A stretch of 37,619 bases of DNA, taken from NCBI GenBank assembly GCA_012516175.1, contig JAAYWZ010000075.1, positions 1-37,619 on the forward strand. Reading direction: 5' to 3'. A program made the position numbers and the translations under genes. The notes under the pieces are model-generated. The model did no database searches, had not been told where the DNA came from, and saw only the letters and a program-made list of their open reading frames with translations. Each line of letters begins with the position of its first letter. Positions within the stretch are counted from its first letter, which is position 1. The stretch comes from Bacilli bacterium (GTDB taxonomy: Bacteria > Bacillota_I > Bacilli_A > Haloplasmatales > Haloplasmataceae). Positions 1 through 37,619 of this stretch are shown here, in pieces.

Positions 1-130
1 GTTCTATAATATTTGGTGTGGGCACATAAAATCACATCATATTTTACATAAAAAAAGCAAGACATATTTCCAATACCCTTATATCTTAAAATCATTTTAT
101 TTGAAAGATAATTATATCTTTTAAAGAGCA

Positions 131-169
131 TAAAAGAAACAGGAGTTGTAACTCCCTTACAACTCCTGT
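131..169 (-). terminator. Intrinsic terminator after yajC
   Basis: A perfect 13-bp stem (139-151 with 157-169, loop of 5) lies directly after the yajC stop codon. On the minus strand it is followed by a T-rich tract (TTTCTTTTA). It ends the ruvA-ruvB-queA-tgt-yajC transcript. I see nothing recognisable in bases 1-130 beyond it. Confidence 0.85.
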
Positions 170-170
170 A

Positions 171-467
171 TTATTCTTCACTAATTATCCGTTTAATCGC
201 AGACTTTTCAATCTTCATTCTTGCGCCACTAACAAGGATAATCGTCGCAGTATCTTCTTTTACTTCATCAACAATTCCGTAAATACCACCAATAGTTACA
301 ATCTTGTCATCTTTTTTAACCTTTGACTGCATTTCCATAACTTCTTGGCGTTTCTTCTTTTCGGGTTTCATGATGAAGAAATACATAACAAGAATAAAGA
401 TTGCGAGTGGCACGACGAAAGTAATGATTGCGGTTGTTAAGTCTTGTTGTAAAATTAAATTAAGCAT
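171..467 (-). CDS. yajC: Preprotein translocase subunit YajC
   Basis: Small accessory subunit of the Sec translocon that associates with SecDF in the membrane. The 98-residue product has one N-terminal membrane segment (about residues 13-33), then the basic MKPEKKKRQE stretch and the conserved VTIGGIYG motif of the family. Its length is normal. A strong ribosome site (AAAAGGAGA, 6 nt before ATG) fixes the start. It is the last gene of the ruvA-ruvB-queA-tgt-yajC operon, an order also found in B. subtilis. secDF is not seen; the strand downstream is empty to the window edge. Confidence 0.95.
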   Translation of the reverse strand: MLNLILQQDLTTAIITFVVPLAIFILVMYFFIMKPEKKKRQEVMEMQSKVKKDDKIVTIGGIYGIVDEVKEDTATIILVSGARMKIEKSAIKRIISEE

Positions 468-485
468 GTCTAATCTCCTTTTCTA

Positions 486-2662
<2,177 letters not shown>

Positions 2663-2680
2663 TTTCTCGTAAACCTCTTC

Positions 2681-3685
2681 CTAAAACAACGAAAAATACT
2701 CGATGTTTAAGTGACGATAAGCCTTTTCTGTCGCTACTCTACCCCTTGGTGTTCTTTTAATGAACCCTTCTTGGAGTAAGTAGGGTTCATAAACATCCTC
2801 AAGGGTTTGGACTTCTTCTCCGATAGAAGCTGCCAAGGCTTCTACACCTACGGGTCCACCATTATACCTTTCAATAATTCCCTTTAAATACTTATGATCA
2901 GTATAATCAAGACCAGCTTCATCAACATTCATCTGATTTAAAGCATCTTTACATAAATCTAAGGTAATAGTTACATAGTCTTTAACTTGCGCAAAATCCC
3001 TTACCCTTCTAAATAACCTGTTTGCCACCCGTGGTGTACCCCGTGATCGTTTCGCGAGTTCATATGCGGCATCCTCTTCAATTGGGAATTGGTAAATTTG
3101 GGAAGTCCTTAAAATTATTTTACGCAAATCTTCGATTTTATAATACTCTAACTGCGAAATAACCCCAAAGCGATCTCGAAGGGGAGCTGATAAATCACCA
3201 GCCCTTGTTGTTGCCCCTACTAAAGTAAAGGGGGGTAAATCAATTCTAATTGTTCTTGCGGTTGAATCTTTACCCACCACAATATCTAATACAAAGTCTT
3301 CCATCGCTGGGTATAGTATCTCTTCTATAGTTTTCGGTAAACGATGGATTTCATCAATAAATAAGACACTACCTGAACTTAAAGTAGTTAAAATCGCAGC
3401 CAAATCGCCACCACGCTCAAGTGATGGTCCAGATGTATGGCGAATCTCCACACCCATTTCATTCGCGATGATGTTCGCTAAGGTCGTTTTACCTAAACCA
3501 GGTGGACCATAAAATAAACAGTGATCAAGTGCTTCACTTCGCATTTTGGCGGCTTTGATGAAGACTTCAAGGTTTTCTTTGATTTTCGTTTGCCCAATAT
3601 ATTGACTTAAAGTCTGCGGTCTTAATGTTTGTTCACTATCGTCCTCCGCTAATCTAGTGGGACTAATCAGGCGCTCGTCATCCAT
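2681..3685 (-). CDS. ruvB: Holliday junction branch-migration helicase RuvB
   Basis: Hexameric AAA+ motor that works with RuvA to drive branch migration during recombinational repair. Walker A (GPPGLGKTT) and Walker B (DEIHR) are present, followed by the sensor motif [18 protein letters not shown], an arginine-finger region and the C-terminal winged-helix domain ([17 protein letters not shown]). About 334 residues, normal. I place the start at ATG 3685 rather than the TTG one codon earlier because GGAGG lies 7 nt before that ATG. It follows ruvA closely. Confidence 0.97.
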
Positions 3686-3697
3686 CAATTATCCTCC

Positions 3698-4255
3698 TTA
3701 CTTTAACATGAGTTTCAATGCTTGCGTGATATATTCTTGCGTGGTTAGATTCTTATCAGTTATTTCTCTAAAGACGCGCTCAATTTCTTTATCTTTATAG
3801 CCTAAAGCTGTTAATGCTTCATAAGCATCTTTCATCGCATCACTCATAGTTTCGGTTTCAATGGTGATTAATTTACCCTTTAGATCAAGGATGATTTGTT
3901 GCGCGGTTTTTGGGCCAACCTTAGGGAATTTTTGCAGATAAGTTACATCACCGGCTTCGATTGCTTTTACAATACTTTGATAATCACCAGGTGCTAAAAT
4001 CGCAATCGCAGTTTTCGGACCTATTCCTGTGACTTTAATTAACTTCATAAATAAATCTTTTTCTTCATAGGTCCTAAATCCATATAATTCATGAGCGTCA
4101 TCCCTTACTATCAGATGGGTATAAATCGTAGTTATTTCATTCAATGTATAACTATAAGGATTAGGAACATAAATGTAATAACCAATCTCATTGGTTTCTA
4201 CAATAATAAAATCAGTCCCAATCCTTGTTACTTTACCTTTAAGATATGCATACAT
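3698..4255 (-). CDS. ruvA: Holliday junction DNA helicase subunit RuvA
   Basis: Tetrameric protein that binds the four-way junction and loads RuvB. It has the N-terminal OB fold (MYAYLKGKVTRIG), two helix-hairpin-helix motifs (about residues 68-86 and 104-122; KVTGIGPKTA and FPKVGPKTAQQI), and a C-terminal RuvB-binding three-helix domain. It has 185 residues from ATG 4255, slightly short for the family. AGGTGA is well placed before ATG 4255; the GTG at 4264 overlaps that ribosome site and is less likely. First gene of the ruvA-ruvB-queA-tgt-yajC operon. Confidence 0.95.
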   Translation of the reverse strand: MYAYLKGKVTRIGTDFIIVETNEIGYYIYVPNPYSYTLNEITTIYTHLIVRDDAHELYGFRTYEEKDLFMKLIKVTGIGPKTAIAILAPGDYQSIVKAIEAGDVTYLQKFPKVGPKTAQQIILDLKGKLITIETETMSDAMKDAYEALTALGYKDKEIERVFREITDKNLTTQEYITQALKLMLK

Positions 4256-4279
4256 AATTTTCACCTATCCAACTTTAAT

Positions 4280-4288
4280 ATTATATCA
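4280..4288 (-). promoter_or_regulatory. Extended -10 promoter before ruvA
   Basis: Minus-strand TGATATAAT is an extended -10 element (TG-n-TATAAT) 25 nt before the ruvA ATG. I see no good -35 hexamer at 17 bp. It would drive the ruvA-to-yajC operon. Confidence 0.55.
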
Positions 4289-4352
4289 TACCTTACCAAG
4301 TTTTACTAATACTTCAAGTCTATATACGTGTTAAAACTATAATACCGTAAAT

Positions 4353-4385
4353 AAAAAAAATAATCCATACTTTTAAGTATGGATT
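4353..4385 (-). terminator. Intrinsic terminator of the FNT channel gene
   Basis: An 11-bp stem (4362-4372 with 4375-4385; the innermost pairs must open to form a loop) overlaps the stop codon of the channel gene. It is followed on the minus strand by ATTTTTTTTA. Confidence 0.85.
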
Positions 4386-5149
4386 TTTGCGGATTTAAAG
4401 ACGTAGAGAAAATAATATGCTAGCGGTACGATAATTCCTCCACCTAGGAAATTTCCTATTGTAACTGGGATTATGTTCTTAAAGATATCGAGAATCGTAA
4501 TCCCACTTTCATAGAATAATGATAAAGGTAAGATAAACATATTCGCCACAGAGTGCTCATAACCAGATAAAACGAATAAAAACACGGGTATCGCACTTGC
4601 TAAGATTTTACCAGAAACATCTTTAGCCGCATAAGATGCATAAACACCTAAGGCAACTAAGATGTTACAGAGGATACCACGACTTATGGCCACAAAGATA
4701 CTTAAACCTACCTTTTGATTACTAATATTATTTATCGTAGTAATCATTACGTCATTGGGCATTTTGCTTATATAAATTAGTAACACTAAGATTAAAGCAC
4801 CAATGAAATTTCCTAACCACACAATACCTAAATTCTTACATACCTTACTTAATGAATACTGCTTGTTACAATATCCCAATATTATTAAGCAATTACCAGT
4901 AAATAACTCACTTCCAGTTAATACTACGAGGATAATCCCTACAGTAAACACTAATGCTCCAATAACTCTCCCAAATATCAAGTACTCCGTATCAACTAGA
5001 CTACTATAAACTACTAAGTATCCATAATACCCTATACCAACGAATAAGCCTGAAAGCATCCCTCCGACAATCATGTTGCGAAACGAATTGTTAACTTTTT
5101 TTTCACCAATACTGGCACATTCATGTGCTAGTTCTCTTGGCCCTAACAT
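4373..5149 (-). CDS. Formate/nitrite transporter (FNT) family channel
   Basis: Pentameric, aquaporin-like membrane channel for small monovalent anions such as formate, nitrite or hydrosulfide. The 258-residue product has about six hydrophobic helices. FNT-type features are the LFTGNCLIILG segment after helix 2 (the family's LFTGN omega loop), SGYEHSVANMFILPL (conserved E-H-x-V-A-N-M) and the C-terminal NFLGGGIIVPLAYYFLY. The E-H-S-V-A-N-M element carries the pore histidine. Substrate cannot be told from sequence alone. It has its own promoter and terminator and so is a single-gene unit between ruvA and the LysM gene. Confidence 0.93.
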   Translation of the reverse strand: MLGPRELAHECASIGEKKVNNSFRNMIVGGMLSGLFVGIGYYGYLVVYSSLVDTEYLIFGRVIGALVFTVGIILVVLTGSELFTGNCLIILGYCNKQYSLSKVCKNLGIVWLGNFIGALILVLLIYISKMPNDVMITTINNISNQKVGLSIFVAISRGILCNILVALGVYASYAAKDVSGKILASAIPVFLFVLSGYEHSVANMFILPLSLFYESGITILDIFKNIIPVTIGNFLGGGIIVPLAYYFLYVFKSAKIHT

Positions 5150-5184
5150 TTTTCTCCCTCAACTTTCCTCATAATCTATCATCA

Positions 5185-5213
5185 ATTATAGCCAAGGGAA
5201 GCTTGATTTTCAA
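5185..5213 (-). promoter_or_regulatory. SigA-type promoter of the FNT channel gene
   Basis: Minus strand TTGAAA (5208-5213), 17-bp spacer, TATAAT (5185-5190), about 35 nt before the ATG at 5149. The ribosome site GAGGGAG follows. Confidence 0.8.
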
Positions 5214-5218
5214 TTACC

Positions 5219-5827
5219 TTATGTCTTCTTTCGTATTTTCGTATTCTTTTTAACGAAATCTCGTAAATCAGCTCGAATTACTGGTGTTTCATTACTAATA
5301 TTTATCCGTGGGTAATTATCTTCAATGTTTTGATTTATTGGATAAGGTGGCATAAATAACTGTCTATCGCGATTTTGATTTTCCTCACCGACATTATTAC
5401 TAGAACTCAATGGTTCTATTGGTGTTACTCGTGGTAGATTATTTTGGGGATAATAGTAATATGGGTATTGGTACATATAAGGATTATAGTAGTTTTGATA
5501 ATTATAGTAAGGTGGGATATAGGATGGTTGCTTGCCATCTAAACTATTATTCGTATTATCATTATTTTCATTATAATTATTATTATCAGATATAACATCT
5601 TTAAAATCTTCAATCTTTGGATAATACTTCTCAATATCTAAGAAATTATCTTTTAACTCTTCACTTACTTCTTCAGTCAATACTGGTAATCTTAGTTTCA
5701 TCCCAGGAATGATATATTCTGCACTTGTGATATGACGATTTAGTTTCATAATCTCTTCTACACTAACTTGGTACTTCCGTGCAATATCATTAATCGTCTC
5801 ATTAACTTGGACAATATGATACTTCAT
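5219..5827 (-). CDS. SafA-like spore-coat morphogenetic LysM protein
   Basis: One N-terminal LysM domain (about residues 1-47, YHIVQVNETINDIARKYQ to IIPGMKLRLPV) would bind peptidoglycan or spore cortex. It is followed by an acidic linker, an Asn-rich run and a Tyr/Pro/Asn-rich low-complexity segment (about residues 103-140, containing PYYNYQNYYNPY), then a basic tail (KKNTKIRKK). LysM plus Tyr-rich low complexity is the layout of SafA/CotL-type coat proteins, and safA lies a few genes from ruvAB in B. subtilis. The ribosome site AGGAAGG fits the second ATG (5827) better than the first (5833). A minus-strand CATATAAT at 5857-5864 matches the SigE -10 consensus (CATACAMT) at 7 of 8 positions, but I see no convincing -35. 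The coat role is inference. Confidence 0.7.
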   Translation of the reverse strand: MKYHIVQVNETINDIARKYQVSVEEIMKLNRHITSAEYIIPGMKLRLPVLTEEVSEELKDNFLDIEKYYPKIEDFKDVISDNNNYNENNDNTNNSLDGKQPSYIPPYYNYQNYYNPYMYQYPYYYYPQNNLPRVTPIEPLSSSNNVGEENQNRDRQLFMPPYPINQNIEDNYPRINISNETPVIRADLRDFVKKNTKIRKKT

Positions 5828-5872
5828 AGTCATCCCTTCCTTTTTTTATCTAATTAATTATATGTAAATAAC

Positions 5873-6985
5873 CTAATTATGTTTACCTAATTTCAAGATT
5901 TTCTTAAGGATTTCTCCTTTCGTTAAGATTAAAATCTTATCAAGGGGTAAGGAAGCCTCAGCATTATTAATGAAAATAATATATTGATAATAGTCAGTTG
6001 TAGCACCAACTTTAAGTTTTCTACTTTGATGAAGATCTATTAACTTATTCTTAAAAGGCGAATTCTCATAATCTAGCTTCACAATCGTAAGAGATGAATT
6101 ACTGTTAATTAAAATCTTACGGTAAGACTTAGTTAATGTATTTATCTTATAATATAGTTCCCCTTTGAAATAAGTTGACTCTAAATATTGACTATCTTGA
6201 TAAAACAACATGATATTTAATACTCTATTACGATAAGGAGAGTCTTCTTTCTTATCAAGGTAATAACCTAAGGATTTGTAATTATCACTAGTCACTTCTA
6301 AAAAACCATGTTTTGCCCCTAATTGGACAAGGCAAGCATCAAAACCATACATCTCTTTAAGAAATAAGATATTCTCATACATCCTTTTTTCTCGTAATGA
6401 ATGATATCTTGTTTTATAAAACTCATCCCTTATATCGGTATTCTGCTTTATATATTCAATAATCCGAGCATCATTATCATCGTTAAATTGATAATAGAGT
6501 TTAACTGACTCATCAGAATGTTCAATATCGATACCTATCACTTGAATTCGTTTATCTACGGGTAGAGTTTGATTGTACTCATATAATTTCTTATAGAAGT
6601 TAAACTCATCAAGTGTATAGAAAGGACTACCCCTATAGAAACTTTGTACTTTTTCTAATATTTTTTCATCACCACTTTTAAGGTACTCATTCAGTAAATA
6701 TCCGCTGGTATATGATAATTCTAGTAATAAAGCATTAACACCTTTCTTATTATATAAATCCATTAATAATTCCCATTTAACCTGATAGTTTAAATTTACA
6801 CCATGGATTTCACTAACGATAAAGAATTCATAATTTTGATAATCCTCATCATGTAACACAATATTTGTATTTCCCTGTGCATTTATATACTCAAGTGCTT
6901 CTTTATACTCGTCATTCTTTTCATATAAGAAACCTAACAAACTAACAAAAATGATTAACAGAATAAGTTGTCCTTTTAAGCCCAT
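5873..6985 (-). CDS. Erythromycin-esterase/ChaN-like superfamily protein, membrane-anchored
   Basis: The product has a short N-terminal hydrophobic segment (about residues 4-20, signal anchor or signal peptide), then a domain resembling the EreA/ChaN (TIKI) fold. The features are a SEIHG motif (E59, H61), a hydrophobic strand ending LLLELS followed by LLNEYLKSG, VIGIDIE, and a later LGAKHG that matches the position of the second metal/active-site histidine. Members include erythromycin esterases and haem-binding ChaN; substrate here is unknown. I use ATG 6985 because AAAGGAG sits 8 nt before it; the upstream ATG (7003) lies inside a terminator stem. The only visible ribosome site is in that hairpin, so expression may depend on whether it forms. 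About 370 residues. Confidence 0.6.
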   Translation of the reverse strand: MGLKGQLILLIIFVSLLGFLYEKNDEYKEALEYINAQGNTNIVLHDEDYQNYEFFIVSEIHGVNLNYQVKWELLMDLYNKKGVNALLLELSYTSGYLLNEYLKSGDEKILEKVQSFYRGSPFYTLDEFNFYKKLYEYNQTLPVDKRIQVIGIDIEHSDESVKLYYQFNDDNDARIIEYIKQNTDIRDEFYKTRYHSLREKRMYENILFLKEMYGFDACLVQLGAKHGFLEVTSDNYKSLGYYLDKKEDSPYRNRVLNIMLFYQDSQYLESTYFKGELYYKINTLTKSYRKILINSNSSLTIVKLDYENSPFKNKLIDLHQSRKLKVGATTDYYQYIIFINNAEASLPLDKILILTKGEILKKILKLGKHN

Positions 6986-7026
6986 AAAGAAAACTCCTTT
7001 CATAATATCTTATTATGAAAGGAGTT
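6986..7026 (-). terminator. 16-bp hairpin: terminator of the aldo/keto reductase gene that contains the next gene's ribosome site
   Basis: Perfect 16-bp inverted repeat (6992-7007 with 7011-7026, loop of 3), followed on the minus strand by TTTTCTTT. It lies between the aldo/keto reductase stop (7042) and the next gene's start (6985). The AAAGGAG of that next gene is in the 3' arm, so folding would both terminate transcription and hide the ribosome site. Confidence 0.8.
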
Positions 7027-7041
7027 ATCCTATACGAAGAT

Positions 7042-7944
7042 TTAATCGACACTTTTCCCTAAGCCTGCTGTATATATTTCAAACCATTCTTCTCTTGATA
7101 ATTTATAGTCTAACGCTAAGATGGCATGTTTGACCCTTTCAATACTCCTTGTGCCAACTACTGGAAGTATCTTGGCAGGATGACTTAATAAAAAGGCATA
7201 TACTACAGTATCTAAGTTACTGAGTCCCCGACTCATCGCAATTTCTTCAAGTTTCTGACAAACATTAATTGCTTCTTCACTAGAAGTATTAAATAATCTT
7301 CCCCCCGCTAAAGGTGAATAAGCCATTGGTGGGATCTCATATTCTTGGCAGAGTTCAATTGTGCCATCACGAAAGGCACGTAAATTTAAGGGAGAAATCT
7401 CAATCTGATTAGTAACTAAAGAGAAACGAGAATACTTCTGGAGGAGATTAAAACTAGATGGTTTGAAGTTAGATACCCCAAAGTTTAACACTTTACCGCT
7501 CTTATAAAGGATATTAAATGCTTCACTAACTTCTTCAGGGTCCATAAAAGGATCAGGACGATGAATTAACAATAAATCAAGATAATCAGTACCTAGTTTT
7601 CTTAAGGAATTATTTACTGTGGTAATGATATGTTCCTTACTTGTATCATAATGCTTAATCTTTCGTTCCGGATATTTATCACTTGTAATTTTGATGCCAC
7701 ATTTAGTAATGATTTGGATTTCACTTCGTAAACTAGGATTTAGATTTAAAGATTCCCCTAATAATTCTTCACAGGTATAATCACCATAAATATCTGCGAT
7801 ATCAAAACTAGTTACACCTAAATCGATGAGACTCTCTAGATGATGGAGTAATTCTACTTTAGAAAAACTCCAACTCGTAAGCCGCATTAACCCCTGGATA
7901 ATGCGGGATAGTTCTAATGTTTCTGATAGGCGAATCCTTTCCAA
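7042..7944 (-). CDS. Aldo/keto reductase (YcsN/YdhF-type)
   Basis: NADPH-dependent reductase with the (beta/alpha)8 fold. The AKR catalytic tetrad is visible: D48 and Y53 (FDIADIYG), K81 (ITKCG) and H128 (LLLIHRPD). The cofactor-side motifs NFGVSNF, AYSPLAGGRL and PVVGTRSIERV follow. About 300 residues, normal length. The start is TTG 7944, 4-5 nt after AGGTGAG. Its physiological substrate cannot be deduced. It follows the obg terminator and precedes the EreA/ChaN-like gene across a hairpin. Confidence 0.93.
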   Translation of the reverse strand: MERIRLSETLELSRIIQGLMRLTSWSFSKVELLHHLESLIDLGVTSFDIADIYGDYTCEELLGESLNLNPSLRSEIQIITKCGIKITSDKYPERKIKHYDTSKEHIITTVNNSLRKLGTDYLDLLLIHRPDPFMDPEEVSEAFNILYKSGKVLNFGVSNFKPSSFNLLQKYSRFSLVTNQIEISPLNLRAFRDGTIELCQEYEIPPMAYSPLAGGRLFNTSSEEAINVCQKLEEIAMSRGLSNLDTVVYAFLLSHPAKILPVVGTRSIERVKHAILALDYKLSREEWFEIYTAGLGKSVD

Positions 7945-8012
7945 AATCTCACCTTCTATGATCTAATTAGACAAATATATTTTAAAAGTTGTATCATTAT
8001 CTTTTATTATAC

Positions 8013-8040
8013 AAAAAAACGGGACACTTGTCCCGTTTTT
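8013..8040 (-). terminator. Intrinsic terminator of obg
   Basis: An 11-bp stem (8015-8025 with 8030-8040, GC core CGGGAC) immediately after the obg TAG stop. On the minus strand it runs into TTTTTTTG. Confidence 0.92.
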
Positions 8041-9327
8041 CTAGTCAAGAAATTCAAATTCATAATTCAATATTCTAACCGTCTCCCCATCTTTTACCCC
8101 TTTTTCCCGTAAAGCTTGGTCCACACCATATTTTCTTAATGTCTTAGAGAAACGTCGTACTGAATCATACTGATTGAAGTTAGTCATCTTGAATAATCTT
8201 TCAATCAATTCACCAGTCACCCGATATACACCATCGGGGTCTTGTTCAATCGTGAATTTTGGCTTATCTTCATCATCAAGTTTTAGATATTGACTATCTA
8301 AAAATTCATCTTCTTCATAAATAGAAATGAATTCTGCCTTTTCTAAGACATCGGCTATCGCATATAACATCGCGTTGAGATTTTCTCTTGTCGCAGCGGA
8401 GATTGGGATAACAGGATAATCTTCTATTAAACGTGCCTTAAACTTGTCTAAGTTTTCTTTTGCACATGGTAAATCCATCTTGTTCGCAACGATGATTTGT
8501 GGTCTCTTAAGTAAGTTCATTTTATATGTTTTCAACTCATGATTAATCTTTAAATAATCTTCATAAGGATCGCGCCCTTCACTACCCGCAATATCCACCA
8601 CATGGACAATAACCCTTGTCCGTTCAATATGTTTCAGGAATTGGAAACCTAACCCAGCACCTTGGGAAGCTCCTTCAATTAGTCCAGGTAAATCAGCCAT
8701 CACAAAACTTCTACCATCAGGTACCGATACGACACCTAAATTTGGTTGAAGGGTAGTAAAGTGGTAAGCTGCAATTTTGGGTCTAGCCGCACTTACCGCT
8801 GATATGATTGTTGATTTACCAACACTGGGGAAACCAACTAAACCAACATCTGCTAATACTTTTAACACTAACTTAATTTCCCGTTCTTCCCCAGGTTCAC
8901 CTAATTCACAGTAATCAGGGGCTACATTCCTGCTTGTCGCGAACGCCGCATTACCACGCCCACCACGACCACCTTTAGCGATAACTGCTTCCTGATCGAT
9001 ATCTACTAAGTCCGCGATGATTAAGCCTGTTTTAACATCATATACAGTAGTCCCTTGGGGAACCTTAATAATTAAATCTGGCGCATTTTTTCCATGTTGA
9101 ATCTTGGTGCCACCCCGTTCACCATTCTTCGCACGAATGTGTTTTTGATACTTAAAATCAAGTAAAGTGGAAAGACCAGGATCAACTTTGAAAATGATAC
9201 TACCACCATTTCCACCATTTCCACCAAATGGACCTCCACGTTCAACTTTGAATTCCCGGCGCCAAGCGACGATGCCATCGCCACCATCACCAGCTTTAAC
9301 TTTGATGATTGCCTCGTCAATGAACAT
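8041..9327 (-). CDS. obg: Obg GTPase (CgtA), ribosome assembly and stress factor
   Basis: Essential P-loop GTPase that binds the 50S subunit and, in Bacillus, helps control sporulation entry and the general stress response. Domains in order: glycine-rich Obg fold (residues 1 to about 157; [16 protein letters not shown]), G domain (GFPSVGKST for G1, [10 protein letters not shown] for G3, NKMD for G4) and the C-terminal OCT domain (about 345-428). 428 residues, as in B. subtilis. GAGGTGA lies 4 nt before the ATG. It follows rplU-prp-rpmA across a terminator. spo0B, which sits between rpmA and obg in B. subtilis, is absent here. Confidence 0.98.
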
Positions 9328-9367
9328 CTAATCACCTCATCGGTAAAAATCTATTAATATTATACAC

Positions 9368-9394
9368 AAAAAAATAAACCCCTAAAGGGGTTTA
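9368..9394 (-). terminator. Terminator of the rplU-prp-rpmA operon
   Basis: An 8-bp stem (9375-9382 with 9387-9394, GGGG/CCCC core, loop of 4) just after the rpmA stop, followed on the minus strand by TTTTTTT. Confidence 0.9.
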
Positions 9395-9400
9395 CTGTCA

Positions 9401-9685
9401 TTATTCAACTGGATATACAGAAACACGTTTGCGGTTTTTCGCAAATTGTTCGTATTTGACGACACCATCGATTAATGCGAATAACGTATCGTCACCACCA
9501 CGACCTACATTGAATCCAGGATGAATTTTCGTTCCACGTTGACGATATATGATTGAACCAGCTGTCGCGAATTCACCATCAGCTTTTTTCGCACCTAATC
9601 GTTTGGCGATGGAATCACGACCGTTTTTGGTTGAGCCGACACCCTTTTTGGAAGCGAAATATTGAATATTAAGGATGAATTTCAT
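9401..9685 (-). CDS. rpmA: 50S ribosomal protein L27 with cleavable N-terminal extension
   Basis: L27 reaches the peptidyl-transferase centre of the 50S subunit. The 94-residue product starts with the Bacillota-type extension [10 protein letters not shown] followed directly by ASKKG. In related species Prp cuts between F and A to expose the mature end, and the prp gene is next door. The core motifs [24 protein letters not shown] and [10 protein letters not shown] are intact. A strong GGAGGTG precedes the ATG. Confidence 0.98.
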
Positions 9686-9697
9686 AGGTTACACCTC

Positions 9698-10009
9698 CTA
9701 TATGTAAGCTATTTCAATATATTGAGGATATGATTGTTCAATCGTCTTCAGTTGAACAATCATTACTTGGCAAATTAATTGGGTTTCGCTATCTTCACTA
9801 ATATTGGGAATCCTGATTAGACCATCTATAAATCCGATTTGGTCTTCATCATAACTTGATAATTCCGCCAAGGCATTGCAGGTGCCAAAGACGATACTCG
9901 AAATTCCCGCACAGACAAGATCTTGATTATATGGTCCACTTAAAGCATGACCTTTAATCTCAATGTCTGTTATTAAATCATCTTTCTTTTTAATAGTTAC
10001 TTTCGTCAT
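9698..10009 (-). CDS. prp: Ribosomal-processing cysteine protease Prp (YsxB family)
   Basis: Removes the N-terminal extension of L27. The conserved catalytic pair is visible: H21 in KGHA and C33 in DLVCAGIS, 12 residues apart as in the family. 103 residues. It sits between rplU and rpmA, the usual place in Bacillota. It starts 3 nt after the rplU stop with no strong ribosome site of its own, so it is probably translated by coupling to rplU. Confidence 0.95.
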   Translation of the reverse strand: MTKVTIKKKDDLITDIEIKGHALSGPYNQDLVCAGISSIVFGTCNALAELSSYDEDQIGFIDGLIRIPNISEDSETQLICQVMIVQLKTIEQSYPQYIEIAYI

Positions 10010-10012
10010 AAC

Positions 10013-10321
10013 TTATGCATTGATTTTTTCGATTACTAGACGGGTATATGGTTGACGATGTCCTTGTTTCTTTCGATAGTGTTTCTTGGGTCTGTATTTG
10101 AAAACGATAATCTTTTTGCTCTTGCCTTGTTTTTCAACTTTGGCAGTAACAGTAGCACCATTTACTAAAGGATTACCAACTTTTGTTGTTTCTCCACCCA
10201 CTAACAACACTTCATCAAAGACAACAACGTCACCTTCGTTTGCTGGAAGTTTTTCTACCCAGATGGTTTGTCCTTCTTCGACACGTAGTTGTTTACCACC
10301 AGTTCTAATTACAGCGTACAT
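10013..10321 (-). CDS. rplU: 50S ribosomal protein L21
   Basis: 23S-rRNA-binding protein of the large subunit. 102 residues, beginning [17 protein letters not shown] and ending with the typical [15 protein letters not shown] region. A strong GGAGGTG lies 5 nt before the ATG. First gene of rplU-prp-rpmA, behind an RNA leader and a near-consensus promoter. Confidence 0.98.
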
Positions 10322-10424
10322 ATGTGCACCTCCTTCAATTAATACTAAGACTCGCCATACAGGTAACAGTAATTGTTTTTAAGACCTGTTCTGAGCGGTT
10401 GTAGTTACACGCGGTGCCTACAAC
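10322..10424 (-). ncRNA. L21 leader (autoregulatory 5' UTR of rplU)
   Basis: About 100 nt of untranslated leader between the mapped promoter and rplU. It folds into a 7-bp stem (10418-10424 with 10399-10405) enclosing the GCACCGCGTGTAA element typical of the Bacillota L21 leader, and a second hairpin with a 6-bp arm (10384-10389 with 10360-10365). Position, promoter and sequence fit the known leader family in which L21 is thought to bind its own mRNA. The call rests on recognition of position and core sequence, not on a covariance-model search. Confidence 0.75.
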
Positions 10425-10430
10425 AAGAAA

Positions 10431-10459
10431 AGTATATCAAACAAATCCGTATTCGTCAA
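10431..10459 (-). promoter_or_regulatory. SigA promoter of rplU-prp-rpmA
   Basis: Minus strand TTGACG (10454-10459), 17-bp spacer, TATACT (10431-10436): five of six consensus bases in each element. Predicted transcription start near 10424, at the base of the L21 leader. Confidence 0.9.
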
Positions 10460-10462
10460 CAA

Positions 10463-11209
10463 TTATTTACTGATTAATAGCCTTTTTAGAACATCTTCTT
10501 CATCTAATAGTTGATGTTCTAAAAAGAAAACATGATGGTATCCTTTATAAAAATGATGATAAATTATGTGCTTATCAATTAATCTGCTTATAATAATTTT
10601 CTTTGGTAATTTCTTATTAGGATGCAAGTATTTATACCATAAAAAAGTAAAATATTCCTCTGATATGTTAAGATAGTTTTTAAGATTTATATAAATAAAA
10701 CTCATTAATATTATGCTTAAACTAGTTGTCTTAATGCAAATAATTACAAGAATTATTCCAGTAATAACCGAAAAAACACTTATAAGCTTTAAGACTAATT
10801 TATATGGTATAAAATATTGTTTTAAAGTCATGATGATTTTTCCCCCATCTAAGGGAATGATGGGGATAAGATTCATAAGAAAGATGTAATAAGAACTAGC
10901 AATGAAGACCTCATTTAATTTGAAAAACCGAACCAGAAAATATAATGAAAAACTAAAAAGGGGACCGCCCAGATAAATCAATAATTCTTTAAAATTTCGA
11001 TCATTTTGACACCCATCAAGATATAAGATACCACCAATTGGCGAAATCTCTAACAGAGTTACTTTCTTTTTAAATAGTTTAATGACAACAAGATGTCCTA
11101 ATTCATGTACACATAAACAAAGATAGAGTATAAGTACTTGATACAATAATCCAGAAAACAAACATAAAATTAAATATATTAATGTTAGTAATTGAAATCT
11201 AACTTTCAT
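10463..11209 (-). CDS. spoIVFB: Stage IV sporulation protein FB, M50 intramembrane metalloprotease
   Basis: Site-2-type protease that in Bacillus cleaves pro-SigmaK in the outer forespore membrane. The zinc motif HELGH is at residues 35-39 in a hydrophobic helix, and the third ligand region NLIPIIPLDGGK lies near residue 121. Several membrane helices. 248 residues, about 40 fewer than B. subtilis; the C-terminal part (the CBS domain in Bacillus) looks shortened. It overlaps the upstream spoIVFA by 4 nt and lies next to rplU, exactly as in B. subtilis. Confidence 0.9.
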   Translation of the reverse strand: MKVRFQLLTLIYLILCLFSGLLYQVLILYLCLCVHELGHLVVIKLFKKKVTLLEISPIGGILYLDGCQNDRNFKELLIYLGGPLFSFSLYFLVRFFKLNEVFIASSYYIFLMNLIPIIPLDGGKIIMTLKQYFIPYKLVLKLISVFSVITGIILVIICIKTTSLSIILMSFIYINLKNYLNISEEYFTFLWYKYLHPNKKLPKKIIISRLIDKHIIYHHFYKGYHHVFFLEHQLLDEEDVLKRLLISK

Positions 11210-11832
11210 TCTTCATTAATCACATCAATTACATCAAGATATTCTTTGTTATAATAAATGGCAAGATAATATTCACCATTAAAGTTTTCATTTATCCTTC
11301 CTAAACCTAAAACATCCCCTTTACTAATGATGCTATACATTCCTACTTCGATGTTTTCTAATAAGCCATAATGAAATTCTCTCCCTGATTCATCTTGAAT
11401 AACTAAAACTCTTCCTAATGACTCATCTTCGTAGATACGGATTACGATACCATCAGTTAAAGCTTGCACTGGTTCGGCATAATCTGTTTCAATGATAATT
11501 CCATTTAGATAATCCTTTGTATTATCAAGATCAATCACAATCGAGCCAACAAACTCGTCCTTCTGATAATTAGGGATGATGCCCACAAGAGTATTATCAA
11601 CAAAGCGTTTAACCTTCATGAAATTCATGTTTTTCGAAGCATAATCATAAATAAAATGTAATTTCTCATTACTTCTGCTTATTAGTAAACATAAAAGAAC
11701 GATGATACTTGCGAGGATTTGATTAAAGAGTTTCATTATATAAATAGAATAATGTTTTTTTTCTCGATAATGATTTGCATAAAATTGTTGGTGTTTCCGT
11801 TTCTTAATTATTTTTTTAAGTCTACGATTCAT
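11206..11832 (-). CDS. spoIVFA: Stage IV sporulation protein FA (SpoIVFB regulator, degenerate M23 domain)
   Basis: In Bacillus SpoIVFA tethers and inhibits SpoIVFB together with BofA. The product has a very basic N-terminus, one membrane helix (about residues 33-50) and a C-terminal LytM/M23-like domain (PVQALTDGIVIRIYED through HYGLLENIEVGMYS to KGDVLGLGRI). That domain lacks the zinc-binding H-x-H of active endopeptidases, as SpoIVFA does. Start at ATG 11832, 4 nt after GGGGTGA. Stop overlaps the start of spoIVFB. Identification rests on domain order plus synteny. Confidence 0.85.
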   Translation of the reverse strand: MNRRLKKIIKKRKHQQFYANHYREKKHYSIYIMKLFNQILASIIVLLCLLISRSNEKLHFIYDYASKNMNFMKVKRFVDNTLVGIIPNYQKDEFVGSIVIDLDNTKDYLNGIIIETDYAEPVQALTDGIVIRIYEDESLGRVLVIQDESGREFHYGLLENIEVGMYSIISKGDVLGLGRINENFNGEYYLAIYYNKEYLDVIDVINEE

Positions 11833-11891
11833 CAAATCACCCCTTGTCTACTACATCATATGAAAAATAACTAAATTTTATTAATAAATTT

Positions 11892-11917
11892 AAAAGACAC
11901 TAGATATCCTAGTGTCT
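11892..11917 (-). terminator. Intrinsic terminator of the coiled-coil gene
   Basis: A 9-bp stem (11895-11903 with 11909-11917, loop of 5) next to the stop codon, with TTTTAAATTT after it on the minus strand. Confidence 0.85.
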
Positions 11918-11919
11918 CA

Positions 11920-12216
11920 TTAGAGCCCTTCTTCATCATATTTAACTGGTAGACTAAGGCGCATCTCCACTGTTCTTAAACGTTCATTGAGCCGATTAAT
12001 CCTTCTTGTTTGGGCGACATTAACCTCATTCATGCGGTTAATCTCTTGATTGATTCGCATAATTTCTTGGTTTAACCGGGTTATCTCTTGCGCTTGCACA
12101 AGATTTTGACGTTCAAGTTGATCAATGCGTGCTTCCAAAGAAGCTTGGCGATATTGCGCTAAATAAGGATTAATATAATCGTTAGGGACTAACCGTTCTT
12201 CATGTTGATAATACAT
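11920..12216 (-). CDS. Small coiled-coil protein, unknown function
   Basis: I do not recognise a family. From the second in-frame ATG (12216, eight bases after GGGAG) the product has 98 residues. An N-terminal Tyr/Pro-containing part (VPNDYINPYLAQYRQ) leads into a long predicted coiled coil (about residues 26-86) with repeated Leu/Ile heptads (ARIDQLERQ, ITRLNQEIMRINQEINRMN) and a short acidic tail. There is no signal peptide or membrane segment. It is a single-gene unit with its own promoter and terminator, between spoIVFA and the zinc-ribbon/membrane gene. A Tyr/Pro-rich start plus coiled coil would suit a spore-coat or cytoskeletal scaffold, but that is speculation. Confidence 0.7.
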   Translation of the reverse strand: MYYQHEERLVPNDYINPYLAQYRQASLEARIDQLERQNLVQAQEITRLNQEIMRINQEINRMNEVNVAQTRRINRLNERLRTVEMRLSLPVKYDEEGL

Positions 12217-12260
12217 AGTGTACACTCCCATAGATTATTGTACACTATAATTTATGTCAA
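12216..12260 (-). promoter_or_regulatory. SigA promoter with palindromic operator-like repeats, before the coiled-coil gene
   Basis: Minus strand TTGACA (12255-12260, perfect), 17-bp spacer, TAATCT (12232-12237). A 9-bp inverted repeat (TAGTGTACA at 12239-12247 on the minus strand, TGTACACTA at 12216-12224) flanks the -10, one arm in the spacer and one at the start of transcription. Each arm contains the palindrome TGTACA. The layout suits a repressor dimer or pair of dimers; the regulator is unknown. Confidence 0.55.
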
Positions 12261-12284
12261 ATAGGTATAAATCGATAAGGCGCT

Positions 12285-12725
12285 TTACCTATATACTCCC
12301 TGAAGATAATCAAGCTTCATCTTGCCAAGTAGCGAGAAATAACCTAACCCAACAAAGAGAATACCTATTCCCAAATCTTGTAATGCAATTTTACGAGTTT
12401 CTGATAAAGAATAAACTAACATGATATTATCTAATGTGATTGATACATCAGCTTGATAAAGCATAATGATAACCACAAGGATATGTGCAATTAATAATGC
12501 CAGTAGACAAGGGATGATTAAGAGATACTTCGATAGTCTTGTCACAACCCCACCAAAAAGTTTATAACCTTGATAGGCACCGTAACAGATTAACATCCCG
12601 AATACAGCCGCGTAGCCCCAAATTATCGCTAACACAATCCAAGGGAAACTTGCGACTATTGCCCCAATTAATGCACCAAGTAATCCTTTTCCGTAATGTT
12701 TAGGTAGATTATTAAAGGCTTCCTG
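12285..12725 (-). CDS. C-terminal membrane part of the zinc-ribbon/membrane gene (after in-frame TGA)
   Basis: This stretch is in the same reading frame as the gene just upstream (12726-13205) and is separated from it only by one TGA codon. It begins QEAFNNLPKHYGKGLLGA and continues through a Gly-rich first helix, GYKLFGG, and about four membrane helices to TAA at 12285. There is no ATG, GTG or TTG with a ribosome site near its beginning. The first possible in-frame start, GTG 12635, would remove the conserved first helix. I therefore read it as the second half of one protein of about 306 codons, made only by readthrough of UGA (context UGA-C) or else broken. Function unknown; zinc-ribbon plus membrane-helix proteins of this layout occur in Bacillota. 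Confidence 0.65.
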   Translation of the reverse strand, partial: QEAFNNLPKHYGKGLLGALIGAIVASFPWIVLAIIWGYAAVFGMLICYGAYQGYKLFGGVVTRLSKYLLIIPCLLALLIAHILVVIIMLYQADVSITLDNIMLVYSLSETRKIALQDLGIGILFVGLGYFSLLGKMKLDYLQGVYR

Positions 12726-13205
12726 TCACTTTTTCATTTTTGATTCAAACTCTTCACGACATTTACTGTGACAATGATATTTGATCTTATTGATTATTAC
12801 AGTAGAATCACTATCATTACCTTTACAATATCGACAGACTTTTTCATAACTAATATTAATATCCTTTAAGAACTTGATAACTGTATTAATTAAATGATGA
12901 AATTCTTCAATCTTAAATTTCTTATAAACCTCAAGGAGTCTAATAACTAAGACATTTAAATCATCAATGACATATTCTCTAATCTTTAAATTCAAACTAT
13001 TTGCTTTCAGAAATACCATTAACTGTTCTTTTTGTTCCTGTGTAGGATCATTTAGAGGAATATAGATGATTCTGCCATTATTACGGGGGTCAAAATAATC
13101 AATATAGTTTCTTACCGTAATTAAGTAATCATCAATATTAATATAGAGATAGTTCTTGTGGTACTCATAATGATATGTTTCAGCTAGTTGTTTTAATAAA
13201 CTCAC
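12726..13205 (-). CDS. N-terminal zinc-ribbon part of a predicted membrane protein, ends at in-frame TGA
   Basis: From GTG 13205 (AGGAGAAGG 4 nt upstream) 159 residues run to a TGA. The N-terminal part (SLLKQLAETYHYEYH through IIYIPLND) is a soluble mixed alpha/beta region. Near the C-terminal end a likely zinc ribbon CRYC-x(17)-CHSKC with a nearby His is visible. In same-frame continuation after the TGA comes a Gly-rich multi-helix membrane domain (12285-12725). A zinc-finger soluble domain joined to a membrane tail is a sensible single protein, so the TGA looks like an interruption rather than a natural end. Function unknown. A GyrI-like gene ends 26 nt upstream, so the two are probably cotranscribed. 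Confidence 0.65.
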   Translation of the reverse strand: MSLLKQLAETYHYEYHKNYLYINIDDYLITVRNYIDYFDPRNNGRIIYIPLNDPTQEQKEQLMVFLKANSLNLKIREYVIDDLNVLVIRLLEVYKKFKIEEFHHLINTVIKFLKDINISYEKVCRYCKGNDSDSTVIINKIKYHCHSKCREEFESKMKK

Positions 13206-13231
13206 TGATCCTTCTCCTCTCAATAACATAC

Positions 13232-13753
13232 CTACTTAACGAAGAAACAGATATCGAGAATTACTTCTCCCTTTTCATCTGGTTCTGTAAAACGGGGACA
13301 ATTATAACGTTCAAAGAACCACAACTCATCCAACTCATTTGGAAGAGCATCCATTCCATTTTCCCTAATCTTCTTTAAACACTCTTCTTCCATGCAATAA
13401 ATAGCAGGAATTTCCCCTTTAACCCAAGCCACTCCAAGCTTACTTTCCGGAAAATCTACTGAACTGAATCCTTCTGGTACTATAGTATCTTCTGGTAGGA
13501 ACATCCCAATCCAGTATTCAAATCTCGCGTCTGGTTTTACCCGCATTAAACCAACATAACAATCAGCTTCTACAAAAAAGTCTTTCAAATCTCCTTGATA
13601 AGTAGCTTCTAGAACATTAAACCAACCATGTTCAAACCATTCATCCCATTTAGCACTAAAAGAGCCATTAATCCGATCTTCAGCAAAATACCGCTTACCG
13701 ATAAAACGTGTTTTGGGCATAGTTTCTACATAAACCTTAATAATTTCTGGCAT
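13232..13753 (-). CDS. GyrI-like small-molecule-binding domain protein
   Basis: A 173-residue stand-alone effector-binding (GyrI/AraC-E-bind type) domain. It has the typical opening IIKVYVETMPKTRFIGKRY, a middle YVGLMRV strand and a C-terminal strand motif PRFTEPDEKGEVILDICFFV. There is no DNA-binding domain attached. Such proteins bind small molecules, and some inhibit gyrase or hydrolyse cyclopropanoid toxins; which applies here is unknown. GAGGGG lies 6 nt before the ATG. It precedes the zinc-ribbon/membrane gene. Confidence 0.8.
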   Translation of the reverse strand: MPEIIKVYVETMPKTRFIGKRYFAEDRINGSFSAKWDEWFEHGWFNVLEATYQGDLKDFFVEADCYVGLMRVKPDARFEYWIGMFLPEDTIVPEGFSSVDFPESKLGVAWVKGEIPAIYCMEEECLKKIRENGMDALPNELDELWFFERYNCPRFTEPDEKGEVILDICFFVK

Positions 13754-13822
13754 TTTTTTCCCCTCTTAATATATTTATTTATGTTCATCTTAACATAGGA
13801 AAACTTAAAAATAAAGATGTTT

Positions 13823-15055
13823 TTAAATATACCTTGCTTCACGTAAACTTACATAACCTTCCGTCCCAATGATAATATGGTCTAGTACTTCAATCCCCAT
13901 TAACTCACCGATTTCAACTAATCTTTTGGTGACATTGATATCTTGTGGACTTGGTGTAGGATCGTTGGATCGAATGAAGCATGCTTCACCCTTCCACAGA
14001 ACCGTACGTACGACTTTCACCGTATACGGCTCGCTGGTGTTACCCTGTCTTTCTTCCCCCTGCTTACCTCATTACAAGAAAACTTTGGGTACTACAAAGA
14101 CTCCGTTACCCTATGCATAAACACTTAGGTAATCCCTGCCTTTTGTCTAATAATAGATTCGTAGTGATTAGGTATCCCTTTTGATGTTTTCCTATTACCT
14201 AGGACTAGTGGACAACCCTTACGATGATGGAACTAGCGAAAAAAGATCCATCATTTTGTCCAACTTACCTCTTAACTATCGTAGATAAGTGAGATTCCAC
14301 TCCTATCCATCTAGGATTCAAGCAGTATAGCCTTTACCATCCACTACTTGGCTAAAAAGAACCTTTCTAGATAGTTTCAAAAGATTCTCTCTTTACGCAT
14401 CATGCTTTTGTCCCTCTATAAGGTTTCCCTGCAAGGTTAGATGCTCACCAGAGAACATTGTAAGGAGTTCTCGATTACTAAGTAATCACTACTATTAGAC
14501 CCTGTGCAGGCGCACTCCGCTGGGATGATTATGAACCACAATAATTGAAGCACAACCATGGCGTAAAGCTTCCTTAAAGACTTCAATGGGACTAACATTT
14601 GCCCTTGTTAAGGTACCTTTAAAGAGGACTTTCTTTGCGAGAATTCGATTTTTCGCATCTAAATAAATGCCAATAAAATGCTCCTGTTCTAGTTGCTTAA
14701 TTTCTTCCGCAATGTATTCTGCACATTCACTGGGCGATTTGATTTGATAACCACGCTCAATTACCGCACCATTAATTCTAACTGCAAGTTCAATTGTCGC
14801 TAGTAACTGAATCGCTTTAGTCCTGCCTATACCTTTTATGTTTAATAGTTCATCAATTGTAAGATGTTTAAGACTAGCGAGATGAGGATACTTATTAATA
14901 AGTTCCTGTGCTAAAGTAAGGGCGGATTTCTGTTTCGAACCAGTTCGAAGTATAATGGCAATTAACTCGACATTGCTTAAATAATTAGCACCTCTTTTCT
15001 CTAGTTTTTCTCGTGGCCGTTCTGATTCAGGTAAATCTTTGATTTTATAATGCAT
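13823..15055 (-). CDS. radC: RadC JAMM-domain protein, two exons split by a group II intron
   Basis: RadC (MPN/JAMM metalloprotein of uncertain role, once linked to DNA repair). Exon 1 is 14516-15055 (180 codons) and exon 2 is 13823-13963 (46 codons plus stop); joined they give 226 residues, the normal RadC length. The N-terminal helix-hairpin-helix ([15 protein letters not shown]) is in exon 1. The metal-binding JAMM motif H175-N-H177-P-S-G180 ends exon 1, and D181-P-T-P-S185-P-Q-D188 opens exon 2, so the join restores H-x-H-P-x-G-x(3)-P-S-x-x-D exactly, in phase 0. Unspliced, exon 1 reads six residues into the intron and stops. AAGGAGGG lies 4 nt before the ATG. The position between the spoIIB-like gene and the spoIVFA region matches B. 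subtilis. Confidence 0.93.
13964..14515 (-). mobile_element. ORF-less group II intron (552 nt) inside radC, sense orientation
   Basis: The 5' end is GTGCGCC at 14515 and the 3' end AC at 13964. Domain V is the 34-nt element at 13999-14032 (minus GAGCCGTATACGGTGAAAGT continuing to ACGGTTC), with the AGC triad and a GAAA tetraloop. Domain VI (13964-13998) folds as a hairpin with a bulged A at 13970, seven bases from the 3' splice site. EBS1 (TTCGCT, 14235-14240) lies in the loop of an 8-bp stem and pairs with exon bases AGCGGA (one G-U). EBS2 (GGATGG, 14337-14342) lies in another loop and pairs with exon TCATCC (one G-U). Having both EBS1 and EBS2 argues against class IIC. The start resembles that of Ll.LtrB. 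No reverse transcriptase/maturase frame is present on either strand, so splicing would need a maturase in trans. This accounts for the 550-base stretch without a gene. Confidence 0.93.
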
Positions 15056-15087
15056 CTTACCCTCCTTTCTTGCATATCTTTATACGC

Positions 15088-15112
15088 AAAAAAAAGGAAG
15101 GTTACCCTTCCT
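15088..15112 (-). terminator. Intrinsic terminator of the SPOR-domain gene
   Basis: A 7-bp GC-rich stem (15095-15101 with 15106-15112, loop of 4) next to the stop codon, followed on the minus strand by TTTTTTT. Confidence 0.88.
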
Positions 15113-15731
15113 ATAGTAGTAAATTAACGATATTCTGATAGACCAATAGTTTGTAAATCATCGTATTATTAGAAGTTAGTTCAGCATTTAGAATCTGTAA
15201 ACTGTTGAATAAATCCATCTTTACCACATCTACTAACTCTAAGTAATCATCGGTAAAGATGACTGGTTTATTCTTTAAGAGGGATAGATAATAATTGATT
15301 GACATGTAATAAAAAGTATACTCGCTAGAATCAGAATCTAAATCATTTAAATAGTAATATAATTTCCTGGTTTTAATCAAATAATCATAACCATTCTGAG
15401 TTAAGATATCTGTTTCTTTTTCAAAGTAATAGGGATTAGTGCTTATTCCTAAATAAACAAAGAAACTACTATATTCTCTAACCACTAACCCTTGTAAACC
15501 TAACTCATTTAACTTATTCAAAAAGGCATTAGCTTGGGCTTCATCATAATAATGCGCTGCTTGGAGTATGTAGACATCATCATGATAATTAATCGCATTA
15601 GCATAAATAGCATCATTTCTTAACATGCTTCTACCAAGAAAATTGCCAAAAAGAATACCGAGAAATAACGCACATATTCCTTGAAGTAATAATTTGAACT
15701 CTGGTGTAAAGTAACGTCTCATCCCCCTCAC
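15111..15731 (-). CDS. SpoIIB-like SPOR-domain membrane protein
   Basis: The 206-residue product has a basic N-terminus, one membrane helix (about residues 13-32, LLLQGICALFLGILFG) and an extracytoplasmic SPOR-like repeat (VYILQAAHYYDEAQANAFLN through FVYLGISTN and on to YDYLIKT), then a helical C-terminus. SPOR domains bind denuded glycan at division septa. In B. subtilis spoIIB, which encodes a SPOR-domain septal sporulation protein, lies between radC and folC, as here. Similarity is by architecture and place, so I give no gene symbol. It ends in TAG followed by a terminator. Confidence 0.65.
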   Translation of the reverse strand: MRGMRRYFTPEFKLLLQGICALFLGILFGNFLGRSMLRNDAIYANAINYHDDVYILQAAHYYDEAQANAFLNKLNELGLQGLVVREYSSFFVYLGISTNPYYFEKETDILTQNGYDYLIKTRKLYYYLNDLDSDSSEYTFYYMSINYYLSLLKNKPVIFTDDYLELVDVVKMDLFNSLQILNAELTSNNTMIYKLLVYQNIVNLLL

Positions 15732-15770
15732 CTCAAATATATATTTACCATAACAACATATAAAAACTTA

Positions 15771-17060
15771 TCAAGCAATGTCGATGGATTTAAGAAAGCT
15801 AATCACATTAGATATAAAATACAAGGAACCTGTCACAAGCAGCAACTCATCGTCTTTTATCGAGTTGATTTTTGCTTTTAGGACATGCTCATAATCCTCA
15901 TCATAACTAACATTTTCCTTATTTGTTTGTTCATAGAGATTTTTGGCAGTATTAGCACGATAAAAGTTAAAACTAGTTAAGATTAGTTCAGTACTAATTG
16001 ATTGTAAGAGTTCTAGCATTGGCTTAGTATCCTTATCTTTTAATGCCGCAAATACGGTATTGATCTTATATCCCTCAGTGAGAAAATGTTTCATCGCTTC
16101 AACTAAGGTTTTAACCCCATCAATATTATGGGAACCATCAATAATAATTAAGGGTTTCTTACAAATAACTTCTAAGCGACCGATCCATTTGGCATTTTTT
16201 AAGCCATTATAAATATATTCATCTTTAATAATAATCTTGTCATGATTCATGGCATACTCATACATTTTCAAAGCTAATAAGACATTTTTTAACTGATGAT
16301 ACCCTAACATGGGGATACTTAATTTCAGATTCTTATAAGTAAACTTCATCCCTTCATCGCTATATTCCGGATTAATAATCTCCTTGTGATTACAAATGAT
16401 AAGTTTACTTCCAACTTTAGCACAATAATCTTGAAAAACCTTTAAAACACTTTCATTAGTCTCGGTAGTAAAGATGGGAATATTGGGTTTGGCAATCCCA
16501 ATCTTTTCATAACCAATCTTCTCAAGCGTATCCCCCAAAACATTCATATGATCATAGGAAATATTGGTTATTCCTCCTGCAATAGGTATGATTAAGTTAG
16601 TCGCATCATATCTTCCACCTAAACCTACTTCATAAATGACATAATCAACTTGTTTCTCATAAAAGTAAAGATATGATAGTAAGGTTACGATTTCAAATTC
16701 TGTCATATCATCATTTAATTCTTGTTCCACTTGATTTACGATCTCATAAATCTTATTAGCATATAATACTAAATCAGCATCGCTAATATATTCATTATTA
16801 ATTTGAATTCTTTCATTAAAACAAATAATATAGGGGGAAATATAGATGCCAACCCTAAATCCTGAAGCCATTAAAAGATGATTGAGATAGTTAACAGTAG
16901 AACCCTTACCATTAGTACCGGCGATATGTAAGGTTTTAAGTTTTAATTCCGGATTTCCTAATAACTCACAGGCTCGCTTAATTCGTGTTAAGTGTAACTT
17001 CATTGAAAATTTACTATGATTAGCTAACCATTCTAAGAATTCTTCCTTTGTCGTAAACAT
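15771..17060 (-). CDS. folC: Folylpolyglutamate/dihydrofolate synthase FolC
   Basis: Adds glutamates to folates (and dihydropteroate to dihydrofolate in bifunctional forms). P-loop GTNGKGSTVNYL near residue 35, Mur-ligase-type central domain (TNISYDHMNVLGDT), and C-terminal IIIDGSHNIDG. From ATG 17060 the protein has 429 residues, normal. I choose this start because AAAGGAG is 8 nt upstream and an intrinsic terminator lies between it and nth; the earlier ATG at 17105 would start inside that terminator. Confidence 0.95.
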   Translation of the reverse strand: MFTTKEEFLEWLANHSKFSMKLHLTRIKRACELLGNPELKLKTLHIAGTNGKGSTVNYLNHLLMASGFRVGIYISPYIICFNERIQINNEYISDADLVLYANKIYEIVNQVEQELNDDMTEFEIVTLLSYLYFYEKQVDYVIYEVGLGGRYDATNLIIPIAGGITNISYDHMNVLGDTLEKIGYEKIGIAKPNIPIFTTETNESVLKVFQDYCAKVGSKLIICNHKEIINPEYSDEGMKFTYKNLKLSIPMLGYHQLKNVLLALKMYEYAMNHDKIIIKDEYIYNGLKNAKWIGRLEVICKKPLIIIDGSHNIDGVKTLVEAMKHFLTEGYKINTVFAALKDKDTKPMLELLQSISTELILTSFNFYRANTAKNLYEQTNKENVSYDEDYEHVLKAKINSIKDDELLLVTGSLYFISNVISFLKSIDIA

Positions 17061-17075
17061 TTTATTATCTCCTTT

Positions 17076-17103
17076 AAAAAAGTCAAAGGGTATTACCTTT
17101 GAC
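17076..17103 (-). terminator. Terminator between nth and folC, abutting the folC ribosome site
   Basis: An 8-bp stem (17082-17089 with 17096-17103, loop of 6) then TTTTTT on the minus strand, directly followed by AAAGGAG of folC. It may end the dnaD-nth transcript or act as an attenuator for folC, since I see no separate folC promoter. Confidence 0.75.
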
Positions 17104-17104
17104 A

Positions 17105-17749
17105 TTATTTTTCCTTATTTTTATAGTTTGTCTTATAATACCGACAAATACTTGTTAACTTGCATTCATGACACTTAGGATTTCGCGCAAAACAGTGATA
17201 CCTACCAAAAAAGATCATTTGATGATGTAACTTATGCCACATATGTTCAGGAAAGAATGTATTTAACTTCCTTTCTACTTCTAAAACCGAATCAGTCTCT
17301 TCGGCAATCTGTAACCTCTTACTTACTCTTTCTACATGAGTATCTACCGCAAAGGCAGCTTGTCCATAAGCGACTGACAAAATCACATTAGCGGTTTTCC
17401 GCCCCACACCAGGAAGTTTCAGCAAATCTTCTCTGGTAGATGGAACATTTCCCCCATAATCTTTTAAAAGTATTTCCGCTGTTTGCTTAATATTTTTTGC
17501 TTTATTATGATACAATCCTAGAGTTTTTATCTCTTCCTCAATTTCCACTATACTAGCCTTGGCATAATCCTCAGGTTTATTAAACTTCTTAAAGAGAGTT
17601 TCAGTTACGCGATTGACACTCTTATCTGTTGTTTGGCTAGAGAGAATGACCGCAATAAGTAGTTCAAAAGGATTACTATGATTTAATTCACACTTAGCAT
17701 CAGGAAACATCTCATCTAAAACATCCATGATTAAGGTTACTTTATCCAT
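17105..17749 (-). CDS. nth: Endonuclease III (base-excision repair glycosylase/AP lyase)
   Basis: Removes oxidised pyrimidines and cuts the abasic site. Helix-hairpin-helix LPGVGRKTANVILS with the catalytic Lys, VDTHVERV with the catalytic Asp, and the 4Fe-4S loop C-x(6)-C-x(2)-C-x(5)-C near the end (CFARNPKCHECKLTSIC). 214 residues, full length. It follows dnaD by 22 nt, the same dnaD-nth pairing as in B. subtilis. Confidence 0.97.
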   Translation of the reverse strand: MDKVTLIMDVLDEMFPDAKCELNHSNPFELLIAVILSSQTTDKSVNRVTETLFKKFNKPEDYAKASIVEIEEEIKTLGLYHNKAKNIKQTAEILLKDYGGNVPSTREDLLKLPGVGRKTANVILSVAYGQAAFAVDTHVERVSKRLQIAEETDSVLEVERKLNTFFPEHMWHKLHHQMIFFGRYHCFARNPKCHECKLTSICRYYKTNYKNKEK

Positions 17750-17771
17750 AATTTAAGTTTTCCTCATCTAA

Positions 17772-18425
17772 TTAAATTGTATCTTTTATTTTATTCTCAT
17801 AACGCTTAAGAGAGTTAAGATAGTCTTGGACTTCTTCTTTAGTATTAAGATTTCTTTGACGCCAATTTATGAGAATCCGATCAATATATTTTAAATTATA
17901 AGCTCCAGCGATGAGTGCTTCTTTAATTGCCAATTTGATGATTTCACTATCGTAATTTTCTTGTTCAAACCACATCTTAATCATTTCCATTTCTAAAGGA
18001 GAAAGAGTGCGTCCAAACTCACTTTCTAAAATACTAATCAGGGAGCTAATTGTTAAATCCACTTGCTTATTTATTAAGTTTACATTTTCTATATGTAAAT
18101 CCTTTAAAATCGCATTAAATAATGGCTCAAGGGTGAATTTTTCCTTCCTTTTACCCTTTTCATCGATTTCCATTTCGAAAGCAAGAAAGTTCTTTTGAAC
18201 TAATTGATAGACCAAATTAGAACATTCCACAAATTCTAAGGTCATCTTATCTTGTAACTGATAAATGGACAAAAAGTTCTCACCTGTTAGACTAATGTTA
18301 TAGATATGGATCAGCATCAATACTTCTTGTTCATTAAGACCCATCCGTTTATAGTTATTTATTAAGTAATCTTTCACATTAAATAAGTTTTCTTTAATCA
18401 GTTTAAGCATTAAAGAGTTATTCAT
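17772..18425 (-). CDS. dnaD: DnaD-type primosomal replication protein
   Basis: Bacillota-specific helper that, with DnaB and DnaI, loads the replicative helicase. N-terminal winged-helix part (NVKDYLINNYKRMGLNEQEVLMLI) and C-terminal DnaB/DnaD helical domain (EMEMIKMWFEQENYDSEII to YIDRILINWRQ). I start it at ATG 18425, giving 217 residues, because GGGAG precedes it and a promoter lies just upstream; the longer frame up to 18494 would cross that promoter. dnaD-nth operon. Confidence 0.88.
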   Translation of the reverse strand: MNNSLMLKLIKENLFNVKDYLINNYKRMGLNEQEVLMLIHIYNISLTGENFLSIYQLQDKMTLEFVECSNLVYQLVQKNFLAFEMEIDEKGKRKEKFTLEPLFNAILKDLHIENVNLINKQVDLTISSLISILESEFGRTLSPLEMEMIKMWFEQENYDSEIIKLAIKEALIAGAYNLKYIDRILINWRQRNLNTKEEVQDYLNSLKRYENKIKDTI

Positions 18426-18455
18426 ATAATCCAACTCCCTTAAATAATCAAGACT

Positions 18456-18464
18456 ATTATAGCA
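18456..18464 (-). promoter_or_regulatory. Extended -10 promoter of dnaD-nth
   Basis: Minus strand TGCTATAAT, an extended -10 about 30 nt before the dnaD ATG, with no clear -35. The same nine bases occur before the tail-anchored protein gene at 31635. Confidence 0.6.
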
Positions 18465-18520
18465 CAACTTCCACCAATTATCGACAAATATCATGTAGTT
18501 TGTACATTAGTGAACAAAGC

Positions 18521-18557
18521 AAAAAAAGAGAAGGTTTACTCTGATTTAACCTTCTCT
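18521..18557 (-). terminator. Intrinsic terminator overlapping the end of cca
   Basis: A 10-bp stem (18527-18536 with 18548-18557, loop of 11) made partly from the last codons of cca, followed on the minus strand by TTTTTT. Ends the aroC-to-cca operon. Confidence 0.85.
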
Positions 18558-19699
18558 TCTACATACTTTTCTATTTCATGATAATCGTTTTTTAACTCAC
18601 CTAAAAGTATTTTAAGGCAAATTTCATCAATCATATCGCCAATCCAAGGACCTTTACGTTCAGGATAACGAATTATTAGGTCACTTCCCTTATACGCTAA
18701 ATCACATACTCGCTTGATTGGGAGGTTTTCATATTGATTTTTTATTTCTTCTTGTTTATCAGGAAGTTTCCGTAAATAATGATTAAGTTTATTAGTTAAT
18801 AGGCAAACATATAAACCTTGACGAAAGAGAATTGGATTGGTAAACTCGTTGATTTCTAGACTATACATCTCATAGACATCAGTGACGGTTTTTTTAATCA
18901 CATTAGCAAGCGGTAAATTCATGATCGCCTCATAGTTACCAGTTACGGCTAGAAACGTCAAGAATTCTGAGAAATCTGTTGGGGTGTAATTTAAATTAAC
19001 TAATAGATCTAAACCATGATTAAGAAAATCAACCGCCTTATAAAATTCTGTTTTAAAGATAAGTTTTATCGCATCATGAAAATACTTTCCTAAAACAAGC
19101 TTTGCTATTTCCATAATGATTCGTTCTTTTGAAATAAAATTCATTAACTCACGATTAACTTTAATGGCTTCTAAAGTCTCTTCATCGACAGTAAACCCTA
19201 ATTGACTAACAAATCGAAACACCCTAAGCATTCTTAAGGCATCTTCACTAAATCGCTCATAAGGGTTGCCAACTGTTCTAATTATTCTCTTCTTAATATC
19301 TTCTATACCACCAACAAAATCGATTACTTGTTCATCAATTGTTAAGGCAAGAGCATTTATGGTAAAATCACGGCGTTTAATATCGGTTTGTAAATCACCA
19401 ACAAAAGTAACCTGATCCGGTCTTCTTCGATCAAGATAATTTCCATCGGTGCGGAAAGTTGTTACTTCATATTGTTTCTTATCGATAACCACTGTGACTG
19501 TACCATGTTTCATACCAGTAAGGATGGTTTTAGGGAACATCGTTGCGACTACTTCAGGATGGGCATTAGTCGCAATATCAATATCAGTACTTTTAACACC
19601 TAATAAGTAGTCCCTAACATATCCACCGACAATATAAGCTTCATAACCTTGCTCATGTAAGGTTTTTAAGATGATTTTTGCTCCTTCTAATAAGTTCAT
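18536..19699 (-). CDS. cca: CCA tRNA nucleotidyltransferase
   Basis: Adds the 3' CCA end to tRNAs without a template. Nucleotidyltransferase motif GGYVRDYLLG with catalytic DIDIAT, then RRRPDQVTFVGDLQTDIKRRDFTINA and the ERFSEDALRMLRVFRF helix of class II enzymes. About 387 residues. Start ATG 19699, 5 nt after AGGTGA, is preferred to the GTG three codons earlier that lies in the ribosome site. Last gene of the aroC-aroB-aroA-dapB-cca operon; dapB and cca are also neighbours in B. subtilis. Confidence 0.95.
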   Translation of the reverse strand: MNLLEGAKIILKTLHEQGYEAYIVGGYVRDYLLGVKSTDIDIATNAHPEVVATMFPKTILTGMKHGTVTVVIDKKQYEVTTFRTDGNYLDRRRPDQVTFVGDLQTDIKRRDFTINALALTIDEQVIDFVGGIEDIKKRIIRTVGNPYERFSEDALRMLRVFRFVSQLGFTVDEETLEAIKVNRELMNFISKERIIMEIAKLVLGKYFHDAIKLIFKTEFYKAVDFLNHGLDLLVNLNYTPTDFSEFLTFLAVTGNYEAIMNLPLANVIKKTVTDVYEMYSLEINEFTNPILFRQGLYVCLLTNKLNHYLRKLPDKQEEIKNQYENLPIKRVCDLAYKGSDLIIRYPERKGPWIGDMIDEICLKILLGELKNDYHEIEKYVEEKVKSE

Positions 19700-19715
19700 T
19701 TCTATCACCTAGTTT

Positions 19716-20387
19716 CTAGATCAGGATTTCCACCTTTTTTAAGTTAGTTACATCTATAATCGCTTTTTCAATACCAGAAATAAATGCTTGGCGATTATTA
19801 ATACGATGGGTTATGATGAGCGATTGATATTCATCCGCAAAGATAAGCTCGTGGTCCGCAATATAACCTGGTAAGCGTACTGAATGGATAAAAGCATAAT
19901 CTAAATTCATTAGATTCGCAAAATACTTAGCTGTACCACTTGGCTTATCCTTTTTATGAATGCCATGGGTTTCAATTATTTCGCAATATGGAAAATGCTT
20001 CTTCATCTGATATATTAAGTCTGCAAGTTCCTGACTTAATAACGAAAAATTGGGTGAGATGACCACACCGACATTATGTTTCATGGCCAGATACTTAATC
20101 AACTTTTCATCATACTTCTTATATCCTGTGGTGCCACTGACAACATTAATATTGTTTATTATCGCTTGCTTAACCACTTCAACACAGGCCGGATATTGAG
20201 AAAAGTCAATTAAAGTATCAAACTGCTCCCGTTCAAGACAACTCTTAATATCTTTATATATGGGAATTGGTAAACTTAAGTTTTGTCTTGATAAACCACA
20301 AACAACAGTCCAATCGCTCCGTTCTTTTAAATAATTATAAAGATACGCCCCCATTTTCCCCGAAATCCCGTTTATCGCTAATCTCAT
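19716..20387 (-). CDS. dapB: 4-hydroxy-tetrahydrodipicolinate reductase
   Basis: Second step of the diaminopimelate/lysine pathway, also feeding dipicolinate and peptidoglycan. N-terminal NAD(P)-binding INGISGKMGAYL, VVSGTTGY, ISPNFSLLSQEL, and the substrate motif ETHGIHKKDKPSGTA. In the last the usual second His of E-x-H-H is replaced by Gly, although H-K-K-D-K-P-S-G-T is intact. 223 residues, at the short end for the family. It overlaps the preceding small membrane protein by 4 nt, so translation is probably coupled. No dapA is present in the window. Confidence 0.93.
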   Translation of the reverse strand: MRLAINGISGKMGAYLYNYLKERSDWTVVCGLSRQNLSLPIPIYKDIKSCLEREQFDTLIDFSQYPACVEVVKQAIINNINVVSGTTGYKKYDEKLIKYLAMKHNVGVVISPNFSLLSQELADLIYQMKKHFPYCEIIETHGIHKKDKPSGTAKYFANLMNLDYAFIHSVRLPGYIADHELIFADEYQSLIITHRINNRQAFISGIEKAIIDVTNLKKVEILI

Positions 20388-20527
20388 CTTGCTCGCCTCT
20401 TAATTGTGTATTTCGCCTTGCGCCTAAGATGAGCACGTTCATATTGCCTTTTACTCAGGTATATGAAACTCGCGACCACTAAAACGGGGGTGAACAGTAA
20501 TATCAAAACCACCAAAGTGCCACCCAT
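20384..20527 (-). CDS. Small single-helix membrane protein, unknown function
   Basis: A 47-residue protein from ATG 20527: one membrane helix (about residues 3-24, starting MGGTLVVLILLFTPVLVVAS) followed by a strongly basic cytoplasmic tail (RRKAKYTIKRRAR). I choose this start because GGAGG is 7 nt upstream (20535-20539). A longer frame begins at 20581, overlapping the aroA stop, but has no ribosome site. It overlaps dapB by 4 nt, which supports it being a real coupled gene between aroA and dapB. I recognise no family; a role as a regulator or assembly factor would be a guess. A 12-bp palindrome (20543-20554) lies just before the ribosome site. Confidence 0.65.
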   Translation of the reverse strand: MGGTLVVLILLFTPVLVVASFIYLSKRQYERAHLRRKAKYTIKRRAR

Positions 20528-20577
20528 AACAAGACCTCCTACCATAAATTTATGATAGGAATTGTCGTTTAATAACA

Positions 20578-21834
20578 TCATTTAACAAGCTTTGACAGGT
20601 CTTCTACAAAATTAGGGTAACTAATCTTATCACAATCCGCATTTAGAATCTCTATATTAGGATTTAATAACTTAGCGATCTTCAGCATCATGCTTAAACG
20701 ATGATCACAAAAACTATCTACAAGGTTAGCTTGTAACTTACTCTTACCAGTAATAATCAAACCATTTTCTGACTCTTCAATATGACAACCCAACTTTTTT
20801 AGATTTAGGTAAGTATTTTTTAAGCGGTCACTTTCCTTAATCCTTGCTTCTTGGGCATCTTTGATAATTGAGGTCCCTTCGATTTGCGTGGCAAGCAATG
20901 CTAAAATGGGAATCTCATCAATTAACAAGGGTATTAAGTCTCCACCAATAGTAAATGGTTGTAAATTTGGAGTATATCTAATTAGAAGATCACCTATTAA
21001 TTCATTATTTAGAGTTCTAAGATTTAATATTTCATAATGAGCACCAATCTGCTCTAAAACTCTTAAAATACCAGTCCGTGTTGGATTCAAACCACAATTA
21101 GCTAAGATAATCTCACTATCAGGAATAATTACAGCTGCCACAATGAAAAAGGATGCAGAAGAGATATCACCAGGGATATAAACATTCCTTCCTTCTAAGA
21201 GATACTTTCCTGAAATTCTAATGAGTTTATCTGTATAGGTTATATCTGCTCCAAAGTATTCTAACATGAGTTCTGTATGGTTGCGGGAAGATGATGGTAA
21301 ATTGACCACAGTTTCTTCATTACTTTTTAAGGCAGCCAACATCACCGCTGATTTTACTTGGGCACTACTTGTATTTAGATTAATTTTACTTGCTATTACT
21401 TCTGCTGGTAGAATGCGTGCTGGTAGATACTCATCATTAGTTAAAATTATTCTTCCACCTAAAGCACTTAAAGGAAACTGTACTCTCTGCATAGGTCTTT
21501 TACTTAACGACGCATCACCAACTAGGGTATACTCATAAGGTAAACCAGTTAATAATCCCATTAAAAGCCGGGCAGTTGTCCCTGAATTCGCACAATCAAG
21601 CAGTTCTAAAACACTTTTGGGATTAGAAAATCCTTTACCATCGATTATGATTTCTTGAGGTGTTTTATAAACGGTAACTCCCAACTGTTCGATTATCTTG
21701 AGTGAAGTTAAAGTATCTTCTGAGATAAGCGGATTAATTATTCTAGTTTTACCTAAGGCAATTGAACCAACTAACAAGGCTCGATGGGTTATCGATTTAT
21801 CAGGTGGTAAATTAAGCATTCCTTGGAGTCTCAT
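20578..21834 (-). CDS. aroA: 3-phosphoshikimate 1-carboxyvinyltransferase (EPSP synthase)
   Basis: Sixth step of the shikimate pathway. PPDKSITHRALLVGSIALG at the N-terminus, DCANSGTTARLLMGLL, GDASLSKRPMQRV, and the C-terminal KESDRL and FCDHRLSMM motifs. The NSGTTARL and SLSKRPM forms resemble the class II (Bacillus-like) enzymes. 418 residues. Start overlaps the aroB stop (ATGA) and its stop is TGA. Order aroC-aroB-aroA. Confidence 0.96.
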   Translation of the reverse strand: MRLQGMLNLPPDKSITHRALLVGSIALGKTRIINPLISEDTLTSLKIIEQLGVTVYKTPQEIIIDGKGFSNPKSVLELLDCANSGTTARLLMGLLTGLPYEYTLVGDASLSKRPMQRVQFPLSALGGRIILTNDEYLPARILPAEVIASKINLNTSSAQVKSAVMLAALKSNEETVVNLPSSSRNHTELMLEYFGADITYTDKLIRISGKYLLEGRNVYIPGDISSASFFIVAAVIIPDSEIILANCGLNPTRTGILRVLEQIGAHYEILNLRTLNNELIGDLLIRYTPNLQPFTIGGDLIPLLIDEIPILALLATQIEGTSIIKDAQEARIKESDRLKNTYLNLKKLGCHIEESENGLIITGKSKLQANLVDSFCDHRLSMMLKIAKLLNPNIEILNADCDKISYPNFVEDLSKLVK

Positions 21835-22880
21835 AAGTATAACCTCATAAATTCCGAAAACTTTACAGTGAACTCTTTTGTAGTTAACTCTAGGTGGAAT
21901 GGTTTACCAAAATCCTTAAGACCAATAAACATAAGTTTATCATTTCGATTCTTCTTATCGTTTTTCAGGATATCAATGATCAATTCTAAAGACAAGTCAT
22001 ATCCACTTGTTAAGATTCCTAGTTTTTTAATTGTTTCCATATAAGGTAGGATGTAAGAACTATCGGAAAGGAACAAGTCAAAACCTATACCGATACTAAC
22101 CGCGATTCCATGTTTTAAGTTATATAGGCGTTCTAACGCATGTCCTAATGTATGCCCAAGATTTAAATACTCCCGCTCACCCTTCATTTCATATGGGTCT
22201 CTTTCGATATAAAACTTCTTCACAAAGATACCTTGATAAATTATTTCATCTAATAGTTCCTGATTACTTAGAACATCTTCCAAATTAAAACTATCATTAA
22301 GCAACATTTTAAATAAAACACCATTGGTTAGTAAATCATGTTTAAGTATTTCCCCAAACCCATTCGTAAACTCTATGTATGGTAATGTCTTTAAAAAAGG
22401 AGTATGGTATAGTACCACCTCGGGTTGATAGAAGGTGCCAATCGCATTCTTGACATTACCTACATTTAAAGCCGTCTTTCCGCCAATTGCGCTATCATGG
22501 GCAAGAAGGGTGGTCGGTAAATTAATTAAGCGTACACCCCTTTTATAAGTCGATGCGAAAAAACCAGCAAAATCACCAACAGCACCACCACCAAAGGCAA
22601 TTACTGTAAGTTTCCTATCTAAAACTCTCTTCAAAGCATAGTCAACACATTTTTCATACATTAAAATATTTTTATCTTGTTCGGGATTCTTACTTAAAAT
22701 AAACACGTGTTTTATAGGAATTACTTCTATTAGTTTATGAAAATGATGGTTATAAACATTTTCATCAGTAATTACTAATACTTCTTGTTGAAAATCTACA
22801 TAATTAATAAGTTTTGTTAGGACATTACCTATGAAAACATCATAGGTAAACCCTGGAATACTTATCTTAATTACTTTCAT
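21831..22880 (-). CDS. aroB: 3-dehydroquinate synthase
   Basis: Second step of the shikimate pathway, an NAD- and metal-dependent cyclisation. NAD-binding FGGGAVGDFAGFFASTYKRG, NLPTTLLAHDSAIGGKTALN, and metal ligands in NLGHTLGHALE and HGIAVSIG. 349 residues. It follows aroC at once and overlaps aroA by 4 nt. Confidence 0.97.
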   Translation of the reverse strand: MKVIKISIPGFTYDVFIGNVLTKLINYVDFQQEVLVITDENVYNHHFHKLIEVIPIKHVFILSKNPEQDKNILMYEKCVDYALKRVLDRKLTVIAFGGGAVGDFAGFFASTYKRGVRLINLPTTLLAHDSAIGGKTALNVGNVKNAIGTFYQPEVVLYHTPFLKTLPYIEFTNGFGEILKHDLLTNGVLFKMLLNDSFNLEDVLSNQELLDEIIYQGIFVKKFYIERDPYEMKGEREYLNLGHTLGHALERLYNLKHGIAVSIGIGFDLFLSDSSYILPYMETIKKLGILTSGYDLSLELIIDILKNDKKNRNDKLMFIGLKDFGKPFHLELTTKEFTVKFSEFMRLYL

Positions 22881-22882
22881 CT

Positions 22883-24019
22883 TTAGAACCTCGCTACATA
22901 ATCCCGATATTCTTCGACAGCTTTAATTAGTTGTTCCAAGGTGTCAGAGGTGAACTGCGTAACTAAGGCATTCAAGATCTCATATAACACTGTGTACTTA
23001 CAAATCACACTAGCACTAGGTACAACACAAACATCACTACGCTCAATATGACTTGGTACACTCTCTTTTGTTTTTATATCAACACTCATTAATGGTTTCA
23101 TAAGAGTTGGTATTGGCTTAAATACAGCTCTAATTATGATTGGTTCACCAGTCGTCATCCCACCTTCAAAGCCACCAGCATGGTTCGATTTGCGTTGATA
23201 ACCATTATCATAATAGATTTCATCATGACTAGCACTACCGAACATCTCAGCTAATTTAAAACCATCACCAAATTCTACTCCTTTACACGCTTGGATACTT
23301 AGTAGGCTTTGGGCAATTTTCGCGTCTAGTTTCGTATCATGGCTCACAAAACTACCTAAGCCTAGGGGAACATTCATGACTTCAACCTGACATATACCCC
23401 CTAAAGTATCTTGTTTTGTTTTGGCATAATCAATAAGTTCGCAAGCCTTTTTTGTTGCTTCTCTACTTGGCATCAGGACACAGGATTCTGATAAATAATC
23501 CCAGTCAAGTTTATAATCAGCTAATTTTACATTGCCAATTTGGGTTACAAAACTCTTCGCTGTTATATTTAAATATGATAAGATTTGTTCAGCGATACTA
23601 CCTACAACTACCCGAGAAACAGTTTCTCTCGCACTAGCACGCTCAAAAACTGGTCTCGTATCATCAAATTGATACTTAATCATTCCCACTAAATCCGCAT
23701 GCCCTGGTCGAGGTACGGTAATTACATCTTGTTTAGTATAATTAAAAGGGTCCATATAACTTTCATGATTTACATAATCATTATTCTTAATGATTATGGT
23801 AAGTGGCGCACCAGTTGTCTTACCATATAAAACTCCACCAGTAATTTCCACTTGGTCGGTTTCAATCTTCATTCTTGGCCCTCGACCATAACCACTTCTT
23901 CGAAGTTCTAGAGCTTCATTAATCTTTAATAAGTCAATTGGCACATTACTAGGAATACCTTCTAAAATAACAGTAATATATTTACCATGGGAATGGCCAC
24001 TGGAAACATAACGCATCAT
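22883..24019 (-). CDS. aroC: Chorismate synthase
   Basis: Last step of the shikimate pathway, FMN-dependent elimination giving chorismate. Signatures: SSGHSHGKYITVILEG at the start, RRSGYGRGPRM, RPGHADLVGMIKY with the catalytic His, FERASARETVSRV, and NHAGGFEGGMTTGEPI. About 378 residues. ATG 24019 or ATG 24016 are both suitably spaced from AGGAAG; the GTG at 24025 overlaps it. First gene of the aroC-aroB-aroA-small protein-dapB-cca operon. I could not assign its promoter with confidence. Confidence 0.97.
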   Translation of the reverse strand: MMRYVSSGHSHGKYITVILEGIPSNVPIDLLKINEALELRRSGYGRGPRMKIETDQVEITGGVLYGKTTGAPLTIIIKNNDYVNHESYMDPFNYTKQDVITVPRPGHADLVGMIKYQFDDTRPVFERASARETVSRVVVGSIAEQILSYLNITAKSFVTQIGNVKLADYKLDWDYLSESCVLMPSREATKKACELIDYAKTKQDTLGGICQVEVMNVPLGLGSFVSHDTKLDAKIAQSLLSIQACKGVEFGDGFKLAEMFGSASHDEIYYDNGYQRKSNHAGGFEGGMTTGEPIIIRAVFKPIPTLMKPLMSVDIKTKESVPSHIERSDVCVVPSASVICKYTVLYEILNALVTQFTSDTLEQLIKAVEEYRDYVARF

Positions 24020-24092
24020 TACCACTTCCTGTCATTCTTTCTTATATTTTACCACTTTATTGTAGGATTTTATAGTTTTTTCCTTGGAAAAG

Positions 24093-24118
24093 AAAAAACC
24101 TACTACAAAAGTAGTAGG
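24093..24118 (-). terminator. Intrinsic terminator of the HU gene
   Basis: An 8-bp stem (24099-24106 with 24111-24118, loop AAAA) followed on the minus strand by TTTTTT. Confidence 0.9.
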
Positions 24119-24140
24119 CTTAATAAAATACCATCCAGTA

Positions 24141-24413
24141 TTATTTTACAATTTCTTTAAAGGTTTTACCAGCTTTGAAAATTGGTAAAATAGCTTCAGT
24201 AACAACAATCTTTTCTCCAGTCTTTGGATTAACGCCATTTCTTTCTTGACGATGTTTTGTTTCAAATGTACCAAAACCAGAGATTGTGACTTTGTCACGT
24301 GCTCTTAAAGTTTCATAAATCGTATTAATCATGGTGTCGACTACTAATTCTACATCTTTCTTTTTCATTGCGGTTTTTTCTGCCACTAAAGTAATTAATT
24401 GTGATTTATTCAT
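24141..24413 (-). CDS. hup: DNA-binding protein HU
   Basis: Histone-like nucleoid protein that bends DNA as a dimer. 90 residues from ATG 24413 (AAAGGAGG 7 nt upstream), starting MNKSQLITLVAEKT, with the conserved GFGTFETKHRQERNGVNPKT arm. The longer frame to 24443 includes the ribosome site and is not used. It lies between spoIVA and aroC, as hbs does in B. subtilis. Confidence 0.97.
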   Translation of the reverse strand: MNKSQLITLVAEKTAMKKKDVELVVDTMINTIYETLRARDKVTISGFGTFETKHRQERNGVNPKTGEKIVVTEAILPIFKAGKTFKEIVK

Positions 24414-24445
24414 AACTATTCCTCCTTTATCTCTGTGACTCAATT

Positions 24446-24474
24446 AATATAACATAAATTTTTCCATTAGACAA
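24446..24474 (-). promoter_or_regulatory. SigA promoter of the HU gene
   Basis: Minus strand TTGTCT (24469-24474), 17-bp spacer, TATATT (24446-24451), about 30 nt before the ATG. Confidence 0.75.
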
Positions 24475-24534
24475 TATCTTAACTATATTTTTTTACTTTT
24501 TTTTGATAATATACTTAAGTTTTTTAAATTCTGC

Positions 24535-26007
24535 CTATAAAATTATGGCTATTAATCCACCCGTTCCTTTGTTGATTACTTTTTCTAAAGTTTCCCGGAT
24601 TTTTTGGCGTGCTTGTTCTGGTAAAATGAATAATTTTGCATTAATACCGTCAATCACCAGAGACTCTAAGGAGCGTCCAAAGATTTCTTTTTTCCAAACT
24701 GAACTTGGGTTCTTTTCATAATCACTCATCAAGTAATTGATTAGATCTTGACATTGTTCTTCACTACCAATGATGGGTTCAAAGACACTATTGACTTCAA
24801 CCTTAATCATATGAATGCTTGGGGCAATCGCTTCTAGTTTAACTCCAAATCTTCCACCTTGTTTCGTTATTTCTGGTTTCTTAAGTTTCATGTCAACTGT
24901 TCTTGGAGTGGCAATACCGTAACCTGTTTGTCTTACCATTTGGAGCGCACTCGCAATACTATCGTATTCTAACTTGGCATCGCGATAATCTTGGAGTAAG
25001 GCGATAAATTCACCACGATCATCAATTTTATGTCCAATGATTGATTCAAGGATTTCATTATACAATTCATCCTTGCAGGTAACGGTAACTTCTGCATAAC
25101 CCTTACCAGCATCGACATTTGTGAGCTCTACACTACTTATGTATTCGTTATCCCGTAGAATATCAACTATTTTATCTACTTCTCGCAGTTTTTGATAATC
25201 ATTGGTGAGATTATGAATCACATTGTCAAATTCATATTTGACAGGATGATCATTCTTTAATACGCCAATCCAACTTGGTACTTTAATATCTAATTCCTTG
25301 ATTTTAAATTCATATAAAGCTTCTCTTAACACATTTGTAACATCATCTAAAGTCATCTTTTCTACAGATAAAGGAATAACAGGTACTTCATATTTTTCTA
25401 CTAAAGCATCTTTTAAACTTAAGGTTTCTGCTTTTTGGGGATGACGACTGTTAAGGATAACTATAAAAGGTTTATCGAGTTTCTTTAATTCGTTAATTGT
25501 TTTCTCTTCAGCTTCGACATAGTCTTCCCGCGCAAAGTCAGAGACTGAACCATCAGTAGTCATCACAATCCCAATTGTGGAGTGGTCTTCGATTACCTTT
25601 TTCGTACCAATTTCTGCCGCCTCTTTAAAAGGAATAGGGTCTTCAAACCATGGTGTGTGCACCATGCGGGGTGTATCTTCTTCCATATAACCTTTGGAGT
25701 TAGGTATCACAAAACCAACACAATCAACTAAACGGACCCTAACATCTAAATCATCTAATTTAACTGTGACAATTTGGTTAGGGATGAACTTAGGTTCCAC
25801 CGTCATGATGCTTTTGCCATCACCAGCTTGTGGTAATTCATCAACAAGGCGTCTATACAAGTTTTCGTCATCAACATTTGGCAAAATCAATGTTTCGACA
25901 AATTTCCGAATAAAGGTCGATTTCCCCGAACGTACTGGTCCGACCACTCCTAAATAAAGTGAACTATCAGTACGTTCAATGATATCCCGAAGTACTCTTT
26001 CGCTCAT
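24535..26007 (-). CDS. spoIVA: Stage IV sporulation protein A, coat-basement ATPase
   Basis: Self-assembling ATPase that forms the platform for the spore coat on the forespore surface. Walker A GPVRSGKSTFIRKF near residue 25, Walker B-like VRLVDCVGF, then the middle region and the C-terminal membrane-targeting part ending INKGTGGLIAIIL, nearly the same end as in B. subtilis. 490 residues. Start ATG 26007, with GAGGAG 4 nt upstream; the GTG four codons earlier lies in the ribosome site. It is a clear marker that this organism makes endospores. Confidence 0.98.
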   Translation of the reverse strand: MSERVLRDIIERTDSSLYLGVVGPVRSGKSTFIRKFVETLILPNVDDENLYRRLVDELPQAGDGKSIMTVEPKFIPNQIVTVKLDDLDVRVRLVDCVGFVIPNSKGYMEEDTPRMVHTPWFEDPIPFKEAAEIGTKKVIEDHSTIGIVMTTDGSVSDFAREDYVEAEEKTINELKKLDKPFIVILNSRHPQKAETLSLKDALVEKYEVPVIPLSVEKMTLDDVTNVLREALYEFKIKELDIKVPSWIGVLKNDHPVKYEFDNVIHNLTNDYQKLREVDKIVDILRDNEYISSVELTNVDAGKGYAEVTVTCKDELYNEILESIIGHKIDDRGEFIALLQDYRDAKLEYDSIASALQMVRQTGYGIATPRTVDMKLKKPEITKQGGRFGVKLEAIAPSIHMIKVEVNSVFEPIIGSEEQCQDLINYLMSDYEKNPSSVWKKEIFGRSLESLVIDGINAKLFILPEQARQKIRETLEKVINKGTGGLIAIIL

Positions 26008-26038
26008 ATTACTCCTCACTTTCTAATATCCTCACAAT

Positions 26039-26067
26039 ATTATATTTTTTTTGCCTTGAAGATATTC
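26039..26067 (-). promoter_or_regulatory. Possible SigE-type promoter of spoIVA
   Basis: Minus strand GAATAT (26062-26067), 15-bp spacer, AATATAAT (26039-26046), the latter matching the SigE -10 consensus CATACAMT at six of eight positions. spoIVA is SigE-dependent in B. subtilis. The region is AT-rich, so chance is a real alternative. Confidence 0.35.
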
Positions 26068-26118
26068 AAAAAATCAGAAAATCTATATATAAAATGTATA
26101 TAATTTACATTCAATAAA

Positions 26119-26146
26119 TAAAAAAACTTAGGCAAAACCTAAGTTT
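26119..26146 (-). terminator. Intrinsic terminator of spoVIF
   Basis: A 9-bp stem (26124-26132 with 26138-26146, loop of 5) touching the stop codon, followed by a T run on the minus strand. Confidence 0.85.
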
Positions 26147-26381
26147 ATAGTAAATCATTAAAATTAGAAGGAACACCTTCATTTTTAATTTTCTTCACTA
26201 AGTTATCTTCTAACTCTTTTGAGACCTCTTTATTAGCTAAACGGGCAATATCTCTAATAAGTTTTCTTAAAACCAATTCATTTGATAAATCCGCATTCTT
26301 AATACTATCCGCAATTTCAAAGATTTTGTTTTTGTCGATGTTGGCCTTTTTATTAATTTCATCAAACACGTTCTTAAACAA
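26145..26381 (-). CDS. spoVIF: Stage VI sporulation protein F (SpoVIF/YjcC family)
   Basis: Small protein needed for late spore-coat assembly in Bacillus. The 78-residue product matches the family throughout: a start of the FKNVFDEINKKANID type, DSIKNADLSNELVLRKLIRD, ARLANKEVSKELEDNLV and a short end with NFNDLL. The start is TTG 26381, 7 nt after GGGAGG. Located between gpsA and spoIVA, next to another coat-assembly gene. A CATATACT sequence upstream matches the SigE -10 consensus at seven of eight positions, but no -35 was confirmed. Confidence 0.85.
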   Translation of the reverse strand: MFKNVFDEINKKANIDKNKIFEIADSIKNADLSNELVLRKLIRDIARLANKEVSKELEDNLVKKIKNEGVPSNFNDLL

Positions 26382-26441
26382 AGTAAAACCTCCCTTTCAC
26401 TTCTAATTATAAGTATATGAAGTAAAGGAAGGTTATGTGCT

Positions 26442-27443
26442 TTATTCATGTTTTAAATCTCTTTGCATGAGTTCTTTGATTACTTCTCGTGGTTCACGTT
26501 TATTAAATATAACATCATAAACAGCAAAGGCAATGGGCATTTCAACATTTAATTGCTTCGCAAAATAGTAACATGCTTCACAACTTCTAACTCCTTCAAC
26601 AACCATAGGAATGCTTGCGAGGGTTTCTTGGAGATTCTTACCACTACCAATCTTTAAACCGGCTTGATAATTTCTGCTATGTAAACTAGTGGCTGTAACG
26701 ATTAAATCACCTAAACCAGTTAAACCAAAGAGAGTTTCTTCCTTAGCTCCTGCTTTGACCGCTAACCGCCGCATTTCTGCAAGTCCTCTAGTGATAAGGG
26801 CTGCCTTGGCAGTATCACCATAACCTAAACCAGTGAGGATTCCTGCAGCTAATGAGATTACGTTTTTAATCGCTCCTCCGAGTTCTGCACCGATCAAGTC
26901 ATTGAGAGTATAGACTCGGAAGTAGTCATCATTATTAAAGATTTTTTGCACATGCTCGGCTAATTTCAAGTCATCGCTGGCACAGGTTACAGTTGTTAGT
27001 TGTCTTTCAATTACCTCTTCAGCATGACTTGGTCCTGTTAAAGCAACAAAACCAATGATCTTCTCTTTATCAATTTCTTCATAAACAATTTCGGATACGC
27101 GCTTAAAGGTCTGCGGTTCAATACCTTTACTCGCATTTACAAAGATTACTGGATGTTTAAGGTATTGATTAACTGATTTCAGGGCGCTCCTAATAACTTT
27201 TGTAGGAACAACTGTTAAAACGATATCTGTACCTTTTAACGCACACTCTATATCATCATAACCTTTTACACTTTCAGGCAAAACACCATTAGGAAGGTAC
27301 CGTTTATTGGTATGATGTTCATTTATTTCAGCAATGACACTTTTATCTACATCATATAATCTCACTTCATGTTGATTATCAGATAATAAGAGTGCTAATC
27401 CACTACCCCAACTACCTGCCCCAATTATCGTAATCACACTCAT
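26442..27443 (-). CDS. gpsA: Glycerol-3-phosphate dehydrogenase [NAD(P)+]
   Basis: Makes sn-glycerol 3-phosphate for phospholipids. N-terminal nucleotide motif ITIIGAGSWGSGLALLL, ASKGIEP, and the catalytic lysine in ELGGAIKNVISLAAG, then GLTGLGDLIVTATS. 333 residues from ATG 27443 (GGAGG 6 nt upstream). It follows der by 10 nt, as in B. subtilis. Confidence 0.97.
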   Translation of the reverse strand: MSVITIIGAGSWGSGLALLLSDNQHEVRLYDVDKSVIAEINEHHTNKRYLPNGVLPESVKGYDDIECALKGTDIVLTVVPTKVIRSALKSVNQYLKHPVIFVNASKGIEPQTFKRVSEIVYEEIDKEKIIGFVALTGPSHAEEVIERQLTTVTCASDDLKLAEHVQKIFNNDDYFRVYTLNDLIGAELGGAIKNVISLAAGILTGLGYGDTAKAALITRGLAEMRRLAVKAGAKEETLFGLTGLGDLIVTATSLHSRNYQAGLKIGSGKNLQETLASIPMVVEGVRSCEACYYFAKQLNVEMPIAFAVYDVIFNKREPREVIKELMQRDLKHE

Positions 27444-27453
27444 GAAAATCCTC

Positions 27454-28761
27454 CTATTCACGCACTTTGGTTATAATCTTAATGGGTGTGCCTGTAAACT
27501 CAAAATTCTCGCGGATTTTGTTGTCGATGAAACGTTCATAGGAGAAATGCATAAAGTTAGGGTTATTTACAAACAACACAAAGGTTGGTGGTTTAACACT
27601 TACTTGGGTTACATAATAGACTTTGAGTTTACCCCCATTATAGGTTGGTGCGGGATTAAGACTTACCGCATCTAAGATTACTTCATTTAAGACATTCGTA
27701 GTGATGCGGCGTTCGTAATTAACTGATACTTGCTTAATCGCTTCAAATAAGGTATGGATACGTTTTTGTTCCTTAGCACTGACAAAAACAATAGGGGCGT
27801 AATCGAGAAATTGAAATTCACTACGAATATTTTTTATCCATTCATTCATCGTATTTGTTTCTTTCTTAATCGCATCCCATTTATTAACACAGATAATAAC
27901 ACCTTTATATGCATTATGAGCATATCCTGCAATGCGTTTATCATATTCTATGATACCTTCTGTGGCATCTAAAACAATGACACAAATGTCGCTTCGTTCA
28001 ATCGCAGACATCGCTCTTAACACACTATATTTTTCTGTAGTTTCATAAATCTTACCACGTTTACGAAGTCCCGCAGTATCAATAACCACATATTTTTGTC
28101 CATCTCTGGTAAATGGTGAGTCGATAGCGTCTCTTGTAGTACCAGCAATATTACTTACTATAACCCTATCTTCTCCTAAAATAGCATTAGTAAGTGAAGA
28201 TTTCCCGACATTGGGTCTTCCAATGAAACAGAACTTAATCGTATCCTCAGAATATTCCTTTTCTGATTTTTCTGGCAGCATGATGATGACTTTATCTAGC
28301 ATATCACCAAAACCAATACCATGTAGGGAAGAAACGCCAACTACATCCTCAAATCCTAAACGATAAAACTCATATACATTATCGCGATAACTTACATCAT
28401 CGACTTTATTAACCGCTACAACTACCTTTTTCTGAGCGCGATATAAGAGTTTAGCGACATACTCATCATCGGGAGTTACACCTTCTCTAGCATCACACAC
28501 AAATATAATCACATCTGCTTCATCAATCGCGATTTCCGCTTGATACTTGATTTGGTCAATTAAAGGCTCATCGCTTACCTCAATACCACCTGTATCAATA
28601 ATGTGAAAGTGCCGACCTAACCATTCAGCTTTCGCATATATACGGTCTCGGGTTACTCCAGGGGTATCTTCCACGATTGAGATTCTTTGGCCAACAATCC
28701 GATTAAAAATAGTGGACTTCCCACAATTGGGACGTCCAACAATCGCTACAACTGGTAACAT
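27454..28761 (-). CDS. der: Ribosome-assembly GTPase Der (EngA)
   Basis: Double GTPase needed for 50S assembly. First G domain with GRPNCGKST, second with GRPNVGKSS near residue 180 plus DTAGLRKRG and NKWD, then the KH-like C-terminal domain. About 435 residues. Start ATG 28761 after AGGTGA. Stop is TAG, which shows TAG is a normal terminator here. Between cmk-rpsA and gpsA. Confidence 0.98.
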
Positions 28762-28770
28762 TCTGATCAC

Positions 28771-30837
28771 CTATTCTTGTTTGTTACCCAAAAGTTCCTT
28801 TAATTTATCCCCAAACAAATCTCCTAAAGTATCATTCTTAACTTTTTCTTGTTCACGCATATACTTCAAGAATTCTTCTCGTTCAGCATCTTCAGCTACT
28901 CTTCTGATACTAACTACTAGTTTACGTTCTTCAGGGTCAAATTCAGTAACTTTAACAGTAACAACTTGTCCAACTGCCAAGACATCATCAGCTTTAGTGA
29001 TGCGTTTTTCACTAGAAACTTGATTCTTAGGGAGTATTCCTTCAACATCTTCCACGAATTCAACAATCGCATCACCATTATCAAAGCCTTTAACAGTTAC
29101 TTCAACAACTTTACCTTGTTTTAATCCACAAGTAGTCCATGGATTAGTTTTTAATGCTTTAACTGATAATGAAAGTTTTTCTTTATTGGCATCAATCTTA
29201 ACTACTTTGACTTTAATCTTTTGTCCTACTTCAATATGATCAAACATATTGACATTAGGATTATATGAAAACTCATTTTTATGTAATAGGCCATCAACAA
29301 ATGGATAAATATTAACGAAAGCACCAAAACCAGTAATTCTGACGATTGTACCTTCGATTACATCGCCTTCTTTAACATTTTGGGCAACTACTTCCCAAGG
29401 TTTAGGTAGTAAGGCTTTAATTGAGTAAAGTACTTGGAGTTTATCATCATCTTTTTCAATAACTTTGACATTAACCTTATCACCTATCTTGGCGACTTCT
29501 GATATATCATTAAAAGGTAAGTGGGATATTTCTTTTAAAGGTACTAAACCTTGATAATTGTTCGCTACAATTAATAAACCATAATGTTCAACACGAACAA
29601 CTTTTCCTTCATAAACAGCATCAAGTTTAATCTGCTTATAATTATGGAGTTTTTCTTTAAATAACTCAGCCGCAATTACTGCACGACGGGAAACAACAAC
29701 TTTTTTGTTTTCAAATTTAATTACACGTACCTTCACTTGTTGATTAAGTAGGCTTTGTACATCAAATTTTGCGTCTACATCAACTTCATTCTTAGGCATA
29801 AGACAATCAATGCCATAAATATTAACGATAAGAACCGTATCTTTAATTTCAGTAACTTTGCCAGTGATGATATGTTTATGATAGAAGTTTCTTTCTAATT
29901 TACGTAATGCTTCTTCTTTTTCGAGGTCAAGACGGGATAATAATGCGACTTCATCATCGATTTTCTTAATGACAGCCTTAATCTTGTCCCCCACTTTATA
30001 TAGTTCTTTACAAGATTGGACATCAGGATTAAGAGTTAATTGGTTTAAGTAAATCTTTCCTTCCGTCATGTAATTAAAATCAACTAACACTTCATTGTCT
30101 GTTACTTGGACAACAGTACCTTTTACAACTTGTCCTTCGTGGTAATTAGAGATTTCATATAGATCTTTTTCGCTCATACTAGCCACCTTCCCTAAAATTA
30201 TCTCTATTAGTTTATCTACTACCTCATCCACGGTGAGTGAAGATGTATCAATTTCATAAGCATCAGGTGCTTTAACCAATGGATTTAAAGTGCGATTAAT
30301 ATCAAGATAATCGCGTTGCATGATTTCTGCTTTAATTTCTTCCATGCTTACATCTTGATTTTTATCTTTAATTTCTAAATATCTACGTCGTGCTCGTTCT
30401 TCAACAGAAGCAGTAATAAAAAACTTAAGTGTTGCATCCTTTAAGACATTCGTTCCGATATCCCGACCATCCATGATGACATTGGCATTTTGCGCAATCT
30501 TTCTTTGCATGGACACTAGTTTATCACGTACGATTTTTAACGAGGATACAATTGAAACATTATTAGAAACTTCCCGTGATCTAATTTCTTGGGTAATATC
30601 TTCACCATCTATATAAACCCTATCATCAGGAGTGAGTTCCAATTTAGTGTTATCTAAGAAGGTATACTCCGTTTCATTGTTTAGATCAATATTTAGTTTT
30701 AGTGCTTTATAAGTAATAGCCCGATACATCGCACCTGTATCTACATATACATAATTAAGTTTCTTCGCAAGTTTCTTCGCAATGGTGCTCTTACCGGCGC
30801 CAGCTGGTCCATCGATTGCGACACTTATATACTTCAT
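28771..30837 (-). CDS. cmk-rpsA: Fused cytidylate kinase and S1-domain ribosomal protein
   Basis: Residues 1 to about 218 are a complete CMP/dCMP kinase (P-loop DGPAGAGKSTIAKKLAKKL, VDTGAMYRAIT, MDGRDIGTNV, RRYLEIKD). Without any stop codon the frame continues into about 468 residues with five S1 RNA-binding domains (starting near residues 232, 320, 400, 487 and 570), like the RpsA/YpfD protein encoded next to cmk in B. subtilis. The junction I-L-G-K-V-A-S-M-S encloses a good ribosome site (GGAAGGTGG, 5 nt before ATG 30177), so free S1 protein could also be started internally. Stop is TAG. AGGAGG precedes the cmk ATG. Confidence 0.92.
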   Translation of the reverse strand: MKYISVAIDGPAGAGKSTIAKKLAKKLNYVYVDTGAMYRAITYKALKLNIDLNNETEYTFLDNTKLELTPDDRVYIDGEDITQEIRSREVSNNVSIVSSLKIVRDKLVSMQRKIAQNANVIMDGRDIGTNVLKDATLKFFITASVEERARRRYLEIKDKNQDVSMEEIKAEIMQRDYLDINRTLNPLVKAPDAYEIDTSSLTVDEVVDKLIEIILGKVASMSEKDLYEISNYHEGQVVKGTVVQVTDNEVLVDFNYMTEGKIYLNQLTLNPDVQSCKELYKVGDKIKAVIKKIDDEVALLSRLDLEKEEALRKLERNFYHKHIITGKVTEIKDTVLIVNIYGIDCLMPKNEVDVDAKFDVQSLLNQQVKVRVIKFENKKVVVSRRAVIAAELFKEKLHNYKQIKLDAVYEGKVVRVEHYGLLIVANNYQGLVPLKEISHLPFNDISEVAKIGDKVNVKVIEKDDDKLQVLYSIKALLPKPWEVVAQNVKEGDVIEGTIVRITGFGAFVNIYPFVDGLLHKNEFSYNPNVNMFDHIEVGQKIKVKVVKIDANKEKLSLSVKALKTNPWTTCGLKQGKVVEVTVKGFDNGDAIVEFVEDVEGILPKNQVSSEKRITKADDVLAVGQVVTVKVTEFDPEERKLVVSIRRVAEDAEREEFLKYMREQEKVKNDTLGDLFGDKLKELLGNKQE
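30178..30190 (-). promoter_or_regulatory. Internal ribosome site before the S1 half of cmk-rpsA
   Basis: Minus strand GGAAGGTGG, 5 nt before an in-frame ATG (30177-30175) at codon 221 of the fusion. It reads as the former start region of a separate rpsA gene that is still usable. Confidence 0.6.
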
Positions 30838-30845
30838 GGCTCCTC

Positions 30846-31601
30846 CTATAAGTTTCTAAAGAATTCGAGAATCACTTCACGGTTTACATAAACTGCCAAG
30901 ATGCTTAACACAATAATAATGATAATCACTAGCACGGGTGACATCTTATATGTAGTTCTACCCTTCGTTTTTTTATCATTATCATTTGTTTTATCTTCAA
31001 CAACAGGATTTTCTTCTTCTTTTTCAACTAAGTCTAAGTTTAGTTCTTCTTCTTGGGTTTCATTAATAATTTCTTTAATATTCTGTTCAAACCTCGAATC
31101 ATCATATTGAATATTCTTAGAATTATTACTTATATCATCAATTAAGTTTAATAAAACGGTACGTTGGTCTTTTGCACTGAAGATTTCTTGTTCTGAAGTT
31201 TTGATAATTTCATCAATATTGATTTCTTCAGAATTAACAATTGCTATTTCTTGCTTAACAGGTTCAGTCATAACTTCTTCTACAACTTCCATCTTCTCTA
31301 CTTCCTCAACTACATCTTCTTCGATTTGTGGTATATCTCTTATTAAGGTTTGTCGCAACTCCAGGAGTTTATCTTCAAGCGGAGAGATTGCACTAGATTT
31401 AACCAACCGTTCATAATTCTTTAAGCAATCTATATATGAATTAGTAGATTCATTTGAGTTCGACAAATTCACCCGAAAACTCCTAGTAATTTTCGCTAGA
31501 TGCATGTCAATTGAAATATCATTATCAATGATATCTGTATTGCTCTTTCTAAACATATGGGGCATTCTTATTATATTAATATAAGCTTGCTTATCTTTCA
31601 A
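30846..31601 (-). CDS. Tail-anchored acidic protein, unknown function
   Basis: I recognise no family. The 251-residue product has a soluble N-terminal part (about 1-100), a long strongly acidic, Glu-rich middle (EEDVVEEVEKMEVVEEV and similar runs, about 95-210), a short basic patch (KKTKGRTTYK) and a single C-terminal membrane helix (about 224-242, VLVIIIIIVLSILAVYV) with a short tail. There is no signal peptide, so the bulk should face the cytoplasm. TTG start 31601 with AAGGGTGA upstream. It is directly followed by cmk (8-nt gap, the cmk ribosome site overlaps its TAG stop), so the two are cotranscribed. An acidic tail-anchored layout suits a membrane scaffold; no more can be said. Confidence 0.75.
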   Translation of the reverse strand: MKDKQAYINIIRMPHMFRKSNTDIIDNDISIDMHLAKITRSFRVNLSNSNESTNSYIDCLKNYERLVKSSAISPLEDKLLELRQTLIRDIPQIEEDVVEEVEKMEVVEEVMTEPVKQEIAIVNSEEINIDEIIKTSEQEIFSAKDQRTVLLNLIDDISNNSKNIQYDDSRFEQNIKEIINETQEEELNLDLVEKEEENPVVEDKTNDNDKKTKGRTTYKMSPVLVIIIIIVLSILAVYVNREVILEFFRNL

Positions 31602-31634
31602 AGCTAATCACCCTTTGGAAAATATATCATTAGA

Positions 31635-31643
31635 ATTATAGCA
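31635..31643 (-). promoter_or_regulatory. Extended -10 promoter of the tail-anchored gene and cmk-rpsA
   Basis: Minus strand TGCTATAAT, identical to the element before dnaD, with a weak TTATAA 17 bp upstream. It diverges from the hppA promoter in the same 216-bp gap. Confidence 0.6.
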
Positions 31644-31742
31644 CATTTTCTACCATTTTATAATATATTTTATCAATTTTACAAGAATAATGAATTATAT
31701 AAGTATAATGAAAATTTTCACAAAGAATCGCTCAAGAAGTAA

Positions 31743-31771
31743 TTGAATGTAAGCGCTATTATTGTTATAAT
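31743..31771 (+). promoter_or_regulatory. SigA promoter of hppA with a cre-like box
   Basis: TTGAAT (31743-31748), 17-bp spacer, TATAAT (31766-31771). Within it TGTAAGCGCTATTA (31748-31761) matches the CcpA cre consensus TGWAARCGYTWNCW at 13 of 14 positions. A repressor bound there would block the promoter. Confidence 0.65.
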
Positions 31772-31817
31772 GAAAGTAGAAGTAACAGGAAACTTTTTAT
31801 TAGGAGGTATATTTTAA

Positions 31818-33917
31818 ATGACAAACCTAATATATGCCGCTGTTGCTATTGGTGTGATTGGCCTATTATATGCAGCAGTCCTCTATCATAAGGTTCAGAA
31901 AGCACCAAAAGGAAATGAACGCATGAGGGAGATTCAATCATTCATCAAAGAAGGCGCAATGGCATTCCTAAAGAAAGAGTATAAAATACTCGCTTTTTTT
32001 ACTTTACTAGTTTTTTTAGTATTAGGATTAATCTTACCATTAGGTAAAAATGTAAGTTCATTAAACGCCTGGTTGACCGCCGTAAACTTTTTCATAGGGG
32101 CGGTTTTATCAGCTCTAGCAGGTTTTTTTGGCATGCGTGCAGCCACTAGTGCTAATAGTGCCGTAGCTAATGCGGCGAAAGACCATGGTATGAATAAAGC
32201 TCTTTCTATTGCCTTTAATGGTGGTAGTGTTATGGGCTTCTGTGTGGTAGGTTTAGGTTTATTAGGTCTTAGTATAGTTTATTTATTAGAAGCTAATTTA
32301 CCAGGTTATAATCCAAACGAAGGTATTCAAGATGTCATCAATGGTTTTGGTCTAGGTGCAAGTTCCATCGCCTTATTTGCACGGGTTGGTGGTGGTATCT
32401 ACACTAAGGCTGCTGATGTTGGTGCTGACTTAGTTGGAAAGGTAGAAATGGGTATTCCTGAAGATGACCCACGTAACCCATCGGTAATAGCTGATAATGT
32501 GGGTGATAATGTTGGTGACGTGGCTGGCATGGGTGCAGACCTCTTTGAATCTTATGTGGGAAGTATTATCGCAGCGATTACGCTAGGAGTATCGATGCAA
32601 ATGCCCCTTTCTGATACTAACAATCCTTTATATAATATTGTTGAAAGTTTCGCTTCCTATGAAGAATCACGCGTTGCCTTTGCTTTATTTCCTTTATTAA
32701 TATGTGGTATTGGGATTCTCGCTACGATTTTTGGCACATTATTCATAGGTAGTGGCGAAAAAATATCACCTCATAAATCGTTAAAAATAGGTACATATAT
32801 TACTGCCTTTATCACTGTCGTCGCATCAATAGCGTTAAGCTTTTTTATCTTTAATTCTTTTAGACCATTCGCAGCAATCCTTTCAGGTTTATTATGTGGT
32901 ATTTTAATCGGTATCTTCACCGAAATATATACATCAAGCGAACATCATTATGTTAAAAGAATCGCTGATCAATCGAAAACAGGTGCAGCCACAAATATTA
33001 TTTGTGGTATATCTGTAGGAATGGTTTCGACTGCTCTTCCAGTACTAATTATTGCAATTGGAACTTTACTAGCTTATTATTTTGCTAATCTCTATGGTAT
33101 TGCTCTAGCTTCTGTTGGTATGTTATCCATCGTTGGTAATACCATCGCTATCGATGCTTATGGCCCTATTGCTGATAATGCTGGTGGTATTGCTCAAATG
33201 GCTGACCTACCCCACGAAGTAAGAGAAATTACTGATAAACTTGATTCTGTTGGTAATACAACCGCAGCAATTGGCAAAGGTTTTGCAATTAGTTCTGCTG
33301 CCCTGACAGCTCTAGCTCTATATGCCTCTTATGCGCAAGTTGCAGACATAAAAATGATTGATATTCTTAACCCAAGCGTTGTTGTCGGTATGCTTGTTGG
33401 AGCCATGTTACCCTTCCTCTTCTCTGCTTTAGCGATGTCATCGGTAGGTAAAGCTGCCAATGTTATGATAAAAGAAGTAAGAAGACAGTTTAAAGAAAAA
33501 CCAGGTATTTTTGAAGGAACTGAGAAGCCAGAATACGCAAAATGTATTGAAATCTCCACTGCCTCTGCCATAAAGGAAATGACTTTACCTAGTATCATAG
33601 CGATTCTTGCCCCAATTCTTACAGGTTTAATCCTTGGCAAGAATGCTTTAGGTGGTCTCTTGGCTGGATCCCTCGTAAGTGGTATCATGTTAGCCATCTT
33701 TATGGCTAACTCAGGTGGAGCTTGGGATAACGCGAAGAAAACAATCGAACAAGGTCAAGGCAAAGGTTCTTTCGAACATTCTGCCAGTGTTGTAGGTGAT
33801 ACAGTAGGCGATCCATTTAAAGATACAGCTGGACCTTCACTTAACATCTTGATTAAACTTATGACAATTGTCGCTTTAGTCTTTGCCTCAATCTTTGGTA
33901 ATGGCATTTTTGGCTAA
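31818..33917 (+). CDS. hppA: Membrane-bound K+-dependent pyrophosphatase, probably Na+-pumping
   Basis: Couples PPi hydrolysis to cation export across the cell membrane. 699 residues and about 16 membrane helices. The PPi/Mg site [11 protein letters not shown] and [20 protein letters not shown] is intact. [12 protein letters not shown] (about residue 478) has Ala rather than Lys, the K+-dependent form. The Glu in DLFES (about residue 244) sits where Na+-pumping enzymes such as that of Thermotoga have it, whereas plant-type H+ pumps carry it one turn later. I therefore infer Na+ transport, possibly Na+ and H+. AGGAGGT is 9 nt before the ATG. It is the only plus-strand gene here and a single-gene unit. 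Confidence 0.96.
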
Positions 33918-33930
33918 TAGATAACTTCTG

Positions 33931-33953
33931 AGAGGAGTTTTGAACTCCCCTCT
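33931..33953 (+). terminator. Possible first terminator hairpin after hppA
   Basis: An imperfect hairpin (AGAGGAGTT with AACTCCCCTCT, two-base bulge, loop of 3) just after the hppA stop. The T tract is poor, so it may only protect the 3' end. Confidence 0.4.
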
Positions 33954-34023
33954 TATTCTACTAATTATTATGAAGTAATTAATTTTACTATCTAAGTCAT
34001 TAAGTATTTATATTGGATATTAT

Positions 34024-34072
34024 AAAAAAGGCACTTAACTCTTATGGTTAGCATAGGTTAAGTGTCTTTTTT
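34024..34072. terminator. Bidirectional terminator between hppA and the lipoprotein gene
   Basis: A 16-bp stem with one G-U (34024-34039 with 34057-34072) and an inner short stem. A runs on one side and T runs on the other let it end both the plus-strand hppA transcript and the minus-strand lipoprotein transcript. Confidence 0.85.
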
Positions 34073-34075
34073 AAT

Positions 34076-35419
34076 CTAATCATCTCTTTTACGACTGGGA
34101 TGAATTTCAACTACAGAACCACCATCTTCTGTATATTCACCGAAAGTAATCGTAAATTTATCAGAATCTGGACTACTAACATAAGCTGAACGCGCAAATG
34201 TCAGGGGAACTCGATACATAATATTGTCGATAACCCGATATAAATAGGTATTATGCCAAGTTGCTTTTCCTACCTCTGATGATGTAATAATTGCGGGTTT
34301 CCCTTCATTATTTACTTGGTCAATAGCATTTACTCTTTTTAACTCAACATTAGTACTACTTCCATGCCCTGGAGAATGGAATAAGGGACTCTTGAAGTTC
34401 TCTGGCTGTTTCCATCCATATTTTTCCCGCATTTGAACTGCTTCTGGTAAAGTAGATATTTCTAATACTTCAATTTGTAATTGAAGATAATTAGGCTCAG
34501 GACTATAGACAATAATTCGTAATTTATCACCTGGAAGATAGTAATACTGGGTATCTAAGTATGTCCAATTAGCTATACAGTTCTTGATACTATTACCACT
34601 ACATGATACTGCATATTTACCTTGATGAACATCATAGCCACCTTCATCAGCATTATCTTGACTGGTAATATAACGCCAGAAAGGTCGAAATACTAGACTG
34701 CCTTTACTAATCATCGTACAATCTCTGTTTAAGCAACCTCTAGAGAGTGATAAACCAACATCACTCTCATAACCCGCATTTCCACCCAGATAAATTGAAG
34801 GATTATCAAGATTCTTTAAGGAATGGTCAATCCATTTGGTTGCATCATATTGTTCACTTTCATACCTTCTTATCTGAAAAATTGGTAAGGTAATTGTTCC
34901 TTCAATACCTACCCAAGCATCACGCGATGAGACTACCTTATGATACCAAGCACCTAAAAACATTCCCGGTGGATTAGGTGCTGGTTTTTCATCAGGAATT
35001 AACCCAGTATATATAGGAGGTGCTGGTAAAATCGCGTTATCTACTACAGTAATTGTCTTTGTCACTACATCAGCCTCATTTCCCGCTAAATCTGTTAAGA
35101 AGTAATAAATGGTATAAGTCCCAGGAACATCTTTATTAAACTCTCCTACTTGAATTTGAATCTTGTGAGTAATATCCCCCTCAAGGTCATCTATCCCTCT
35201 TATGCCTTTTAATAGGTCATAATCGGTTCCTTTATTTATAATTATATGTTTCTCACCAATCTCAATCGTAATTAACGGTTTTACTGTATTATTTAGATAC
35301 TTGGAATCTATCGTTGTACTTGTATTAGAGGTAGTAGCTTGATTATATCGATTACAAGCACTTGCTAGTACAAGAGTAATAATAAACAAGAATAAGCATA
35401 AAAATCTGTTACGCTGCAT
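34076..35419 (-). CDS. Lipoprotein with an Ig-like (DUF5011-type) domain, unknown function
   Basis: The N-terminus is a lipoprotein signal peptide with lipobox LASAC (Cys near residue 22), so it is anchored outside the membrane. A Thr/Ser-rich spacer is followed by a bacterial Ig-like domain (about residues 45-125; GIDDLEGDITHKIQI, then DVPGTYTIYYFLTDLAGNEA). The remaining 300 or so residues form a domain I do not recognise. It is rich in aromatic residues and Gly, with four Cys (GCLNRDC and CSGNSIKNC) that could pair as disulfides. Adhesion or glycan binding is plausible but unproven. It is a single-gene unit between two terminators, beside a sugar-kinase gene. Confidence 0.8.
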   Translation of the reverse strand: MQRNRFLCLFLFIITLVLASACNRYNQATTSNTSTTIDSKYLNNTVKPLITIEIGEKHIIINKGTDYDLLKGIRGIDDLEGDITHKIQIQVGEFNKDVPGTYTIYYFLTDLAGNEADVVTKTITVVDNAILPAPPIYTGLIPDEKPAPNPPGMFLGAWYHKVVSSRDAWVGIEGTITLPIFQIRRYESEQYDATKWIDHSLKNLDNPSIYLGGNAGYESDVGLSLSRGCLNRDCTMISKGSLVFRPFWRYITSQDNADEGGYDVHQGKYAVSCSGNSIKNCIANWTYLDTQYYYLPGDKLRIIVYSPEPNYLQLQIEVLEISTLPEAVQMREKYGWKQPENFKSPLFHSPGHGSSTNVELKRVNAIDQVNNEGKPAIITSSEVGKATWHNTYLYRVIDNIMYRVPLTFARSAYVSSPDSDKFTITFGEYTEDGGSVVEIHPSRKRDD

Positions 35420-35443
35420 GAAATCCCTTCCCCCGTAATATAT

Positions 35444-35505
35444 AAAAGGGGTATACTTGAATAAGTAAATTTAAGTTTAAATATTCAGTCATACACCCCT
35501 TTTTT
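35444..35505. terminator. Long hairpin terminator between the ROK kinase and lipoprotein genes
   Basis: Arms 35444-35463 and 35482-35505 pair over about 18-20 bp with a small mismatch (GGGG/CCCC core, A/T runs outside). It ends the ROK gene transcript on the minus strand. It lies just upstream of the lipoprotein gene. Confidence 0.8.
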
Positions 35506-35507
35506 AA

Positions 35508-36398
35508 CTATTTAAGATTCCGTAACTTTTGCATATTAAAGAAATGAACTAGAGCCCCAAGCATACCTGAATGATTACTATATTTTGTCGTCATTATTTG
35601 TGTATCTTCAAGCAACTTAGGTATGATTATTTTATTAATAGCAGTTAACAATTCATCAAGAAAACTGCTTCTTTGCGTAATACCTCCACCAATCAGAACT
35701 CTTTGGGGATTAAAGATATAGATTAAATTGGTTATTCCCGTTCCTAGATTTTCATAAAATTCATTTACTACTTTGACTGCATCAGGATGGTTTTGGTCAT
35801 ATAAATCGAAGATAGCTCTTCCTGTCCACTCTTTATCTTCGATTATTTCTTTAGCCCGATTAATTAGAGCGGTTATTGATGCTAAATCTTCAAAGCATCT
35901 ACCATTAATTAAGACTCTGCCCCATTCACCAGCACTAAATGAAGTACCATAATAGAGTTTATCACCTATGTAAATTGCCCCACCTATACCCGTACCAATA
36001 GTTAGCGTTAGAAAGTTCGTAACATCTTGGGCATTCCCTAAAGCTTTCTCACATAGTGCAAAGCACTTAACATCATTATTGACTTCGGTTTTAAGTCCAG
36101 TTTGGGTTTCAACCATTTCAATGATTTTTACACCAATATAATTAGGGATAGCGTTAGCCGCAAAGATAACTTCTCCCTTAAAAGGATCGATAATCCCTGC
36201 ACTACTAATAGCGACACCTTCTAAGGGGTACTTGGTAAGGTAATCATTAACTTTGCCTATAACTTGGTTAATTATTTCTCTTCCCCCTCGATATGCTTGA
36301 GTAGGAAATTGATCACACTCAATAACATTAAAACTTTCATCAAGAATTCCAAACTTCGTATATGTACCACCAATATCAAAGGATATGTAATAACTCAC
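35508..36398 (-). CDS. ROK-family sugar kinase
   Basis: Phosphorylates a hexose or amino sugar. N-terminal phosphate-binding SFDIGGTYTKFGILD, ISSAGIID, NDVKCFALCE with the catalytic Asp, and LTIGTGIGGAIYIGDKLYYG. The zinc-binding C-G-x-x-G-C-x-E of many ROK proteins is missing (GRCFEDLAS in its place), as in some ROK kinases. 296 residues from GTG 36398; AAAGGAG is 7 nt upstream. The longer frame to 36503 overlaps the previous gene and is rejected. It follows the DUF4127 gene by 22 nt; the pair probably act on the same sugar or glycan. Confidence 0.88.
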   Translation of the reverse strand: MSYYISFDIGGTYTKFGILDESFNVIECDQFPTQAYRGGREIINQVIGKVNDYLTKYPLEGVAISSAGIIDPFKGEVIFAANAIPNYIGVKIIEMVETQTGLKTEVNNDVKCFALCEKALGNAQDVTNFLTLTIGTGIGGAIYIGDKLYYGTSFSAGEWGRVLINGRCFEDLASITALINRAKEIIEDKEWTGRAIFDLYDQNHPDAVKVVNEFYENLGTGITNLIYIFNPQRVLIGGGITQRSSFLDELLTAINKIIIPKLLEDTQIMTTKYSNHSGMLGALVHFFNMQKLRNLK

Positions 36399-36420
36399 CA
36401 CTGTACTCCTTTCTACTAGT

Positions 36421-37619
36421 CTAGCCAGTGTATTGGACATCAAGTCCAATTTCAAACATCCTCCGCCAAGGCATATAAACATCATTGAACTTGACTTTAC
36501 CAACTAAACTAGGAAGATAATCTTTAATGAATTTTTCAAGTTCGGATTTTGCTAATTCACTAACTATACCACGTTGTTCTTTAACATAAAAGTAGTTGAA
36601 ACCTAAATCCTGCAAATAGTTTTCTGTAATATAACGTCTAACCACAGAACAGTAACCTAAGTCTTCAATATAACGATGAACAAGGAAATCCTTATGGACA
36701 GTATCATTACCATAGATTAAATATCTAAATCCATGGGGAATACATGTACCTAATGAGTTTGAAGAAGTATTCCAACCGGCATAAGCAGCTAATTTCATAA
36801 TTAATCCCTTTTGCTCAACAAGGGTAATTAATTCTAAATCACCACCATTGCCAAAGGCAACATCAGCGAGAATGGCAGGTTTCTTTTTGACATTTATAAT
36901 ATAATCGAGAAATTCAATAAACTCCACGAGATTCCGTTGGGTAGTAAATCCTGCTCCTTTAGTCTCAAACTGGTGTGGAGCCGAAATCATCACATCTGCA
37001 GGCGCATTCACGCAGAGAATAATGTCAGCCTCATCAATTGATGAGACTACTAAACCACCACTCGCAACGATATGATACTTGATTGTCGTATCAAGGAAAC
37101 GATCCTCTAAAACAGGAATTGTCGTTGGTGCTGAACATACTGCATACTTAATATAAACCAACGGTCTTTTTCCCTTTATTTCATTTAACATTCTGCTTAT
37201 TAAAGTATTACCCACTTCATCAGCGCCTGGATACATATAAGCTCTTAACTGTAATCGATCCTTTTCAATTTGGGAGCGGATGACTTTTTGATCCATAGCG
37301 GTCCACCCATAAACTGCTGCATCATCTTGAGGTATAATTAAGAAATCAATCGTATGATCTTTAACATACTCTAACGTCTTTAGATTCATTGCCACATTGA
37401 TTTTGCGACGCGTTAAAAAGTCATCTAAATATTCTTGCTTAATCTTTAAACTATTGAAGGTAGCGATTTCTTCTTCAGTTGCTATTTTTAACTCCATTTT
37501 ATGCTTAATATATCCATATTTAAAAATCTCTAAGCCACATTCATCATAATAGTCAGGTTCTTCATCACTTAAACTATATTGGGGACAACGCATGATTAAA
37601 TGAAAGGCAAAGATTTTTA
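36421..37619 (-). CDS. DUF4127 family protein, 5' end beyond the window
   Basis: About 400 residues of a DUF4127 protein. The frame stays open past the first Met (37593) to the window edge, reading K-I-F-A-F-H-L-I-M-R-C-P in family fashion, so the start is outside. Recognisable segments are SLSDEEPDYYDECGLEIFKY, IDFLIIPQDDAAVYGWTA, YPGADEVG, DVAFGNGGD and AYAGWNTSSNSLGT. The conserved acidic residues and Asn suggest an enzyme, possibly on carbohydrates, but its activity is not known to me. No signal is visible because the N-terminus is missing. It is in one unit with the downstream ROK kinase. Confidence 0.88.
   Translation of the reverse strand, partial: KIFAFHLIMRCPQYSLSDEEPDYYDECGLEIFKYGYIKHKMELKIATEEEIATFNSLKIKQEYLDDFLTRRKINVAMNLKTLEYVKDHTIDFLIIPQDDAAVYGWTAMDQKVIRSQIEKDRLQLRAYMYPGADEVGNTLISRMLNEIKGKRPLVYIKYAVCSAPTTIPVLEDRFLDTTIKYHIVASGGLVVSSIDEADIILCVNAPADVMISAPHQFETKGAGFTTQRNLVEFIEFLDYIINVKKKPAILADVAFGNGGDLELITLVEQKGLIMKLAAYAGWNTSSNSLGTCIPHGFRYLIYGNDTVHKDFLVHRYIEDLGYCSVVRRYITENYLQDLGFNYFYVKEQRGIVSELAKSELEKFIKDYLPSLVGKVKFNDVYMPWRRMFEIGLDVQYTG

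Follow-up and report, generated by a model that had tools for sequence, protein, structure and literature searches.

The gene studied here raises the question of whether a UGA in the interior of a long open frame separates two proteins, interrupts one, or is read as an amino acid. Within the window, by which we mean the whole analysed stretch of 37,619 nucleotides, the minus-strand frame 13205-12285 was translated as 159 sense codons, a TGA at 12728-12726, a further 146 sense codons and then a TAA. An earlier sequence-only reading had taken this to be a single frame across a UGA at codon 160, encoding one protein of about 306 residues that the UGA cuts. Translation agreed with it on the frame, and the homologues described below agreed with it on the protein, since in the orthologue and the paralogues the two parts share a single frame that has a sense codon where the window gene has UGA. 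Our verdict is that the event is an ordinary one, in which a nonsense codon interrupts one member of a protein family absent from the libraries searched. The gene probably suffered a recent nonsense mutation as a dispensable paralogue, which would leave a soluble zinc-ribbon protein of ~159 amino acids.

Layout of the interrupted gene

The features of the gene are collected in Table 1. There are 1504 TGA triplets in the window, counting both strands, and only the one at codon 160 has at least 150 open codons before it and at least 140 after it; the two halves are therefore not a chance pair of frames. The first in-frame ATG, GTG or TTG 3' of the UGA is a GTG at 12635 (codon 191). Because this lies downstream of G174, G177, A178, G181 and W189, the most conserved residues where the membrane domain begins, the membrane part is without a start of its own, as the sequence-only reading had held. 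That reading had also described a ribbon with a C-x2-C and a C-x3-C pair. The first pair stands (C124 and C127), while the second is H146-x2-C149; these four ligands are invariant in seven family members and C145 is not conserved. An intron or insertion at the UGA site was rejected, there being no extra bases relative to the orthologue. The gene upstream, 13232-13753 on the minus strand, stops 26 bases short of the GTG, and its product bears a resemblance, below cut-off, to effector-binding Cass2 domains (PF14526, E 1e-4).

Table 1. Features of the interrupted gene, with positions in the window
Feature	Position	Strand	Basis
Strong Shine-Dalgarno-like AGGAGAAGG, 5' of the GTG start	13210..13218	-	sequence
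Soluble N-terminal domain, residues 1-120, GTG start at 13205	12846..13205	-	translation, alignment; without Pfam/NCBIfam match above cut-off
Zinc ribbon, C124-x2-C127 ... H146-x2-C149	12759..12836	-	alignment of 7 family members
UGA in frame at codon 160, next base C; the same-genus orthologue has CGT (Arg)	12726..12728	-	translation, orthologue comparison
Gly-rich membrane domain, residues 161-306; frame open but lacking a usable start	12288..12725	-	translation, alignment
TAA, original stop of the full-length frame	12285..12287	-	translation

Scans against Pfam and NCBIfam gave no family above cut-off, and profile searches of the PDB gave only weak matches, to the ClpX ribbon and to bestrophin-like helices. 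An AlphaFold model built from two-sequence input was poor (mean pLDDT 54). The resemblance to the N-terminal zinc-binding domain of ClpX (PDB 1ovx) extends over the ribbon with an E value of 0.022. In contrast to that domain, the second ligand pair here is H-x2-C rather than C-x2-C, no AAA+ domain is present, and a membrane domain is attached; assignment to the ClpX zinc-binding domain was rejected on the ligand pair, the E value and the lack of a Pfam match. Judging from its anatomy, the family probably consists of membrane-anchored proteins that hold their soluble domain and zinc ribbon on the cytosolic side, where these bind a partner. An automated gene caller would list a short soluble protein at this locus and miss the membrane half.

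Homologues and ancestry

One other genome of the same genus was present among those compared (G001, a Bacilli bacterium MAG, contig JAAZCR010000187.1). Its orthologue is 66% identical to the window protein over residues 27-299 (273 residues) and is a single open frame of 279 codons, cut by the contig end, with the arginine codon CGT at the position of the TGA. Synteny with this genome is kept downstream, through a coiled-coil frame (103 and 98 amino acids), the frames 11206-11835 and 10463-11209, and L21. A second paralogue, full length and in one frame, is found in the window's own genome (G000, contig C40) as well as in G001, G002, G004 and G007. Throughout the class Bacilli 52 of 395 genomes gave matches, most of them frames of approximately 285-330 amino acids that contain both parts and no internal stops. 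Given a one-frame orthologue and one-frame relatives across the Bacilli, the two parts were ancestrally one protein. Homologues with a sense codon at the stop and an in-frame continuation, the pattern by which a pseudogene is recognised, were thus found on alignment. The residue aligned with the UGA is Arg, Glu, Ala, Asp, Lys, Val or Thr, never Cys, and the site falls in a poorly conserved hydrophilic linker.

Homologues that end at the ribbon, with the membrane part encoded as a separate gene, would have told against a single protein, and such forms are the minority of the matches. The few soluble-only relatives are a frame of 177 amino acids with a Lys-rich end in G007 and one of 173 amino acids in G248, the former placed by the tree in the other paralogue clade. 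The membrane module is also found by itself or as the N-terminal part of other proteins (G082, G213, G384 and G302); in the latter three (L092, L093 and L094, respectively) it begins proteins of ~400 amino acids with an unrelated C-terminal part. To judge from these sequences, the soluble and membrane parts are modules, yet one protein in the lineage of the window gene. The class Bacilli accordingly harbors a family, made of a cytosolic domain, a zinc ribbon and a Gly-rich membrane domain and without a Pfam or NCBIfam match, whose members include soluble-only, membrane-only and full-length forms side by side. The two soluble-only relatives, and the fact that the truncated product keeps the whole ribbon, would fit a soluble half retained as a functional stand-alone gene whose stop is now selected. 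However, as the membrane half of the window gene shows no damage, such a change could only be recent, and the soluble-only copy in G007 belongs to the other clade; we hold this account to be very improbable.

Genetic code and possible recoding of the UGA

The genetic code of the window genome is standard. UGA ends five of the 40 genes in the window, no other internal in-frame stop occurs in the 40 window frames examined, and RF2 (prfB) is present in the genome. The tRNA-Trp has the anticodon CCA, and the only tRNA with a UCA anticodon found among the 33 recovered, an incomplete set, is tRNA-Sec; a suppressor tRNA may have been missed. Reassignment of UGA to tryptophan (code 4) was rejected on the lack of a tRNA-Trp(UCA) among the recovered tRNAs, the presence of RF2, the use of UGA to end genes and the lack of a further in-frame UGA in the window genes examined.

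By every sign in its sequence, the window genome decodes selenocysteine. It carries selB together with the tRNA-Sec, and frames resembling selA and selD lie nearby (names read from translations). At this Sec locus (L070, G000:C205:10000-21000) selA-, selB- and selD-like frames are found beside tRNA-Sec and glycine-reductase-like genes, and the selD-like and grdA-like frames each have an interrupting UGA where Sec normally stands. The window gene resembles those of the SelD and GrdA selenoproteins in that it carries an in-frame UGA and its genome encodes tRNA-Sec and SelB. It differs in that its homologues lack Cys at the site, the linker there is of low conservation and holds no redox motif, and no SECIS is evident; a simple scan 3' of the UGA did not find a hairpin of note, although the same scan also missed one at grdA and is by itself a weak test. 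The machinery at hand makes selenocysteine a fair contender, but neither Cys nor Sec occurs at the aligned position in homologues. Because no aligned relative has Cys there, we consider insertion of selenocysteine at codon 160 the least credible of the explanations.

Readthrough would have the near-cognate tRNA-Trp(CCA) read the UGA at a few per cent, whether as background or with a function, giving mostly soluble and partly membrane-anchored products. The base after the UGA is a C, a context that the sequence-only reading called often leaky in bacteria (our results speak neither for nor against a functional leak), the tail beyond it is intact, and the tRNA-Trp of the genome, as read from sequence, has an A at position 24. 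G24A is cited in PMC13092985 as facilitating readthrough of UGA, and wild-type B. subtilis showed 6% readthrough of a catA86 UGA (Karow et al. 1998, as quoted in PMC7918605). The latter paper also describes bacterial genes that contain an in-frame stop and yet have a dN/dS below 1 (PMC7918605). On the other hand, the UGA is missing from the only same-genus orthologue found, the anticodon stem of the tRNA-Trp appears to be a canonical one of 5 bp with a G-U at its top (read from sequence), and the predicted folding of the RNA 3' of the UGA is no more stable than that of shuffled sequence (z 0.2-0.3). Low-level insertion of Trp at codon 160 is possible, yet a background leak is not by itself a function, and readthrough as the explanation of the gene is improbable. 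Programmed readthrough at the boundary between the soluble zinc-ribbon domain and the membrane anchor, making two forms from one gene, had no positive evidence and is more improbable still. Were readthrough real, one gene would provide both a soluble and a membrane-anchored form.

A probable recent nonsense mutation

The explanation that we favor is that the ancestral gene encoded one protein of ~306 residues, in which a cytosolic domain is followed by a treble-clef-like zinc ribbon, then by a charged linker and finally by a Gly-rich membrane domain of four helices, and that a nonsense substitution in the linker created the UGA at codon 160 in the window genome. RF2 would end translation there, presumably with efficiency, releasing a soluble protein of ~159 amino acids, and the membrane half would stay untranslated save for any background leak. 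The lesion would be young and the gene a dispensable second copy, with the intact paralogue at G000:C40 keeping the full form while the window copy yields only the unanchored half. This proposal draws on the one-frame homologues, the intact paralogue, the use of UGA as an ordinary stop and a second broken orthologue, which was found in G002. The G002 copy lies near the window gene in the tree and has a TAA at codon 27 as well as a frameshift at the junction of ribbon and membrane domain. G002 is of another genus (g2), and the paralogue decayed there independently. The membrane half of this broken copy (L067:5189-6104, on G002:C5) has an overlapping GTG start.

Between G000 and G001 the pN/pS ratio is 0.30 before the UGA and 0.34 after it, and thus both halves evolved under purifying selection for most of the divergence of the two genomes. 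In simulations of neutral decay, a tail of 146 codons that had taken 60 substitutions (0.14 per site) was still free of a second stop in about 10% of cases. As the tail has no second stop, the UGA is either young or followed by a tail that is still translated. Amino-acid changes polarised with the G002 copy as reference fell on the window and G001 branches at 5:11 before the UGA and 12:8 after it (Fisher p = 0.11), so that the window branch shows only a non-significant trend to relaxation after the UGA and decay is not directly visible. Counting against a nonsense mutation is that the codon of the orthologue, CGT, would, if ancestral, require two changes to become TGA.

An error of assembly or sequencing would mean that 12726-12728 is a sense codon in the organism and that the protein is made at full length. 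The assembly is fragmented (207 contigs), and there is exactly one lesion in a frame that is otherwise intact and shows no significant excess of change. Against this, the other window genes examined contain no other in-frame stop, and real nonsense mutations are a priori commoner than single-base errors in a consensus. We infer that the lesion lies in the organism, an error of assembly or sequencing being unlikely.

Nonsense-interrupted genes, i.e. recent pseudogenes, likewise have a single in-frame stop within a frame that is otherwise intact and conserved (Belinky et al. 2021, PMC7918605). Compared with these, the window gene is distinctive only in the clean position of its stop at a domain boundary. 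No relevant match came from a search of the literature for a published example.

Other elements in the window

The radC gene of the window is split by an ORF-less group II intron of 552 nt (13964-14515, minus strand) that starts with GTGCGCC and matches Rfam RF00029 at 13964-14034 with 61.9 bits. Its exons, approximately 14516-15055 and 13823-13963, form one frame, and the intron interrupts the conserved metal-site motif precisely at the junction of HPSG and DPTPS. It is present as a single copy in the window genome and absent from seven relatives of the order; one other RF00029 match is found in the genome, at C207:14685-14768. A ribosomal protein L21 leader (RF00559, 57 bits) is located at 10338-10410 on the minus strand.

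Follow-up and report, generated by a model that had tools for sequence, protein, structure and literature searches.

The radC gene in the 37,619-nt stretch of DNA analysed here (the window) is split inside its JAMM motif by a group II intron without an open reading frame. We consider it likely, with a probability of about 0.8, that this intron is an immobile ribozyme that has lost its ORF and only splices, that RadC would be made only after splicing, and that a degenerate maturase encoded in a second intron of the same genome, in recA, possibly helps.

The split gene occupies 15055..13823 on the minus strand. By translation and Pfam matching of the joined product, exon 1 (14516..15055, minus strand) holds codons 1-180 and ends in HNHPSG; by translation and Pfam, exon 2 (13823..13963, minus strand) starts with DPTPSPQD and holds codons 181-226 and the stop. 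Between them lies the insert (13964..14515, minus strand; GUGCG...AAC), placed after codon 180 in phase 0 and in sense orientation to radC, so that the HxH half of the JAMM motif falls in exon 1 and the SxxD half in exon 2. The position, the 552-nt length, a GTGCG start and an AC end had all been given by the first-pass annotation and hold on the minus strand, as does its statement that exact removal of the insert rebuilds a 226-residue RadC: the joined exons match Pfam RadC at 7.1e-46 and UPF0758_N at 3.2e-28. By translation, the insert is closed in all three frames, with the first stop six codons inside the intron and four consecutive stop codons preceding exon 2. The restored RadC, the closed frames and the Rfam match given below confirm the same annotation's central claim, that a group II intron without an ORF lies in sense orientation within the JAMM motif of the chromosomal gene radC. 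The neighbours are ordinary chromosomal genes (obg, M50 and M23 peptidases, a Mur ligase and endonuclease III). Elsewhere in the window, a ribosomal protein L21 leader (10338-10410, 57 bits) lies upstream of rplU.

Rfam, translation, shuffles and full-length alignment were used to assign the insert. In the covariance-model search that had been proposed as a check, Rfam RF00029 (domain V/VI) matched the 3' end of the insert, 14034..13964, its last 71 nt, with 61.9 bits (E 5.6e-10, gathering score 40). Within this match lie the 34-nt domain V with its AGC catalytic triad (13999..14032, minus strand) and, by RF00029 and folding, a domain VI hairpin with a shortened arm (13966..13996, minus strand), whose bulged adenosine (13970, minus strand), 7 nt from the 3' splice site, is the branch point predicted by fold and sequence. 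Pairing and covariation place IBS1 (AGCGGA) in the last six bases of exon 1 (14516..14521, minus strand); all six pair, one as G-U, with EBS1 (UUCGCU; 14235..14240, minus strand), an assignment backed by covariation over 35 introns. Many radC-site introns also pair 5-7 bases between EBS2 and IBS2; the best candidate in the window has 5 bases and lies elsewhere in the loop. Domain IV is a stub of a few bases from which the maturase-binding part is gone. The 552-nt insert folds 4.1 standard deviations better than dinucleotide shuffles. Because the Rfam D1-D4 models gave no match above cut-off on the 5' part of the intron, domain I was judged from relatives. Judged from its sequence, the radC intron is a complete group II ribozyme of type IIA and of the mitochondrial-like (ML) kind, a label based on the LtrA-like proteins of its relatives and on the class that a review gives to intron O.i.I2, with no separate subgroup model.

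The site had been described as unusual, a view that does not survive comparison with other genomes. We scanned a named genome collection for HNHPSG followed by GTGYG, a pattern that selects for the radC site and is uninformative on how often other genes carry introns. At least 49 other loci, in at least 48 genomes, have RadC split at the same residue, 180/181. Nearly all of those among the matches listed belong to Bacillaceae, unlike the host of the window, which by the genome sampling used lies outside that family. These Bacillaceae counts derive from the named collection and not from the class and phylum samples, in which radC-site introns were found in 1 of the 395 genomes sampled from the window's own class, the window's, and in the same single genome for the phylum. 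Outside Bacillota, one locus in a Calditrichia metagenome bin (L102) has an intron at the radC site that encodes a YADD protein of 661 aa. The remaining pattern matches were set aside as intact radC of other groups or as unrelated.

Among the matches listed, the RNA of the window intron aligns over its full length with 34 complete radC-site introns at 56-72% identity, the best relative reaching 72% over 551 columns; radC exon 1 is about 50-52% identical at the nucleotide level to that of L119, L051 and L016 (L087, with a second intron in that stretch, was left out). The Bacillaceae introns, for example L119 and L051 with an intact intron-encoded protein (IEP) and the ORF-less L042, share with the window the codon 180/181 boundary, a near-identical domain V and matched EBS1 and IBS1. 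The window forms 133 of the 139 pairs in the family consensus structure, 21 of them compensatory relative to the commonest pair, against 55-63 pairs in slid controls that are somewhat lenient in that the consensus includes the window's own row. At 552 nt, the window intron is shorter than every complete relative among the matches listed, the next being 705 nt. Several radC-site genes carry a second intron at residue 161, and some of these are ORF-less.

The protein encoded at the radC site is eroded in most relatives. Among the matches listed, a YADD protein is present in 6 of the 34 complete relatives and absent from 28, in which the longest frames run from 579 aa down to 26 aa, some of the longer ones possibly reflecting recent frameshifts and not old remnants. 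Halolactibacillus species have radC introns with remnants of 211-225 aa. Besides the window, two complete relatives among these matches (L039 and L042) are ORF-less. In the RNA tree, terminal branches have a median length of 0.045 for introns with YADD versus 0.13 for those without (Mann-Whitney p 0.008), which fits YADD introns as recent mobile arrivals and eroded introns as old residents. A set of 25 genomes whose radC intron is eroded or ORF-less included 8 with no TIGR04416 match at 1e-5.

The window's genome yielded two group II introns, one in radC and one in recA. The annotation had described the radC intron as having no maturase, which stands for the insert itself and fails for the genome: the recA intron, inserted after GGRALKF (predicted splice join AAATTC/TATGCG) and 1792 nt long, encodes a 382-aa protein matching Pfam Intron_maturas2 (9.7e-7) and LtrA (1.8e-22). 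In this protein RYKNKF takes the place of the RYADDF of active relatives, about 75 residues preceding this motif are missing, and there is no endonuclease domain; domain X is kept. It is the one match of a PF01348 search of the genome and, unlike in radC-site relatives, the only maturase found is the one in recA. No further maturase or reverse transcriptase (RT) was found by maturase-domain or TIGR04416 searches of the draft assembly, whose 207 contigs could lack a multi-copy intron with an intact IEP, and no RVT_1 match at E <= 0.1 was found in the genome by a search that the degenerate recA maturase also escapes. A weak TIGR04416 match on contig C202 is by sequence a Y-family DNA polymerase and not an RT. 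The search for other copies of the radC intron, also proposed as a check, gave a single occurrence in the genome.

The recA intron also occurs in G001, another species of the genus, again 1792 nt long with a 382-aa frame, and the RNA parts are 93-97% identical between the two genomes. The maturase has a dN/dS of 0.11, from one species pair with a dS of 1.44, near saturation, and this sequence comparison indicates that it is under purifying selection. Its nearest match is the recA IEP of Peribacillus cavernae (36-37% identity), compared with about 27% identity to radC-site family proteins. The recA intron is of another site family than the radC intron, with a large tree distance between them. 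The same recA site is occupied in 2 of 48 Bacillaceae-type genomes tested. The P. cavernae recA intron encodes an intact 683-aa IEP, and that of Streptohalobacillus salinus a maturase of 562 aa in which YKERF replaces YADD.

The annotation had left it undecided whether RadC is made through splicing or is switched off by the intron. Covariation of EBS1 favours splicing. Of the 35 radC-site introns (the window's and 34 relatives), 25 have an EBS1 that pairs 6/6 with the intron's own exon, whereas 5000 permutations gave 5.8 such introns on average and at most 14. The result is strong but carries no formal probability, as the related sequences are not independent. Most relatives have TCN serine codons at IBS1 and a correspondingly different EBS1; the window has an AGY serine codon matched by its own EBS1. 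That EBS1 tracks synonymous exon changes argues that splicing of radC-site introns is under selection. The other option, in which the intron no longer splices, or does so only conditionally, and leaves a truncated RadC without SxxD, is in our judgement unlikely. The stop six codons into the intron would produce such a truncation, and laboratory Bacillus subtilis tolerates the loss of radC, but the branch adenosine, domain V and EBS1 are all preserved, and changes in the exon are followed by EBS1. A radC that is never spliced should also show decay of exon 2, and none was found: over its 46 residues, the window exon is 67% identical to the outgroup G009, versus 57% for three intron-free relatives. 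Exon 2 is therefore as conserved as in intron-free relatives and has not decayed behind the stop codons, which disfavours an off switch.

If the intron is spliced, the question is whether it needs a protein. A serious rival, which we regard as quite possible though short of probable, is that the radC intron splices without a maturase, like C.te.I1 of Clostridium tetani, and that the recA maturase serves its own intron only. The fully kept ribozyme core (the 133 family pairs) and the stub of domain IV speak for this, as does the descent of the recA maturase from the recA-site and not the radC-site family. Against it, most relatives keep an eroded but open maturase frame, suggesting that the RNA benefits from protein, and the genomes of the ORF-less L039 and L042 have group II IEP genes elsewhere. 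It is much less probable that the intron is a passenger that owes its mobility to an active IEP working in trans, the situation in Thermosynechococcus; such mobilisation of ORF-less introns is documented (PMC2882425), but here the radC intron is single-copy, RVT_1 has no match in the draft genome, and the only maturase found lacks both YADD and the endonuclease domain. Least credible of all is an artefact of assembly or binning. The genome is indeed a draft in 207 contigs, yet the insert sits 14 kb into its contig, flanked by standard chromosomal genes (obg, endonuclease III, a Mur ligase), and isolates have insertions at the same point.

We therefore return to the immobile, splicing-only radC intron as our preferred reading. 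It would have come from a family homing to radC codon 180/181, from an ancestor whose domain IV held a reverse transcriptase/maturase ORF, later deleted to a few bases, a loss that would have left it immobile and able only to splice. Excision would proceed through EBS1-IBS1 recognition and a lariat at the bulged adenosine of domain VI, joining AGCGGA to GATCCT, and RadC protein would appear only after splicing of the radC transcript. On the best reading, two site-specific homing introns settled in radC and recA and lost mobility, both were kept because the host genes need splicing, and both RecA and RadC would be made by splicing. The genome would then be in an organelle-like state, with two group II introns in DNA-repair genes and one RT-dead 382-aa maturase. 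The likeliest role of this maturase is to help its own intron; in addition it may, by analogy with MatK in chloroplasts, act in trans on the one in radC. Since the radC and recA introns come from different site families, such trans action is not predicted by kinship. The fuller proposal, that all group II introns of this genome are immobile residents of two repair genes and that the RT-dead recA maturase is a general splicing factor for both, is tentative and in our estimate falls somewhat below even odds. If true, this arrangement in a bacterium would parallel that of MatK in chloroplasts and represent a stage on the way from a retroelement to a host-dependent intron.

MatK, the maturase of the plant chloroplast trnK intron, resembles the recA maturase in its degenerated RT motifs and retained domain X, in a host gene that is essential or important, and in the presence of ORF-less introns elsewhere in the genome. 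Unlike MatK, the recA maturase is bacterial and has only one candidate client intron, and its action on more than one intron is putative. The kinds of element involved are already known: group II introns in radC and recA, degenerate maturases (MatK) and ORF-less introns. O.i.I2 of Oceanobacillus iheyensis is an ML-class intron in radC with a degenerate IEP (PMC4424553); compared by description and not by site, it shares with the window intron the host gene, the lost RT motifs and a splicing-only interpretation, but it keeps a maturase ORF whereas the window intron has none. The same review calls degenerate IEPs and ORF-less introns rare in bacteria and names one degenerate IEP (PMC4424553). 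The group II intron in Geobacillus kaustophilus recA (Chee and Takami 2005) is reported to be active with the host unharmed (cited in PMC3522654 and PMC4424553). Compared by that description, it shares recA as host gene with an intron of the window's genome, whose IEP is, in contrast, RT-dead. C.te.I1 is, like the radC intron, a bacterial group II intron without an ORF that lies in a protein gene; its genome has no IEP-related gene, whereas the window's has the recA maturase, and it splices upstream of GUGYG, whereas the radC intron boundaries are canonical. We found no later report of a radC-site intron series in the full-text literature searched, which leaves most subscription journals outside it.

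In the accepted model, spliceosomal introns have group II introns as their ancestors; the passage of a mobile retroelement into an immobile, protein-dependent intron has so far been visible mainly in organelles. At the radC site, dozens of bacterial species present graded stages, from intact YADD through remnants of 200-580 aa to no ORF. Some of these stages occur in cultured strains, which makes the loss of mobility directly testable in bacteria, and likewise the service of several introns by one degenerate maturase.

Some further observations concern radC at other loci. In the window's own family (G004), radC at about C81:24472-25815 carries a different ORF-less group II intron (L140; RF02004 143 bits, with an RF00029 match) eight bases upstream, inside the HNHP codons (CATC/GTGCGACATG...CTAT/CATCAGGAGAC), which is a second, independent insertion into the same motif. 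At another locus (L142; G003:C26), two incomplete copies of the 3' half of radC, carrying stops or frameshifts, lie downstream of an intact radC; an element that integrates in radC may have left them there. The cultured S. salinus DSM 22440 (L148, L052) has three group II introns in repair genes: an ORF-less one of about 511 nt at radC residue 161, one with a 339-aa remnant at radC residue 180, and one in recA.

Follow-up and report, generated by a model that had tools for sequence, protein, structure and literature searches.

The locus raises the question of whether a single reading frame that joins a cytidylate kinase to an S1-type ribosomal protein gives one protein or two. We analysed a stretch of 37,619 nucleotides (the window), in which an earlier note had described cmk and rpsA as forming one 688-codon frame. 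It turned out that no stop codon separates the kinase from the five-domain S1. A change in the genetic code was rejected, since the frame contains no stop needing read-through. The Shine-Dalgarno sequence GGGAAGGTGG does lie 5 nt upstream of an in-frame ATG at the junction, as had also been proposed (Table 1). The masses were recomputed as 78.1 kDa for the fused kinase-S1 and 53.2 kDa for free S1, compared to the approximately 77 and 52 kDa expected earlier. The source genome (2.26 Mb, 207 contigs, 99.4% complete) contains one match above the cmk cut-off and one full-length S1, and each of them is the fused frame. Therefore, this frame is apparently the sole source of both CMP kinase and S1 in the genome.

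Table 1. Parts of the fused cmk-rpsA frame and its translation signals, in coordinates of the window
Feature	Position	Strand	Basis or remark
Fused cmk-rpsA ORF	28771..30837	-	688 codons, ATG start, without internal stop
Cytidylate kinase part, residues 1-220	30178..30837	-	Pfam PF02224 and TIGR00017
Shine-Dalgarno AGGAGGAG of cmk start	30840..30847	-	Duplex energy -10.2
Internal Shine-Dalgarno GGGAAGGTGG of rpsA, within the fused frame	30183..30192	-	Duplex -11.8
Internal ATG, codon 221	30175-30177	-	In frame with cmk
Free S1 frame from internal ATG	28771..30177	-	468 aa, predicted 53.2 kDa
S1 domain 1, residues 237-301	29935..30129	-	AlphaFold2 secondary structure
S1 domain 2, residues 323-383	29689..29871	-	AlphaFold2 secondary structure
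S1 domain 3, residues 408-472	29422..29616	-	AlphaFold2 secondary structure
S1 domain 4, residues 493-558	29164..29361	-	AlphaFold2; Pfam S1 488-560
S1 domain 5, residues 577-643	28909..29109	-	AlphaFold2 secondary structure

Downstream of the fused frame lie der, gpsA and spoIVA. The der gene probably starts at ATG 28761 rather than at GTG 28770 (duplexes of -13.0 and -3.8, respectively), and the Shine-Dalgarno sequence AGGTGATC of this ATG overlaps the rpsA stop codon (window 28761-28773). A full-length SpoIVA with all three Pfam domains is encoded downstream of gpsA (24535-26019), pointing to sporulation genes in this member of the Haloplasmataceae. Upstream of cmk, 8 nt separate the end of a 251-aa frame (30846-31601) from the cmk start. 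The product of this frame has a hydrophobic stretch near the C-terminus, and no Pfam or NCBIfam family matched it at E 0.001.

The kinase part scores above the cut-offs of the cytidylate kinase family. The Pfam Cytidylate_kin domain spans residues 6-214 (E 9e-73; 244.9 bits against a cut-off of 26), and the TIGR00017 cmk model is matched at positions 2-215 of 217 with 242 bits against 135.55. This part aligns over its full length with the solved CMP kinases 1q3t and 2h92. In the alignment, it retains the P-loop, MDGRDIGT and RD..D..R motifs, which we take to be the catalytic motifs of cytidylate kinase, and most of the motif positions are invariant among 22 aligned fused proteins. CMP kinase activity is predicted for this part.

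Homology of the C-terminal part to E. coli S1 is clear from the alignment (E 1e-63), in which the residues after Met221 align from E. coli residue 10. Pfam recognizes S1 in four stretches, and the AlphaFold2 model of the fusion (mean pLDDT 85, pTM 0.43) contains five OB folds after the kinase. According to PMC6705787, a five-domain S1 is known from Haloplasmatales. The NCBIfam rpsA equivalog cut-offs are not reached (PRK06676, 310 against 368; TIGR00717, 304.6 against 577); because of this, we call the part S1-like, or a putative bS1. In the model, the S1 domains appear well formed and their mutual arrangement is not fixed. The model is flexible exactly at the junction, where residues 221-226 form the only stretch with a pLDDT below 50 before the C-terminal tail. 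In E. coli S1, the N-terminal segment that anchors the protein to the ribosome contains two conserved Phe (PMC4288201). These anchoring Phe are absent from the first residues after Met221 (MSEKDLYEI), that is, the anchoring segment of the E. coli type is missing. The sequence thus lends no support to a need for free S1 in ribosome binding.

To estimate Shine-Dalgarno strength, we calculated the duplex with the 16S tail in kcal/mol. Among the 23 in-frame ATG, GTG or TTG codons past codon 5 of the fused frame, the best duplex is found at codon 221 (-11.8), and the next reaches -6.0. The internal rpsA site is stronger than the cmk start's own (-10.2). In 30 other ORFs of the window, none of the 170 internal in-frame ATGs reaches -11.8, and two reach -9. 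The mRNA around the junction is not weakly structured in the source genome (MFE -9.9, with 76% of its own windows weaker). In this, it is unlike most of its relatives, since the junction mRNA of the fused relatives is weakly structured (the median share of windows in a gene with less structure than its junction is 2.9%).

We compared eight genomes of the Haloplasmataceae, including the source genome; a search at the level of the order returned the identical eight. The gene is fused in five of them (G000, G003, G005, G001 and G007) and split in three (G004, G006 and G002). Hence the stop codon at the junction of all relatives, which the earlier note had set as the case against its proposal, was not found, and the fusion is not a local error. 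All five fused junctions carry the identical run ATT TTA GGG AAG GTG followed by nnn nnn ATG, that is, by 6 nt between GTG and ATG. This gap is 7 nt in G004, 7 nt in G006 and 8 nt in G002, so that in the first two the gene is split by a spacer that is one nucleotide longer from the ribosome site to the start of rpsA. It follows that fusion and fission are about one nucleotide apart. One genus (g4) contains both states, with G005 fused and G004 split.

Beyond the family, we surveyed 296 genomes of the class and ran family searches over 13, 55 and 15 genomes. Fusions were found in four more families (f5, f14, f16 and f21). In the class survey, whose first look scored three candidates per genome, at least 43 of the 296 genomes are fused: five in the Haloplasmataceae (f1), ten in f5, one in f14, 18 in f16 and nine in f21. 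A phylum-level search, whose genomes were of the same kind as those of the class survey, gave no new group with fusions. At E 1e-20, 38 of the 296 class genomes had no Cmk-S1 match, and family f10 accounts for 19 of the 20 that were listed, which suggests that Cmk and S1 are very divergent or missing in that family.

Junctions were studied in 128 distinct genomes, of which 65 are fused, 62 are split and one was dropped. The latter (L073, G107, of f16) has an apparent split adjoining a run of N, which is probably an assembly gap, and it was excluded from the counts. This set is not random, as the families with fusions were deliberately searched again, and five f16 genomes of the class survey are not part of it. 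The fused genomes comprise five of f1, 11 of f5, one of f14, 18 of f16 and 30 of f21. Both states occur in genus g64 of f21, and the single fused genome of f14 has six split sisters in g94. This recurrence bears on the suggestion that two normal genes were joined artificially, through an error of sequencing or assembly. The 207 contigs of the source genome would allow such an error, but the fusion is present in the other fused family members, one of them assembled in two contigs, in the single-contig genome G164 of another family, and in 65 genomes in total. For the class as a whole the error is refuted, and we rejected it as the explanation of the fusion, leaving it a practically negligible chance.

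All 65 fused genes have an in-frame ATG 5-8 codons past the aligned kinase end with a duplex of -6.3 or stronger, and in 63 of them the duplex is -7.4 or stronger. The latter value is reached by 3.6% of 660 other internal ATGs and by 20 of 1022 control windows. The junction ATG was the best one within a range of 36 codons, a choice for which the control windows allow. It might be supposed that the f16 fusions lack an internal start. We rejected this, since in 18 of 18 the ATG directly follows the kinase, and the long linker lies 3' of it. The linker, which is mostly acidic and about 50-245 codons long, separates the junction ATG from S1, and free S1 would therefore carry it at its N-terminus. 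In one f16 genome (L072, G114), a unit of about 15 residues (VEETVV.Q.EVQDPK) is repeated in tandem within the acidic Cmk-S1 linker.

The codons of the site are conserved beyond what the amino acids demand. The junction Arg is AGG in 11 of 11 f5 genes and in 22 of 23 f21 genes, when AGG makes up 2.9% and 4.5% of Arg elsewhere in the genes of these families. In f16, the junction Arg is AGA, not AGG, in 18 of 18. The f1 codons GGG, AAG and GTG are each present in five of five genomes against backgrounds of 10.4, 19.4 and 7.0%. As a control that respects ancestry, we determined codon identity among the Arg columns with an invariant amino acid. The junction Arg is the sole codon-identical column among 14 in f5, among 13 in f16 and among 13 in g64; the g64 value refers to the nine ER-type genomes of 12 fused, the fusions L137, L138 and L141 with other junction peptides being left out. 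In g148, it is one of two codon-identical columns among 23. The Arg test is inapplicable to g112, where the junction reads KVG without Arg and each of the 16 Arg columns with an invariant amino acid uses more than one codon; the junction Lys there is AAG in eight of eight, while GTA/GTG and GGT/GGA vary. In four divergent f1 genomes, the junction run is the longest codon-identical one (five codons, the next being three), when 29.7% of 353 columns are codon-identical overall.

The frozen junction peptide is GKV, ER, KR or KV depending on the lineage. Since the peptides differ, it is the nucleotides and not the peptide that are conserved, and this freezing at the nucleotide level makes it very probable that the internal start is in use and under selection. 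A conserved in-frame ribosome site with a start codon is thus present inside the frame, and the usable internal ribosome site claimed in the earlier note gains strong support from the comparison of genomes. Part of the conservation is inheritance, because the split relatives share the rpsA site. It is for this reason that the internal Shine-Dalgarno could be a mere relic of the former rpsA start, with the fusion protein as the sole product: the site is clearly inherited from the split state. But a relic would hardly keep its codons frozen where other invariant codons vary, nor would both site and ATG be retained in every fused gene, and we consider this explanation quite improbable.

The same stretch might act on elongating ribosomes, pausing or frameshifting them so that some stop after the kinase and release free Cmk. 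A stop in the third frame does follow closely after the site in all five fused family members. By eye, no slippery sequence is seen at the junction, and the ATG and the start-like spacing, both unnecessary for frameshifting, are also conserved. We therefore rejected programmed frameshifting, and an action on elongating ribosomes as a whole seems to us very improbable.

To trace the history of the fusion, we built a quick maximum-likelihood tree (LG+G4) of 127 genomes, rooted arbitrarily on f11. At least 11 changes between the fused and split states are required. With this root, and at equal costs, parsimony gives four gains (f1, f14, f5+f16 and f21) and seven losses, numbers that depend on both choices, and part of the losses may instead be additional gains. 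Support for joining G004 and G001 is weak (61). At least four lineages carry the fusion, which has repeatedly been lost. These numbers bear on whether the fusion itself is selected, with a CMP kinase tethered to S1 so that CMP or CTP recycling is linked to the binding, decay or translation of mRNA. Whole clades are fused, as would then be expected (29 of 30 tree genomes of f5+f16, 10 of 10 of g148 and 8 of 8 of g112). In addition, no separate kinase was found in the source genome and the frame has no intervening stop; all cmk translation runs into S1, and therefore, short of cleavage of the protein, any kinase activity would be attached to S1. Against this stand the seven losses compared to four gains and the variable spacing, with the acidic linkers of f16 set between kinase end and S1. 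It is unlikely that the fusion is what selection maintains. No support was found for the link that the earlier note proposed between translation and the recycling of CMP released by mRNA decay, and the repeated losses speak against a coupling that cells require.

We prefer the explanation that selection acts on the internal ribosome site and not on the fusion, and assign it a probability of about 0.82. The cmk stop in the short junction of a cmk-rpsA pair would have been lost when about one nucleotide changed. Ribosomes starting at the cmk site would then read through and make the 78-kDa CMP kinase-S1, and ribosomes starting at the retained inner rpsA site would make free S1 of 53 kDa. As the S1 supply is kept under its own site, the fusion would be tolerated and could easily arise and revert. 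We infer the use of the internal start, the existence of both products and the activity of the fusion protein from sequence comparison. It is also conceivable, though doubtful, that the fused frame has repeatedly been used as a selected two-output gene, with all CMP kinase on S1 and free S1 tuned separately. If this is true, the ratio of fusion to free S1 could vary with growth, and pyrimidine recycling could be localized to mRNA or ribosomes through the RNA-binding protein that carries the kinase.

The locus and its relatives form a natural series in which one gene pair is either fused or split, sometimes within the same genus, and conservation at the nucleotide level speaks for survival of the inner start after fusion. 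This raises a testable question: is gene fusion nearly free when the downstream gene retains its own ribosome site? Annotation of such a frame as a single "bifunctional protein" would hide a second product, a ribosomal protein, and counts of S1 taken from these annotations may mislead. In open-access papers, we found no Cmk-S1 fusion described outside Treponema, no paper on gene fusions with internal ribosome sites and no conserved inner start in Cmk-S1 fusions. What is new here is the recurrence of the fusion, its reversibility and the conserved internal start, the fusion as such being already annotated in Treponema pallidum.

By name, the T. pallidum protein joins the same two proteins in a single frame (PMC3373638 and PMC3570794). 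It comes from a spirochaete and is annotated with 829 or 863 residues, against 688 here, a comparison of annotated lengths. The IspH-S1 fusion (NF000907) likewise places a metabolic enzyme in front of a multi-domain S1. Its enzyme is IspH, and our protein matches it through residues 202-519, onto the S1 part of the model, with 339.9 bits, below the cut-off of 624. In the Cmk-Der fusion (NF007071), Cmk is joined to a neighbouring translation-related gene, and der adjoins here too; our score of 167 bits is below the cut-off of 953, and Der has a separate frame (27454-28770). The two-polypeptide phage endolysins (PMC9430671) also use in-frame overlapping frames, where an internal start in a single frame gives full-length and C-terminal products with a common stop. 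In that case both products of one enzyme gene were shown experimentally, whereas here the gene is a cellular fusion and its products are predicted. Finally, cmk followed by rpsA is an old gene neighbourhood (PMC1173090). It is the ancestral arrangement, with cmk first, and, unlike the fusion, it has a stop that keeps the two genes apart.
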